In this document: piece after piece, positions 1 through 50,571 of the stretch
Position numbering within the stretch: position 1 is the stretch's first letter
How the letters are laid out: each line of letters opens with the position of its first letter
NCBI RefSeq assembly: GCF_900141995.1
Contig: NZ_FQZA01000018.1
Span: 1 to 50,571, forward strand
Length of the DNA: 50,571 bases
From: Palleronia salina
GTDB taxonomy: Bacteria > Pseudomonadota > Alphaproteobacteria > Rhodobacterales > Rhodobacteraceae
Reading direction: 5' to 3'
Position numbers and translations under genes: made by a program
The notes under the pieces: generated by a model
Told to the model about the DNA's origin: nothing
Database searches by the model: none
Seen by the model: the letters and a program-made list of their open reading frames with translations, nothing else

Positions 1-29
1 GCATCGCTGAGCCAGAAGAGATCAGACAT
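1..29 (-). CDS. IS5-family transposase, 5' end only (partial)
   Basis: The ATG is the complement of bases 27-29 and the frame is open to the edge. The ten visible residues, MSDLFWLSDA, match the characteristic start of IS5/IS427-group DDE transposases as I remember them. No catalytic residue is in view. It is too short for any independent domain call, so the identification depends on this start and on the adjacent IS-like end. Confidence 0.5.
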
Positions 30-92
30 GTCACCGCTCAGTTTTCTGGCGGTGAATCACGCCCTTCCGCTCAGATCAATGGGTCCTGAGCC
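1..92 (-). mobile_element. Terminal part of an IS5-family (IS427-like) insertion sequence, running off the left edge
   Basis: Read on the minus strand, the first ten codons of a transposase (MSDLFWLSDA) leave the window at base 1. Upstream lies about 60 bp of non-coding DNA ending in GGCTCAGGACCCATTGATC (bases 92-74), which I take to be the terminal inverted repeat. Just outside it is CTAG (92-95), the kind of TA-centred target used by the IS427 group. Assignment rests on memory of the N-terminal peptide and of this end sequence; only one end is visible, so the element's length and intactness are unknown. Confidence 0.6.
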
Positions 93-104
93 TAGCTCTT
101 TGGG

Positions 105-143
105 CTGATTTCCCGGGCCTTTCACGAAATCCCGGAAAATCAG
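105..143 (-). terminator. Hairpin downstream of dabA, second in series
   Basis: Bases 105-117 and 131-143 form a 13-bp stem with a 13-nt loop. The single imperfect position is C opposite A in plus-strand RNA but a G-U wobble in minus-strand RNA, so the fold is complete only in the dabBA transcript. No U-tract follows. It could be a backup terminator for dabBA or a barrier beside the IS element. Apart from the IS end (1-92) and the two hairpins, nothing else is seen in bases 1-256. Confidence 0.4.
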
Positions 144-217
144 GCGGCAGCTAATTGCCCGAAACGATCTGTCGCACAACTTCGCGACATAATGCACGCC
201 GCCACCCTCTCACAGAC

Positions 218-252
218 TGCCGGGCGCGACCGAGAGCGGGTCGCGCCCGGCA
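218..252 (-). terminator. GC-rich hairpin just after dabA, likely terminator
   Basis: A perfect 14-bp stem (218-231 with 239-252) with a 7-nt loop begins 4 bases beyond the dabA stop codon. It lacks a U-tract, as many high-GC alphaproteobacterial terminators do. Position and strength make it the probable 3' end of the dabBA mRNA. Confidence 0.6.
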
Positions 253-256
253 AGGA

Positions 257-2623
257 TCAAGCCGCGACCGATACTGTCACGTCGCCGCAGTCTCGGTCGA
301 ACCAGGCGCCGTCCTCGTAACGGCGACCGACGCCCCCCGCGGGGTTCAGCGTAACGAGCGTAAGCCAACCGTTGTCGAACAGGTCCCGCACCGCCGACTG
401 CCGGTCCAACGCTTTCGAAATCATCTCTTCCGGCGCCTCGACCGCGACCACGAGCCGACTGGGCACGTGGCGCAGGCTTTCCCCGTCGTGCAGCGACTGC
501 CGGGGCAACCCCGCGCGCAGCGCCCCTCCGTTCCCCTCGAGCACGCCAAATCCGCCGACCACGTTGTGCAGCAGCTTGTTGCCCGCGCCGAAGGTCTCGG
601 GCGCCACGGCCGAGCCGTGGTATTGCAGCGCGATCCAGCTGGCCACCACGACCGGCGCGCTCAGGATCTGTTCCAGCGTCTTCGCCTCCGTGTCCTGCCG
701 CCAGTCGTAGTCGTGCAGGAAGACCCGGCCGCCCAGATCCCGGCCCGCCGTCCGGGCGCGCGGCGCGGCGATGAAGCCGTTGCATCCCGCAAGCCCCCAC
801 TCGGGCCGCAGCTCGGACCAGTCCCGTCCCCGCCGCGCGAGGCTGTCGCGCGACCCGTGGGGCAAGGTCCCCGCGCGCTCGGTCCGGGCGAGCGCGCCCG
901 CCTTGCCCAGCGCGGCGCGCAGCCGCTCAATATCGGCCCGGTGGCTGGCGGGCAGGTCACCCTCGAACACCCGCACCTCATCGGACACGGTATCGTGCAG
1001 CCCGGCGGCGAAATGCGTGTCGCCGGGGATCGCGATCCCCCGGTCGGCCAGGCCGGCGCGCACCGCGCCATCGTTCAGAAGCCCGGCCAGAAGCCGCGCG
1101 TTGACGTCGCCGGAGTATCCGCCGCAGGCGCCGCATTGCAGGGCGCTGGCATGGGGCGCGTTCGTGACCCTTGCGCCGTGCCCGCAGACCAGCACCAGAC
1201 GCGCGAAACCGTCGGTCAGCGACATGGCCCGCAGGATGCGTTCCGCCGCGCCGACCCGATCGGCCAGCGGCAGGTCGAGCGTCGGGACCGGGTCGTGTTC
1301 CCCTGCCCCGCCGAGGCCCAGCCCATCGCGCAGCAGTTTGCCCACGTAGAGCGGACCCGCCGCCTCGACGAAGGCGAAGGCCGAGACCGCCGCCCGCTTG
1401 AACCGGCCCCAGGCGCGAACCGTCCGCAGCCGGATCCGTTCGGCCGTGTCGCTCCCGCCAGTGTCGGCGGCACGGCTCTCGACCGCCGGCGACACGAGGA
1501 TCGGCGCGCGCGCCTCGACCGTGTCCGAGGCGTGACCGCAGTGCTTGATCGCCAGGCCGAAGAACCCCGCGAAACCGATGGTCCGCAGGCCCGGATCCGA
1601 CGCCTCGAGCGCGCGGCGCATCCGTTCGGAGCGCACGTCGATACAGAACGCGGCCTGGAGCGCGGGCCGGTCATCGGTGGATGTCGCGACATCGCCCGCC
1701 AGCGTCTCGGCCAGCCGCCGCTCGCCGCCGCGGTCGACGGCCTCCTGCAACGCCGCGTCCCGCAAGGTGTCGGCATCCACGGTGATCGGGCGGCCAAAGT
1801 CCGCCCTGGCGCTGTCCCAGGCCTCAGCGCGCGCCGTCCCCCCCTGCTCCAGCAGGGCGACGTCCCAGGCCAGCCGGACGGTCAGCAGGTCGAACAGGGT
1901 CGTATCGCGGCCCCCGTCCCGCTCGGCCATCCAGCTTAGGTGCCGGGCGTATTGGCCCCAGCCCGACAGGGTCACCAGCAGCCGGTGGAAATACAGCGGC
2001 GCAACATCGGGCGTCAGCCCCAGCGCGCCGCAAGCCTCAGCGAAGGCCGCGCGGGCGTCGATGGGCATGGCGGCGACGCGGGACGCGAACCCGCTCAGCC
2101 CGGCCAGGCCGGGGGTCAGGTCGCGGCTGGCATAGGCGCGCCACGCGGCCCAGGCGCCGGCATCGGGCGCCGGCCAGAACGCCTGTCCCTTGTCGAACTG
2201 CGCGGCGGCCCAGTGACCGATCCGATCCTCGACCAGTCCTGGCCAGTCAATGCCATCAGCACGCTGCGCCAGGTCGGCGACCGTCGGCAGCGGTGCCTCG
2301 GGCGCGCGCGTCTCGTCCAGGGCCCGCGACAAGGCATCCATCGAAAGGCCATATGCCCGCGCGGCCCCGGCCAGGTCGTCCTGGCTTACCTCGCCCGAGG
2401 CCACCATCGCGGCCACCGTGTCGCGCGGCAGGAACATCCGTCCGCCGCCCACCCGGGCCATGCGGGCGGCCGCCAATGTGCGGTCCTCGGCCACCTGCCC
2501 GAGCCAGGGGTTCACCGCCACCGTCGCTTCCAGCGGGAAGGCCGGCGGGATCTGCCGCATGGCCTCTTCCGCGGCGGCGAACAACTCGAGGGTCGGGCCC
2601 GTCCAGGTCATGTGCGCGTTCAT
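257..2623 (-). CDS. dabA: DabA, carbonic-anhydrase-like subunit of the DAB inorganic carbon pump (UPF0753/DUF2309)
   Basis: 788 aa. DabA is the cytoplasmic, zinc-binding, beta-carbonic-anhydrase-like subunit that works with the membrane subunit DabB to trap CO2 as bicarbonate, driven by a cation gradient. The zinc and catalytic residues of the family are visible: C327 and D329 in AFCIDVRSER, H482 and C497 in GHGARVTNAPHASALQCGAC, with the same His-to-Cys spacing of 15 as the characterised Halothiobacillus protein. The start at 2623 overlaps the dabB stop by 4 nt (ATGA), giving translational coupling; the long open frame upstream of this ATG is only the out-of-frame dabB region. Function is well supported; in a heterotroph it would supply bicarbonate for anaplerotic carboxylation or growth in air. 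Confidence 0.93.
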   Translation of the reverse strand: MNAHMTWTGPTLELFAAAEEAMRQIPPAFPLEATVAVNPWLGQVAEDRTLAAARMARVGGGRMFLPRDTVAAMVASGEVSQDDLAGAARAYGLSMDALSRALDETRAPEAPLPTVADLAQRADGIDWPGLVEDRIGHWAAAQFDKGQAFWPAPDAGAWAAWRAYASRDLTPGLAGLSGFASRVAAMPIDARAAFAEACGALGLTPDVAPLYFHRLLVTLSGWGQYARHLSWMAERDGGRDTTLFDLLTVRLAWDVALLEQGGTARAEAWDSARADFGRPITVDADTLRDAALQEAVDRGGERRLAETLAGDVATSTDDRPALQAAFCIDVRSERMRRALEASDPGLRTIGFAGFFGLAIKHCGHASDTVEARAPILVSPAVESRAADTGGSDTAERIRLRTVRAWGRFKRAAVSAFAFVEAAGPLYVGKLLRDGLGLGGAGEHDPVPTLDLPLADRVGAAERILRAMSLTDGFARLVLVCGHGARVTNAPHASALQCGACGGYSGDVNARLLAGLLNDGAVRAGLADRGIAIPGDTHFAAGLHDTVSDEVRVFEGDLPASHRADIERLRAALGKAGALARTERAGTLPHGSRDSLARRGRDWSELRPEWGLAGCNGFIAAPRARTAGRDLGGRVFLHDYDWRQDTEAKTLEQILSAPVVVASWIALQYHGSAVAPETFGAGNKLLHNVVGGFGVLEGNGGALRAGLPRQSLHDGESLRHVPSRLVVAVEAPEEMISKALDRQSAVRDLFDNGWLTLVTLNPAGGVGRRYEDGAWFDRDCGDVTVSVAA

Positions 2624-4179
2624 TGCGTCTCTCCGCTTTTGGGGGTCCAGCGGCCGGACAGCCGGTCCGCGACCGCGTTGAAGTAAAGGCCGTTCATCAG
2701 GTGCACGCGAAGCCCCGCCGCCGCCGGATGCCCGGCCCAGAGGGGGAAGGTCGTCTGCGCCACCGCGGCGATCGCGAAGCTGACCAGCGCCAGCAGGATC
2801 GTGGCCCAGATCAGCCCGTCGGGCGCGGGGGGCGGCGGCAGCGTCCCGGCCGAGACCCAGGTCGCGCCCGCCTGCAGGGCGAAGTAGGCGACCGTCGCCG
2901 CCACCGACAGCGCGACGGTCCGCCACGCCAGCGCGCGCGGCGCCTGGTCCGCAAGGCCTTGGGCGATCAGGTAGACCACCCCGAAGATCAGGATCGCGCC
3001 CAGCGCCACCGTCTGCGGCGGCTTCGACGTGATCCCGAAGGCCAGCCCGACGACCAGGTACAGCGCCAGCGCCAGCCCGAAGGCCCGCGCCACGGCGCCC
3101 AGGTGCGGCACCGCCACCGGCCCGGGCCGGCGGATCGAGGCCACGTCCCTCACCGCGTCGCCCGAGGCCAGGAACGCGTGCGCCTTGTAAAGCGAGTGGG
3201 CCACGATGTGCAGCAGCGCCAGCGGGAACAGCGCCAGGCCGCATTGCAGCACCATGAAGCCCATCTGCGCACAGGTGGACCACGCCAGCGCGGTCTTGAC
3301 CGCCGGCTGGGTCAGCGACACCGCCGCCCCCAGCAACGCGCTGAACCCGCCCACCAGCGCCAGCACCGCCAGCACGCCGGGCGCGGCGATCAGCACATCG
3401 GCAAAGCGGATCAGGAGGAACCCGCCCGCGTTCACCACGCCCGCGTGCAGCAGGGCCGAGACGGGCGTCGGCGCCTCCATCACCTCGGTCAACCAGCCGT
3501 GGGTCGGCACCAGCGCCGATTTGAGGATGGCCGCGACGGCCAGCAGCAGCGCGACCAGCGACAGCACGGCGGATCCGCCGCCGGCCTGCGCCGCCGCGTT
3601 GATGGCGGCGATGTCCGAGGTCCCGAAGGCTGCGATCAGGCCCCCGGCGGCGGCCAGCAGCGCGGCGCTGGCGAAGATCCCGCTCAATGCCTTCTTGCGG
3701 GCGGCCCGGCGCGCGCGCGGCCGCTCGGGGTAGAACAGCAGAAGCTGGTGCAGGGCCGCGCCCGCCGCGACCCACCCCACCGCGAGCTGCACGAGGTTGC
3801 CGGCGCCGACCAGCAGCAGGACACAGGCGATGGTCGCCGACATCCACCCCATGAAGGCGGGCTGCCGCGCCTCGCCGTCGAGCGCCACGCGGGAAAAGCG
3901 CAGGACCACCCAGCCGACGAAGGCGACGGTCAGCGTCATGGCGACGCTGACGATGTCGATGCGCGCCGACAGGCCGACCGAGGCCAGGCCCAGCAGCGGC
4001 CCGGTCGACGGCCCCGACAGCGCCAGGTCGATCGCGGCCAGGCCGCCAAGGGCCAGGGCAGCCAGCGCCGACAGTTCGGGCAGCCGCAAATGCCAGTGCC
4101 CCCGCGCGGGCGGGCGAAGATGCATCGCAAAGGCCGATGCGGCCAGGACGAGCGGGGCGAGAAGAAGCAGAAATGTCAT
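2620..4179 (-). CDS. dabB: DabB, membrane cation-channel subunit of the DAB carbon pump (Mrp/NuoL-like)
   Basis: 519 aa, strongly hydrophobic throughout, with the proton-conducting-membrane-transporter fold shared with NuoL/M/N and Mrp antiporters. Conserved features include the LVPTHGWLTEVMEAPTPVSA segment and the HAGVVNAGGFLLIR helix, both typical of the family. It couples ion entry to CO2 hydration by DabA. The start is the ATG at 4179 (MTFLLLLAPLVL), preceded by GGAGG about 8 bases upstream; an in-frame upstream extension lacks a Shine-Dalgarno. It is first in a two-gene operon with dabA and diverges from a LysR gene, which probably controls it. Adjacency to dabA rules out a stray complex I subunit. 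Confidence 0.9.
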   Translation of the reverse strand: MTFLLLLAPLVLAASAFAMHLRPPARGHWHLRLPELSALAALALGGLAAIDLALSGPSTGPLLGLASVGLSARIDIVSVAMTLTVAFVGWVVLRFSRVALDGEARQPAFMGWMSATIACVLLLVGAGNLVQLAVGWVAAGAALHQLLLFYPERPRARRAARKKALSGIFASAALLAAAGGLIAAFGTSDIAAINAAAQAGGGSAVLSLVALLLAVAAILKSALVPTHGWLTEVMEAPTPVSALLHAGVVNAGGFLLIRFADVLIAAPGVLAVLALVGGFSALLGAAVSLTQPAVKTALAWSTCAQMGFMVLQCGLALFPLALLHIVAHSLYKAHAFLASGDAVRDVASIRRPGPVAVPHLGAVARAFGLALALYLVVGLAFGITSKPPQTVALGAILIFGVVYLIAQGLADQAPRALAWRTVALSVAATVAYFALQAGATWVSAGTLPPPPAPDGLIWATILLALVSFAIAAVAQTTFPLWAGHPAAAGLRVHLMNGLYFNAVADRLSGRWTPKSGETQ

Positions 4180-4241
4180 CCGAGACCTCCGGTTCAGGAT
4201 CTCCGGCTGATCTAGGGGGCTGTCCACTTCAATAAAAATAC

Positions 4242-4274
4242 ATTATATCGTCTGTGTCGTTCTATATTATAGAA
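4242..4274. promoter_or_regulatory. dabB promoter and LysR-type operator (perfect 15-bp palindrome)
   Basis: On the minus strand a consensus TATAAT lies at 4247-4242, upstream of dabB. The position 17 bp before it has no -35 match and is covered instead by a perfect palindrome, TTCTATA-T-TATAGAA, at 4260-4274. Its inner 13 bp fits the LysR T-N11-A box. The palindrome also ends 3 bases before the lysR ATG, where its ribosome site would be. This suggests LysR-dependent activation of dabB and autorepression of lysR. The whole 98-bp spacer is AT-rich against a very GC-rich background. Confidence 0.6.
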
Positions 4275-4277
4275 ACC

Positions 4278-5156
4278 ATGCGGCTGAACTATCATCACTT
4301 GCGGTACTTCCAGGAGGTCGCCCACGAGGGGAACCTGACCCGTGCGGCGGCGCGGCTGAACCTGTCGCAATCCGCCCTGTCGACCCAGATCCGCCAGCTC
4401 GAGGATCGGCTTGGCCATACCCTTTTCGAGCGGACCGGCCGGGCGATGGTCCTGACCGAGGCGGGGCGCATCGCGCTGGACCATTCCGAGCGCATCTTCG
4501 ACGTGGGCGATGACCTCGTGGCGACCCTGACGGCAGGCGGCGCGGCGCGGACGCCCTTGCGGGTCGGGTCGCTGTCCACCCTGTCGCGGAACTTCCAGCT
4601 GCGCTTCCTGCGGCCGGCCTTCGCCGAGAATGTCGATCTCGTGCTGACGTCGGGCAGCAGCCAGACCCTTCTGCGGGCGCTGGAGACCCTCGCGCTGGAC
4701 GTGGTCCTGCTGACCGATCCGCCGCCGCGGGACAGCTTTCCCGACCTCGTTGCGCACCGCATCGCGCAGCAATCGGTCGGGTTGCACGGCCGGCCCGAGC
4801 GGTTGGCCCACGCCACGCTGTCCGATCTCCTGGCCGCCGAGCCGGTGATCCTGCCCACCGAAAGCTCGATCCGGACGGGGTTCGACAGCCTCGTGGCGCG
4901 GCTGGGCGTGACGCCCCGGATCGCGGCGACCGTGGATGACATGGCCATGATCCGCCTGCTGGCGCGCGAGAACATCGGCCTTGCCGTCACGCCGGCGGTG
5001 GTTCTGGCGGATGAACTGGCGCAGGGTCTCCTGGCCACGGCACCGTTCGAGCTGGACGTCGTCGAAAGCTTCTACGCGGTCACGGCCCGGCGCACCTTTC
5101 CCCATCCCCTTCTGTCCCGGCTGGCCGAGCCGCCGGTTCCGCGCGACGACCTGTAA
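4278..5156 (+). CDS. LysR-family transcriptional regulator, probable regulator of dabBA
   Basis: 292 aa. N-terminal winged helix-turn-helix (about residues 5-63: NYHHLRYFQEVAHEGNLTRA, then SQSALSTQIRQLEDRLG), linker helix, and a C-terminal effector domain from about residue 90. The YHHLRYF start and general pattern resemble the NhaR/CbbR side of the family. ATG at 4278 is chosen because it gives the normal LysR N-terminus; a GTG 24 bases upstream would add eight residues read through the palindrome. No Shine-Dalgarno is visible, since the operator occupies that place. LysR regulators beside DAB operons are known to respond to inorganic-carbon limitation; that role here is inferred from position. 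Confidence 0.85.
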   Translation: MRLNYHHLRYFQEVAHEGNLTRAAARLNLSQSALSTQIRQLEDRLGHTLFERTGRAMVLTEAGRIALDHSERIFDVGDDLVATLTAGGAARTPLRVGSLSTLSRNFQLRFLRPAFAENVDLVLTSGSSQTLLRALETLALDVVLLTDPPPRDSFPDLVAHRIAQQSVGLHGRPERLAHATLSDLLAAEPVILPTESSIRTGFDSLVARLGVTPRIAATVDDMAMIRLLARENIGLAVTPAVVLADELAQGLLATAPFELDVVESFYAVTARRTFPHPLLSRLAEPPVPRDDL

Positions 5157-5276
5157 TCTACCGGGATCGGCATGCGGCGTTTGGCAGGCACGGCCACAAC
5201 GCTGGCAGGGCCGGGCAAGATGGCGCGCCGCGTCTGTGGATATTCCTTCTGCATCGCATCCCAAGGAGACCGCATC

Positions 5277-6104
5277 ATGCGCGACGCCCCCACGCTCGTC
5301 ATCGGCGCCACCGGCAAGACCGGCCGCCGCGTTGCCGCCCGGCTGGAAGCAAGGGGCCTGCCCGTTCGCCGCGGATCGCGCGGCGCGGCCATCCCCTTCG
5401 ACTGGAACGATCCGCAGACCTGGGCACCGGCCCTGTCGGGCGCGCGCGCGGCCTATGTCACCTATTTTCCCGACATGGCATTCCCCGGCGCCGTTGACCG
5501 GCTGGGCGGGCTTTGCGAGGCGGCCAGGCGCGCGGGGCTCGACCACCTGGTCCTTCTGTCGGGCCGGGGCGAACATCACGCGCAACAGGGCGAGGATGTC
5601 GTCCGGCGCTCGGGCCTGGACGTCACGATCGTCCGCGCCGCCTGGTTCGCGCAGAACTTCTCGGAAGGATACCTGCGCGATCCGGTTCTCGCCGGACTGC
5701 TGCCGATGCCCGGCGGCGACACGCCCGAGCCCATCGTCGATGTCGACGATATCGCCGATGTCGCCGTCGCCGCCCTGACCGAAGAGGGTCACAGCGGCGC
5801 GCTCTACGAGGTGACCGGGCCGCGGTTGATGACCTTCGCGGACATGGCCGCCGCCCTGTCAGAGGCCACCGGGCGCAGCATCCGCCATGTGCCGATCACC
5901 TTCGACGACTTCCACGCCACCATCGCCAGGTCGGGCGGGGCACTGGTGGCCGACGTCTTTACCGCCATCGCGCGCGAGACGCTGGACGGCCGGAATGCCC
6001 ATCTGTCGGACGGCGTTCAGCGCGCATTGGGCCGGGCGCCACGCGACTTCGCCACCTTCGCCCACGCGGCAGCCAGGGCCGGGGCGTGGACCCCTGCCGC
6101 CTGA
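5277..6104 (+). CDS. NmrA-like NAD(P)-binding protein (atypical short-chain dehydrogenase)
   Basis: 275 aa. Begins with a Rossmann fold, LVIGATGKTGRRVAARL (residues 6-22), the glycine pattern of NmrA/QOR2-like atypical SDRs. No classical YxxxK pair is evident, as usual in this group, and the C-terminal half (YEVTGPRLMTFADMAAAL) is the substrate side. Such proteins are quinone or nitro reductases or redox sensors; substrate unknown. Start at 5277 is fixed by AAGGAGA at 5263-5269; the open frame extends upstream without a ribosome site. It precedes a DUF1772 gene by 45 bp, a pairing that recurs in proteobacteria, probably as one operon. Confidence 0.8.
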   Translation: MRDAPTLVIGATGKTGRRVAARLEARGLPVRRGSRGAAIPFDWNDPQTWAPALSGARAAYVTYFPDMAFPGAVDRLGGLCEAARRAGLDHLVLLSGRGEHHAQQGEDVVRRSGLDVTIVRAAWFAQNFSEGYLRDPVLAGLLPMPGGDTPEPIVDVDDIADVAVAALTEEGHSGALYEVTGPRLMTFADMAAALSEATGRSIRHVPITFDDFHATIARSGGALVADVFTAIARETLDGRNAHLSDGVQRALGRAPRDFATFAHAAARAGAWTPAA

Positions 6105-6149
6105 TCGGCGCGCGCCTGCCAAAGTGACCTCACCGAAGGAGCAACGACC

Positions 6150-6650
6150 ATGGTCTCGCTGCCGGTTATCGCGCTCATCCAGCTCGCCGCCTTGGCCTAT
6201 GCCCTTGTCGGCGGCGTTTTCCTCGCCTTCTCGGACTTCATCATGCGGGCCCTTGCGCGGACCGAAGGCAGTGGCGGCATCCAGGCGATGCAGGCCATCA
6301 ACCGCGAGGTTTTCCGGTGGGTCTTCATGACCATGTTCATCGGGCTGGCCGCCGTCTCCGCAACGCTCGTCGCGACCGGGTGGCTTCGCGTGGCCGGCAC
6401 GCCAGGTTCGCTGATGGTCGCGGCGGGGCTTCTTTACCTCGTGGCGTGTTTCGGTGTGACCATCGGCCTCAACGTCCCGATGAACGATGCGTTGGCCGCG
6501 ATGCCGGCGCGCTGCGCGAAGACGCGCGACTACTGGATGGCCTCATACGTGCCGCGCTGGACGGCGTGGAACACGGTCCGGGCCGCGGCCTGCACGGTGT
6601 CGGCCCTGCTGTTGCTGGCCGCCCTGCCCCAACTGGGCGCGGCAGGATGA
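6150..6650 (+). CDS. DUF1772 (anthrone-oxygenase-like) membrane protein
   Basis: 166 aa with four predicted membrane helices (about residues 5-30, 53-78, 85-110 and 142-162). The loop between helices 3 and 4 holds VPMNDALAAM and ends with YWMASYVPRWTAWNTVRAAA; the N-x-P-x-N and W-x3-N-x2-R pieces are the signature of DUF1772. The family includes fungal anthrone oxygenases, but bacterial members have no settled function. Likely cotranscribed with the preceding NmrA-like gene. It converges on a LysR gene 44 bp downstream with no clear terminator. Confidence 0.75.
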   Translation: MVSLPVIALIQLAALAYALVGGVFLAFSDFIMRALARTEGSGGIQAMQAINREVFRWVFMTMFIGLAAVSATLVATGWLRVAGTPGSLMVAAGLLYLVACFGVTIGLNVPMNDALAAMPARCAKTRDYWMASYVPRWTAWNTVRAAACTVSALLLLAALPQLGAAG

Positions 6651-6694
6651 GCTGCGGCCTCTGCCTGTCGTCACCTTGGAATGCGTGCGGCGCC

Positions 6695-7582
6695 TCAGCC
6701 GCCGAATCCCTCGACAAGCGCGTCGAACACCACCCGCAGGCGGCGCGAGCGTGCGATGTCGCGGTGGGCGACGATCCAGACCGGGAAGTCGACCGGTGCG
6801 AAACCGGGCACAGCCCGCTCGACCGACGGGTCGGCATCGCCGATCCGGTCATCGAGGATGCCGATACCCAGCCCGCGGCGCACCATCTCCCACGTCACCG
6901 TGAAGTTGCGGCAGCGGTAGGGGAAGTTCTCAGGCGTCAGGGTCAAGCCGCGCGCATTCAGCAACCCCATCAGGCTCCCGGCCGCGTCGATCTCGATGAA
7001 TTCCGCCGCCGAGAAGCCGGCCGCATCCGCCGGACGGCCCAGCCGGTCGAGATAGGCCGGCGCCGCGAACAGCCGGGCCTGCGCGTCGCGCACGCGCCGG
7101 GCGATCAGGTCGGGCTCGGACGGGCGAACGTTGCGCACCGCGATGTCGGCCTCGCGGCGCGACAGGTCCGACAGGTCGTTCGAGACGACGATCTCGACGC
7201 GGATGCGCGGCTCGGACCGGTGCAGCCGCTCGAGGATCGGGGGCAGGAGATACCCCGCGTAGGCGTCCGAGGCCGAGATCGCCACGTCACCCTCGATCGC
7301 CTCGGTCTGACCCCAGGCCGCACGCGACAGGGCGCGCCCCCCCTCACCCATGACACGCGCATGATCGAGCAGGTCGTGACCCGCCGGCGTCAGCCGCAGG
7401 CCCCGGCCCGTCCTTTCGAACAGCGCGACGCCAAGCTCGGCCTCCAGCGCCTCGACCTGGCGGCCCAGCGTGGGCTGCGCCAGTTTCAACGCCCGGGCGG
7501 CGGCGGACAGGGACCCTTCCTCGGCCGTCACCAGGAAGGCGCGGGCCCGGTTCCAATCGAAGGTGACACTGCGCCAATCCAT
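6695..7582 (-). CDS. LysR-family transcriptional regulator
   Basis: 295 aa with the N-terminal winged HTH (AFLVTAEEGSLSAAARALKL, then QPTLGRQVEALEAELG) and a type-2 periplasmic-binding-like effector domain from about residue 90. Start taken at 7582 (MDWRSVTFDWNRARAF), which gives the short lead usual for this subgroup; ATGs at 7594 and 7627 are possible and none has a convincing Shine-Dalgarno. It diverges from the DUF4386 gene with about 100 bp between, so that gene is the likeliest target. The opposing NmrA/DUF1772 pair ends 44 bp away. Effector unknown. Confidence 0.85.
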   Translation of the reverse strand: MDWRSVTFDWNRARAFLVTAEEGSLSAAARALKLAQPTLGRQVEALEAELGVALFERTGRGLRLTPAGHDLLDHARVMGEGGRALSRAAWGQTEAIEGDVAISASDAYAGYLLPPILERLHRSEPRIRVEIVVSNDLSDLSRREADIAVRNVRPSEPDLIARRVRDAQARLFAAPAYLDRLGRPADAAGFSAAEFIEIDAAGSLMGLLNARGLTLTPENFPYRCRNFTVTWEMVRRGLGIGILDDRIGDADPSVERAVPGFAPVDFPVWIVAHRDIARSRRLRVVFDALVEGFGG

Positions 7583-7682
7583 GCGAATACGCATATCAGC
7601 TCGGCAATTCCGGTCAATTCCCTGCATCCTCGCAGAGCATTAGACACCCTCCCAAATCGCTCACACTGAAAGGAGGCCCGCC
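7581..7682. promoter_or_regulatory. Divergent promoter region between LysR and DUF4386 genes
   Basis: An imperfect palindrome, ATGCG-AATA-CGCAT (7581-7594), spans the two candidate start codons of the LysR gene and may be an autoregulatory operator. A direct repeat CAATTCC-ggt-CAATTCC follows within 7604-7621. A strong Shine-Dalgarno, AAAGGAGG (7669-7676), serves the rightward gene. No convincing -35/-10 pair was found. Confidence 0.35.
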
Positions 7683-8405
7683 ATGCACGCTTTCCAGGAT
7701 CCAACCTCCCGCGCCTACGCTCGCGTAACCGGCGCGCTGTATCTCGTGATCGCCGTCGCCGGCGGGTTCGCCATCCTTTACGTCCCCGGCCTGCTGAACG
7801 TGCCCGGCGACCCGGCGGCCACCTTCGCCAACATCGCCGAACGCCGCGGCCTGTTTCACGCAGGGCTGGTCGGCGACGTGGTGATGATGACCGCCGAGGT
7901 GATGGTTTCCGCCATGCTGTTCTTCATGTTCCGCACCGTGAACGCGACGCTGTCCCTGGCGGCGGCCTTCGCACGGATGATGATGGTCGCCGTGATGGCG
8001 GCGATGCTGTTCTTTCACGCCGCGTCGCTGGCGCTGGCCGACGGCACCGTGCCGCTGGACAGTTTCAGGATGGCGCAGAGGGTCGAGCTTGCTGGGCTCA
8101 TGCGCCACGTCCACGACGCGGGCGTGTGGATCTGGCAGGTCTTCTTCTGGCTGCACCTGTGGCTGCTGGGCACGCTGGTGATGCGCTCGGGCCTTTATCC
8201 CCGCCTGCTGGGGCTTGGCCTGATCGTCGGCGGCACCGGATACCTGGTCGACAGCGTGCAGATGTTCGCCCTGCCCGAGGCCGGCTGGCTGGCCGCCGTG
8301 AAGGTCGCGCTGCTGCTGGTGGTGACGGTCTTTGAGCTGGGCTTTGCGCTGCTGCTTCTGCTGCGCGGCCCCCGCCCGTCGCGGACCGACGCCGTCGCCG
8401 CCTGA
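7683..8405 (+). CDS. DUF4386 family membrane protein
   Basis: 240 aa with six or seven hydrophobic helices (for example residues 19-37, 60-82, 90-115, 150-165, 172-195, 200-222). The opening YARVTGALYLVIAVAGGFA and the ERRGLFHAGLVGDVVM segment are typical of DUF4386, a family without assigned biochemistry often found beside regulators. Start at 7683 is fixed by an excellent AAAGGAGG site. It is divergent from a LysR gene that probably controls it, and is followed by a GC hairpin, so it appears monocistronic. Confidence 0.75.
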   Translation: MHAFQDPTSRAYARVTGALYLVIAVAGGFAILYVPGLLNVPGDPAATFANIAERRGLFHAGLVGDVVMMTAEVMVSAMLFFMFRTVNATLSLAAAFARMMMVAVMAAMLFFHAASLALADGTVPLDSFRMAQRVELAGLMRHVHDAGVWIWQVFFWLHLWLLGTLVMRSGLYPRLLGLGLIVGGTGYLVDSVQMFALPEAGWLAAVKVALLLVVTVFELGFALLLLLRGPRPSRTDAVAA

Positions 8406-8407
8406 CA

Positions 8408-8422
8408 CCCGGTCGCACCGGG
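8408..8422 (+). terminator. Short hairpin after the DUF4386 gene
   Basis: CCCGGT (8408-8413), loop CGC, ACCGGG (8417-8422): a perfect 6-bp stem starting three bases after the stop codon. No U-tract. Plausible weak terminator separating this gene from the sugar operon's promoter at 8441. Confidence 0.4.
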
Positions 8423-8440
8423 CGTCGCCGGAACAGCGCA

Positions 8441-8474
8441 TTGACAGGTGGGCGCCGATCGGTGAAACGTTTCA
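8441..8474 (+). promoter_or_regulatory. Promoter with LacI-type operator for the kinase/isomerase operon
   Basis: A consensus -35, TTGACA (8441-8446), is followed at 17-bp spacing by a -10 position (8464-8469) that lies inside a perfect 12-bp palindrome, TGAAACGTTTCA (8463-8474). This is the classic LacI/GalR-family operator core with central CG. It lies 22 bp before the GTG of the LacI-HTH/PfkB gene, so repressor binding would block RNA polymerase directly. The identical 12-mer recurs at 16360-16371 before the ABC transporter operon. Confidence 0.8.
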
Positions 8475-8496
8475 ATGAAGCGGACGCGGGGGACCT

Positions 8497-9702
8497 GTGG
8501 CGGCACCGGAAGACAACGCACGAAGCCGTCGGGCCACGATAAAGGACGTGGCGCGGCTGGCCGCCGTGTCGGTGGGAACGGTGTCCCACGTCCTGAACGA
8601 CAGCAAGGGCGTCTCGAGCGCGGCGCGCAAGGCCGTGCTCGACGCCGTCGAGACGCTGGACTACCGCCCCAACAGCCTGGCGCGATCGTTGATCGCCCGG
8701 CGCCCCCGGAACGAGGTATCCGCCCGCCCCGACCGGCCCCGGCTGATCTGCGTCGGCTATATCTCGATCGACTACATGGTGCGCATCGGCGAGGTGCCGT
8801 CGCCCGGCGCCCGCGCGACGTCCCACTCCATCGACAAGATGCTGGGCGGCCCGGCCGCCAACGTCGCCGCCTTCGCCGCCGGGCTTGGCGCGCCGCTGGA
8901 CCTGTCGGTCGAGCTGGTGACGCGCCTTGGCCACGACCCCGACAGCGTCTGGGCGCTGGAAGAATTGGCCGCCCGCGGCGTGGATGCGAGCGGCGCATTG
9001 CAGGAGCCGGGCACCCGCCTGTCGCGCTGCATCGTGCTGGTCGAGGATGGCGGCCGCCGCACCATCGTGAACGAACCCTTCCACATCCCGGCCGAGCTGC
9101 TGGCACGCCGCCTGACCGTCCACGACGGGGCAACGGCACCGGCCTGCGTCCATTTCGACGGCTTCCATCTGGGCGCGGCGGAAGAGGTCGCGGCCGACCT
9201 GCACGCGGCGGGCTTTCGCATGGCGCTGCATGGCGCGGGCCTGCCCGAGACGCGGCGCGGCCGCGACGACATGGCCGGGCTGCTCGGGACCTTCGACCTG
9301 CTGGTCCTGAACCGCGAAACCCTCGACGCCTTCGCCCCGGCGGTGCCCGAGGCGGCCGACGCGCCCGAGCGGCTGTTCGGCCTTTCCGACGATGCGCGCT
9401 GCAAGGCGCTTCTCATCACCGACGGCGCGGCGGGCGCGACGCTCTACCACCCCGGCGAGACCCCGTTGCATTGTCCCGCCCCCGGCATCGACGTGGTGGA
9501 TGCCACCGGCGCGGGCGACGCCTTCACGGGCATCTTCCTGGCCGCCTGGCTGTCCAGCGGCGACGCGCCCCGGGCGCTGGAGCTGGCGACGCGCGGCGCC
9601 AGCCTGTCGCTGGAATCCATGGGGGCGCAGGGCCGCATCCCGACCGCCGCGTCCCTGGGCGTGGCCGATACGACCACGGAAATCGCGGGGGCTGAGCGCT
9701 GA
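8497..9702 (+). CDS. LacI-type HTH fused to a PfkB-family carbohydrate kinase (regulator-kinase)
   Basis: 401 aa. Residues about 12-64 are a complete LacI-family DNA-binding unit: helix-turn-helix ([20 protein letters not shown]) and the hinge helix (RPNSLARSL). Instead of the usual sugar-binding domain, residues about 82-385 form a PfkB/ribokinase fold with the Gly-rich N-terminal motif ([15 protein letters not shown]) and the C-terminal DATGAGDAF motif with catalytic base D341. It is therefore probably a repressor that senses, and may phosphorylate, the pathway sugar. Start is GTG at 8497 behind GGGGGA. It leads an operon with a second PfkB gene, which follows after one base, and is preceded by a LacI-type operator. 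Kinase activity is inferred from motif retention; it could be a sensor only. Confidence 0.85.
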
Positions 9703-9703
9703 C

Positions 9704-10636
9704 ATGACCGACGTATCGGGCGCGCCCCGCCTGTTGTGCGTGGGCGACATGGACATGGATATCATCCTGCGGGTGCCGAAGCCGCCGGGGCCAGACCAGA
9801 AGGTCGATGGCGAACGGGTGCTGCAATGCCCCGGCGGCATGGCCGCCAACGTCGCCGTCGCGGCCCGGCGCCTGGGCACGACGACCCGCCTGCTGGCCGC
9901 CCTGGGCGACGACGCGATGGGCGCCGAGGCGCGCGCGGCACTGGAGCGGGAGCATCTGGATCTCGACCACCTTGCGGTGCGACCGGGCGCGGCCACGTTC
10001 TTCTGCGTCATCATGGTGGACGACCGGGGCGAGAAGTCGCTTGTGAAGGCGCTGAGCCCGGCCTACCTGCCCCGGCCCGACGACCTGACCCCGAAAGCCT
10101 TCGAGGGGATCGCTCACCTGCACATGACCTTCACCCGCCATGACCTGGCGCTGCGTGCGATCGAGCTGGCGCGCGCTGCCGGCGCCACGGTGTCGCTGGA
10201 TCTCGAGGCGGCGGACCTGGACAGTTCGGGCGGGTCGGTGCGCGCGCTGGTGGAGGCCGTGGACCTGCTTTTCCTGAGCGCGCAGAGCCGCCCGGCCGTC
10301 GAGGCCGCCATCGGCCCGGTGGGCGACCGCGCGGACCTTACCGTCGTGACGACCATGGGCGACGCGGGCGCGCGGGTGGAACGCGGCGGACGCGAGGTCG
10401 CCCGCCTGCCCGGCCACACCGTCCCCGTGACCGACACCTCGGGCGCGGGCGACGCCTTCGCCGGCGCCTTCCTGACCGCGCGGCTGGACGGGGCAGACGA
10501 TGCATCGGCCCTGCGCTTCGCAAACGCCGCTGCCGCGCTGTCGGTCCGGGCCTACGGCGCCCAGACCGGGCTGCCCGACCGCTCCGAGGTCGGGGCCTTC
10601 CTTGACGCCCGAACACCGAAGGACACCCATGCCTGA
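9704..10636 (+). CDS. PfkB-family carbohydrate kinase
   Basis: 310 aa, usual ribokinase-family length. Shows the N-terminal substrate strand (LLCVGDMDMDIILRV), the glycine motif (CPGGMAANVAVAARRLG, about residues 42-58) and the ATP/anion-hole motif DTSGAGDAF with catalytic base D250. It would phosphorylate a sugar or sugar phosphate; the specificity cannot be read. ATG at 9704 lies one base after the stop of the fused regulator-kinase gene. Its 3' end overlaps the next gene by 8 bp, so the four genes are tightly coupled. With two PfkB domains in one operon, a sugar bisphosphate or two substrates are possible. Confidence 0.85.
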   Translation: MTDVSGAPRLLCVGDMDMDIILRVPKPPGPDQKVDGERVLQCPGGMAANVAVAARRLGTTTRLLAALGDDAMGAEARAALEREHLDLDHLAVRPGAATFFCVIMVDDRGEKSLVKALSPAYLPRPDDLTPKAFEGIAHLHMTFTRHDLALRAIELARAAGATVSLDLEAADLDSSGGSVRALVEAVDLLFLSAQSRPAVEAAIGPVGDRADLTVVTTMGDAGARVERGGREVARLPGHTVPVTDTSGAGDAFAGAFLTARLDGADDASALRFANAAAALSVRAYGAQTGLPDRSEVGAFLDARTPKDTHA

Positions 10637-11588
10637 GAAACGGTTCGATTTCGCAGCCGAGATGACGGAACGCGGCTGGCCCGCACCCGACGAGGCCACC
10701 ATGCAGGGTCTTCTGGACATCGTGGACGAGGGCACGCTGGGCGCGTCCAACCACGTGACGCTGGCCCTGCCCCTGGTCGCCCGGCTGGCCGCCGCAGACC
10801 GACCGACCGCGCGGGACGAGGCGCTGGCGCTGGCCGAGTTCATCGCGCGCACCCGTGGCCAGGGCGCGCCCATCGTCGCCAACGCGCTGCGCTGGCAGAC
10901 GGCCCGCGCGGCCGAGCTGGACCCACGGGACGCCGCGCGCCTGCTGTCCGACCGCGCCGCCGAATGGGAGGGCGCCGCCGCAGCGCGCCGCCGCGCCCTT
11001 ATCGAGACGGGTGTGACCGCCCTGGCCGGAACGCGCGCGCCGCTGATCTTCGATTATTCCAGCACCGTGGCCGACCTCGTGCGAGCGCTGGCGAACGGTC
11101 CCGGCCTGGACCGGATCATCATCCCCGAAAGCCGCGCCATCGACGGCGGCCGGCGCTACATGACGGCGCTGTCCGATCTCGGGGTCGAGATCGCCTTCCT
11201 GCCCGACGCCGCGCTGGACTACGCGGTGTCGCTGTCCGACGCGGTGCTGCTGGGCGCCGAAAGCGTCACGCGCGACGGCGGTATCAGCAACACCGTTGGC
11301 TCGACCCCCGCGGCGCGGGCGGCAATGGCGAACGGCATCCCCGTGCACGGCGCAGCGGACCTTTTCAAGGTGGGCGACCGGACACGGGACGAGCTGCCTG
11401 CGCCGCCGCTCCGTAGCTATGACTTCCTTCTGAAACCGGGCGAGACGGCCACGACCGCGGCCCCCGAGCTCGAGATCGTGCCGCCAACCCTGGTGACGTC
11501 GATCCTGACCGAAATCGGCCCGGTCCGTCCGGCTGACCTGTGGGACGCGGTAGACCGGCACCGGGGCAACGGGGAGATCCAGCCATGA
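10629..11588 (+). CDS. IF-2B-fold protein (eIF-2B alpha / ribose-1,5-bisphosphate isomerase-like)
   Basis: 319 aa. The C-terminal half matches the IF-2B family: IIIPESRAIDGGRR (residues 163-176) and LLGAESVTRDGGISNTVGS (207-225), with D216 at the position of the catalytic Asp of MtnA and ribose-1,5-bisphosphate isomerase. The catalytic Cys of those isomerases is missing: the matching stretch is FDYSST (141-146), closer to eIF-2B alpha. It may isomerise a sugar-1-phosphate by another route, or bind one without catalysis. Overlaps the kinase gene by 8 bp and the SIS gene by 4 bp (ATGA), which ties it to the same sugar pathway. Confidence 0.75.
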   Translation: MPEKRFDFAAEMTERGWPAPDEATMQGLLDIVDEGTLGASNHVTLALPLVARLAAADRPTARDEALALAEFIARTRGQGAPIVANALRWQTARAAELDPRDAARLLSDRAAEWEGAAAARRRALIETGVTALAGTRAPLIFDYSSTVADLVRALANGPGLDRIIIPESRAIDGGRRYMTALSDLGVEIAFLPDAALDYAVSLSDAVLLGAESVTRDGGISNTVGSTPAARAAMANGIPVHGAADLFKVGDRTRDELPAPPLRSYDFLLKPGETATTAAPELEIVPPTLVTSILTEIGPVRPADLWDAVDRHRGNGEIQP

Positions 11589-12586
11589 ACGCCTCCGAAA
11601 GCCACGCGCTGATGGCGCGCGAACTGGATGAACAACCCAACATACTGGCCGAGGCGGCGCGCGCGCTTGCCGGCACGGCGTCCCGCATCGCGCTGGACCG
11701 GACGCGGCCCGTCTGGGTCGGCGGCTGCGGCGACAGCCTGTTCGCCGCGCGGGCCATCGCCCACCACGCCCGCAAGACAGGGATCGATATCCGCCCGGCC
11801 TCGGCAGCCGAGATGCTGTGGGACGCGCCCATCGCGGCGGGCGACACGGTCATCGCCATCAGCCTGTCGGGCGGCACGCGTCGCACCGTCGAAGCCCTGA
11901 CCGCCGCCGGCACACGCGGTGCCCGCACCATCGCGATCACGCTCAGGCCGGACAGTGCGCTGGGCGAGGCTGCGGACGACGTGGTCGCGCTGCCCTACAC
12001 GCCGGTGAGCCGAGCGATCCCCCACGGGCTGGACTACCACGTGACGCTGCTGGCGCTGGCGTCGCTGATGGACGATCCGGACCCCGATGCCATCGCGACG
12101 CTGTTCCACGGCCGAACCCCGTGCGCACACGCGGCCGCGGACGCTGCGGCGACGGGCATGGCCCCCGACGGCCGGTTCTTCTTCCTGGGCAGCGGTGCGG
12201 CCCTGGGGTCGGCCGAGTACGGCGCGGCCAAGATGCACGAAGCGGGCGGTCTGACTGCCTTCGCCTTCGAGTCCGAGAACTTCGCCCACGGCGCCCAGTT
12301 CATGCTGCGCCCCGGCGATCACGCCACCCTGTGCGGCGCCGACGCGGCCGGAGACGCGCGCACCCTGTCGCTGCGCGACGGTCTGGGCCAGCTGGGCGTC
12401 GGGCATCAGCTGGCCGGGTTCGACGCGCCGCTGGGCACGCTGGGCGCGGCTTTCGATGCCGCGCTGACCTGCCAGGCGCTGTGCCTGGCGGTGGCCCAGG
12501 CGCGCGGCCTGAATGTCACCGACCCCGCGAACGGGTCGGGTGCGGATGCGGTGCAGAAGGACTGGTTCGGCTGGACCGCCCCGTGA
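11585..12586 (+). CDS. Tandem SIS-domain sugar isomerase/deaminase (GlmS/FrlB-like)
   Basis: 333 aa with two SIS (sugar isomerase) domains. The first has the phosphosugar loop ISLSGGTRRT with WVGGCGDSLFAARA before it; the second has FFLGSGAALGSAEYGAAKMH. The ESENFAHG segment corresponds to the E-x-x-x-H-G motif of GlmS-type isomerase domains, and the C-terminus ends in a lysine-containing tail (GADAVQKDWFGW), as in GlmS-like and fructosamine-6-phosphate deglycases. It probably isomerises or deaminates an aldose/ketose 6-phosphate. Last gene of its operon; its TGA directly abuts the stop codon of the opposing permease gene. Confidence 0.82.
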   Translation: MNASESHALMARELDEQPNILAEAARALAGTASRIALDRTRPVWVGGCGDSLFAARAIAHHARKTGIDIRPASAAEMLWDAPIAAGDTVIAISLSGGTRRTVEALTAAGTRGARTIAITLRPDSALGEAADDVVALPYTPVSRAIPHGLDYHVTLLALASLMDDPDPDAIATLFHGRTPCAHAAADAAATGMAPDGRFFFLGSGAALGSAEYGAAKMHEAGGLTAFAFESENFAHGAQFMLRPGDHATLCGADAAGDARTLSLRDGLGQLGVGHQLAGFDAPLGTLGAAFDAALTCQALCLAVAQARGLNVTDPANGSGADAVQKDWFGWTAP

Positions 12587-13555
12587 TCAGGAGGCGGCCC
12601 GGCGGGCCGCCGCGCGCAGACGATCGCCCACCGCGTTGTCGGCCATGACGCTGCAGATCAGCAGCACCCCGATCGCCGCCAGCTGCCACGCCTGCGAGAT
12701 GTTGGCGAGCTGCAGCGCGACCTGGAGCGTGGTGACGATCAGCACCGCCAGCACGGTGCCCGAGATCCGGCCGATCCCGCCGAAGATATGCGCGCCGCCC
12801 AGCACGGCGACGGTCACCGACAGAAGCTCCATCCCCTCGCCCGCGTCGGGTCGCGCGGCCTGGAACCACGACAGGGTCATGATCGCGGCCAGCCCGGCGA
12901 TGACCCCGCTGAGGCAGTAAAGCCCGAAGCGCAGCCGCCAGACTTTCACCCCAGACAGGAACGCGGCGCGTTCGTCGTTGCCGGCGGCGTAGATATGGCT
13001 GCCGATCCGGGTGCGCGACAGCATCACGTGCAGCACCACCGCAAGCGGGACGAAGACCACCCACATGTGAACCGGGATGCCCAGGAACCGGCCCTGCGCC
13101 AGACCCGCGAACCAGTCGGGGATGCCCCCGATGGGCGCTCCGCCGGTCAGCGCCAGCGCCAGGCCCGAATAGGCGAAGAAGGTCGCGAGCGTGCCCATGA
13201 GCGACGGCACCTTCAGCACGCAGACCAGCACCGCGTTCACCGCGCCCAGCAGGCCGCCGATCACCAGGCCCGCGGCGCAGGCCAGCAGCAGCGGCACCCC
13301 GGCGCCGAACATCGCGGCGATGGCAAGTCCGACCAGCGACATGGTGGCGCCGACCGACAGGTCGATGCCCGGGCCGCCCGACAGCATCACCAGCGTCTGC
13401 GCCATGCCCAGCACGCCCAGCACCGGCACGTATTGCAGCAGGTAACCCACGGTGGAGCCCTGGAGGAAATGCGGCGACAACAGCGCCCCGGCCACCCCGG
13501 CCAGCACCAGCAGCCCGGTGAGGAACACCATCCGTTGCGTCAGCGGATCGTTCAT
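12587..13555 (-). CDS. Sugar ABC transporter permease 2 (RbsC/BPD_transp_2 family)
   Basis: 322 aa with about nine hydrophobic segments and the family hallmark GGPGIDLSVGATMSLVGLA near the second transmembrane segment, as in RbsC, FrcC and RhaP/Q. Also contains the AAGNDERAAFLSGV coupling loop (compare G-x-N-x-x-A-A in RbsC) and ILGGAHIFGGIGR-like C-terminal pattern (VLGGAHIFGGIGR). ATG at 13555 overlaps the previous permease gene by 4 bp; the open frame runs further upstream only as a shadow. Its stop codon abuts the SIS gene stop. With the neighbouring permease it would make a heterodimeric channel, the arrangement seen in rhamnose, AI-2 and related importers. Confidence 0.88.
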   Translation of the reverse strand: MNDPLTQRMVFLTGLLVLAGVAGALLSPHFLQGSTVGYLLQYVPVLGVLGMAQTLVMLSGGPGIDLSVGATMSLVGLAIAAMFGAGVPLLLACAAGLVIGGLLGAVNAVLVCVLKVPSLMGTLATFFAYSGLALALTGGAPIGGIPDWFAGLAQGRFLGIPVHMWVVFVPLAVVLHVMLSRTRIGSHIYAAGNDERAAFLSGVKVWRLRFGLYCLSGVIAGLAAIMTLSWFQAARPDAGEGMELLSVTVAVLGGAHIFGGIGRISGTVLAVLIVTTLQVALQLANISQAWQLAAIGVLLICSVMADNAVGDRLRAAARRAAS

Positions 13556-14544
13556 GACGTCCTCCGGGTTTCCAGCGCGTCCAGCACGAGGACCACGATC
13601 AGCAGGCCACCGATCACCACGGTTTCCCACAGCGACGACACCCCGATCAGCACCAGCCCGTTTTGGGTCATCTTGATGAACAGCACGCCCATCAGCGTGC
13701 CCAGCAGGCTGCCGATGCCGCCCCGGATGTTGGCGCCGCCGAGGATCGTGGCCGCGATGGCCTCGAGTGCGATGTTGGTGCCGATGTTCACCTCGACATT
13801 GCGCAGCCGCGCGACGTAGAGAACCGCCGCCAAACCGGCGAAAAGCCCCAGAAGCGCGTAGGCCTGGATCTTGGTGCGGTCCACCCGAATGCCGACCAGC
13901 CGCGCCGCATGCTCGTCACAGCCGATGGCCACCACCCGCTGGCCCCAGGGCGTGCGCCGCAGCATGAGCCACGACAGCCCGTAGATCGCGCCGATCACGA
14001 ACAGGCCCGAGGGCAGACCGAAAAGTTCGCCCAGCACGAGGAAGGACAGCGTGTTGGGCAGCCCGCTGATCCAGACGCCGCCGATCACCAGGAACAGAAC
14101 GGCGATGAAGATGTACATGGTGCCCAGAGTCGCCACGATGGGCGGCACGCGCGACTTGGCGATGATGGCGCCGTTCATGGCGCCCAGCGCCGCCCCCGCC
14201 GCCAGGCCGATGGGCACCACGACCATGTCGGGCATGTCGTATTGATAGGCCCGTCCAATCAGCACCGCCGACACCGCGACGATGCCGCCCACGCTCACGT
14301 CGATCCCGCCCAGGATGATGACGATGGTCATCCCGGCGCAGACCACGGCCAGGTCGACCGAGTTGCGCAGGATCGTGGTCAGGTTGCGTTCGGACAGGAA
14401 GAATTCGGATTGGCTGGCGAAGATCGCGACGAGAACGCCCAGCGCGATCAGCAACAGCACCTCCCGGCCGATGCGGATCGGCCGGGAGATCACAGATGCG
14501 CGGTTGCGCGCGTCCGAGGCTTCAGAAGTCAAAGTCGTCCACAT
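13552..14544 (-). CDS. Sugar ABC transporter permease 1 (RbsC/BPD_transp_2 family)
   Basis: 330 aa, about nine hydrophobic segments, with the family motif ILGGIDVSVGGIVAVSAVLI and the IGCDEHAARLVGIRV coupling loop. The soluble N-terminus (about 25 residues) precedes the first helix. The start at 14544 lies inside the 3' end of the substrate-binding protein gene, a 23-bp overlap with weak Shine-Dalgarno GAAGAGA, so expression is probably coupled. It overlaps the second permease gene by 4 bp. Third of four genes in the transporter operon controlled from the operator at 16360. Confidence 0.88.
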   Translation of the reverse strand: MWTTLTSEASDARNRASVISRPIRIGREVLLLIALGVLVAIFASQSEFFLSERNLTTILRNSVDLAVVCAGMTIVIILGGIDVSVGGIVAVSAVLIGRAYQYDMPDMVVVPIGLAAGAALGAMNGAIIAKSRVPPIVATLGTMYIFIAVLFLVIGGVWISGLPNTLSFLVLGELFGLPSGLFVIGAIYGLSWLMLRRTPWGQRVVAIGCDEHAARLVGIRVDRTKIQAYALLGLFAGLAAVLYVARLRNVEVNIGTNIALEAIAATILGGANIRGGIGSLLGTLMGVLFIKMTQNGLVLIGVSSLWETVVIGGLLIVVLVLDALETRRTS

Positions 14545-15508
14545 TCTCTTCGGTGAACACGGCGGGCGGTCCCAGCAGGATCACGTCGTTCTCGGGCAGG
14601 TACTGGATAGTCTGCTCCAGGCCGTCGACCTCGAAATCCTCGGTGATCTCGCCGCCATCGACCAGGTGGTCGCCGACCCAGACGGTCAGGTAGCCCAGCT
14701 CGGCCGGGTTCCACAGCACCGAGAAGGGCATGGCGCCCGACTTGATGTATTCGCGCGCGGTGTTGGGCGAGCAATAGCCGGCGGTCAGCACCTCGCCCAC
14801 CAGCCCGGCGGCCTCGACCGCCTGGGCGATGCCCGGGCAGGTGGTCGAAGCCATGCCCAGGACCGCCTTCAGGTCGGGGTTCCGCGTCATGGCGTCGGTG
14901 GCGAACTGGTAGGCCCGCTGCGCCGTGCCGTCGGTGTGGTCGACCGACACGATCTCGATCTCGGGATAGGCCTCGGCCGCGCGTTCCTCGATGGCGGCGA
15001 TCCAGTTCTGCATCGACTGGATGGTGGGCGAGTCCGAGACGATCGCGATCTTGCCGCTTTCGCCGATGCGCTCGACCGCCTCGTCCAGCAGGGTGTAGCC
15101 CAGGTCCTGGTCCAGGGCCTGCGCGACGAAGAACTGCCGGTCGCTGCCCGGCGCGTCCGCGTCCGAGGTGAGCACGACGATCCCGGCCTCGAGCGCGCGC
15201 GCGATGGCGGGCTTCAGGGTTTCCTCGTCCAGGGGCGAGATCGCGATGACGTCGAAGCCCTGGTTCACGAAGCTTTCGAAGATGCGCAGCTGGTCCGCCG
15301 CGTTGGTGCTGGTCGGACCTTCCTGGACGTACTCGACGCCCAGCTCCTCGGCCGCGCGCTGCGCGCCCTCCTCCATCGCGACGTAATAGGGAATGCCCGC
15401 GATCTGGGGGATGAACGCGATCTGCGTGGTGTCGTCCTGCGCGGCGGCGGGGATTGCTGTGGCAAGCCCCAGTGCGGCGCCCAGCGACAGTGATTTCGTC
15501 AGTGACAT
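14522..15508 (-). CDS. Periplasmic sugar-binding protein of ABC transporter (Peripla_BP_4, RhaS/LsrB-like)
   Basis: 328 aa. A Sec signal peptide of about 23 residues (KSLSLGAALGLATAIPAAAQ end) precedes a type I periplasmic-binding fold: IAFIPQIAGIPYYVAMEEGA, the ISPLDEETLKPAI segment and the C-terminal VLWNPAELGYLTVWVGDHL, which is the RhaS/LsrB pattern. It captures the imported sugar in the periplasm; the ligand cannot be determined from sequence. ATG at 15508 has GGAGG nine bases upstream. It follows the ATPase gene by 31 bp and overlaps permease 1 by 23 bp. Confidence 0.88.
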   Translation of the reverse strand: MSLTKSLSLGAALGLATAIPAAAQDDTTQIAFIPQIAGIPYYVAMEEGAQRAAEELGVEYVQEGPTSTNAADQLRIFESFVNQGFDVIAISPLDEETLKPAIARALEAGIVVLTSDADAPGSDRQFFVAQALDQDLGYTLLDEAVERIGESGKIAIVSDSPTIQSMQNWIAAIEERAAEAYPEIEIVSVDHTDGTAQRAYQFATDAMTRNPDLKAVLGMASTTCPGIAQAVEAAGLVGEVLTAGYCSPNTAREYIKSGAMPFSVLWNPAELGYLTVWVGDHLVDGGEITEDFEVDGLEQTIQYLPENDVILLGPPAVFTEENVDDFDF

Positions 15509-15539
15509 GGAAAGACCTCCGTGATGGGTTTGTCTTGGT

Positions 15540-16313
15540 TCAACCGGCCGCAACCGGGCGCCGTTTGGTCTCGGCCGCTCCGGTGATGTAGCCGACCACC
15601 TCTTCGGGGGTGGTTTTCTGGGTTTCGAGCAGCCCGATCCGCTGACCGCGCCTGAGCACGGTGATCCGGTCGGACACCTCGAAAACATCCTGCACGTTGT
15701 GCGAGATAAGGATGACGGACTTGCCCTGGCGCCGCAGGGTCTTGATGAACTCCAGCACCTTGCGCACCTCGGCCACGGCCAGCGCGGCGGTGGGTTCGTC
15801 CATGACGATGACATCGGCGTCGATGTTCAGTGCGCGCGCGATGGCGACGCCCTGCCGCTGACCGCCCGAGAGGTATTCGACCCAAGTGTGGATGTCGGGC
15901 ACGTGGACGTCGAGCTCTTCCAGCAGCTCGCGCGAGCGGCGATGCATGGCGCGGCGATCGAGGAACGGGATGCCGGCCACGCTGCGGGTGATCTCGCGGC
16001 CGAGGAAAATATTGTCGGCGATGGTCATCTTCCCGGCCAGGGCCAGTTCCTGGAAAATCGTGGCGACGCCGCGCGACCAGGCATCCTGCGGCGAGGTGAA
16101 GCGCACCGGCTCACCGTCCAGCCGCATGACGCCCTCGTCGGCCATGTGGGCGCCGGCCAGCGTCTTGATCAGCGTCGACTTGCCGGCCCCGTTGTCGCCC
16201 ACCAGCGCCATGACCTCGCCCCGGCGCAGCTCGAAGTCGACGTGGTCCAGGGCCACGACGCCGCCGAACCGTTTGACGATTCCCTCCATCGACAGCTTCA
16301 GCGTCTCGGTCAT
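15540..16313 (-). CDS. Sugar ABC transporter ATP-binding protein (FrcA-like, single ATPase domain)
   Basis: 257 aa, a single ATPase domain like FrcA rather than the duplicated RbsA type. Walker A GDNGAGKST (39-47), signature LSGGQRQG (148-155), Walker B VIVMDEP (168-174) and switch His 205 are intact. ATG at 16313 is preceded by CGGAG; the upstream open frame crosses the promoter and operator and is not coding. First gene of the ATPase, binding-protein, permease 1, permease 2 operon. A LacI-type operator 47 bp upstream indicates control by the HTH-PfkB protein encoded in the opposite operon. Confidence 0.9.
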   Translation of the reverse strand: MTETLKLSMEGIVKRFGGVVALDHVDFELRRGEVMALVGDNGAGKSTLIKTLAGAHMADEGVMRLDGEPVRFTSPQDAWSRGVATIFQELALAGKMTIADNIFLGREITRSVAGIPFLDRRAMHRRSRELLEELDVHVPDIHTWVEYLSGGQRQGVAIARALNIDADVIVMDEPTAALAVAEVRKVLEFIKTLRRQGKSVILISHNVQDVFEVSDRITVLRRGQRIGLLETQKTTPEEVVGYITGAAETKRRPVAAG

Positions 16314-16359
16314 GTCAGGTCGCTCCGGGTTGGGGCAGTCCGTGGTGTTCGGCGTGAAT

Positions 16360-16409
16360 TGAAACGTTTCACTTTCCGCACTGTCATCGCAGCGACGCCG
16401 CCGTGTCAA
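16360..16409 (-). promoter_or_regulatory. Promoter and LacI-type operator of the sugar ABC operon
   Basis: The minus strand has TTGACA (16409-16404), a weak -10 candidate TGACAG 17 bp on (16386-16381), then the perfect palindrome TGAAACGTTTCA (16371-16360) immediately downstream of the predicted transcription start. The 12-mer is identical to that at 8463-8474. An operator just past the start would act as a roadblock. The two copies enclose exactly the set of sugar genes. Confidence 0.75.
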
Positions 16410-16658
16410 ATCCTTTCTACGGTTTCGGCGTCCCGCGGCACGGGGCCCGGCAGGCCGAAAAACCGGCGAAAACCGCCTGGATCGGCGGCGCGAAATTCGC
16501 CGCGACGACACACAAGCCACCCGGCCCCCGAAGAAGCTGACGCAATTTCACGCATCCGTGCCGCGAAAACAGGCGCGACCCGGACGCCACCGCACGCGCG
16601 CCCATTGCCCGGCCCCTGCCGCGCCCTAAGCCTTCCAAGCGATCCAGGGAGAAATATC
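16410..16658. other. Non-coding spacer upstream of the glycosyltransferase gene
   Basis: Together with the operator region this makes a 345-bp gap between the ABC operon and the glycosyltransferase gene. It is GC-rich, with several short self-complementary GC stretches, and open frames here lack coding character. It presumably holds the rightward promoter of the glycosyltransferase gene, but no clear -35/-10 was found. CCAGGGAG at 16645-16652 is that gene's ribosome site. Confidence 0.4.
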
Positions 16659-17723
16659 TTGCCCCATGACGCGGCCTTTGCCGTTCCCGGCGACCTGAAC
16701 GCCACCACCGGCGGATACCACTACGACCGCAGCCTGATCGAGGCCGTGCGCCGCGCCGGCCACGGCATGCGGCCCGTGGTCCTGCCGGGCGATTTCCCCT
16801 TCCCGACCGACGCCGAGATGGCGCAGGCGGCCGACATGCTGGCCGCCCTGCCCGGCAACGAGGTCGTTATCATCGACGGGCTGGCCTACGGCGCCCTGCC
16901 AGACGCCGCGGTCGCGCGGATCCCGGCGCCCATCGTGGCCCTGGTCCACCATCCGCTGGCCCACGAAAGCGACCTGCCCCCCGAGACCGCCGCGCGCCTT
17001 GCCGCGCAGGAGCGGCGCAACCTCGCCCGCGCCGCGCATGTGATCGTCCCCAGCCCGCATATCCGCGACGTGCTGCTGGCCGATTACGGCGTTGCAGAGA
17101 ATGACCTGACCGTCCTGCGCCCGGGCCGCAGCGGTGCGCCGCGGCCGTCGACCGAAAGGGCGAAGGACGACCCGCCGCTGATCCTGTCCGTGGGGCTGCT
17201 CCACCCGCGCAAGGGGCACGACACGCTTGTCGACGCGCTGGCGATGCTTTGTGATCTGAAGTGGCACGCGGTGATCGTCGGCGCGCCCTGGCAGGACGGC
17301 TTCGAAACCCGGCTGCGCGACCGCATCGCCGGCGCGGGGCTGACCGGCCGGGTCGAGATCGCGGGCCGGGTCCCCGACGACCGGCTGCGCGATCTCTACG
17401 ACCGGGCCCACCTGTTCGCGCTGGCCACCCGGTACGAGGGGTACGGGATCGTCTTCGACGAGGCGCTGCTGAACGGTCTGCCCATCGTCGCGACCACGGC
17501 GGGCGCGGTGCCGGGCACCGTGCCGCCCGATGCGGGCCGGCTGGTGCCGCCCGACGATCCCGCCGCCTTCGCGACCGCGCTGCGCGGCCTGTTGAGCGAT
17601 CCCGTGGCCCACGCGGGTGCCGTCGAGGCCGCGCGCAGCGCCGCCCGTGACCTTTCCAGCTGGGACGACACCGGGCGGGGCCTGCTGGCCGTTCTCGACC
17701 GCGTGACGGGGCGGGCGGCATGA
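16659..17723 (+). CDS. GT4-family glycosyltransferase
   Basis: 354 aa, GT-B fold. The C-terminal nucleotide-sugar site is clear: LSVGLLHPRKGHDTLVDAL, then the E-x7-E motif EGYGIVFDE (E260, E268) and GLPIVATTAGAVPGTV. It transfers a sugar from a nucleotide donor to an unknown acceptor. The start is TTG at 16659, with AGGGAG seven bases upstream; no ATG gives a full N-terminus, and the predicted start (PHDAAFAVPGDLNATTGGYH) includes the family's N-terminal glycine loop. It overlaps the inositol-phosphatase-like gene by 4 bp (ATGA). With the RibA/PTPS genes downstream it suggests glycosylation of that product, which is inference. Confidence 0.82.
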   Translation: MPHDAAFAVPGDLNATTGGYHYDRSLIEAVRRAGHGMRPVVLPGDFPFPTDAEMAQAADMLAALPGNEVVIIDGLAYGALPDAAVARIPAPIVALVHHPLAHESDLPPETAARLAAQERRNLARAAHVIVPSPHIRDVLLADYGVAENDLTVLRPGRSGAPRPSTERAKDDPPLILSVGLLHPRKGHDTLVDALAMLCDLKWHAVIVGAPWQDGFETRLRDRIAGAGLTGRVEIAGRVPDDRLRDLYDRAHLFALATRYEGYGIVFDEALLNGLPIVATTAGAVPGTVPPDAGRLVPPDDPAAFATALRGLLSDPVAHAGAVEAARSAARDLSSWDDTGRGLLAVLDRVTGRAA

Positions 17724-18505
17724 GCGGACGAGAAGAAGACCTTGCGCTGGCCGTGGAGCTTGCGCGCGAAGCGGGGGACATCCTGCGCCATCACTGGCAG
17801 AACCGCGCGACCTTGCAGCCACAATCCAAGCGGGTCGGCGATTTCGTATCGCAGGCCGACCTCGCGTCCGAGCGGCACCTGCGTGACCGGTTGCAGGCCG
17901 CCCGCCCCGGGGACGGCTGGCTGGGCGAGGAAACCGGCGCCGGCGCGCCCGCCGCGCGCCGCTGGATCGTCGACCCGCTGGATGGCACGACGAACTTCCT
18001 GCACGGTCTGGGCCATTTCGCGGTGTCCATCGCGCTGGAGGATGACGGCGGCCTCGCGCTCGGCGTCGTGCATGACCCGCTGCGCGGCGAGACCTTCGCC
18101 GCCACCCGCGACGGTCCCGCCACCCTGAACGGTGCCCCCATCGCGCCGTCCCCGGGTGGCGACATGACCGCGGCGCTGTTCGGGACCGGCATCCCCTTTG
18201 GCGACATGCCCCATATCGACGACCACGCGGCAGATATCGCCCGGATCGCCCCGCATTGCGCCGGGGTGCGACGATTCGGCGCGGCGGCGCTGGACCTCGC
18301 CTACGTGGCGGCCGGGCGGCTGGACGGGTTCTGGGAACGGCGGTTGCAGCCATGGGACATCGCGGCCGGGCTCGTCCTGCTGCGGGCCGCCGGGGCGCGG
18401 GTCGAGGGCTGGACGCCCGACGGCCCGCCCGAGACGACGGGCGACGTCGTCGCCGCCGGCCCGAACCTGTTCACGCCTTTCGCCCGGATCATCCGCGGGG
18501 GGTGA
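17720..18505 (+). CDS. Inositol monophosphatase family sugar-phosphate phosphatase
   Basis: 261 aa, normal family length. All metal and catalytic motifs are present: GEE (69-71), WIVDPLDGTTNF (82-93, with D85, D88, T90) and WDIAAG (212-217, D213). Such enzymes hydrolyse inositol phosphates, adenosine 3',5'-bisphosphate or other sugar phosphates, with Mg2+. ATGA overlap with the glycosyltransferase gene shows coupling, so it probably removes a phosphate from an intermediate of the same product. It converges on the FkbM gene, with five bases between the stop codons. Confidence 0.85.
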   Translation: MSGREEDLALAVELAREAGDILRHHWQNRATLQPQSKRVGDFVSQADLASERHLRDRLQAARPGDGWLGEETGAGAPAARRWIVDPLDGTTNFLHGLGHFAVSIALEDDGGLALGVVHDPLRGETFAATRDGPATLNGAPIAPSPGGDMTAALFGTGIPFGDMPHIDDHAADIARIAPHCAGVRRFGAAALDLAYVAAGRLDGFWERRLQPWDIAAGLVLLRAAGARVEGWTPDGPPETTGDVVAAGPNLFTPFARIIRGG

Positions 18506-18510
18506 CGTCC

Positions 18511-19242
18511 TTAGTGCGACGCGAGCCGGGCGAAAAGATCGCCGGACTCCGCGTCCTCGGGCAGACCGGCCAGCCAGGCCTTCGCGGCATCGGCATCGCG
18601 CCAATCGGGCCAGAGGAACGCGCCCGTCTCGCCCTGCACGGGGTTGAAGCGATAGTCGCCCAGCGCGCACAGCCGGTCGATCACGCCGACGGTGAGCTTG
18701 GGGAAGGCGGGCAGGTATTCGACCGACAGCATCGGCAACGGCTGCGACAGGCCCGACAGGACCTCGATCTCGAAGCCCTCGACGTCGATCTTCACGTAGG
18801 ACGGCATCCCGTGACGCGCGATCAGGCCATCCAGCGTCACCATCTGCACCTGCTGGCGCCGGTCCCAGCTGACATGCTCGAACCCGTGCGCCTGCGACGC
18901 GCCGCCGACGAAGCCGGTGGCCAGCGACGACACGGTCGGGTGGCGCGACGACACGGCCATCTCGGCCACGGTCTCCTCGGCGCCGATGGCGGCCTCGACC
19001 AGGGTGATGTCGCGCGGCAGCGTGCGGCGCAGGAACCCGGCGAAAGGGGCCTGCGGCTCGAAGGCGACGACCCGGGCGCCCGCCGCCCGCATGGCCCGGG
19101 CCCGCGTTCCCATGTGCGCGCCCACGTCGAAGACCAGGTCCCCCGGCGTCAAAACGCCGCGATAGAACCGCCGCCAGGCCGCAATCGTCACGGGGTTGTG
19201 ATAGATCAGGAACGACCTCAGAAAGCCCAGCCAGTGCTGCAT
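18511..19242 (-). CDS. FkbM-family SAM-dependent methyltransferase
   Basis: 243 aa. Motif I is FDVGAHMGTRARAM, followed by VVAFEPQAPFAGFLRRTL and the FkbM signature YVKIDVEGFEIEVLSGL. FkbM enzymes O-methylate sugars or polyketides, commonly on glycans or lipopolysaccharide. Start taken as ATG 19242 (MQHWLGFL), preceded by AAAGG; ATG 19266 would add eight residues. It lies inverted between the phosphatase gene and ribA and diverges from ribA with 141 bp between. It may modify the sugar added by the glycosyltransferase, or be an unrelated insertion. Confidence 0.82.
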   Translation of the reverse strand: MQHWLGFLRSFLIYHNPVTIAAWRRFYRGVLTPGDLVFDVGAHMGTRARAMRAAGARVVAFEPQAPFAGFLRRTLPRDITLVEAAIGAEETVAEMAVSSRHPTVSSLATGFVGGASQAHGFEHVSWDRRQQVQMVTLDGLIARHGMPSYVKIDVEGFEIEVLSGLSQPLPMLSVEYLPAFPKLTVGVIDRLCALGDYRFNPVQGETGAFLWPDWRDADAAKAWLAGLPEDAESGDLFARLASH

Positions 19243-19383
19243 CGGGGCGCCTTTGCGATGAATCATTGGTTCAGGGGCATTTAGCGCGCCCCGCCCTGCG
19301 TCCAGTGGCCTCACCCCGCGGGTGGGCGGAAACACGTCGCACAGCTTGCCTTGGTCCCAGCCCGCCTAAGTTGATCTTCCAGA

Positions 19384-20547
19384 TTGAGTAGCGATTGGAC
19401 CACGGCCTTGCAGATCTTCAGACACCCCGCCGCGGATGACGACACCGGCATCGCGGCTCTCGCCCCGCGCGGGACCGAGAAACTGGCGCGGGCGCGGGGC
19501 GACCTGCGCATGGGCCTGCCGGTCTTGGTAACCGACGGCACGCGCTCCGCGCTTGTCGCGCTGGTCGAGCCGCTGTCGGACGCGCGCCTGGCCGCCCTGT
19601 CGTCGCTCGGCCCGGTCGAGCTGGCGCTGACCGACCACCGCGCCGTGGCCCTGGGCGCGCATCCCGCGCCGGGCACCGGCAGCGTCATGCGGCTGCCGCT
19701 GGCCCGCGTCGGCACCGCGGCGGCCATCCGCACCATGGCGGGCGGCATGGCCACCCTGGCGCCCGTCACGCCCGTGCCGCCCGCGGCGGCCGAGCCCGGC
19801 TCGGACCTGCATGCCGCCGCCGTGGGCCTGGCCAAGGCCGAGGAACTGCTCCCGGCGGCCGTCGTGGTGCCGCTGGGCGCCGCGCGTGCCGAGGCCGCGC
19901 GGCTTGGCCTTCTGACCATCGCCGCGGGTGACATCCTTGCCGCGCTCGGGACGTCGGCCTCGCACGGCCGCGTCAGCGCGGCGCCCCTGCCCACCGACAG
20001 CTCCGAGACCGGCCGCGTCCATGTCTTCCGGGCCGAGGGTGGTGGACGCGAACACTCGGCGGTCGAGGTCGGACAGCCGGATTTCTCGCAGCCCGTCCTC
20101 GTGCGCCTGCACTCGGCCTGTTTCACCGGTGACGTTCTGGGCAGCCGCAAGTGCGATTGCGGCCCGCAGTTGCGGGCAGCCATGACCACGATGGGCGACT
20201 CCGCGGGCGGGGTGCTGCTGTATCTCAACCAGGAGGGACGCGGCATCGGCCTGGCCAACAAGATGCGCGCCTACAACCTGCAGGACGCCGGGCTGGACAC
20301 CGTCGACGCGAACCAGTGGCTGGGCTTCGACGACGACCAGCGCGACTTCCGCATCGGCGCGCAGATGCTGCACGCCCTTGGCATCTCGCGCGTGCGGCTG
20401 ATGACCAACAATCCCGCCAAGATCGCCCGCCTGACCGAGCACGGCATCGACGTGGTCGAACGCGTGCCGTTGCAGGTCGGACGCTCGGCGCTGAACGCGC
20501 ACTACCTGGCGACGAAGGCGGCCCGGTCGGGGCACCTGCTGCCATGA
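19384..20547 (+). CDS. ribA: GTP cyclohydrolase II with degenerate N-terminal RibB-like domain
   Basis: 387 aa. The C-terminal domain (about 205-387) is a complete GTP cyclohydrolase II: zinc ligands C246, C257, C259, QEGRGIGL (283-290), the LGFDDDQRD acidic/arginine motif and TNNPAK. It would convert GTP to the diaminopyrimidine ribosyl phosphate that starts riboflavin synthesis. Residues 1-200 align loosely with 3,4-dihydroxybutanone-phosphate synthase but lack its DDEDREN metal loop, so this half should be inactive. Start assigned to TTG 19384; no strong ribosome site is visible and another start is possible. It overlaps the MDR gene by 4 bp. It could serve riboflavin synthesis, but the neighbours suggest a dedicated pathway. 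Confidence 0.85.
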   Translation: MSSDWTTALQIFRHPAADDDTGIAALAPRGTEKLARARGDLRMGLPVLVTDGTRSALVALVEPLSDARLAALSSLGPVELALTDHRAVALGAHPAPGTGSVMRLPLARVGTAAAIRTMAGGMATLAPVTPVPPAAAEPGSDLHAAAVGLAKAEELLPAAVVVPLGAARAEAARLGLLTIAAGDILAALGTSASHGRVSAAPLPTDSSETGRVHVFRAEGGGREHSAVEVGQPDFSQPVLVRLHSACFTGDVLGSRKCDCGPQLRAAMTTMGDSAGGVLLYLNQEGRGIGLANKMRAYNLQDAGLDTVDANQWLGFDDDQRDFRIGAQMLHALGISRVRLMTNNPAKIARLTEHGIDVVERVPLQVGRSALNAHYLATKAARSGHLLP

Positions 20548-21503
20548 ACATGCACGCCACCGCGCTGTGGTGCGACGCACCGGGCGTCGTCAGTGCGCGC
20601 GCGGGCGCGGTGGGCGACGGCATCGCGGTCGGAACCCTATATACCGGGATCAGCCGCGGGACCGAGCGGCTGGTGTTCCAGGGCCGCGTGCCCGACAGCG
20701 AGGCGGGACGCATGCGCGCGCCCGCGCAGGAGGGCGATTTCCCGTTTCCGGTCAAATACGGCTACGCCGCCGTGGGCCGCGTGCTCGAGGGTCCACGCGA
20801 GGGGCAGGAGGTCTTCGCGCTCTACCCGCACCAGACGCAATTCCGCCTGCCCGCCGAGGCGCTGACGCCCCTGCCCGACGGGCTGCCCGCCGACCGTGCC
20901 GTGCTGGGCGCCAACATGGAAACCGCGCTGAACATCCTGTGGGACAGCGGCGCGGGGGCCGGTGACCAGATCGCCGTGGTCGGGGCCGGGCTGGTCGGCA
21001 CGCTGACAGGCTACCTGGCCGCGCGTCTTCCGGGGGCCGAGGTCACGCTGGTCGACGTCAACGCGGACCGGGCGATGCCGGCCCGCACGCTGGACTGCGA
21101 ATTCGCAAGCCCCGAGGCGGCCCCGCGCGACTGCGACGTCGTCATCCACACGTCAGCAACCGCTGAAGGGCTGGCCTCTGCCATCGACTGCGCGGGGGTC
21201 GAGGCCGCCGTGGTCGAGGCCAGCTGGTACGGCAGCGGCACGGTCGCCGCCCCGCTGGGCGGCGCGTTCCACAGCCGCCGCCTGCGGATCATCGGATCGC
21301 AGGTCGGGCAGGTGCCCCCGCACCGGCGCGCGCGCTGGGACTACGCCCGCCGACTGGGCATGGCCCTGAACCTGCTGCGCGACCCGCGGCTCGATATCCT
21401 CATCTCGGGCGAGACGGCGTTCGCCGACCTGCCCGAACGGTATGGCGCGATCCTGGGCGACCCCGCGACCCTGTGCCACCGCGTCCGTTACGACCCAATT
21501 TAA
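20544..21503 (+). CDS. MDR-superfamily dehydrogenase lacking the catalytic zinc cysteine (BchC-like)
   Basis: 319 aa. GroES-like N-terminal half and a Rossmann half with VVGAGLVGTLTGYL (GxGxxG at 147-152). Where zinc alcohol dehydrogenases have G-x-C-x-x-D, this protein has TGISRGTE (34-41), the same replacement seen in BchC-type and other zinc-free MDR enzymes. It should reduce or oxidise an alcohol/ketone with NAD(P)H. ATG at 20544 overlaps ribA by 4 bp, and the PTPS-like gene begins 9 bp after its stop, so it belongs to the RibA/PTPS operon. Substrate unknown. Confidence 0.8.
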   Translation: MNMHATALWCDAPGVVSARAGAVGDGIAVGTLYTGISRGTERLVFQGRVPDSEAGRMRAPAQEGDFPFPVKYGYAAVGRVLEGPREGQEVFALYPHQTQFRLPAEALTPLPDGLPADRAVLGANMETALNILWDSGAGAGDQIAVVGAGLVGTLTGYLAARLPGAEVTLVDVNADRAMPARTLDCEFASPEAAPRDCDVVIHTSATAEGLASAIDCAGVEAAVVEASWYGSGTVAAPLGGAFHSRRLRIIGSQVGQVPPHRRARWDYARRLGMALNLLRDPRLDILISGETAFADLPERYGAILGDPATLCHRVRYDPI

Positions 21504-21512
21504 GGAGCAACC

Positions 21513-21908
21513 ATGTTCGCCGTCGAAGTCCGAGACCACATCATGATCGGCCATTCTCTGCCATCGCCCGTGTTCGGCCCCGCGCAGGGGATGCACGGGG
21601 CGACCTTCACCGTAGACGCCGCCTTCTTCACCGAAGACATCGACGAGCACGGCCTGGTCGTCGATATCGGCCTGGCCACCGAGGGGCTTTCGAAGGTGCT
21701 CGAGCCGCTGCGCTACCAGAACCTGGACGAAGTGCCCGAGTTCAAGGGCAAGTTCACCACGACCGAGTTCCTGTGCCGCCACATCTTCGACGGCATGGCC
21801 GAGTTCGTGAAGCAGGGACACCTGAAGGACGGCGGGCGGCTGCGCAAGCTGCGGATCCTGCTCCACGAAAGCCACGTGGCCCGCGCCTGGTACGAGGGCG
21901 AGGTCTAG
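21513..21908 (+). CDS. 6-pyruvoyl-tetrahydropterin synthase-like protein (QueD/PTPS fold) with altered zinc site
   Basis: 131 aa, typical PTPS length. Recognisable elements are IGHSL with zinc-ligand-like H14, GMHGATFTVDAAF with H28, VVDIG (49-53), TTTEF (82-86) and the final catalytic Glu in HES (E119). However, the normal HGH pair reads HGA (third zinc His replaced by A30), and the active-site Cys before it is absent. The enzyme may therefore act on a pterin or pyrimidine by a different chemistry, or bind metal otherwise. A good AAGGAG precedes ATG 21513. Lies between the dehydrogenase and methyltransferase genes in one operon. Confidence 0.8.
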   Translation: MFAVEVRDHIMIGHSLPSPVFGPAQGMHGATFTVDAAFFTEDIDEHGLVVDIGLATEGLSKVLEPLRYQNLDEVPEFKGKFTTTEFLCRHIFDGMAEFVKQGHLKDGGRLRKLRILLHESHVARAWYEGEV

Positions 21909-21910
21909 GC

Positions 21911-22657
21911 ATGGGATTTTCCGCCGACTGGCTGTCCCTGCGCGAACCCGCCGACATGGCGGCGCGGGACGCGACGCTGCTGCGGCAGGCGGCCGCGGCG
22001 GCGGGCCCCGATCCGGTCGTGCTGGACCTGGGCTGCGGCACCGGCGCCACCGTGCGCGCCCTCGGGCCGCACCTGCCCGCATCCGCGAAATGGCACCTGG
22101 TGGACAACGACCCGGACCTTCTGCCCCACGCCGCGGCCGCCGCCGGCGACGGGGCGCAAACCCACGAGCTGGACCTGCAACGGCTCGAGGACCTACCGCT
22201 GGAGGACGTGACCATCGTGACCGCCTCGGCCCTGCTGGACCTTGCGTCCGAGGACTGGGTGCGCGCCCTCGCGGCACGGCTGGACGTGCCGTTCTACGCC
22301 GCGCTGTCCTACGACGGGCACATGGGCTGGACCCCGCTCGACCCCGAAGACGCGGCGGTGACCGACACGTTCAATGCCGATCAGCAGACCGACAAGGGCT
22401 TCGGCCCCGCCATGGGGCCCGAGGCGGGCGACCGCAGTGCCGCGGCTTTCGAGGCCGCCGGCTTCGACGTCCGGACCGCCCGCAGCCCGTGGCGGCTGGG
22501 CCCCGACGCCGCCGCGCTGCAGGCCGAGCTGGTGCGCGGCATCGCGGGGGCCGCCGGCGCGGGGGAATGGGGCCAGCGGCGCGTGGCCGCCGCCGGCAAT
22601 GCCGAATGCCGCGTGGGTCACATCGACCTGCTGGCCATACCCGGCGGAGGGGCGTGA
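21911..22657 (+). CDS. Class I SAM-dependent methyltransferase
   Basis: 248 aa. Motif I VLDLGCGTGATVRAL (38-52) with GxGxG 41-45, motif II-like WHLVDNDPDLL, and a later segment VTASALLDLASEDWV. A DVTIVTASALLDL order resembles methyltransferases of natural-product and cofactor pathways. The C-terminus (about 205-248) carries a GEWGQRR segment of unknown role. ATG at 21911 is 2 bp after the PTPS stop; its TGA shares a base with the ATG of the RibD-like gene (TGATG). The target is probably the pyrimidine or pterin intermediate made by its neighbours, by inference. Confidence 0.78.
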   Translation: MGFSADWLSLREPADMAARDATLLRQAAAAAGPDPVVLDLGCGTGATVRALGPHLPASAKWHLVDNDPDLLPHAAAAAGDGAQTHELDLQRLEDLPLEDVTIVTASALLDLASEDWVRALAARLDVPFYAALSYDGHMGWTPLDPEDAAVTDTFNADQQTDKGFGPAMGPEAGDRSAAAFEAAGFDVRTARSPWRLGPDAAALQAELVRGIAGAAGAGEWGQRRVAAAGNAECRVGHIDLLAIPGGGA

Positions 22658-23484
22658 TGGAGCCGATCGAGGTCACCGAACGCGTCTGGGAGCGCCTCCT
22701 TGCCGTGCGAGACGGACGGTTCTGCACCTGTTGCGGCAGCTGGTCCCCCGGTGAACGCGCGGCGCTTGCGCTCTACGGCCCCCTCGCCCGGCGCGACCTC
22801 GGCCCCATGACTGTTGCCCAGATCGGTCAATCGCTGGACGGGCGCGTGGCCACCGTCACGGGCGATGCACGCGATATCTCGGGGCCGGACGGTCTGGCCC
22901 ATCTGCACCGGATGCGGGCGCTGGTCGACGGCGTGGTCATCGGGGTCGGCACCGCGCTGCACGACACGCCGCGCCTGACCGTGCGGCTCTGCCCCGGTCC
23001 CAGCCCCGTGCGCGTGGTCATCGACCCGCGCGGACGGCTGCCCAACGACGCGCCGCTCCTGCACTGCCAGGCCACGCGCCGCATCGTCATACAGGGCGTC
23101 GATCTGCCGCGGCCCGACGGGGTCGAGGTGGTCCGCCTTGCCGCGCCGGACGGTGCGTTCGACCCGGCCGAGATCCTGGCGGCGCTGCACGCCCTGGGCC
23201 TGCAATCCCTGTTGATCGAGGGCGGCGGCACGACCATTTCGCATTTCATCGAGGCCGGGTGCCTGACGCGCCTCCAGGTCTCGGTCGCGCCCCTGCTGAT
23301 CGGCGGCGGGCAACTGGGCCTGACCCTGCCCCACCCGACCGAGAAACTGTCCGACGCGCTGCGTCCCGAAACACGCGTGTTCTCGCTGGGATCGGACGTG
23401 GTCTTCGATTGCGCGCTGGCGCCCGACGCGCAAGCCGCGCTGGACCCGGTCCACGCCAAGCCGCGCCGCGTCGCCGGAAGCTGA
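22657..23484 (+). CDS. RibD C-terminal-type reductase (dihydrofolate-reductase fold)
   Basis: 275 aa. From about residue 50 it matches the RibD reductase domain: MTVAQIGQSLDGRVAT, then LHRMRALVDGVVIGVGTAL, RLTVR, and LLIEGGGTTISHFIEAG for the NADPH and substrate sites. In riboflavin synthesis this domain reduces the ribosyl group of the pyrimidine to ribityl. There is no deaminase domain; instead the first 48 residues are unusual and contain CTCC (C23, C25, C26). Final gene of the rightward operon; it converges on the LPG-synthase-like gene, with 9 bp between stops. With ribA it implies reduction of a RibA-derived pyrimidine. Confidence 0.82.
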   Translation: MEPIEVTERVWERLLAVRDGRFCTCCGSWSPGERAALALYGPLARRDLGPMTVAQIGQSLDGRVATVTGDARDISGPDGLAHLHRMRALVDGVVIGVGTALHDTPRLTVRLCPGPSPVRVVIDPRGRLPNDAPLLHCQATRRIVIQGVDLPRPDGVEVVRLAAPDGAFDPAEILAALHALGLQSLLIEGGGTTISHFIEAGCLTRLQVSVAPLLIGGGQLGLTLPHPTEKLSDALRPETRVFSLGSDVVFDCALAPDAQAALDPVHAKPRRVAGS

Positions 23485-23493
23485 CCCGGCGGG

Positions 23494-24411
23494 TCAGGCC
23501 GGGGTTGGTCTGCGCAGCAGCAGCACCGCCACGCCGGGCAGCGCCGACGCGATCAGAAGCAGCCCGAAGGTGACGCTCGCCGCGAGCCCCGCGCTGGCCG
23601 ACAACCCCGCCAGCGGGAACAGCACCGCAGCCGCCCCTTCGCGCAATCCCCACCCGCTGATGGAAAGCGGGATGAGCATGGAAAGCAGGATCAGCGGCAC
23701 CAGCGTCAGCGTCTCGATGGGCCCAAGTCCGGCCCCCACCGCCCGCGCGGCCAGCGCGAAGCCCGCGAGGTTGCACAGCGCGGTGCCGAGGCTCAGGACC
23801 AGCTGCGCGCGGAGCACCTGCGGCGCCAGCAGCGCGTGCGCCACGGGTCGCCAGATGGCGCGTGCGCGGTCGTTTCGGCGCGCGAGCCAGGCCAGCCCGG
23901 GCGGCACGAGGGCCGCGGCCAGAAGGCCCAGCGCGATGGCTACGGCCAGCCAGCCGGGCCAGTCGATCCGCCCGGGCAGAGCGAGTGTGGCAGCGAAGCC
24001 GATGGCCAGGCATAAGAAGAGGCCCACCTGCCCCGCCAGGCGTTCGATCACCACCGACTGCCCCGCCGCCCACATGCCCGCCTGGTCGCGCGCCCGCACC
24101 GCCCGGCGCGCGTCGCCCAGAACGCCGCCGGGGATCGACTGGTTCAGAAGCTGCGCCTCGAAGTATTCCGACAGCGCGCGGCCCCGGCTCATGCCAATGC
24201 CCAGCTGCGCGGCCGTCAGTCGCCAGCGCATGGCCGACAGCACGGTTTGGGCCATCAGCGCAACCCAGGCGGCGAGCAGCCAGCCGGGCTGCGCCTGCCG
24301 CAGCCGATCCAGCGCCTCGCCCCCGCCGGCATAACGCCACAGCAGCCCCAGCAGCAGAACCGCCACCGCGACCTGCGCCACGCGGCGCAACCACCCGGGC
24401 AAGCGCGGCAC
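23494..24411 (-). CDS. Lysylphosphatidylglycerol-synthase-type transmembrane protein (UPF0104/AglD-like)
   Basis: 305 aa, about eight hydrophobic helices. The family signature is visible in GRALSEYFEAQLLNQSIPGGVLGDARRA split around residues 100-128, and in the SISGWGLREGAAAVLF segment near residue 255. Proteins of this flippase-like family move lipids or lipid-linked sugars or handle lipid head groups. Start is GTG 24411, two bases after the stop of the preceding sulfatase gene, with G-rich ribosome site; the open frame upstream is a shadow. Third gene of a leftward operon with the CDP-alcohol transferase and sulfatase genes. Confidence 0.78.
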   Translation of the reverse strand: MPRLPGWLRRVAQVAVAVLLLGLLWRYAGGGEALDRLRQAQPGWLLAAWVALMAQTVLSAMRWRLTAAQLGIGMSRGRALSEYFEAQLLNQSIPGGVLGDARRAVRARDQAGMWAAGQSVVIERLAGQVGLFLCLAIGFAATLALPGRIDWPGWLAVAIALGLLAAALVPPGLAWLARRNDRARAIWRPVAHALLAPQVLRAQLVLSLGTALCNLAGFALAARAVGAGLGPIETLTLVPLILLSMLIPLSISGWGLREGAAAVLFPLAGLSASAGLAASVTFGLLLIASALPGVAVLLLRRPTPA

Positions 24412-24413
24412 GC

Positions 24414-26048
24414 TCAGCCCCCCAGCGGGATGGCGGCCAGGCCGCTGGTGAACGCGCCGATCAGACGGTCGCGCATCCGGTCCATGCCGATCACCGGCGT
24501 GTCCGGTGCCGGGACCAGGCCGGGCCGCCAGCCCCAATCCCGCACCTGCGCCACCAGCTCCGGGGGGCCGATAACGTGAACCGGCACATCGCTGCGATCG
24601 TCCAGCGCCACGAAATCGGCGGCCTGGTGGTCACCCGTCACGATCATCAGCGGCGGGTCGTCGGCGTGGCGCGCGGCATAGTCGATCACGTTGGACAGCG
24701 CGTAGTCGACCGCCTTGCGATACTGCTCGCGAACCCGGTCGCGATCGCGCCAGACCTCTTCCGGGGTCGGGGCTCCCTCGACCATCAGCTGGAAAATGCG
24801 CCCGTCGCCGATGGCGTCCCACTCCACCAGTTCGGGCACGGGCACCCAGGGCGCGTGCGACGACCCGGTGGCGAGCTGGGCGAAGACCGGCTGGTCGATG
24901 GGATCCCGCACCAGCCGGTCCAGCGCGGCGAAGGTGAACTGGTCGGGCATGGTCACCCAGTTGAAGGCCGGACCCTCATAGCCCAGGTCGGCGGCGGCCA
25001 GGATGGTATCGAAGCCCATGACGGCGGACTCGGGCCAGTCCAGCGTGATCTGCGGCATGACGGCGGCGGTGTGAAACCCCGAGCGGGCGGCCAGGTGGAA
25101 CAGCGTCTCGCGCCCCGAGGCGAGCACGGCGGAATACTTGGTCTGGCCGTTCACCCACAGCCCGTTGGCGAAGGTCGCATGCGACAGCCAGCTCTGCCCG
25201 CCCTGCGTCGGCGCCGACACGAAGCCCGAGGCCATGGCTAGCCCCGCCGCCTCCAACCGCCGGGCCCCGTCGCGCAAGGTCTGGCGGTGCGTCGCGGCAT
25301 AGAGATCCGTATCAAGGCTGGCCCGGCCATAGCTTTCGACGAAGACCAGCAGCACGTCGCGGTCGATCAGGTCGAAAAGATCGTCGCGCTCGGCCATGGG
25401 ATCGCGCAGCGCGGCGATGCGGAAATCGCGCAGTTCGGCCAGCGTGCGCCGCGCCAGCCCGACGCGTTCGACCGCGACGCGGGCGGTGAAGGCGGCGCCC
25501 GGCGGATCGACGGGCAGCCGCCAGCGGCCCATGGTCTGTCCGATCTCGCCCACCGCGACGCCGGCGGCGGCGATCGCGGCTGCGCCCGCGGCCCCGCGCG
25601 CCAGCATGGGCGGCTGCACCCGCGCCCAGACGCCGGTGGCCCACCAGGTGGCGCGCACCACCAAGGCGGTGGCGATCACCGCGCCGACCGCCGCCAGGAT
25701 CGCCGGAACAAGGCCGATGGCGCCCGACAGCAGCCGGAACCCCGCGCCGACCAGCACGATATCGGCCACCGGGTTGAATCCGCGCCCCAGCGCCGTGAAG
25801 AAGGCGAAATCCGCCGCCTTCAGGACCGCGAGCAGGCAGAGCAGCACCGTCACCGCCAACCGCGAGACGAACGCCACCCGCCCCGAGGCCGCGATCAGGG
25901 CGAGCAGGATGGCAGGAAGCTCCAGCGGAAACAGGAAAAGCGCCTGCCACGTCATCGCGCCGGGATGGTTGGGCTGGATCAGGAGCAGGTGAAGAAGAAG
26001 GGCCGACAGCAGCAGCAGGACGGGCCCCACAAGGCGCCCCGGGCTCAC
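24414..26048 (-). CDS. Membrane-anchored sulfatase / LtaS-type phosphotransferase or hydrolase
   Basis: 544 aa. Four or five N-terminal membrane helices (about residues 1-160) are followed by an alkaline-phosphatase-superfamily domain. It opens with DVLLVFVESYGRASL, has SAPTQGGQSWLSHATF around the expected nucleophile, and the metal-binding TGDHQAADF with D473 and H474. LtaS, OpgB and phosphoethanolamine transferases share this arrangement; they transfer or remove phospholipid head groups outside the membrane. GTG at 26048 overlaps the CDP-alcohol transferase stop (GTGA). True sulfatase activity is unlikely to be the best guess; head-group transfer fits the neighbours better. Confidence 0.78.
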   Translation of the reverse strand: MSPGRLVGPVLLLLSALLLHLLLIQPNHPGAMTWQALFLFPLELPAILLALIAASGRVAFVSRLAVTVLLCLLAVLKAADFAFFTALGRGFNPVADIVLVGAGFRLLSGAIGLVPAILAAVGAVIATALVVRATWWATGVWARVQPPMLARGAAGAAAIAAAGVAVGEIGQTMGRWRLPVDPPGAAFTARVAVERVGLARRTLAELRDFRIAALRDPMAERDDLFDLIDRDVLLVFVESYGRASLDTDLYAATHRQTLRDGARRLEAAGLAMASGFVSAPTQGGQSWLSHATFANGLWVNGQTKYSAVLASGRETLFHLAARSGFHTAAVMPQITLDWPESAVMGFDTILAAADLGYEGPAFNWVTMPDQFTFAALDRLVRDPIDQPVFAQLATGSSHAPWVPVPELVEWDAIGDGRIFQLMVEGAPTPEEVWRDRDRVREQYRKAVDYALSNVIDYAARHADDPPLMIVTGDHQAADFVALDDRSDVPVHVIGPPELVAQVRDWGWRPGLVPAPDTPVIGMDRMRDRLIGAFTSGLAAIPLGG

Positions 26049-26800
26049 CCTGCGCGCCTGCGCCAGAGCCAGTGGATGTCGCGGCCGAAAGACCAGGCCA
26101 GCGCCAGCACCGCGATACCCACCGCCAGGGTGGCGAGCGTCGGGGAGATCGCGGGCACCTGCACCACGATCAGCGCGGCGATCTGGAGCACGCAGCCGGC
26201 CTTGCGCCCCAGCCGCTGCGGCAGCGGCCGCGCCATCCACGGCATCATCCAGCCCGAGACGAGGAACAGGTAGTGCGGCACCCCGAGGATCAGGACCAGC
26301 GGCCCGGCCTGCCCGGCGGCAAGCGCGTTCAGCGCCAGAAGCGCGGCAAGGGCCGCGTCCACCTCCATGTCGAAGCGGGCGCCGAAATCGGAGCACAGGT
26401 TCTGCCGGCGCGCGAGCCACCCGTCCACCCCGTCAAGCGACAGCGCCACAACGGCAAGCGCGATCACCGCCCAGCCGCTGACGCCGGGATCGAGGACCGG
26501 CACGATCAGCGCGGCGGCCATCCCCATCCGCGCCAGGGTGACAAGGTTGCACCAGCCCAGCGCGTCGTGGGGATAGGCCCTTTGGATCCGGTGGCCGACG
26601 AAGGCGCAGGCGGCGAGATACGCGGCCGTGGCGACGCCCGTGGCGCCCGTGTCCCCCTGCATGAGCCACGTCGCCAACAGCGCGACGCCCCACGCGCCCA
26701 GCAGCGCGGCGGCGGCAAAGCGCCACGCCGGGGAGGTCACCGCGCGGGTGCGCGCAATGGCCGGGGCCGGTCGGGAAAAATCCGTGTGTAACAGGCTCAT
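26045..26800 (-). CDS. CDP-alcohol phosphatidyltransferase
   Basis: 251 aa with six or more hydrophobic helices. The full family motif D-x2-D-G-x2-A-R-x8-G-x3-D-x3-D is present: D123, D126, G127, A130, R131, G140, D144 and D148. It joins a CDP-activated alcohol or diacylglycerol to a second alcohol, making a phospholipid or phosphodiester. The first 60 residues form extra helices before the usual core. First gene of the leftward trio; it diverges from cytochrome b561 with 96 bp between. Substrate unknown; the RibA/PTPS operon facing it raises the possibility that the alcohol is derived from that pathway. Confidence 0.88.
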   Translation of the reverse strand: MSLLHTDFSRPAPAIARTRAVTSPAWRFAAAALLGAWGVALLATWLMQGDTGATGVATAAYLAACAFVGHRIQRAYPHDALGWCNLVTLARMGMAAALIVPVLDPGVSGWAVIALAVVALSLDGVDGWLARRQNLCSDFGARFDMEVDAALAALLALNALAAGQAGPLVLILGVPHYLFLVSGWMMPWMARPLPQRLGRKAGCVLQIAALIVVQVPAISPTLATLAVGIAVLALAWSFGRDIHWLWRRRAG

Positions 26801-26896
26801 GAATGATAGGTTAGCGCAAAGCGGGCGGGGTCAAGTGCCGCCCAATGGCACTGCCGCAGGGTCCCTGCCCGTCGGCTGAAAACCGCGAGGATCGCC

Positions 26897-27454
26897 ATGA
26901 GCCGGACGCCCCAAGGATACGCGACCACCGCACGCCTGTTTCACTGGATCATGGCCCTTCTGGTCATCGCGATGATCGTCGCGGGCTGGCTCATGGTGCA
27001 GGAGGGGTTGAGCCGCACCGTGCAGAATCGGCTGTTCATCTTTCACAAGAACGTGGGCGTGCTGGTGGGGCTGCTCGCGGTGCTGCGCATCGCCTATCGC
27101 CTGCTCACCCCGACGCCGCCCCTGCCCGCGCACCTGCCCGCCTGGCAGGCCCGCGCGGCAGCGGCCAGCCACACTGCGCTTTATATTCTGCTGATCGTGA
27201 TGCCGGTGGCGGGCTACGTGCGGGTGATCGCCGGCGGCTTCCCGATCGAGGCGCTGAACGCAGTGAACGCGCCCTTCCTTGTCCCCAAGTCCGAGGCGCT
27301 GGCCGACACCGCCAAGGCGGTGCATTTCTACGGCGCATGGGCGATCAGCCTGATCCTGGGTGTGCATGTGCTTGCCGCCCTCCAGCATGGCCTGCTGAAG
27401 CGCGACGGCGTGTTTTCGCGCATGTGGCCGCCGGTTGCGCCCAAATCGCGCTGA
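26897..27454 (+). CDS. Cytochrome b561 family diheme membrane protein
   Basis: 185 aa with four membrane helices. Heme-ligand-type histidines lie in LFHWIMALLVIAMIVAGW (helix 1), FHKNVGVLVGLL (helix 2), SHTALYILLIVMPVAGYV (helix 3) and ISLILGVHVLAALQHGLL (helix 4), the CybB-type arrangement. It would pass electrons from quinol or to a periplasmic partner. Start ATG 26897 has GAGGAT upstream. It converges closely on the M32 peptidase gene, with six bases between stop codons, and seems to be a single-gene unit unrelated to its neighbours. Confidence 0.88.
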   Translation: MSRTPQGYATTARLFHWIMALLVIAMIVAGWLMVQEGLSRTVQNRLFIFHKNVGVLVGLLAVLRIAYRLLTPTPPLPAHLPAWQARAAAASHTALYILLIVMPVAGYVRVIAGGFPIEALNAVNAPFLVPKSEALADTAKAVHFYGAWAISLILGVHVLAALQHGLLKRDGVFSRMWPPVAPKSR

Positions 27455-27460
27455 CGCGCG

Positions 27461-28948
27461 TCAGCCGAACCGCGTGGACAGGTGGCGCAGATACGCGTCC
27501 TCGGGCGCGCCCGCGGCCCCCGCGTCGCGAATGATCTCGGCGCGGGTCCTGGACCGGCCGTGCCGCCAGACATGCCGCCCCAACGCGGCGCGCAAGGGCG
27601 CGTAGTCGGCGTCGGACAACCCGGCCGCCACCTCGGGATCGCGCGACACCGTCTCGAACAGGTGCGCCGCCGTCATGTTGCCGATGGTATAGGTCGGGAA
27701 CGACCCGAAATAGCCGTGCGACCAGTGCACGTCCTGCAGGCAGCCCTGCCCGTCATCCGGCACCTCGAGCCCCAGGTCGTCGCGCATGGCGGCGTTCCAT
27801 GCCTCGGGCAGGTCGGCGACGGCAAGGCTGCCGTCGAGCAGCGCCATCTCCAGCCGCACGCGCAGCATGATGTGCAGGTCATAGGTCAGCTCGTCGGCCT
27901 GGATCCGGATGAACCCCGGCCGTGGCGAATTGATCGCCGCGAGCCATTCCTCGAGCGACACGTCCGACAGCTGGTCGGGAAAGGCGTCGCGCAAAAGCCC
28001 GAAATGGGCCTGCCAGAAGGCCGGCGCGCGGCCCACGTGGTTCTCGATCAGGCGCGACTGGCTTTCGTGCATTCCGAAGCTGGTGCCGCCCACGGCGTAG
28101 AGACCCGGCAGGTCGGTGGCCAGCGGTCCGCGCGCGAGGTCCGGGTCGATGCCTTGCTCATAGAGCCCGTGACCGACCTCGTGCAGGGTGCCGAAGATCG
28201 CCATGGGCAGGTAGGTCTCCTCCCACCGGGCGGTGATCCGCACGTCCGCATGGGTCTGGCTGATCTCGAACGGGTGCACCGTGGTATCGAGCCGCCCGCG
28301 CGAGAAGTCGAAGCCCACGCGCGCCGCGAGATCGCGGCAGAGCGCCTGCTGCGCGGCGGCGGGAAAGTGGCGCGACAGGAAATCGGTGCGCGGCCGGGGC
28401 CGCCCGCGCGCCGCGTCGAGGATGGGCAGGATCCCGTCGCGCAGCCGGTCGAACAGGGCCGCGATGCTTGCCGCCGTCTCGCCCGGCTCGAACAGGGCGA
28501 CCCAGGGGTCATAGGGATGCGCGTCGAAGCCCAGCGCGTCGGACTGCGCGCGGGCAAGCTCGATGCTGCGGGCGAGATAGGGCTGGAACACCGTGAAATC
28601 GGCATCGCGGCGCGCGGCCACCCACGCGGCATTGGCGCTGGCCGCCTGCTCGGCCTGGGCCTGCAACAGGTCGGCGGGGATGCGGGCGTGGTGGTCGCGC
28701 GCGTCGGCCATGGCGCGGGCCGCGCGACGCTCGGTCTCGGTCGTGGCCGTGTCCAGCGCCGCGTCGGTGGCACGGGCCATCTCGGGCGACAGGATCAGCT
28801 CGCGCGCCATGCCCTTCAGGGTCGCAATCTGCTGGCCGCGGCTGGCCGCGGCGGCCGCGGGCATCATCACCCGCGCGTCCCATTGCAGCGCGTTCACCGC
28901 GCAAAGAAGGTCGTTCACCCGACCCGACAGCGTTGCGAAATCGCTCAT
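27461..28948 (-). CDS. M32-family metallocarboxypeptidase
   Basis: 495 aa, usual length. Zinc motif HEVGH (256-260) and third ligand E295 in GMHESQSRL define the M32 (carboxypeptidase Taq) family, together with PFEISQTHADVRITAR and the GYFGSFPTYTIGN segment near residue 420. It removes C-terminal residues from peptides in the cytoplasm. ATG at 28948 overlaps the upstream ABC ATPase gene by 4 bp, so it is the last gene of the peptide-importer operon and presumably degrades the imported peptides. Confidence 0.92.
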   Translation of the reverse strand: MSDFATLSGRVNDLLCAVNALQWDARVMMPAAAAASRGQQIATLKGMARELILSPEMARATDAALDTATTETERRAARAMADARDHHARIPADLLQAQAEQAASANAAWVAARRDADFTVFQPYLARSIELARAQSDALGFDAHPYDPWVALFEPGETAASIAALFDRLRDGILPILDAARGRPRPRTDFLSRHFPAAAQQALCRDLAARVGFDFSRGRLDTTVHPFEISQTHADVRITARWEETYLPMAIFGTLHEVGHGLYEQGIDPDLARGPLATDLPGLYAVGGTSFGMHESQSRLIENHVGRAPAFWQAHFGLLRDAFPDQLSDVSLEEWLAAINSPRPGFIRIQADELTYDLHIMLRVRLEMALLDGSLAVADLPEAWNAAMRDDLGLEVPDDGQGCLQDVHWSHGYFGSFPTYTIGNMTAAHLFETVSRDPEVAAGLSDADYAPLRAALGRHVWRHGRSRTRAEIIRDAGAAGAPEDAYLRHLSTRFG

Positions 28949-29955
28949 GCCGCGGCGCGCGCCCCGGTGCCGCCGTCGTTCAGGTGGCAGGCCACCTGCC
29001 CCGTGGGCGCGTTGGTCAGCCGGGGCACCTCGGCCTTGCAGCGCGGGCCGGCGAACGGACAACGCGGATGGAAGGCGCAGCCCTTGGGCGGGTTCAGCGG
29101 CGACGGAATCTCGCCCTTGATGGGCTGGAACGCCGCCCGCCCGGTGCCCAGCGTCGGCACGGACGCGAAAAGCGCCTTGGTGTAGGGGTGCTGCGGCACC
29201 TCGTACAGATCCTCGGCCCTGGCCAGTTCGACCACGCGGCCCAGATACATGATCGCCACGCGGTCGCAGACATGGCGCACGACGCTCAGGTCGTGGCTGA
29301 TGAACAGCGCGGTCAGGTCCAGCTCGCGCCGCAGGTCGAGGAAGAGGTTCAGCACCTGCGCCTGGATCGAAACATCGAGCGAGGCGACGGCCTCGTCCAG
29401 CACCAGCAGGTCCGGCTCCATGGCCAGCGCGCGGGCGATCGCGATGCGCTGCCGCTGCCCGCCCGAGAACTGGTGCGGCAGCCGCGTGGCATAGCCGCCA
29501 TCGAGCCCCACCTGCGCCAGCAGCGCGCGCACCCGCTCGGGCGCCTCGGCCGCGGTCCACAGCCCGTGCAGGCGCGGCCCCTCGGAAATGGTCTCGCCCA
29601 CTTTCATGCGGGGATCGAGGCTGGCGAAGGGATCCTGGTGGATCATCTGCACCGCCGTCGTCAGCTTGCGTGTGTCGCCGCCGACATCGCGTGCGACGGG
29701 CTTGCCGGCAAGGGTCACGGCGCCGTCGCTGGGGGAATAGATCCCCGACACGATCCGCCCGAGCGTGGACTTGCCGCACCCGCTTTCGCCCACGAGCCCC
29801 AGCACTTCTCCCCGTTCCACACGCAAATCGATCTCGGTCAGCGCGTGCACCACCTCGGCCGAGTTGCGCCCGGTCAGGCGGTCGGCGGCGCGGCCCAGCA
29901 GGCCGGGCATGCGGCTGAACCGTTTCGACACGGCATCGACGCGCAGAAGGCTCAT
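28945..29955 (-). CDS. Dipeptide/oligopeptide ABC transporter ATP-binding protein (DppF/OppF type)
   Basis: 336 aa. Walker A GLVGESGCGKST, signature FSGGQRQR, H-loop ISHDLSVVRHVC and the C-terminal oligopeptide-transporter extension with the cysteine cluster (CAFHPRCPFAGPRC...C). Walker B reads LLVLDEAVASLD, where most relatives have D-E-P; the catalytic Glu is kept. ATG at 29955 has GAGGAG upstream. Overlaps DppD-type and M32 genes by 4 bp each. Forms the ATPase heterodimer with the next protein. Confidence 0.9.
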   Translation of the reverse strand: MSLLRVDAVSKRFSRMPGLLGRAADRLTGRNSAEVVHALTEIDLRVERGEVLGLVGESGCGKSTLGRIVSGIYSPSDGAVTLAGKPVARDVGGDTRKLTTAVQMIHQDPFASLDPRMKVGETISEGPRLHGLWTAAEAPERVRALLAQVGLDGGYATRLPHQFSGGQRQRIAIARALAMEPDLLVLDEAVASLDVSIQAQVLNLFLDLRRELDLTALFISHDLSVVRHVCDRVAIMYLGRVVELARAEDLYEVPQHPYTKALFASVPTLGTGRAAFQPIKGEIPSPLNPPKGCAFHPRCPFAGPRCKAEVPRLTNAPTGQVACHLNDGGTGARAAA

Positions 29956-30920
29956 GGCGCGGGCTCCTCGATCGGGTGATGGCAGAGCGCGGTGTGGTCC
30001 TTGCCGATCAATGGCGGGTCGGTCCGGCACAACTCGGACGCGCGGGAACAGCGGGGCCGGAAGGCGCAGCCCGTGGGCAGGTCGGCCAGCTGCGGTGTCG
30101 AGCCGGGGATCTGCGGCAGCGCCTCGCCCGGTTGGCCGCGCGACGGCACGCTGTCGATCAGGCCCCTGGTGTAGGGGTGGCGCGGATGGCCGATCACCTG
30201 CTCGGCCGTGCCGCTTTCCACGATGCGGCCCGCGTACATGACGCAGATATCGTCGGCCAGCGACGACACCACCGCCAGGTCGTGGGTGATCCAGACGATG
30301 GCGGTGCCTGTCTCGTCGGCCAGTCGCCGGACCTCGGCCAGGATCTGGCCCTGGATCGACACGTCAAGCGCGGTGGTCGGCTCGTCCGCGATGATGACCG
30401 AGGGGCGGTGCAGCAGCGCCGTGGCGATGGCGACCCGCTGGCGCATCCCGCCCGAAAGCTGGTGGGGATAGGCGCGCAGCCGTTCCGCCGGCGCCGGGAT
30501 GCCCACGGTCTCGAGCGCCACGCGCGCGCGGTCCCACGCGGCCCGTTTCGACACGCGGTCGTGCACGCGCACGGCCATGGCCATCTGGTCGCCCACCCGC
30601 AGCACCGGGTTCAGCGTCATCATCGGGTCCTGGAACACCATCGAGACCTTGCGCCCGCGCATGCGGCGCAACTGGTCGGGCGACATGGCGCGCAGGTCGT
30701 CGCCGTCGATCCGGACCTCGCCCGCCGCGATCTCGCCCGGGCTGTCGATGAGCCCGAGGATCGAGAAGCCGGTCACGCTCTTGCCCGAGCCGCTTTCGCC
30801 GACGAGGCCCAGGATGCGCCCCGGCTCGACCGCGAAGCTCACGTCGTTGACGGCCGTCACGGTGGCGCCCCGGGTTTCGAACCGGGTGGTCAGGCCCCGG
30901 ACGTCCAGTGCGGCGGTCAT
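29952..30920 (-). CDS. Dipeptide/oligopeptide ABC transporter ATP-binding protein (DppD/OppD type)
   Basis: 322 aa. Walker A GLVGESGSGKS, Q-loop VFQDPMMTLNP, signature LSGGMRQR, Walker B VIIADEPTTALD and H-loop ITHDLAVV are canonical, and the C-terminal Cys-rich segment (CAFRPRCSRASELC) is typical of the Opp/Dpp group. Start ATG 30920 overlaps the upstream permease gene by 4 bp. The open frame beyond this start is not coding. Powers the importer with the DppF-type subunit. Confidence 0.92.
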   Translation of the reverse strand: MTAALDVRGLTTRFETRGATVTAVNDVSFAVEPGRILGLVGESGSGKSVTGFSILGLIDSPGEIAAGEVRIDGDDLRAMSPDQLRRMRGRKVSMVFQDPMMTLNPVLRVGDQMAMAVRVHDRVSKRAAWDRARVALETVGIPAPAERLRAYPHQLSGGMRQRVAIATALLHRPSVIIADEPTTALDVSIQGQILAEVRRLADETGTAIVWITHDLAVVSSLADDICVMYAGRIVESGTAEQVIGHPRHPYTRGLIDSVPSRGQPGEALPQIPGSTPQLADLPTGCAFRPRCSRASELCRTDPPLIGKDHTALCHHPIEEPAP

Positions 30921-31855
30921 CGCTGGTTCTTCGGGTCCAGGACGTGACGCACCTGATCGCCCACCAGGTTGATGGCGACCACGGTGATCATCAGGAAGAT
31001 GCCGGGATAGATCGAAAGCCATGTGCGGTCCGTGTGGATGTATTTGAAACCGTTGGAGATGAGCGAGCCCAGCGACGGCTCGGTCAGGGGAAGGCCCACG
31101 CCGAGAAAGCTGAGCGTCGCTTCGAGCGCGATGGCGCTGGCGACCTGGACCGTCGCCACCACGATCAGCGGCGGCAGCACGTTCGGAAGCAGGTGGCGGA
31201 ACAGCACCCGGCGGGTCGGCAACGGGGTCGAGCGGGCGGCCTCGATATAGTCCTTGCCGCGCTCGACCGTGGCCGCGCCATGGGTGGTGCGGGCGAAATA
31301 GGCGTATTGCGCCACCACCAGCGCCAGGATGATCTGCCCGACCCCCTGCCCCAGCATGGCGACCAGCACCAGCGCCAGCAGGATCGCGGGCATGGACAGT
31401 TGCAGGTCCACGACCCGCATCAGCAGGCTTTCCAGCCGCCCGCCGAAATAGGCCGCGCTGAGCCCCACGCAGATCCCCACCATCAGCGCCAGCGCCCCGG
31501 CGCTGAGCCCGATCACGAAGGACGTGCGCAGGCCGTAAAGGATGGCCGACAGCATGTCGCGCCCGGCGTTGTCGGTGCCCAGCAGGTGCGTGTATCCGCC
31601 CGAGCCCTCGGTGCCCGGCGGCAGGAACGCGTCGAGCCAGTCGAGCGCGGCCATGTCGTAAGGGTCCTGCGGCGCGACCAGCGGCGCGCCGAAGCTGAGC
31701 GCGGCCAGCAGCACCACGACGGCCAGCGACAGCACGGCGATGGGCGAGCGGCGGTAGTCGGACCAGAAGTCGCGCAACCGGCTGGCCCGCGTCTCGGCCG
31801 GCGCGGCCGAGGCCGTGGCCGTGACGTTGCCTTCGGGCGTCAGGGTATCGGACAT
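30917..31855 (-). CDS. Dipeptide/oligopeptide ABC transporter permease (DppC type)
   Basis: 312 aa. Cytoplasmic N-terminus of about 35 residues, then six membrane helices. It has the OppC/DppC N-terminal domain (LGTDNAGRDMLSAILYG) and the EAA coupling loop (DYIEAARSTPLPTRRVLFRH). Starts at ATG 31855, sharing one base with the DppB-type stop, and overlaps the ATPase gene by 4 bp. Partner of DppB in the transmembrane channel. Confidence 0.92.
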   Translation of the reverse strand: MSDTLTPEGNVTATASAAPAETRASRLRDFWSDYRRSPIAVLSLAVVVLLAALSFGAPLVAPQDPYDMAALDWLDAFLPPGTEGSGGYTHLLGTDNAGRDMLSAILYGLRTSFVIGLSAGALALMVGICVGLSAAYFGGRLESLLMRVVDLQLSMPAILLALVLVAMLGQGVGQIILALVVAQYAYFARTTHGAATVERGKDYIEAARSTPLPTRRVLFRHLLPNVLPPLIVVATVQVASAIALEATLSFLGVGLPLTEPSLGSLISNGFKYIHTDRTWLSIYPGIFLMITVVAINLVGDQVRHVLDPKNQR

Positions 31856-32829
31856 CAGCTGCCCCCTTTCAGACGCACCCGCGGGTCAAGCCGGGCATAG
31901 ACCAGGTCCACGGTCAGGTTGATCAGGACGAACAGGATCACCACCAGCACGAGATACGTCACCATGACCGGCCGGTCGAGTTGCAGGATCGAGTCGATGA
32001 TAAGCTTGCCGACGCCGGGCCAGGTGAACACGCTTTCGGTCACCACGGCGAAGGCCAGCGTCGATCCGAGCTCCAGCCCGAACACCGTGACGATGGGGAT
32101 CGAGATGTTGCGCAGGACGTGGCTGAAGATGATCTCGCGATCCGTCAGCCCCTGCGCGCGGGCGAACTTCACGTAATCGGTGCGCATCGCCTCGACCATG
32201 CCGGCGCGGGTCAGGCGGATCATCAGGCCCATCTTGAACAGCGACAGGTTCAGCGCGGGCATGATCACGTGGCTCCACCCGTCGAGCGTGGCGAGCGAGG
32301 TGGGGATGCCCAGCAGCGATCCCACGTCTCCGCGGCCGCCCGATGGCAGGACGCCCAGGTTCACCGCGAAGGTCATGATCAGCAGCATGCCGATCCAGAA
32401 GGTCGGCACCGAAAAGCCCAGCACCGACAGCGCCATGATCAGCTTGGCGGCCACGCTGTCAGGCCGATAGCCGGCGTAAAGCCCGGCGGGGATGCCGATG
32501 AAGGTCGCGATGCAGACCGACACGAACACCAGCTCCAGCGTCGCGGGCAGGCGCGAGAACACCAGGTCCACGACGGGAATGTTGTAGACCATCGAGGTGC
32601 CCATATCGCCCTGGGCCACGTTGGCGAGGAAGGTGAAATATTGCCGCCACAGCGGCTGGTCGAGCCCGTATTGCGCGATCAGCTTCTCGCGGATCTCGGC
32701 GGTCGCGCCGGGATCGATCATCACGTCGATCGGGTTGCCGATGGCATAGACGCCGGTGAAGACGATGATCGACATGGCGAAGACCACGACGACAGCCTGG
32801 GCGAGCCTGCGGATGAGATAGCCGAGCAT
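31855..32829 (-). CDS. Dipeptide/oligopeptide ABC transporter permease (DppB type)
   Basis: 324 aa. The N-terminal MLGYLIRRLAQAVVVVFAMS, the QYGLDQPLWRQYFTFLANV segment and the EAA loop (DYVKFARAQGLTDREIIFSH) match OppB/DppB. Six membrane helices. Separated from the binding-protein gene by 90 bp that contains an 11-bp hairpin, so it is probably read at a lower level than the binding protein. Start ATG 32829. Confidence 0.92.
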   Translation of the reverse strand: MLGYLIRRLAQAVVVVFAMSIIVFTGVYAIGNPIDVMIDPGATAEIREKLIAQYGLDQPLWRQYFTFLANVAQGDMGTSMVYNIPVVDLVFSRLPATLELVFVSVCIATFIGIPAGLYAGYRPDSVAAKLIMALSVLGFSVPTFWIGMLLIMTFAVNLGVLPSGGRGDVGSLLGIPTSLATLDGWSHVIMPALNLSLFKMGLMIRLTRAGMVEAMRTDYVKFARAQGLTDREIIFSHVLRNISIPIVTVFGLELGSTLAFAVVTESVFTWPGVGKLIIDSILQLDRPVMVTYLVLVVILFVLINLTVDLVYARLDPRVRLKGGS

Positions 32830-32869
32830 GCGGGGTGTCCCTGTCGCGTGGGGCGGTCTTCGGGGGAAT

Positions 32870-32897
32870 GGCCGGGGCGGTATGCGCCGCCCCGGCC
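32870..32897 (-). terminator. Intra-operon hairpin between binding-protein and permease genes
   Basis: A perfect 11-bp stem (GGCCGGGGCGG with CCGCCCCGGCC) and 6-nt loop, 22 bases after the stop of the binding-protein gene, with no U-tract. Such structures commonly give partial termination or protect the 3' end of the upstream message, raising binding protein over membrane subunits. Confidence 0.65.
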
Positions 32898-32919
32898 CGT
32901 CATTTCGGGAACGCGGGCC

Positions 32920-34488
32920 TTACTCGGCCGGCCTGATCTCGTAGGCGCGGGTTTCCTGGTCGACGCGCGGGGCGAAGTCCAGCGTGTCGGCATCCGCGGC
33001 CCAGACCGTCTGAAGGATCACGGTCGGGATCAACGCGCGGTCCTCCATGGCGATCTCCGACGCCTGCTCATAAAGCGCCCGGCGCTCTTCGGCTTCGAGC
33101 GTCTGGGTGCCCTGCTGGAAGACCTCGTCGAACTCGGGGTTCGAATAGCCGGTCCGGTTGAAGTTGCCGAAGCCCAGTTCGTCGTCCTTCGAGTGGATCA
33201 TCGCGCCGTAGGTGTAGGCGGCCTCGCCCGTCAGGGTGCCCCAGGCGGACATCGCCATGGTGTATTCCTCGCGCGCGGCGGCGGGGAAGAACACGGTGCC
33301 GTTCAGGGCCTGCGCATTGACCGTCAGGCCCAGCCGCGACCACATCTGGGCCAGCGCCTCGCAGACCACGGCGTCACCCGGCACGCGGTTGTTGGTGCAG
33401 GTGAAATCCACCTCGAACCCGTCCGGATAGCCCGCCTCGGCCAGAAGGGCCTTGGCCTGCTCGATGTCGTAAGGGCGCGCACCGATGTCGTCGGAATAGC
33501 CGAAGAAGCCCTCGGGCATCAGCTGCGTGGCGGGGGTGCCGAGACCTTCGAGCACCACGTCGACAAGCACGTCGCGGTTGATGGCCAGGTCCAGCGCCTG
33601 GCGCACGCGCTTGTCCTGCAGCGGGTTGCCGTCGACCTCTTCGCCGTTGACGGTGATCGGCTGCGGCTCCTCGTCCTTCACGTTGGGCTGGACGTTCAGG
33701 ATGTAGACCGAGTCCGACACGAAGGTCTCGATGTCGCCGTCGTTCTGCATGGCCAGGTAGTCGCTGGCCGGGACGTAGTTGATCAGGTCCACCTCGCCCG
33801 AGCGCAGCGCGGCCACGCGGGCGGCGTCGTCCGGGATTTCCTTGCGCACCACACGCTCCCACGCGGGCGTCTCGCCCCAGTAGTCGTCGTAGCGCTCGAG
33901 CACGAGGTCGCCCTTGGGCTCCCAGCTGACGAAGGTGAAGGGGCCGGTGCCGATGGCGGCCTCGCCCGAGTTGAACTCCTCGTTGCCCTGCTCCATGCCC
34001 GTCTCGGACGGCACGACGAAGAGGCGCGTGAAGTCGTTGGGCAGCGCGGGGGCGATGCCCTTGGTGTTCACGCGAAGCGTCAGGTCATCGACCACTTCGA
34101 CGCTGTCCACGTACTTGGTATAAAGGGTCATCGACATCGGGCCGGTGACTTCGGGGATCCGCTCGATCGAGAATTTCACGTCCTCGGCGGTGAAGGGCGA
34201 GCCGTCGTGGAAGGTGACACCCTCGCGCAGCTTGAATTCCCAGGTGGTGTCGTCGATCGGCTCCCAGCTGACCGCAAGGCCCGGCTTCAGCTGAAGGGTG
34301 TCGTCCACGTCCACCAGCGTATCGAACACGTGGCGCAGGGCCTCGGCCTGGCTGCCCAGGGTCGACCAGTGCGGGTCGATGGAGTCCGGACCGGCGCGCA
34401 GACCGATGGTCAGCTCCTGCGCGGCCAGGGGCGCGGCGGCCAGCAAGGCCGCGGCGGCGACAGCGGATTTGAGAAGGTGTTTGGTCAT
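32920..34488 (-). CDS. Periplasmic peptide-binding protein (SBP_bac_5 family)
   Basis: 522 aa. Signal peptide of about 23 residues ending AAPLAAQ, no lipobox Cys, so soluble in the periplasm. The family 5 fold is clear: PGLAVSWEPIDDTTWEFKLR, GVTFHDGSPFTAEDVKFSIER, YDDYWGETPAWERVV, DKRVRQALDLAINRD. Binds the imported peptide or related ligand; a glycosidic or opine ligand is also possible in this family. Start ATG 34488; a longer open frame adds nine residues without a good ribosome site. First gene of the importer operon, divergent from the GntR gene. Confidence 0.9.
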   Translation of the reverse strand: MTKHLLKSAVAAAALLAAAPLAAQELTIGLRAGPDSIDPHWSTLGSQAEALRHVFDTLVDVDDTLQLKPGLAVSWEPIDDTTWEFKLREGVTFHDGSPFTAEDVKFSIERIPEVTGPMSMTLYTKYVDSVEVVDDLTLRVNTKGIAPALPNDFTRLFVVPSETGMEQGNEEFNSGEAAIGTGPFTFVSWEPKGDLVLERYDDYWGETPAWERVVRKEIPDDAARVAALRSGEVDLINYVPASDYLAMQNDGDIETFVSDSVYILNVQPNVKDEEPQPITVNGEEVDGNPLQDKRVRQALDLAINRDVLVDVVLEGLGTPATQLMPEGFFGYSDDIGARPYDIEQAKALLAEAGYPDGFEVDFTCTNNRVPGDAVVCEALAQMWSRLGLTVNAQALNGTVFFPAAAREEYTMAMSAWGTLTGEAAYTYGAMIHSKDDELGFGNFNRTGYSNPEFDEVFQQGTQTLEAEERRALYEQASEIAMEDRALIPTVILQTVWAADADTLDFAPRVDQETRAYEIRPAE

Positions 34489-34524
34489 GGCGACTCCCGG
34501 TCGGACTGTTATCATTGCCTGTCA

Positions 34525-34553
34525 CGTTAAGGAGCGATTTTGCGAACGGTCAA
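34525..34553 (-). promoter_or_regulatory. Candidate promoter of the peptide-importer operon
   Basis: On the minus strand, TTGACC (34553-34548), a 17-bp spacer and TTAACG (34530-34525), followed 37 bp later by the binding-protein ATG. The -35 is good and the -10 weak. Confidence 0.45.
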
Positions 34554-34568
34554 GAGATTTTTGTAACA

Positions 34569-34654
34569 GTGAAAACGGTGGACGGATGCATTCCGCCTCG
34601 ATATAGGATAAATGACCGGTATCGTTTCACTTGGGTATAACGGATGCGTGAAAA
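34569..34654 (+). promoter_or_regulatory. GntR gene promoter with repeated GTGAAA half-sites
   Basis: TGGACG (34579-34584), 17-bp spacer and TATAGG (34602-34607) make a plausible rightward promoter. Three GTGAAA-type half-sites surround it: GTGAAAAC at 34569-34576, GTTTCAC (inverted) at 34624-34630 and GTGAAAA at 34648-34654, the last inside the start of the GntR gene. They are candidates for GntR operator halves controlling both divergent operons. Confidence 0.4.
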
Positions 34655-35639
34655 GCAGGCAGAGTTTGATCCGGCCGTGGAGCGAATCGTCGCCGCGATC
34701 GACCCGAAATCGTCGGTCTCGGTCTCGACCCAGCTGCGCGGTGCGCTGGAATTCGGCATCGCCTCGGGCGAACTGCCGACGGGCCAGAAACTGCCTTCCG
34801 TCCGTATGCTGGCCAAGCGCGTCGGCATCTCTCCGGTAACCGTCTCACATGTCTATGCCTCGTTGCAATCGGCCGGTCATATCGAGGGGCGCGCCGGGTC
34901 GGGCACCTTCGTGCGCGGCGCCTCGGGCGACGACCAGCGCCGCAAGCTGGGCGCCATCGACGACATGATCGGCAACCTCCTGGCCGCCGGGCGGGAAGCG
35001 GGCCTGTCCCCGGCGGACCTGTCGCTGCGCGTGGCCATGGCACAGCCCGCCGTTTCGCGCGGCATCCGCATCCTGATGGTGGGCAACTTCCACGATGCCA
35101 CCGAAAGTTACGCCAACGACCTGCGCCCGCACCTGTCCAGCACCGACACCATCGACGTGGTGACGCTGGAACAGTTCGACACCGCCGGCGGCCACGACCT
35201 GATCATAGGGCCGCGCACCCTGCTGCCGCAGATCCGCGAGCGGGCGCCGGATGTCGACGCGGTGGCGGTGACGCTGATCCCGAACGAGGCGACGCGCGTC
35301 GCCCTGGCCGGCCTGACCCCCGACGCCAAGGTGGTCGGCTATTCCTATTTCCCGGGCTTCGTCACCATCATGAAGACCGGCATCCAGCGCTTCGCGCCGC
35401 ATGTCTCGAACCTGTCCATGGTGGTGCGCGGCGACGCCGACGAGGCGCAGCGCATCGCCGAGGCCGAGGTCGTGATCTACGCCTCGGGCGCCGGTTACCT
35501 GAACCGCGATCTGGCCGATGGCCAGGCGGCGTTCGAATATCGCCATACCCCCGACGTGCAGTCCATCCGCAGCGACCTGCTGCCCGCGATCGAGGCCTGC
35601 CGCCGCAAACCCAAACCCGCGAGGGATGCCGCCGAATGA
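34644..35639 (+). CDS. GntR-family transcriptional regulator with uncommon C-terminal domain
   Basis: 331 aa. A winged HTH of the GntR type spans about residues 28-92 (ALEFGIASGELPTGQKLPSV, then GISPVTVSHVYASLQSAGHI and GSGTFV). The remaining 230 residues do not look like the usual FadR, UTRA or aminotransferase domains; segments such as RILMVGNFHDATESYANDL and KVVGYSYFPGFVTIMKTGI suggest an alpha/beta ligand- or phospho-sensing fold like a periplasmic-binding domain. Encoded as the first gene of an operon with hydrolases and dehydrogenases (ATGA overlap with the creatininase-like gene) and divergent from the peptide importer, so it probably controls both. Confidence 0.8.
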   Translation: MREKQAEFDPAVERIVAAIDPKSSVSVSTQLRGALEFGIASGELPTGQKLPSVRMLAKRVGISPVTVSHVYASLQSAGHIEGRAGSGTFVRGASGDDQRRKLGAIDDMIGNLLAAGREAGLSPADLSLRVAMAQPAVSRGIRILMVGNFHDATESYANDLRPHLSSTDTIDVVTLEQFDTAGGHDLIIGPRTLLPQIRERAPDVDAVAVTLIPNEATRVALAGLTPDAKVVGYSYFPGFVTIMKTGIQRFAPHVSNLSMVVRGDADEAQRIAEAEVVIYASGAGYLNRDLADGQAAFEYRHTPDVQSIRSDLLPAIEACRRKPKPARDAAE

Positions 35640-36337
35640 AGATCAGCGAAAGCAACTGGTTCGAGGTCGAGGAATATCTCAAGACCGATGACCGGGCCGT
35701 TCTGGCCCTCGGCTCGACCGAGCAGCACGCCTACCTGAGCCTGTCGGTGGATTCGATCCTGTCCGAACGCGTGGCCGCCGACGCCGCCGCACCGCTGGGC
35801 GTGCCGGTCTTCCCGGCAGTGGCCTACGGCCTCACGCCTTACTTCATGGGCTTCCCCGGCAGCGTCAGCCTGAAGCTCGCCACCTATGCCGCGCTGGTGC
35901 GCGACATCCTCGACAGTCTCTACGCGACCGGGTTCCGCCGCATCCTGATCGTCAACGGCCACGGCGGGAACAGCCCGGTTCAGCCCGTCTGCGCCGAATG
36001 GATGGAGGCGCACGAGGGCGCACGCTGCCGGTTCCACGACTGGTGGAAGGCACCGAAGACCTGGGCCACGGTGCAGGAGATCGACCCGGTCGCCAGCCAC
36101 GCCAGCTGGATGGAGAACTTTCCCTGGACCCGCCTGCCCGGCCGCACCCTGCCCGACGCGCAGAAACCGTTCGTGCCCTTCGAAAAGCTGCGCGACCGCA
36201 ACGCGGCGGGGGTGCGCGAGTTGATCGGCGACGGCAATTACGGCGGCGTCTACCAGAAGCCCGACGCCGACACCGACCGGCTGTGGGCCGTGGCGGTCGA
36301 GGAAACCCGCGCGCTGCTGGACGGCGACTGGGCATGA
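35636..36337 (+). CDS. Creatininase-family amidohydrolase, variant metal motif
   Basis: 233 aa, usual length. The metal-binding beginning is LALGSTEQHAYLSLSVDSIL, with E29, H31 and D39, and the second signature is VNGHGGN (residues 105-111). In most family members the first motif is E-Q-H-G-x-H-L-P-x-x-x-D; here the second His and the Leu-Pro are missing and the loop is one residue shorter. Family members hydrolyse cyclic amides such as creatinine, or peptide-like bonds (MftE), using Zn or Mn. Coupled at both ends by 4-bp overlaps to the GntR and PanE-like genes. Confidence 0.82.
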   Translation: MKISESNWFEVEEYLKTDDRAVLALGSTEQHAYLSLSVDSILSERVAADAAAPLGVPVFPAVAYGLTPYFMGFPGSVSLKLATYAALVRDILDSLYATGFRRILIVNGHGGNSPVQPVCAEWMEAHEGARCRFHDWWKAPKTWATVQEIDPVASHASWMENFPWTRLPGRTLPDAQKPFVPFEKLRDRNAAGVRELIGDGNYGGVYQKPDADTDRLWAVAVEETRALLDGDWA

Positions 36338-37347
36338 GCGACACGATCCTGATCTGGGGCGCGGGTGCCATCGGCGGCGTCATCGGCGCGGTTCTGGCGC
36401 GCGAAGGCCACGCGGTCCACATGGTCGACATCGTGGAGGACCACGTGGCCGCCATGCGCGACGGCCTGCGGATCGAGGGGCCGGTGGAAGACTTCGTGCA
36501 GCCGCTCATGGCCTCCACCCCCGAAACGCTTACGGGTCAGTTCGACCGCATCATCCTTGCGGTCAAAGCCCACCACACCGAGGCGGCGCTGGACATGGCC
36601 TTGCCGCACCTGGCCCCCGGTGGATATGTCGTCTCGGCGCAGAACGGCCTGAACGAGCGGACAATCGCCGCTCGCATCGGGTCCGAGCGGGTGCTGGGCT
36701 GCTTCGTGAATTTCGGCGCCGACTGGCTGGAACCGGGCCGGATCCTTTACGGCAACCGCGCCGCCATTGCCGTGGGCGAGCTCGACGGGCAGATCACCCC
36801 CCGTGCGCGAGAGATTCATGCCCTGTTGTCGCTGGTCGAACCGGACGCGGTGTTGACGGAAAATATCTGGGGATATCTCTGGGGAAAGCTTGGATATGGC
36901 GCGCTTCTTTTCGCCACCGCGCTGACCCCGCTGTCCATGTCCGACGCGCTGGACCGGCCCGACCACCGCCCGGTCTACGAGGCGCTGGGCCACGAGGTGA
37001 TGCGCCTGGCCGCCGCCGAAGGCATCAGCCCGTTGGGCTTCAACGGCTTCGACCCCGAGGCCTTCCGTCGCGCCGACCGCGCCGGCATGGCGAAATCGCT
37101 GGACCGCATGGTCGCGCACAACCGCAAGACGGCGAAAACGCATTCCGGCATCTGGCGCGACCTTGCCGTGCGCAAGCGCAAGACCGAGGTCGACGCGCAG
37201 ATGGCGATCATGCTGGACATCGCCCGACCCCACGGGCTGGAGATGCCGGTGCTCGCACGCATGGTCGAGCTGATCCGCGACATCGAGACCGGCCGTCGCG
37301 CGCAATCGCCCGACCTTCTGGACGAACTGTCGCCCCTATGCGCGTAG
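36334..37347 (+). CDS. Ketopantoate-reductase-like (PanE/ApbA family) NADPH dehydrogenase
   Basis: 337 aa. N-terminal Rossmann motif ILIWGAGAIGGVIGAVLA, ILAVKAHHTEAALDM for the NADPH site and the family segment SAQNGLNERTIAARIG with the conserved Asn. Helical C-terminal domain has LGYGALLFATALT and HNRKTAKTHSGIWRDLAVRKR with a K/S pair typical of PanE. In a catabolic operon it is more likely to act on a 2-oxo/2-hydroxy acid from degradation than in pantothenate synthesis. Overlaps neighbours by 4 bp and 10 bp. Confidence 0.82.
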   Translation: MSDTILIWGAGAIGGVIGAVLAREGHAVHMVDIVEDHVAAMRDGLRIEGPVEDFVQPLMASTPETLTGQFDRIILAVKAHHTEAALDMALPHLAPGGYVVSAQNGLNERTIAARIGSERVLGCFVNFGADWLEPGRILYGNRAAIAVGELDGQITPRAREIHALLSLVEPDAVLTENIWGYLWGKLGYGALLFATALTPLSMSDALDRPDHRPVYEALGHEVMRLAAAEGISPLGFNGFDPEAFRRADRAGMAKSLDRMVAHNRKTAKTHSGIWRDLAVRKRKTEVDAQMAIMLDIARPHGLEMPVLARMVELIRDIETGRRAQSPDLLDELSPLCA

Positions 37348-38084
37348 ATCTCGACGGGCAGGTCTTCGCCGTGACGGGCGCGGCGCAGGGCATCGGCCGC
37401 GCGATCTGCGACGGGCTGCGCGACGCCGGCGCCATCGTCGCGGCGATCGACATCGACGAGGCCGGCCTGAACGATCTCGACGTCGCCAGCCGCCATGCCG
37501 CCGACCTGGGCGACCGCGCGGGCGCTGCCGGTGCAATCGCCGCGGTGCAGGACGCCCACGGCCGGATCGACGGTCTGGTCTGCGCGGCGGGTGGCGTGCG
37601 CGGACAGGTGGGCCGCCCCATCGACGACATCCGGCCCGACGACTGGCACGCCGTCTTCGCGGCCAACGTGGACGCCGCCATGTGGTGTGCCCAGGCCGCC
37701 GCGCCGGACATGAAGGCCCGCGGTGCGGGACGCATCGTCACCATTTCGTCGGGCGCGGGGCTGCGCCCCAGCCTGACCGGCATACAGGCCTATGCCGCCG
37801 CCAAGCATGCGCTGGTGGGCCTGACCAAGCAGCTCGCGCTGGAACTCGGGCCGGCCGGCATCACCGTGAACTCGGTCGCGCCGGGCTTCGTCATCTCGAA
37901 CCCCGCCACCGCGCGGCAATGGGAAGCTTTCGGACCCGACCGCCAGAAGCAGGTGATCGAGGGCACGCACATGCGGCGGCTGGGCACGCCCGAGGACATC
38001 GCCCACGCCACCGTCTTCCTGTGCTCGGACCAGGCGGGCTGGATCACCGGGCAGATCCTGTCGGTGGACGGGGGCCGCGCATGA
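37338..38084 (+). CDS. Short-chain dehydrogenase/reductase (classical SDR)
   Basis: 248 aa. TG-x3-GIG cofactor motif (TGAAQGIG, residues 14-21), CAAGG, catalytic Ser in TISSGAG, and the YAAAK active-site pair. C-terminal ends with GQILSVDGGRA, the normal SDR ending. It would oxidise or reduce a hydroxy/keto group with NAD(P). Overlaps the PanE-like gene by 10 bp and the deacetylase gene by 4 bp, so it acts in the same pathway. Confidence 0.88.
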   Translation: MRVDLDGQVFAVTGAAQGIGRAICDGLRDAGAIVAAIDIDEAGLNDLDVASRHAADLGDRAGAAGAIAAVQDAHGRIDGLVCAAGGVRGQVGRPIDDIRPDDWHAVFAANVDAAMWCAQAAAPDMKARGAGRIVTISSGAGLRPSLTGIQAYAAAKHALVGLTKQLALELGPAGITVNSVAPGFVISNPATARQWEAFGPDRQKQVIEGTHMRRLGTPEDIAHATVFLCSDQAGWITGQILSVDGGRA

Positions 38085-38986
38085 GCCGGGAGCCATGGCA
38101 GTGGGACGAGCCCGAGTGGCGCGGCCGCGTCGAGGCCGTCCGAGCGGGCCGCACGCTGAAGCCGCGAACCTGGCCCGGCGGCGCGCGCTGCGCGGTGGCG
38201 CTGAGCTTCGACAGCGATCACGAGACGAACGAGCTGCGCGACGGCGGGCGCTCCATCGCCCGGCTCAGCTGGGGCGAATACGGGTCGCGCGCGGGCCTGC
38301 CGCGGATCAAGCGGGTGCTGGAGCGCTTCGGCGCGCGGGCGAGCTTCTTCGTGCCCGCCGTCTCGGCGCTCTTGCACCCGGACGAACAACGCGCGCTGGT
38401 CGACGAGGGGCACGAGATCGGGCTGCACGGCTGGATCCACGAACGCAACACCGAGCTGCCGCCCGAGGCCGAGCGCGAGCTGATGCTGCGCGCCGCCGAC
38501 GCGTTGCAGGACGTGACGGGCAGCCGGCCCGTGGGGATGCGCACGCCGTCCTGGGACTATTCCGACCACACGCTGGCCATCGCCCGCGAGATGGGGCTGG
38601 GCTATGACAGCTCGCTTTTCTCCGACGATGACCCCTACGAGATCGTGGCCGATGGTGTGCCCACCGGCATCGTCGAGCTGCCGGTGGAGTGGATCCGCGA
38701 CGATGCCGCCTATTTCCTGATGAACCGTTTCGGCGCGCAGCGGCCCTATACCCCGCCCGCCGACGTGCTGGACATCTTTCGCCGCGAATTCGACGGCGCC
38801 CACGAGGATGGCGGGCTGTTCCTGCTGACCATGCATCCGCATGTGATCGGATACCGCTCGCGCATCTTCATCCTCGAGGAATTGCTGGACCACATCACCG
38901 CCAAGGGCGATGTGTGGATCGCAACCCATGCCGAGATCGCGGCCTATTGCGCCGTCGAGGCCCGATTGGAGACACCAAATGCCTGA
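38081..38986 (+). CDS. NodB-fold polysaccharide deacetylase / PuuE-type cyclic imidase
   Basis: 301 aa. NodB homology motifs: motif 1 SFDSDHE with D44 and D46, motif 2 H116-x3-H120 in GLHGWIHERN, and GMRTPSWDYSDHTL. No signal peptide, so cytoplasmic. The DSDHE version of motif 1 and the cytoplasmic location resemble the HpPgdA/PuuE branch (allantoinase-like or cyclic imide hydrolases) rather than secreted chitin deacetylases. Together with the creatininase- and isoaspartyl-peptidase-like genes this points to hydrolysis of cyclic amides or imides. Overlaps SDR by 4 bp and the peptidase by 8 bp. Confidence 0.82.
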   Translation: MSREPWQWDEPEWRGRVEAVRAGRTLKPRTWPGGARCAVALSFDSDHETNELRDGGRSIARLSWGEYGSRAGLPRIKRVLERFGARASFFVPAVSALLHPDEQRALVDEGHEIGLHGWIHERNTELPPEAERELMLRAADALQDVTGSRPVGMRTPSWDYSDHTLAIAREMGLGYDSSLFSDDDPYEIVADGVPTGIVELPVEWIRDDAAYFLMNRFGAQRPYTPPADVLDIFRREFDGAHEDGGLFLLTMHPHVIGYRSRIFILEELLDHITAKGDVWIATHAEIAAYCAVEARLETPNA

Positions 38987-39914
38987 TACCCCCTACGCCC
39001 TTGCCATCCACGGCGGCGCGGGAACGATCCTGAAATCCAAGATGACGCCCGAGGCCGAGGCGAACTACCACGCCGGGCTGGCCCGCGCCGTCGCGGCGGG
39101 CGAGGATATCCTGCGCGCGGGCGGCAGTGCCATGGACGCCGTCTGCGCGGCGGTCTGCGCGCTTGAGGACGAGCCGCTGTTCAACGCCGGCCGCGGCGCG
39201 GTCTACACCACCGAAGGCCAGCAGGAAATGGACGCCTGCGTCATGGACGGGCGCGACCGGTCGGCCGGCGCGGTCGCGGGCGTCTTCGGGCCGAAGAACC
39301 CGATCCGCCTCGCCCGCGCAGTCATGGAGCAGACGCCCCATGTGTGCCTGATCGGCCCGAACGCGCTGGCCCTGGCCGAGCGCGCGGGCCTGCCCATGGG
39401 CGACCGGGACTACTTCTTCTCGCAATCCCGCTGGGACGCGCTGCAAAAGACCTTGGCCATGCGCGAACAGGGTGTCGAGGACGACGACCCCGCCCGCAAG
39501 CACGGCACGGTGGGGGCCGTGGCCTGCGACCGGCAGGGCAACGTGGCCGCCGCGACCTCGACCGGCGGGATGACCGCCAAGCTGCCGGGCCGCGTCGGCG
39601 ACACGCCCATTCCCGGTGCGGGCACCTTCGCCGACAACGCCACCTGCGCCGTGTCGGGCACCGGCCATGGCGAGATCTTCATCCGCTACACTGCCGGCGC
39701 CGAGATCGCGGCGCGGATGCGCCACGCGGGCCAGTCGCTGATCGACGCGGCCACCCACGTGGTGATGGAGGACCTGGCGCCCAATGACGGCTCGGGCGGG
39801 GTGATCGCGGTGGATGCGCGGGGGAACCTGGCGTTGCCGTTCAACTGCGAGGGCATGTATCGCGGCTACGTGCGCGAGGGCAGCGACCCGGTCACGGCGA
39901 TCTACGGCGACTGA
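38979..39914 (+). CDS. Isoaspartyl peptidase / plant-type L-asparaginase (Ntn hydrolase)
   Basis: 311 aa. LAIHGGAGTI at the N-terminus, the HNAGRG-type FNAGRGAVYT, and the autocleavage site KHGTVGAVACD with the predicted nucleophile T177 define the family; STGGM and GTGHGE complete the active site. The precursor cleaves itself before T177 to give an alpha2beta2 enzyme that hydrolyses isoaspartyl dipeptides or asparagine. Last gene of the GntR operon, followed by a terminator. Confidence 0.9.
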   Translation: MPDTPYALAIHGGAGTILKSKMTPEAEANYHAGLARAVAAGEDILRAGGSAMDAVCAAVCALEDEPLFNAGRGAVYTTEGQQEMDACVMDGRDRSAGAVAGVFGPKNPIRLARAVMEQTPHVCLIGPNALALAERAGLPMGDRDYFFSQSRWDALQKTLAMREQGVEDDDPARKHGTVGAVACDRQGNVAAATSTGGMTAKLPGRVGDTPIPGAGTFADNATCAVSGTGHGEIFIRYTAGAEIAARMRHAGQSLIDAATHVVMEDLAPNDGSGGVIAVDARGNLALPFNCEGMYRGYVREGSDPVTAIYGD

Positions 39915-39923
39915 GAATGGCAA

Positions 39924-39960
39924 GCGCCGCGCCCTCTCCGGGACGCGGCGCCTGGATTTT
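39924..39960 (+). terminator. Rho-independent terminator of the GntR operon
   Basis: GCGCCGCG (39924-39931) pairs perfectly with CGCGGCGC (39944-39951), 12-nt loop, followed by CTGGATTTT. It begins 10 bases after the isoaspartyl peptidase stop codon. In the reverse direction there is no T-run, though the stem may still act on the gabD transcript. Confidence 0.8.
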
Positions 39961-39983
39961 CTGCGAGATTTCGGGTCTGCGGG

Positions 39984-41462
39984 TCAGACCGACGTGCAGA
40001 TGTATTTCATCTCCATGAACTCATCCATGCCGTGGCGCGAGCCTTCGCGACCAAGGCCCGATTGCTTCACGCCGCCGAAGGGCGCGACCTCGGTCGAGAT
40101 GAGACCGGTGTTCACACCGACCATGCCGTATTCCAGTGCTTCCTGAACCTTGGTCACCAGGCTCAGGTCCTTGGCGTAGAAATAGGCGGCCAGGCCGAAG
40201 ATGGTGTCGTTGGCCATGGCGATGACGTCGTCCACGTCCTCGAACTTGAACAGCGGCGCCATGGGGCCGAAGGTCTCGTCCTGGGCGAAGACCATGTCCT
40301 GGGTCGCGCCCGTGACGATGGTGGGCTTGTAGAACGTGCCGCCCAGGTCGTGGGGCTGGCCGCCGGTCAGGACGCTGCCGCCCTTGGACTTGGCATCGGC
40401 GACATGCTCTTCCACCTTCTCGACCGCGTCGCGGTTGATGAGCGGGCCGAGCTGGCTGCCCTCTTCCAGGCCGTCGCCGACCTTCATCGCCTCGACCTTT
40501 TCCTTCAGCTTGGCCGCGAAGGTGTCGTAGACGCCGGCCTGCACGTAGATGCGGTTCGCGCAGACGCAGGTCTGGCCGTTATTGCGGAACTTGGCGATCA
40601 TGGCGCCCTCGACCGCCGCGTCGATGTCGGCGTCGTCGAACACGATGAAGGGCGCGTTGCCGCCCAGCTCCATGCTGCACTTCATCACCTGGTCGGCGGC
40701 CTGGCGCAGCAGGATGCGGCCCACCTCGGTCGAGCCGGTGAAGGTCAGCTTGCGCACGATCGGGTTCTCGCAGAATTCCTTGCCGATCTCCGAGCTGCGC
40801 GAGGACGGCACGATGGACAGCACGCCCTTGGGGATGCCGGCGCGGTCCGCCAGAACGCCCAGCGCCAGCGCCGACAGGGGCGTTTCGGCGGCGGGGCGGG
40901 CGACGAATGCGCAGCCGGCGGCCAGCGCGGGGCCGACCTTGCGGGTGATCATGGCGTTGGGGAAGTTCCACGGAGTGATCGACGCCGCGACGCCGATGGG
41001 CTGCTGGATCACGGTGATCCGCTTGTCGCGCTGGTGGCCGGGAATAGTCTCGCCGTAGACGCGCTTGGCCTCTTCGCTGAACCACTCGATGAAGCTGGCG
41101 CCGTACATGATCTCGCCCTTGGCCTCGGCGTGGGGCTTGCCCTGCTCGGCGGTCAGGATGGTGCCCAGGTCGTCGGCGTGCTCGACCATCAGGTCGTACC
41201 ACTTGCGCAGGACGGCGGCGCGTTCCTTGCCGGTCCACTGGGCCCATTCCTTCTGGGCCTTGTGGGCGGCGTCGATGGCGCGGGCCACCTCGGTGCGCGA
41301 CAGGTCGGCAACCTCGGCGATGGTGTCGCCGCGCGCGGGGTTGGTGACGGTGAAGGTCTTGCCATCATCGGCGTCGGCCCATTCGCCGGCGATGTAGGCA
41401 CGGGTGACCAGAAGGTCGGGATCGTTCAGCAGTGACGCGAGGTCGGTGGTCTGATCCAGCAT
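39984..41462 (-). CDS. gabD: Succinate-semialdehyde dehydrogenase
   Basis: 492 aa, usual length. Catalytic E265 (MELGGN) and C299 (NNGQTCVC) are present, plus TPWNFPNAMITRKVGPALAA and FTGSTEVGRIL. It oxidises succinate semialdehyde to succinate with NAD(P)+. Residue 189 is Arg (VARPAAETP) where almost all aldehyde dehydrogenases have the cofactor-binding Lys of the V-x-K-P motif. ATG at 41462 has AGGAGA upstream. 83 bp downstream of gabT in the same direction, so likely one operon completing the GABA shunt. Confidence 0.93.
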   Translation of the reverse strand: MLDQTTDLASLLNDPDLLVTRAYIAGEWADADDGKTFTVTNPARGDTIAEVADLSRTEVARAIDAAHKAQKEWAQWTGKERAAVLRKWYDLMVEHADDLGTILTAEQGKPHAEAKGEIMYGASFIEWFSEEAKRVYGETIPGHQRDKRITVIQQPIGVAASITPWNFPNAMITRKVGPALAAGCAFVARPAAETPLSALALGVLADRAGIPKGVLSIVPSSRSSEIGKEFCENPIVRKLTFTGSTEVGRILLRQAADQVMKCSMELGGNAPFIVFDDADIDAAVEGAMIAKFRNNGQTCVCANRIYVQAGVYDTFAAKLKEKVEAMKVGDGLEEGSQLGPLINRDAVEKVEEHVADAKSKGGSVLTGGQPHDLGGTFYKPTIVTGATQDMVFAQDETFGPMAPLFKFEDVDDVIAMANDTIFGLAAYFYAKDLSLVTKVQEALEYGMVGVNTGLISTEVAPFGGVKQSGLGREGSRHGMDEFMEMKYICTSV

Positions 41463-41545
41463 GGGAAATCTCCTGTCGTCAAAGAAAAGCCGTGGCACAC
41501 GGGAAACGCGCGCCACGGCGGGAAAGGTTCATCGCGGGGCGGCGA

Positions 41546-43021
41546 TCATTCCGCCGCGTGGGCCATCCGTTCGGCGACCGCGTCCGCGAGGGCGGCTTCG
41601 AAGATCTCGAGCCCCGCTTCCACGATGGCGTCGCTGGCCGTCAGCGGCACCATGATGCGCAAAGCGTTGCCGTGCATGCCGCAGGCCAGCAGGATCAGGC
41701 CGCGCTTCTGGGCGTGAGCGATCACCGACTTGGTCAGCGCGGCGTCGGGCGTGGCGGTTTCGAAATCGGTCACGAACTCGACAGCCAGCATCGCGCCAAG
41801 GCCGCGGATGTCCCACATGCGATAGGGCGCGGTGCGGGCGCCGATCTCGGCGAAACGGGCGCGGAAATGCTCGCCCATGCGGGTCGACCGTTCCAGCAGG
41901 CCCTCGCTGTCCAGCGCCTCGATCGCCGCCAGCGCGGCGGCGCAGGCCACCGGGTTGCCGCCGTAGGTGCCGCCCAGGCCGCCCGGCATCGGCGCGTCCA
42001 TGACATCGGCCCGCCCGATGACGCCCGCGATGGGATAGCCACCGGCCATGGATTTCGCCACGGTGATGAGGTCGGGCGCGACGCCCGAATGCTCGATGGC
42101 GAACCAGGTGCCGGTGCGGCCGAAGCCCGCCTGGATCTCGTCCGAGATCAGCAGGATGCCGTGCTTGTCGCAGATCGCGCGCAGCGCCTGCCACATCTCG
42201 GCCGGGACCGGCACGTAGCCACCTTCGCCCAGGACGGGCTCGAGGATGATGGCGGCGATGCGCGACGGGTCGGCATCGGTCAGCATCAGCGTCTCGAGCG
42301 CCTTCAACGCATCCTCGACCGTCACGCCCTGGCGCGCGTCGGGGAACGGCGCGCGGAAGATGTCGGTGGGGAACGGGCCCACGTCCTTCTTGTAGGGGGT
42401 GACCTTGCCGGTCAGGCCCAGCGTCATCAGCGTGCGGCCGTGGTAGCCGCCCGAGAAGGCGATGATGCCGGGACGCCCGGTATGGGCACGGGCGATCTTC
42501 ACGGCGTTTTCAACGGCCTCGGCGCCGGTGGTGACCAGCAGCGATTTCTTCTCGAACTCGCCCGGGGCCAGCGCGTTGAGTTTCTCGGCCAGCGCGACGT
42601 AGGGCTCGTAGGGAACGACCTGGAACGAGGTGTGTGTGTAGAGGTCTTCCTGCGCCTTCGCGGCCTCGACGACCTTGGCGTGGCGGTGACCGGTGTTCAG
42701 CACGGCGATGCCGCCGGCGAAGTCGATGTAGCGGTTGCCTTCGACGTCCCACAGCTCGGCGTTCTCGGCCTTGGCGGCGAAGAACGGCATGGCCGAAGCC
42801 ACACCGCGCGGAACGGCAGCATTGCGGCGCGCCATCAGCGCGTCGTTCGAGCCCGCGGTATGGGCCGGCACGGGGGCGTGGGTCTGCGGCGCAGCGATGT
42901 GGGTCGCGACCACGTCCGGGGTGGTGACCGTTTCGGCCTGGGCCTTGGCGCGGGTCTTGCGCGGGCTGGCGGCCTTGCTGCGCTTGGCGGCGGTCTTCTT
43001 GTCGGCGGTGGTTTTGGTCAT
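41546..43021 (-). CDS. gabT: 4-aminobutyrate aminotransferase with basic N-terminal extension
   Basis: 491 aa. From residue 58 (SNDALMARRNAAVPRGVASA) it aligns closely with GabT, with D294 (SDEIQ) and PLP lysine K323 (VAKSMAGG). It transfers the amino group of GABA (or 5-aminovalerate) to 2-oxoglutarate. The first 57 residues are an added lysine/alanine-rich tail with about ten basic residues in the first 26, resembling a histone H1 tail, then a Pro/His/Ala linker. Start ATG 43021 has AAGGCAGGA upstream. First of gabT-gabD and divergent from puuR, whose product probably regulates it. Confidence 0.93.
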   Translation of the reverse strand: MTKTTADKKTAAKRSKAASPRKTRAKAQAETVTTPDVVATHIAAPQTHAPVPAHTAGSNDALMARRNAAVPRGVASAMPFFAAKAENAELWDVEGNRYIDFAGGIAVLNTGHRHAKVVEAAKAQEDLYTHTSFQVVPYEPYVALAEKLNALAPGEFEKKSLLVTTGAEAVENAVKIARAHTGRPGIIAFSGGYHGRTLMTLGLTGKVTPYKKDVGPFPTDIFRAPFPDARQGVTVEDALKALETLMLTDADPSRIAAIILEPVLGEGGYVPVPAEMWQALRAICDKHGILLISDEIQAGFGRTGTWFAIEHSGVAPDLITVAKSMAGGYPIAGVIGRADVMDAPMPGGLGGTYGGNPVACAAALAAIEALDSEGLLERSTRMGEHFRARFAEIGARTAPYRMWDIRGLGAMLAVEFVTDFETATPDAALTKSVIAHAQKRGLILLACGMHGNALRIMVPLTASDAIVEAGLEIFEAALADAVAERMAHAAE

Positions 43022-43075
43022 GGCCGTGATCCTGCCTTTGAAAGTTCGAAGTGCGATGAGGATACTCATGTGGCT

Positions 43076-43219
43076 GCTTATTATTCTTGTCAATCGTGAT
43101 TCTGGCGGATCAGTTCCATTTCCCGGAATCGCCCGTCTCCGCAGGCAAGTGGACTGCACGACACCCGTTGACCTTTGCCTGCGCTGACCGCTTATTATAT
43201 CAAGCGAGTGCTTGAATAA
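43076..43219. promoter_or_regulatory. gabT/puuR divergent promoters with shared PuuR-type operator motif
   Basis: Rightward: TTGACC (43168-43173), 19-bp spacer, TATTAT (43193-43198). Leftward: TTGACA (43093-43088) with only a weak -10. An inverted repeat TCAAGC-gagt-GCTTGA (43200-43215) sits just before the puuR start. The 9-mer GCTTATTAT occurs in both promoters (43076-43084 and 43190-43198). These are the best candidates for PuuR binding sites that repress both gabT and puuR. Confidence 0.55.
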
Positions 43220-43230
43220 GGGGTGTGGCA

Positions 43231-43800
43231 GTGGATATCGGCAGGCGGCTCAGGGCGGTGCGCGAAGAGAAAAGACTGTCGCAACGCGACCTTGCGGCCC
43301 GCGCGGGCCTGACCGGCGGCGCCATTTCGCTGATCGAGCAGAACAAGACATCCCCGTCGGTGGCGTCGCTGAAATCGCTGCTGGACGCCCTGCCCCTGAC
43401 CATGTCCGAGTTCTTCGCCGAGTGCGAAGCCGAGGGCGAGGCACGCTATTTCTACGCCGCCAGCGAATTCACCGAGCTGTCGCCGCAGGAAGCCGGATTC
43501 GGCGATGCCGCCGCCCGGGTGTCCCTGCGCCAGATCGGGCGCGCGGCCGAGCATTCGCTGCAGATGCTGCACGAACGCTATCCGCCCGGCGCCGACACCG
43601 GTCCCGACATGCTGAGCCACGAGGGCGAGGAATCGGGCGTGGTGATCTCGGGCATCATCGAGGTGACGGTGGACGACCAGGTCCGGGTGCTGAACCCCGG
43701 CGACGGGTACCTGTTCGACAGCCGCCTGCCCCACCGCTTCCGCAATATCGGGCACGAGCCCTGCATCATCGTCAGCGCCTGCACGCCGCCGACCTTCTAG
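43231..43800 (+). CDS. puuR: PuuR-like XRE-family regulator with C-terminal cupin domain
   Basis: 189 aa. An XRE helix-turn-helix (about residues 4-58: RLRAVREEKRLSQRDLAARA, then GGAISLIEQNKTSPSVASL) and a cupin sensor domain (about 110-185: SHEGEESGVVISGIIEV, FDSRLPHRFRNIG), ending CTPPTF as in PuuR of enteric bacteria. PuuR represses putrescine catabolism and is relieved by putrescine. GTG at 43231 is chosen because AAGGGG (43218-43223) is seven bases upstream; GTG 43225 would be too close. Divergent from gabT and upstream of the decarboxylase genes. Confidence 0.85.
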   Translation: MDIGRRLRAVREEKRLSQRDLAARAGLTGGAISLIEQNKTSPSVASLKSLLDALPLTMSEFFAECEAEGEARYFYAASEFTELSPQEAGFGDAAARVSLRQIGRAAEHSLQMLHERYPPGADTGPDMLSHEGEESGVVISGIIEVTVDDQVRVLNPGDGYLFDSRLPHRFRNIGHEPCIIVSACTPPTF

Positions 43801-43876
43801 ACCCACCAACTCACGGAGGTGTTGTAAAAGCGACCCGAGCTTGAAAAGCTATCCGCAACTCTTCGCGCCGAGGCCT

Positions 43877-43990
43877 ATGACCGCTCATCGCGACCAGGGA
43901 CCGGTCCCCGACCTGTCCGACACCAAGAATTCCGATCCCGCCGCACCGGTTGCGCCGCGGGACGTTCCAGGAGGCAAACGCCTGACATGA
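43877..43990 (+). CDS. Small ORF, 37 codons, overlapping the nitrilase start
   Basis: MTAHRDQGPVPDLSDTKNSD then PAAPVAPRDVPGGKRLT. Proline- and charge-rich, no membrane segment, apparently disordered. Its TGA overlaps the nitrilase ATG (ATGA), and GAGG lies just upstream of its ATG, as expected for a translated leader or a small coupled protein. An in-frame TTG at 43841 could lengthen it. No family recognised; it may simply be chance coding in a 186-bp spacer. Confidence 0.35.
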   Translation: MTAHRDQGPVPDLSDTKNSDPAAPVAPRDVPGGKRLT

Positions 43991-44952
43991 AACCATTCGC
44001 CATTGCCGGCGTGCAGATGCACGTCTCGGCCCTTCATTCCAACGTCGAAGACATGCGCCACCGGATCGAGATCCTGATGGCGCGGTTCCCGTGGACCCAG
44101 ATGGTCCTGTTCTCGGAACTGGCGCCGTTCGGCCCTCTCGACCGTTACGCCCAGCCGTTCCCGAACGACACCATCGCCCAGTTCCAGGAAGACGCCCGCC
44201 GCTTCGGCATCTGGCTGATCCCGGGGTCGATGTTCGAAAAGCGGGCGGATGGCTCGATCTACAACACCTCGGTGGTCATCAATCCCGAAGGCGAGATCGT
44301 ATCGAAATACTCCAAGATGTTCCCGTTCAAGCCTTACGAGGCAGGGATCAGCTCGGGCACCGATTTCTGCGTTTTCGACGTGCCCGACGTGGGCCGGTTC
44401 GGCCTGTCGATCTGCTATGACATCTGGTTCCCCGAGACCACGCGCCAGCTGACCAGCCAGGGGGTCGAGGTGCTGCTGCACCCGGTCCTGACCGGCACCA
44501 CGGACCGCGAGGCCGAGATTTCCATCGCCAAGGCCACGGCGGCGCAGTTCCAGTGCTACGTCATCGACGTGAACGGGCTGGGCGCGGGCGGCGTGGGCCG
44601 GTCGCTGGTGGTCGATCCCGCGGCCACGGTGCTGCACCAGTCCGCCGGGCAGGAAGACATGTTCCCCATCGAGGTGGATCTCGACATGGTCCGCCGCCAG
44701 CGCGAGACCGGCCTCAAGGGTCTGGGCCAGGTCCTGAAATCCTTCCGCGACCGGGCCGCCGATTTCTCCGTCTACGACCGCACCAGCGGCACGGATGCCT
44801 ATCTTTCGACCCTCGGCCCGCTCGAGACGCCGGGACAGGGATCGCGCGCCGGGGTTGACATGGCAGACCCGCGCACCGCGCTATCTGATGGAAACCAAGT
44901 GCAGTTCAGCCAATGGAGCGGCGCGAACTTCAAGGGCACGGGCACCGGCTGA
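43987..44952 (+). CDS. Carbon-nitrogen hydrolase (nitrilase superfamily amidase)
   Basis: 321 aa. The catalytic triad is visible: E44 (FSELAPFG), K110 (YSKMFPFKPYE) and C143 (SICYDIWFPE). Superfamily members hydrolyse amides, including N-carbamoylputrescine, omega-amides and aliphatic amides. The C-terminal 45 residues, after KSFRDRAADFSVYD, form an extra tail. Good AGGAGG at 43970-43975 before ATG 43987. Together with the downstream decarboxylase, an amidase acting on an amine conjugate such as N-carbamoylputrescine is plausible but not shown. Confidence 0.85.
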   Translation: MKPFAIAGVQMHVSALHSNVEDMRHRIEILMARFPWTQMVLFSELAPFGPLDRYAQPFPNDTIAQFQEDARRFGIWLIPGSMFEKRADGSIYNTSVVINPEGEIVSKYSKMFPFKPYEAGISSGTDFCVFDVPDVGRFGLSICYDIWFPETTRQLTSQGVEVLLHPVLTGTTDREAEISIAKATAAQFQCYVIDVNGLGAGGVGRSLVVDPAATVLHQSAGQEDMFPIEVDLDMVRRQRETGLKGLGQVLKSFRDRAADFSVYDRTSGTDAYLSTLGPLETPGQGSRAGVDMADPRTALSDGNQVQFSQWSGANFKGTGTG

Positions 44953-45009
44953 CGCCCGGGCCCCGATAATCTGACGCGCCGAAGTGTGGCGCACCAAGGG
45001 AGAGCCAGC

Positions 45010-47766
45010 ATGAATGAGCAACCAAGGGACGTCACACTTCCGTCGATCAGCGACTATTACAGTTTCACGCAGCTCAGGGCCGACCGGTGGAGCGCCCTGC
45101 GCGAGGTGGCCGAGTCGATGTCGGCGGACGGCATCGAGGGGCGGCGCGGCGATCGGCTGATCGCCCGTGCGGAAGAGCTGTTCGACAGCCTTGCGCCGAT
45201 CGAGATCTACTGGGCCTTCCCGGGCCGGATCGCCTTCGAGCATCTGCGCAAGATGCTGGACCAGCGCAATATCCCGGAGCTGTCGACGTCGCTGCGGCGG
45301 GTGGCGCGGGCGCTGACCTCGGGCGCGTTCCGGCGCCGCAGCATCCCGCTGGTGGGCGGAGATACGGATCTCGACGATTTCGAGGACGAGGCCACCCTGC
45401 CCCCCGAGGCTCGCGCACTGGGACGACCCTATTTCGAGGTTCTGGTTGTCGATCAGCTGACCGAGCACCAGGAGCGGTTCCTGCGCAACAATCTGCAGCG
45501 CGTGCGGCGCAGCGAGGACCAGTTCATCTATGAACCGGTCTTCGTGCCCAGCCTCGAAGACGCGCTGATCGGGATCCTGTTCAACCACAACGTCCAGGCG
45601 GTCATCGTCCGGCCCGGGTTGGTTCTGAAATCCAAGAACAACCTGCCGATGATCAAGCAGTACCTGAAGCGGCTGAGCGACGACACCGACGTGGACGGGC
45701 TTCAGCCCAACGAGTACGGCCCCGAGGCCTGCCGCCTGATCGCCAAGGTGCGCCCCGAGCTGGACGCCTACCTGATCACCGACCGCTCGGCCGAGGATAT
45801 CGCCGGGCTGGACCTGGGCCGCTGTCGCAGGGTGTTCTACAACCAGGAAGACTTCCTTGAACTGCATCTGAACGTGCTGCGCGGCGTGAACCGGCGTTAC
45901 AAGACGCCGTTCTTCACCGCGCTGAAGGAATATTCCAAGCAGCCCACCGGCGTGTTCCACGCCATGCCCATCAGCCGCGGCAAGTCGATCAGCCGGTCGC
46001 ACTGGATCCAGGACATGGGCGATTTCTACGGGCCGAACATCTTCCTGGCCGAAACGTCCGCGACCTCGGGCGGGCTCGACTCGCTTCTGGAGCCGCGCGG
46101 GCCGATCAAGGAGGCACAGGAACTCGCGGCCCGCGCCTTCGGGGCCAAGCAGACGTTCTTCGGCACCAACGGCACATCGACATCCAACAAGATCGTGGTT
46201 CAGGCGCTGGTCCGGCCGGGCGACATCGTGCTGGTCGACCGCGACTGCCACAAGTCGCACCATTACGGCATGGTGCTGGCCGGTGCGCACGTGGCCTACA
46301 TGGACAGCTATCCGCTGCATGAATACTCGATGTACGGCGCGGTGCCGATCTCCGAGATCAAGCACACGCTGCTGAAGATGAAGGCGGCGGGCAAGCTCGA
46401 CAAGGTTCGGATGGTGCTTCTGACCAGCTCGACCTTCGACGGGCTGGTCTACAACGTTCGCCGCGTGATGGAAGAATGCCTGGCTATCAAGAAGGACCTG
46501 GTTTTTCTGTGGGACGAGGCTTGGTTTGCTTTCGCCCGCTTCGGCCCCACTTACCGCCAGCGCACCGCCATGGGTGTGGCCAACGACCTGCGCGAGACGC
46601 TGCGCACCGAGGAATGTGCGCGCGCCTGGAACGAACAGCAGGAGGCGCTCGAAGGCGCAGACGACGAAACTCTGATCAAGACGCGGCTGGTGCCGCCGCC
46701 CGACGCACGCGTGCGGGTCTACGCCACCCAGTCGACCCACAAGACGCTGACCTCGCTGCGGCAGGGGTCGATGATCCATGTGAACGACATGGACTTCAAA
46801 GGCGAAGTCGAACAGGCCTTCCACGAAGCCTACATGACGCACACCTCGACCTCGCCCAACTACCAGATCATCGCATCGCTGGACGTGGGCCGCCGCCAGG
46901 TCGAGCTGGAAGGGTTCGAATTCGTGCAGCGGCAGGTGGAATCCGCCATGGCGATCCGCCGCGCGGTGATGACCCACCCGGTGCTGAAGAAATACTTCCG
47001 GGTCCTGACGCCCAAGGACATGATCCCAGAGCAATACCGCGAAAGCGGGGTCACGGCCTATTACGACGCGCACGAGGGCTGGTCGGACAAGCAGGAGATC
47101 TGGGCCACGGACGAATTCGTCCTCGATCCCACCCGCGTGACCCTGGCCGTCGGTGGGACGGGCTGGGACGGCGACACCTTCAAGACCAAGGTGCTGATGG
47201 ATCGCTACGGCATCCAGATCAACAAGACCTCGCGCAACTCGGTCCTGTTCATGACGAATATCGGGACCACCCGCAGCTCGGTCGCCTACCTGATCGAGGT
47301 GCTGGTCGAGATCGCCAACGGGCTCGACGACCTGCTGGACGACGCCTCCCTGATGGAGCGGCGCAGCTTCGACAACCGGGTGAAGGCCCTGATCGAGGAC
47401 GTGCCGCCCCTGCCCGACTTCTCACGCTTCCACGAGGCGTTCCGCTCGGGCCGCGACACGCCCGAGGGCGACATCCGCGAGGCATTCTTCCTCGCCTACG
47501 ACGAGACCAACTGCGACTATCTCAGCCTGGACGACAACCTGATGACCCGGCTGGTGGATGGCGAGGAACTGGTCTCGGCCAGCTTCATCATCCCCTACCC
47601 GCCCGGCTTCCCGATCTTGGTGCCGGGGCAGGTCATCAGCCACGAGATCCTGTCGTTCATGCGCGCGCTCGACGTGAGTGAGATCCACGGATACCGCCCC
47701 GACCTGGGCCTGCGCGTGTTCACGCCCGAGGCGCTGAACAAGCTGGTCCACAAGAAGAAGACCTGA
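45010..47766 (+). CDS. Orn/Lys/Arg decarboxylase, PLP fold type I (AdiA-like), enlarged
   Basis: 918 aa. The PLP domain aligns with biodegradative arginine decarboxylase: KTPFFTALKEYSKQPTGVFH, TNGTSTSNKIV, DRDCHKSHHYG, WDEAWFAFARFGP and STHKTLTSLRQGS with the PLP lysine K578. The family usually has 715-760 residues; this one carries roughly 150 extra residues at the N-terminus (a receiver/wing-like region, 1-310) and an insertion of about 40 residues before the PLP lysine. It makes agmatine, cadaverine or putrescine; which one is not readable. Start ATG 45010 behind AGGGAGA. Followed by the ATP-grasp gene after 45 bp. Confidence 0.88.
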   Translation: MNEQPRDVTLPSISDYYSFTQLRADRWSALREVAESMSADGIEGRRGDRLIARAEELFDSLAPIEIYWAFPGRIAFEHLRKMLDQRNIPELSTSLRRVARALTSGAFRRRSIPLVGGDTDLDDFEDEATLPPEARALGRPYFEVLVVDQLTEHQERFLRNNLQRVRRSEDQFIYEPVFVPSLEDALIGILFNHNVQAVIVRPGLVLKSKNNLPMIKQYLKRLSDDTDVDGLQPNEYGPEACRLIAKVRPELDAYLITDRSAEDIAGLDLGRCRRVFYNQEDFLELHLNVLRGVNRRYKTPFFTALKEYSKQPTGVFHAMPISRGKSISRSHWIQDMGDFYGPNIFLAETSATSGGLDSLLEPRGPIKEAQELAARAFGAKQTFFGTNGTSTSNKIVVQALVRPGDIVLVDRDCHKSHHYGMVLAGAHVAYMDSYPLHEYSMYGAVPISEIKHTLLKMKAAGKLDKVRMVLLTSSTFDGLVYNVRRVMEECLAIKKDLVFLWDEAWFAFARFGPTYRQRTAMGVANDLRETLRTEECARAWNEQQEALEGADDETLIKTRLVPPPDARVRVYATQSTHKTLTSLRQGSMIHVNDMDFKGEVEQAFHEAYMTHTSTSPNYQIIASLDVGRRQVELEGFEFVQRQVESAMAIRRAVMTHPVLKKYFRVLTPKDMIPEQYRESGVTAYYDAHEGWSDKQEIWATDEFVLDPTRVTLAVGGTGWDGDTFKTKVLMDRYGIQINKTSRNSVLFMTNIGTTRSSVAYLIEVLVEIANGLDDLLDDASLMERRSFDNRVKALIEDVPPLPDFSRFHEAFRSGRDTPEGDIREAFFLAYDETNCDYLSLDDNLMTRLVDGEELVSASFIIPYPPGFPILVPGQVISHEILSFMRALDVSEIHGYRPDLGLRVFTPEALNKLVHKKKT

Positions 47767-47811
47767 AGGCAGACCGAAAAAACAAGAAAACAGACGACAG
47801 AGGAGACATTG

Positions 47812-49263
47812 ATGCCCAAGAAGACCCTGAGAAATATCTCGGAGATCCGGCGCTTCTTCCACACCAACAAGGATCCGATCTATTTCGTCTCGGCCACCAA
47901 CTTCAACCTGCTCGGGCTGGACGAGTGGGTGAAGAATTTCAAGTTCATCTGCTACATGGACTGCTTCGACGGCAAGCACCCGAACGTGCTGTGCCCCAGC
48001 GAGATTCCGCATGACGAGTTCCAGTCGATCGAGGACATCAACAACTATCTTCTGCAGCACAAGGAAGTGGTCGACTACGTCAAGGCGCGCGGCGGCAAGC
48101 CGAAATTCGTGTTCCTGATGTTCGACGAGACGACCGAGCGGCTGGTCAAGGAACTGGGCGGCGAAGTCTGGTTCCCCAAGGCGAAGCTCCGCCAATCCAT
48201 GGACAACAAGATCGAGACCGTGCGCGTGGGCAACAAGGCCGGCGTGCCGTCGGTGCCCAACACGCTGGCCGAGGTGAAGTCCTACGACGAGCTGAAGAAG
48301 ATCTGCGCCGAGCATGACCTGGGCGACGACCTGGTTCTTCAATCGGCCTTCGGCGACAGCGGCCACACCACCTTCTTCATCAACTCGGAAGAGGACTGGC
48401 GCAAGCACGAGCACGAGATCGTCGACGAGGGCGAGATCAAGATCATGAAGCGCATCGATTGCCGCGGCTCGGCGATCGAGGCCTGCGCCACGTCCGAGGG
48501 CACGATCGTCGGCCCGCTGATGACCGAGCTCGTGGGCTTCAAGGAGCTGACGCCCTATCGCGGCGGCTGGTGCGGGAACGAGATCTTCTCGACCGCCTTC
48601 GCGCCGAAGGCGCGGCAGAAGGCGCGCGAGCTGACCTTCCAGTTCGGCGAACAGCTGCGCAAGGAAGGCTATCGCGGCTACTTCGAGCTCGATTTCCTGA
48701 TCGACAAGAAGACCGGCGATATCTGGCTGGGCGAGCTGAACCCGCGCATCACCGGCGCGTCGTCGATGACCAACCACGCCGCCTTCGCCCACGCGGACGC
48801 GCCGCTGTTCCTGTTCCACCTGCTGGAGTTTTCCAAGAAGCCCTTCAAGCTGGACGTGGAAGAGCTGAACGCCCGCTGGGCCGACCCGGACATGATCGAC
48901 TCGTGGTCGCAGATGGTCATCAAGCACACCGAGGACAACGTCGACATCATCACCCACGCGCCGCCCACCGGCATCTACAAGATGCACGAGGACGGCACGA
49001 TCGCCTTCGACCGCTTCGACTATCACCGTCGCGCCGTCGAGGGCGAGGACGAGGCGTTCTTCCTGCGCATCTCGGCCCCCGGCGACTATCGCTACGAAGG
49101 GGCGGACCTGGGCATCCTCGTGACGCGCGGTCGGTCTATGACCAAGAACTTCCAGCTGACGGACAAGTCCCGCGCCTGGATCGACGGCATCAAGAAGGCC
49201 TACTCGGCCCGACCGCTGCCCTCGGCCGCCGCTACGGAAAGCCCCGCCTTCAAGATCATGTAA
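47812..49263 (+). CDS. ATP-grasp ligase (biotin-carboxylase-like)
   Basis: 483 aa. ATP-grasp fold: LVLQSAFGDSGHTTFF for the ATP-binding loop, FELDFLIDKKTGDIWLGE, and the Mg-binding E308-L-N310 in GELNPRITG. The first 110 residues are a pre-ATP-grasp domain (MPKKTLRNISEIRRFFHTNK). Such enzymes form an amide or thioester by acyl-phosphate chemistry between a carboxylate and an amine. Located directly between the decarboxylase and the C45 hydrolase genes (45 and 8 bp apart), it probably ligates the amine made upstream. ATG at 47812 has AGAGGAGA seven bases upstream. Confidence 0.85.
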   Translation: MPKKTLRNISEIRRFFHTNKDPIYFVSATNFNLLGLDEWVKNFKFICYMDCFDGKHPNVLCPSEIPHDEFQSIEDINNYLLQHKEVVDYVKARGGKPKFVFLMFDETTERLVKELGGEVWFPKAKLRQSMDNKIETVRVGNKAGVPSVPNTLAEVKSYDELKKICAEHDLGDDLVLQSAFGDSGHTTFFINSEEDWRKHEHEIVDEGEIKIMKRIDCRGSAIEACATSEGTIVGPLMTELVGFKELTPYRGGWCGNEIFSTAFAPKARQKARELTFQFGEQLRKEGYRGYFELDFLIDKKTGDIWLGELNPRITGASSMTNHAAFAHADAPLFLFHLLEFSKKPFKLDVEELNARWADPDMIDSWSQMVIKHTEDNVDIITHAPPTGIYKMHEDGTIAFDRFDYHRRAVEGEDEAFFLRISAPGDYRYEGADLGILVTRGRSMTKNFQLTDKSRAWIDGIKKAYSARPLPSAAATESPAFKIM

Positions 49264-49271
49264 GGGGCCTC

Positions 49272-50246
49272 ATGAGCCTGACGTTCCGAGCCGTCTCGGA
49301 GGATCAGCCCGGCCCGAAATGGGCCGGGCTTTTCGCCGGATACTGGCCTGCCTACCACGCGTGGTGGCGGCGCGAGGGTCTGCGCGGCCGGCCCACCTAT
49401 CTCGAGTCGCGCCGTCAGCTTCGCACCCACATGCCCGAGATCGCCGATCTCTACGACACGCTGTGCGAACTGGCGGGCGGTAGCGACGCGCAGGCGCGAT
49501 TTCTCAGCTTCTACACGCCGCCCGCGTATCTTTCGGGGTGCAGCCAGGCGATCTGGCCCGGCGAGACGCCCCTGCTGGTGCGCAACTACGACTATTCGCA
49601 GAAAGCCTTCGACGCCGTGGTGATGAAGACCCGGTGGCAGGGCCGCGGCGTCATCGGCACCACCGACGGGCTGTTCGGGCTTGTCGACGGGGTGAACGAC
49701 GCGGGCCTCGCCGTATCGCTGACCTTCGGCGGGCGGCGCGAGGTTGGCCAGGGCTTCGGCGTGCCGCTGATCCTGCGCTATATCCTGCAGACCTGCACCA
49801 CCGCGGACGAGGCCGGCGCCGTCCTGAAGCGCGTGCCCTCGCACATGAGCTACAACGTCACCGTGCTGGACCGGCAGCGCAATTACCTGACGGCCTATCT
49901 CACGCCCGACCGGCCCACCCAGATCACCCACGCCGCCGTTGCGACGAACCACCAGGAACGGGTGGAGTGGTCGAGCCACGCGCGCTTCACCGCGACGGTC
50001 GAGCGCGAGCGGTTCCTTCTGCACCGCCTGACCCTGCATCCCGAAACGCAGGACAAGTTCGTGGGCGCCTTCCTGAAGCCGCCACTTTACTCAACCGCGT
50101 TCTCGCACGGGTTCGGCACGCTGTTCACCGCCGCCTACCGCCCCGCCGACGGCGCGGTGGACATCCACTGGCCCGGCCTGGATTGGCCGAAAAGCTTCGA
50201 TCATTTTCCTGAAGACAGCGTGCGGGTGGATTTCCCGGCGGCCTGA
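49272..50246 (+). CDS. C45-family autoproteolytic acyltransferase/hydrolase
   Basis: 324 aa. The Gly-Cys cleavage site of the family is LSGCSQAIW (G89-C90), followed by NYDYSQKAFDAVV and GTTDGLFGLVDGVNDAGLAV, as in acyl-CoA:6-APA acyltransferase and related Ntn hydrolases. After self-cleavage C90 becomes the nucleophile that breaks or exchanges amide bonds. ATG at 49272 is 8 bp after the ATP-grasp stop with AAGGGG upstream. Fourth of the decarboxylase gene set; it may hydrolyse or transacylate the amide formed by the ligase. Confidence 0.85.
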   Translation: MSLTFRAVSEDQPGPKWAGLFAGYWPAYHAWWRREGLRGRPTYLESRRQLRTHMPEIADLYDTLCELAGGSDAQARFLSFYTPPAYLSGCSQAIWPGETPLLVRNYDYSQKAFDAVVMKTRWQGRGVIGTTDGLFGLVDGVNDAGLAVSLTFGGRREVGQGFGVPLILRYILQTCTTADEAGAVLKRVPSHMSYNVTVLDRQRNYLTAYLTPDRPTQITHAAVATNHQERVEWSSHARFTATVERERFLLHRLTLHPETQDKFVGAFLKPPLYSTAFSHGFGTLFTAAYRPADGAVDIHWPGLDWPKSFDHFPEDSVRVDFPAA

Positions 50247-50255
50247 CGGGGCGCG

Positions 50256-50571
50256 TGAGCTGCCCCAACCGAGTGGTCCAGGTTGATTGTTAGTGCATCG
50301 CTGGTCGCCGGTCGACGGCTATGATGCTCTCCGGCGCCGGAGGCCTGTAGCCCAAGGCGCTGTGGGGCCGGACGGTATTGTAGTGGCGACGCCACCGCTC
50401 GATGAGGATCTGGGCCTCACGGAGCGAATAGAAAACCTCTCCGTCGAGCAGCTCGTTGCGGAATCGAGCGTTGAAGCTTTCGCAGTAGCCGTTCTCCCAA
50501 GGTGAGCCAGGCTCGATGTAGGCGGTCTTGGCACCGACGGCGCCGATCCAGTCGCGGACCTTCAGAGCAAC
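50256..50571 (-). mobile_element. Terminal part of an IS3-family insertion sequence, running off the right edge
   Basis: The end repeat probably starts at TGAGCTGCCCCAACC (50256-50270), nine bases after the C45 gene stop. It contains the 3' third of an IS3 transposase reading leftward. Only one end is seen, so the target duplication and subgroup (IS407-like at a guess) remain open. Confidence 0.65.
50290..50571 (-). CDS. IS3-family transposase OrfB, C-terminal part (partial)
   Basis: 93 residues in frame to the edge, ending TAA at 50290. It contains PGSPWENGYCESFNARFRNE and RWRRHYNTVRPHSALGYRPP, the end of the rve integrase core with the third catalytic acidic residue (E of NGYCESF). The 5' part lies outside the window. 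No frameshift or stop interrupts the visible part. Confidence 0.85.
   Translation of the reverse strand, partial: VALKVRDWIGAVGAKTAYIEPGSPWENGYCESFNARFRNELLDGEVFYSLREAQILIERWRRHYNTVRPHSALGYRPPAPESIIAVDRRPAMH

Follow-up and report, generated by a model that had tools for sequence, protein, structure and literature searches.

A PTPS-IV gene cassette linking RibA- and RibD-type enzymes to glycosyltransferase, methyltransferase and membrane-protein genes in Palleronia salina

The locus occupies positions 16,659-26,800 of a 50,571-nt stretch of Palleronia salina DNA (NZ_FQZA01000018.1, assembly GCF_900141995.1), the whole of which was analysed and is referred to here as the window. Gene calling by GC3 is poor in this GC-rich window and homology was used instead. 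Open reading frames and their starts were determined, and the window proteins were then scanned with Pfam and NCBIfam profiles. The genes of the locus and the adjoining cytochrome gene are as follows.

16659..17723, + strand: GT4 family glycosyltransferase (GT4), 354 aa, TTG start; PF00534, E 1.6e-28
17720..18505, + strand: inositol-monophosphatase-family phosphatase (IMPase); PF00459, E 1.4e-58
18511..19266, - strand: FkbM-type methyltransferase; PF05050, E 4.6e-15
19384..20547, + strand: GTP cyclohydrolase II (RibA) paralogue, 387 aa, probable TTG start; PF00925, E 7.4e-61
20544..21503, + strand: zinc-less medium-chain dehydrogenase (MDR), distantly BchC-like; PF00107 below cut-off
21513..21908, + strand: PTPS-IV subfamily protein, 131 aa; PF01242, E 8.2e-21
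21911..22657, + strand: class I SAM-dependent methyltransferase (MT); PF13649, E 1.7e-9
22654..23484, + strand: stand-alone RibD_C pyrimidine reductase, 275-276 aa; PF01872, E 1.8e-34
23494..24411, - strand: LPG_synthase_TM / flippase-like integral membrane protein (LPG_TM); PF03706, E 9.2e-34
24414..26048, - strand: membrane sulfatase-fold (alkaline phosphatase superfamily) protein; PF00884, E 9.8e-12, scored on the longer ORF 24414-26420
26045..26800, - strand: CDP-alcohol phosphatidyltransferase (CDP-OH-PT); PF01066, E 1.5e-13
26897..27454, + strand: cytochrome b561; PF01292, E 9.6e-28

The reading frames and profile scans place every gene named in the first-pass annotation where it had been described, and the neighbourhood and control counts given below put their grouping beyond chance. 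That annotation had also described a near-contiguous set on one strand. The tight spacing of the plus-strand genes is borne out: GT4 and IMPase overlap by 4 bp, as do RibA and MDR, MT and RibD overlap by 4 or 1 bp depending on the start, and gaps of 9 and 2 bp separate MDR from PTPS and PTPS from MT. The genes do not form a single run, because the minus-strand FkbM gene (18511-19266), overlooked earlier, lies between IMPase and RibA and divides the set into GT4-IMPase and RibA-MDR-PTPS-MT-RibD. Facing these pathway genes is a minus-strand operon of CDP-OH-PT, sulfatase-fold and LPG_TM genes, in which the first two overlap by 4 bp (GTGA) and the last two are separated by 2 bp.

Conservation of the neighbourhood was followed with gene profiles, using a threshold of 60 bits for 26 phylum-sample loci and their controls and of 50 bits for 117 PTPS-IV loci. 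MDR and PTPS-IV occur in the identical 27 of 398 sampled Pseudomonadota genomes, as judged by comparing two printed lists from screens that scored up to 10 and up to 5 candidates per genome, respectively. In the 26 loci besides the window's own, of which L172 apparently is the contig of L054 from the profile training set (as others may be too) and two lie on short contigs (L172, 15.6 kb; L190, 12.7 kb), the profiles find MDR in 26, GT4 in 25, MT in 24, RibD in 22, CDP-OH-PT in 12, RibA in 11, MdoH in 10 and LPG_TM in 10. The 20 control regions, taken from 20 of the same 26 genomes at round coordinates with no random draw, contain one GT4, one IMPase and none of the other profiled genes. A set of 105 loci includes three from the window's own genome, short contigs, L026 (nearly the window itself) and 22 further loci with only ~1.5 kb of flank. 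A separate count over 93 loci is too low where gene calling failed; it puts CDP-OH-PT, for example, at 26. The cassette genes are thus co-conserved elsewhere and across families, with gene order shuffled between lineages and membership largely kept. In keeping with a mobile cassette, 21 plasmid records contain matches at 27-80% identity; on a haloarchaeal plasmid, CDP-OH-PT, MDR, PTPS, GT4 and MT lie close together.

The window PTPS belongs to subfamily IV, with the FGPAQ signature and with HGA where others have HGH. The PTPS subfamilies were reportedly set out in Phillips 2012. Among 114 cassette PTPS proteins collected by similarity to the window protein, FGPAQ is present in 113 and FG[PS]AQ in 114, and none carries the motif of PTPS-I/QueD (CxxxHGH), of PTPS-II (biopterin; CxxxxxHGH) or of PTPS-III (folate; ExxHGH). 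Characterised PTPS enzymes have three zinc-binding His, a catalytic Cys and Asp-His, and two Glu that anchor the pterin. In the window protein, zinc ligands H14 and H28 are kept, Ala30 stands in place of the third, Ala24 occupies the position of the CxxxHGH Cys, and the DH pair is replaced, with Tyr68 at the His position. Glu85 and Glu119, at the pterin-anchoring positions, are invariant across 39 aligned rows. The closest solved structure is 3d7j (SCO6650), deposited as uncharacterised, and at least 460 stretches encoding PTPS relatives were found by similarity search.

The first-pass annotation called the cluster undescribed, which is too strong. The PTPS-IV section of PMC5445326 reported the group in 2017 as AGeNNT cluster 62 of COG0720, with 561 sequences in its network, the FGPAQ signature and RibA (PF00925) and RibD_C (PF01872) as neighbours. 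The signature is common to that group and the cassette, and both neighbours are found together in the window; the section itself assigns the group neither a function nor a product and describes no fuller cassette (MDR, GT4, MT, CDP-OH-PT, LPG_TM, sulfatase-fold, MdoH).

The locus RibA scores above the TIGR00505 cut-off, and the zinc motif C-x10-C-x-C is present in 54 of 54 RibAs. The accompanying RibD protein has no deaminase domain by Pfam and is therefore a stand-alone reductase domain; it scores 96 bits against TIGR01508 (cut-off 186), and its best solved relatives are the diaminopyrimidine-type reductases 6p8c and 2azn. The archaeal riboflavin route combines the ArfB deformylase, a member of the creatininase family, with a stand-alone reductase (e.g. 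2azn). In 6 of the 26 sampled loci a creatininase-family gene adjoins RibD or RibA, and a Streptomyces plasmid has one next to its RibA. Among the 93 loci L026-L118 it is found only in L108 and in none of the other 92. The cassette resembles the archaeal route in its reductase and, in some loci, in this neighbour, but it uses GTP cyclohydrolase II, adds GT4, MT, MDR and PTPS-IV, and has no lumazine or riboflavin synthase.

A backup supply of riboflavin or folate, with extra RibA and RibD copies and with PTPS bypassing FolB, would make use of a RibA whose sequence is that of a complete GTP cyclohydrolase II, and in one genome (G341) the cassette RibD_C is the sole RibD_C and so could also serve riboflavin. 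Riboflavin operons contain RibA and bifunctional RibD, RibE and RibH (RibB), often with an FMN riboswitch. No RibE, RibH, RibB or deaminase domain is present among the window proteins scanned with Pfam and NCBIfam, and the window has no Rfam match at the gathering threshold, hence no FMN riboswitch. The locus RibA is not the only one of its genome: another, 50% identical to it, lies at C27, and another RibD_C lies at C12, adjoining an NrdR-like gene and ~4.6 kb from a riboflavin-synthase-like gene (neighbours read by eye). GT4, MT and CDP-OH-PT would also be needless for vitamin supply. With the missing genes, the separate RibA and RibD and the motif tests (the folate-type motif included), plain riboflavin or folate backup was rejected and is very improbable; together with co-conservation, the other RibA and RibD_C bear out the first-pass annotation's view of a dedicated pathway rather than a plain riboflavin operon.

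The diaminopyrimidine branch also leads to F420. That PTPS-IV acts in F420 synthesis is the subject of an unpublished statement relayed in a passage of PMC5041015. CofH has no match at all in the window genome and exceeds the cut-off in none of the 27 PTPS-IV genomes; 11 of the 27 have sub-threshold matches, that in G488 being strong but split in pieces and the others weak, as they also are in controls such as E. coli. F420 in Pseudomonadota was rejected on these results, and a deazaflavin product is the least probable reading of all. The other RibA and RibD and the lack of CofH together make riboflavin or F420 unlikely.

A second RibA is found in 5 of 19 PTPS-positive and 0 of 15 PTPS-negative genomes, a borderline difference (Fisher p 0.053) in a test that, like the other Fisher tests here, treats related genomes as independent, leaves out the four least complete of 23 PTPS-positive genomes and uses 15 chosen PTPS-negative ones. 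The RibA tree keeps 52 of 73 rows (41 of 43 locus RibAs and 11 of 30 others), 21 having been dropped for too short an aligned piece. Locus RibAs form no single clean group in it, with two label changes, and since one origin appears in 30% of bootstrap trees, repeated recruitment is not claimed. Of the four sampled loci without RibD, those of G671 and G378 belong to genomes with one RibD_C each, on another contig; G662 has four RibD_C genes, none on the locus contig, and G310 has three, the nearest ~62 kb away.

Among the 117 PTPS-IV loci, MT is present in 110, RibD_C in 102, GT4 in 90, FkbM-type methyltransferase in 54 and IMPase in 50. GT4 and MT are fused into single open reading frames in six loci from two genera, which places the glycosyltransferase and the SAM-methyltransferase in one pathway. 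The IMPase motif DPxDGT is intact in 47 of 47 proteins, and the enzyme is possibly the sugar-phosphate phosphatase of the pathway; it is no general partner, occurring in 1 of 26 phylum-sample loci and 1 of 20 controls. The MDR protein scores 37 bits against TIGR01202 (cut-off 291). The zinc-site GHE is found in one of 114 MDR-family proteins examined and a KYGY-type motif in 106, so that 'zinc-binding' in public records is merely an inherited name.

From the gene content, co-conservation, fusions and active-site make-up, we infer the substrates, step order and product of a dedicated, horizontally mobile pathway that is centred on PTPS-IV and converts GTP into a ribityl-pyrimidine or pterin bearing methyl and sugar groups, a reading towards which we lean slightly. 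RibA, from the locus or else the genome's other copy, would open GTP to 2,5-diamino-6-ribosylamino-pyrimidinone 5'-phosphate. The stand-alone RibD_C would then convert the ribosyl into a ribityl chain on the undeaminated pyrimidine, in the manner of archaeal riboflavin synthesis, and a phosphatase (IMPase in Rhodobacterales) would remove the phosphate. PTPS-IV may grip the 2-amino-4-oxo-pyrimidine edge through its two conserved Glu and, with the zinc-less MDR, rework the resulting compound, possibly by closure of a pterin ring. Its methylation and glycosylation would fall to the SAM-methyltransferase and GT4, working together. Of the pathway first proposed for this locus, the dedicated character, the joint work of GT4 and MT and the closeness of RibD to diaminopyrimidine reductases have gained support.

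Several observations count against this pathway. RibD is absent from 4 of the 26 loci and RibA from 15, IMPase and sulfatase-fold genes are no general partners, the second-RibA link is borderline, creatininase is present in only 1 of the 93 loci, and two Streptomyces plasmids contain PTPS-IV without any other profiled gene. PTPS-IV, a putative enzyme, has also lost the residues on which catalysis by known PTPSs depends. The loss of the Cys, the DH pair and the third zinc His, the loci without RibA and the frequent partners MdoH, CDP-OH-PT, LPG_TM, sulfatase-fold and FkbM would suit an envelope polyol or glycan head group with no pyrimidine, built with PTPS-IV and RibD_C as reused folds and RibA as an incidental paralogue. 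PTPS-IV might in that case be non-catalytic or act differently, and RibD_C could be a generic NADPH reductase. Two steps of the diaminopyrimidine route (RibA and a reductase of the closest type) in the same loci, the creatininase-family gene alongside in some of them and the invariance of the two pterin-anchoring Glu argue against such a head group, which is an unlikely product.

The membrane genes are frequent partners, though not universal: among the 117 loci, CDP-OH-PT is found in 59, LPG_TM in 51, the sulfatase-fold gene in 48 and cytochrome b561, a possible redox partner, in 37. CDP-alcohol phosphatidyltransferases share the motif D..DG..AR...G...D...D, which is complete in 38 of 38 of these proteins; their matches to solved structures are weak and to cholinephosphotransferases only. 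Formylglycine sulfatases have a conserved C/S-x-P-x-R. Only 7 of 46 sulfatase-fold proteins contain this motif at any position, while GG.SW and [GA]DH are each present in 46 of 46, which suggests a transferase or phosphatase type rather than a formylglycine sulfatase; sequence search found no solved relative. An anti-association of CDP-OH-PT and MdoH was set aside as too weak (Fisher p 0.051) and confounded by kinship.

In about half of the loci, CDP-OH-PT, often with the flippase-like and sulfatase-fold proteins, may attach the polyol to the membrane or display it there. Lipid attachment is the weakest step of the proposed pathway and is somewhat doubtful. The same pathway could instead yield a soluble or exported pteridine glycoside (an antioxidant, light shield or periplasmic signal, comparable to cyanobacterial pterin glycosides or the ligand of PruR), with CDP-OH-PT, sulfatase-fold and LPG_TM as a separate envelope module travelling along. 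Such a product agrees with the 12 of 26 phylum-sample loci that have CDP-OH-PT and the 3 of 26 that have the sulfatase-fold gene (p 0.25 against controls, not significant), and bacteria are known to make pterin glycosides and to use pterins as periplasmic signals (PMC13259868). It fits less well with gene adjacency: counting same-strand genes of the 15 profiled families, LPG_TM directly follows MT in 12 loci and precedes GT4 in 11, and the sulfatase-fold gene precedes RibD in 5. CDP-OH-PT stays near MDR, PTPS, GT4 and MT even on the haloarchaeal plasmid. A soluble or exported glycoside is rather unlikely. In its fullest form, also speculative and a shade less probable, the pathway would turn GTP into a ribityl-pyrimidine or -pterin that carries sugar and methyl groups and serves as the head group of a new class of membrane lipid or lipid-linked cofactor. 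The RibD-reduced polyol would be the alcohol joined by CDP-OH-PT, and PTPS-IV would perform a new, zinc-independent chemistry, in a system spread across Pseudomonadota, Actinomycetota and Halobacteria and partly on plasmids. If membrane-bound, the product would add a new lipid or redox compound to those of common marine and plant-associated bacteria.

The pathways to pterin glycosides in cyanobacteria and Chlorobium (PteA/PGT type) begin with GTP cyclohydrolase I and biopterin, whereas the cassette has GTP cyclohydrolase II, RibD_C and a PTPS lacking the canonical motif. The logic of a pteridine plus a glycosyltransferase is common to both, as outlined in parts of PMC5683033 and PMC13259868. 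In the PruA/PruR system of Alphaproteobacteria, a pterin works outside the cytoplasm, and the presumed signal of PruR is a pterin of the monapterin type (PMC13259868); the main text of that review contains no PTPS, RibD or GTP cyclohydrolase II term. The literature searched, with preprints and most subscription papers outside the search, holds no characterised product and no characterisation of the cassette. Defining the cassette makes the function of PTPS-IV, a large group, directly testable. It also corrects the name '6-carboxytetrahydropterin synthase', given to PTPS-IV in four plasmid records (three of them with a queuosine note), since the QueD motif is present in none of the 114 proteins.

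The window (50,571 bases, GC 62-74%) is the start portion of contig C25 in a 3.57-Mb genome of 30 contigs. The gene set named by the first-pass annotation is found there on both strands, as two converging runs:

16659-23484, + strand: tightly packed genes for a GT4 glycosyltransferase, an IMPase-family phosphatase (IMP), RibA, a zinc-less medium-chain dehydrogenase (MDR), PTPS, a SAM-methyltransferase (MT) and a stand-alone RibD reductase domain (RibD_C)
between the IMP and RibA genes, - strand: FkbM methyltransferase
second run, converging on the + strand run, - strand: CDP-alcohol phosphatidyltransferase (CDP-OH-PT), sulfatase-fold (SULF) and LPG_TM genes

No tRNA was found in the window, and no Rfam match reached the gathering threshold there, hence no FMN riboswitch. 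The locus of Palleronia pelagia DSM 26893 (L026) is near-identical, with PTPS 100% and the remaining cassette genes 94-100% identical at the protein level.

An even draw of 398 Pseudomonadota genomes contains 27, from 20 of the 213 genera, with subfamily IV PTPS (PTPS-IV) at E<=1e-25, and an MDR profile (E<=1e-60; 398 genomes drawn likewise) matches the same 27. Family profiles were applied at 60 bits to regions of <=20 kb around all 26 PTPS-IV matches other than the window and to 20 control regions of similar size from 20 of the same genomes; test locus L172 is apparently the same contig as training locus L054. A wider set, the window plus 117 further loci, was profiled at 50 bits, and PTPS was detected in 117 of these 118.

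Loci containing each family (sampled loci at 60 bits, n = 26; controls at 60 bits, n = 20; PTPS loci at 50 bits, n = 117)
MDR: 26; 0; 112
GT4: 25; 1; 90
MT: 24; 0; 110
RibD: 22; 0; 102
CDP-OH-PT: 12; 0; 59
RibA: 11; 0; 54
MdoH: 10; 0; 35
LPG_TM: 10; 0; 51
FkbM: 8; 0; 54
Cytochrome b561: 7; 0; 37
YceI: 4; 0; 21
SULF: 3; 0; 48
IMP: 1; 1; 50
EEP: 0; 0; 18

The neighbourhood-conservation check suggested by the first-pass annotation thus found the genes co-conserved, with MDR, GT4, MT and RibD in 26, 25, 24 and 22 of the 26 loci. Fisher tests separate ten families from the controls at p <=0.014: MDR, GT4, MT, RibD, CDP-OH-PT, RibA, MdoH, LPG_TM, FkbM and b561. For SULF (p 0.25) and IMP (p 1), this comparison of 26 loci with 20 controls showed no significant difference. 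As an internal control, non-cassette window genes were sought in 105 loci, 25 with short flanks: 3 loci had a match to a sugar-transporter permease, 2 to the binding protein of that transporter and 1 to an M32 peptidase, with L026 among the matching loci. This co-conservation gives good support to the core of the earlier proposal, a dedicated pathway other than riboflavin synthesis that starts from the diaminopyrimidine branch and includes transfer of methyl and glycosyl groups.

Cassette members differ in necessity. RibA is missing from 15 of the 26 sampled loci and RibD from four (L174, L185, L186, L190), whose genomes carry RibD_C genes elsewhere (three in G310, four in G662, one each in G671 and G378). 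Two Streptomyces plasmids (L112, L113) hold PTPS-IV without any other profiled family within 12 kb. The one locus lacking PTPS at 50 bits, the haloarchaeal plasmid L111 of Natronorubrum bangense, has CDP-OH-PT, MDR, a 27% identical PTPS, GT4 and MT in close proximity. An MdoH-type glucan glucosyltransferase is a frequent neighbour (L028, L037, L109, L118, L173, L175-L178, L181, L184, L185, L196, L197); CDP-OH-PT is absent from 8 of the 10 phylum-sample loci with MdoH, perhaps pointing to alternative envelope acceptors. Three loci from MAGs titled Micrococcales or Aquiluna (L043, L051, L063) carry Rhodobacteraceae-like cassettes (PTPS identity 76-79%) and are probably mis-binned contigs.

Membership is mostly kept despite variable gene order: most Rhodobacterales loci read MDR-PTPS-MT-RibD, Rhizobiales and others have MDR-PTPS-GT4-MT and an inverted RibD, and some Roseobacters show PTPS-MT-RibD-RibA-MDR. 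Among 15 profiled families, the most frequent same-strand neighbour pairs are MDR-PTPS (98), PTPS-MT (69), MT-RibD (67), PTPS-GT4 (43), GT4-MT (41), RibA-MDR (38), CDP-SULF (31), SULF-LPG (29), MT-LPG (12), LPG-GT4 (11) and SULF-RibD (5). In six loci of two genera (L188, L189, L191, L192, L194, L197) one open frame encodes both GT4 and MT, a fusion in which the matched domains are 27-48 bases apart. Single cases of one frame spanning CDP-OH-PT and SULF (L045) and part of GT4 and IMP (L048) also occur.

The cassette RibA is not the genome's only copy, in keeping with the earlier view that this is no plain riboflavin operon. Another RibA, 50% identical, lies at C27:383867-384919, with exonuclease III-like and thioredoxin-like genes within ~3 kb, and another RibD_C at C12:26957-27580 adjoins an NrdR-like gene, with a riboflavin synthase-like gene ~4.6 kb away (neighbours judged by eye from translations); both are taken as housekeeping copies. 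A housekeeping-type RibA is present in all 34 family genomes examined. Of 19 genomes with PTPS-IV, 5 have a second RibA, against 0 of 15 that lack PTPS-IV (Fisher p 0.053). This copy lies within ~3 kb of PTPS in four of them, the window genome among these, and ~12 kb away in G074. In G341 (2.6 Mb, 6 contigs, completeness score 100%), the sole RibD_C gene is the cassette copy, on C6.

Judged by its motifs, the cassette PTPS, the only PTPS-family gene found in the window genome, which thus has no QueD of this family, is a member of subfamily IV. Among 114 cassette PTPS proteins collected by similarity, 113 carry the FGPAQ signature, all have HGA in place of HGH and none has a PTPS-I, -II or -III motif. 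The motif test does not support the 6-carboxytetrahydropterin synthase label of PTPS-IV genes in four plasmid records. Alignment to QueD and mammalian PTPS chains places Ala24 at the Cys position of CxxxHGH, Tyr68 at the His position of the substituted Asp-His pair and Ala30 at the third zinc His; H14, H28, E85 and E119 are invariant in a 39-row alignment. In characterised PTPS enzymes three His bind zinc, the Cys and the Asp-His pair are catalytic, and two Glu anchor the pterin. The two Glu point to a pyrimidine or pterin as ligand, and loss of the catalytic residues suggests either a new reaction or a binding role. Among solved structures the closest is 3d7j (SCO6650), whose deposition lists the protein as uncharacterised. 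The L111 PTPS (10001-10396) has an H-S-H type motif without FGPAQ and may display an older active site.

In the proposed route, RibA would convert GTP to a diaminopyrimidine, which RibD_C would reduce to the ribityl form; dephosphorylation would follow, then the action of PTPS-IV and MDR, with methyl and sugar transfer last. The RibA zinc Cys are kept in 54 of 54 proteins and QxGRGxG in 53. The nearest solved relative of the cassette RibD_C is 6p8c, a 2,5-diamino-6-ribosylamino-pyrimidinone 5'-phosphate reductase (E 2.6e-26), followed by 2azn (E 2.7e-25), with bacterial RibD further off (best E 1.5e-14). CDP-OH-PT retains its full catalytic motif in 38 of 38 proteins and, with the LPG_TM and sulfatase-fold genes, suggests membrane attachment or export. 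Lipid attachment of the product is nonetheless rather doubtful, since roughly half the loci, or more, lack these genes.

Six of the 26 sampled loci hold creatininase-family relatives, found by tblastn (E 3e-22 to 4e-15) with a Streptomyces plasmid protein (L108) as query, which Pfam assigns to this family. The gene lies ahead of RibD in L183 and L196 and beside RibA in L188, L193, L194, L197 and also L108; there are no relatives in the 20 control regions or in L026-L118 other than L108. The archaeal deformylase ArfB belongs to this family. Although such relatives join the cassette in other bacteria, the window's creatininase-family gene (PF02633; 35636-36337) is apparently not a member; it lies ~8 kb past the cassette, close to Opp/Nik-type transporter genes.

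The first-pass annotation called the cluster undescribed, which is too strong. No characterised product was found in the literature searched, which excludes most subscription journals, and the terms PTPS, RibD and GTP cyclohydrolase II are absent from the main text of a 2026 bacterial pterin review (PMC13259868). The neighbourhood itself, however, was partly in print in 2017, when AGeNNT grouped 561 PTPS-IV sequences in one cluster and gave PF00925 and PF01872 as its neighbouring families (PMC5445326); the present work is therefore a fuller cassette description for a known but unsolved subfamily. An unpublished statement in Zallot et al. (PMC5041015) has PTPS-IV acting in F420 synthesis. In Pseudomonadota, F420 is unlikely to be what the pathway makes, because CofH exceeds the cut-off in none of the 27 PTPS-IV genomes and has no match in the window genome. 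Matches below that level occur in 11 of the 27; one, in the alphaproteobacterium G488 (C156:8308-9319), is strong but in pieces, possibly a broken or mis-assembled F420 gene.
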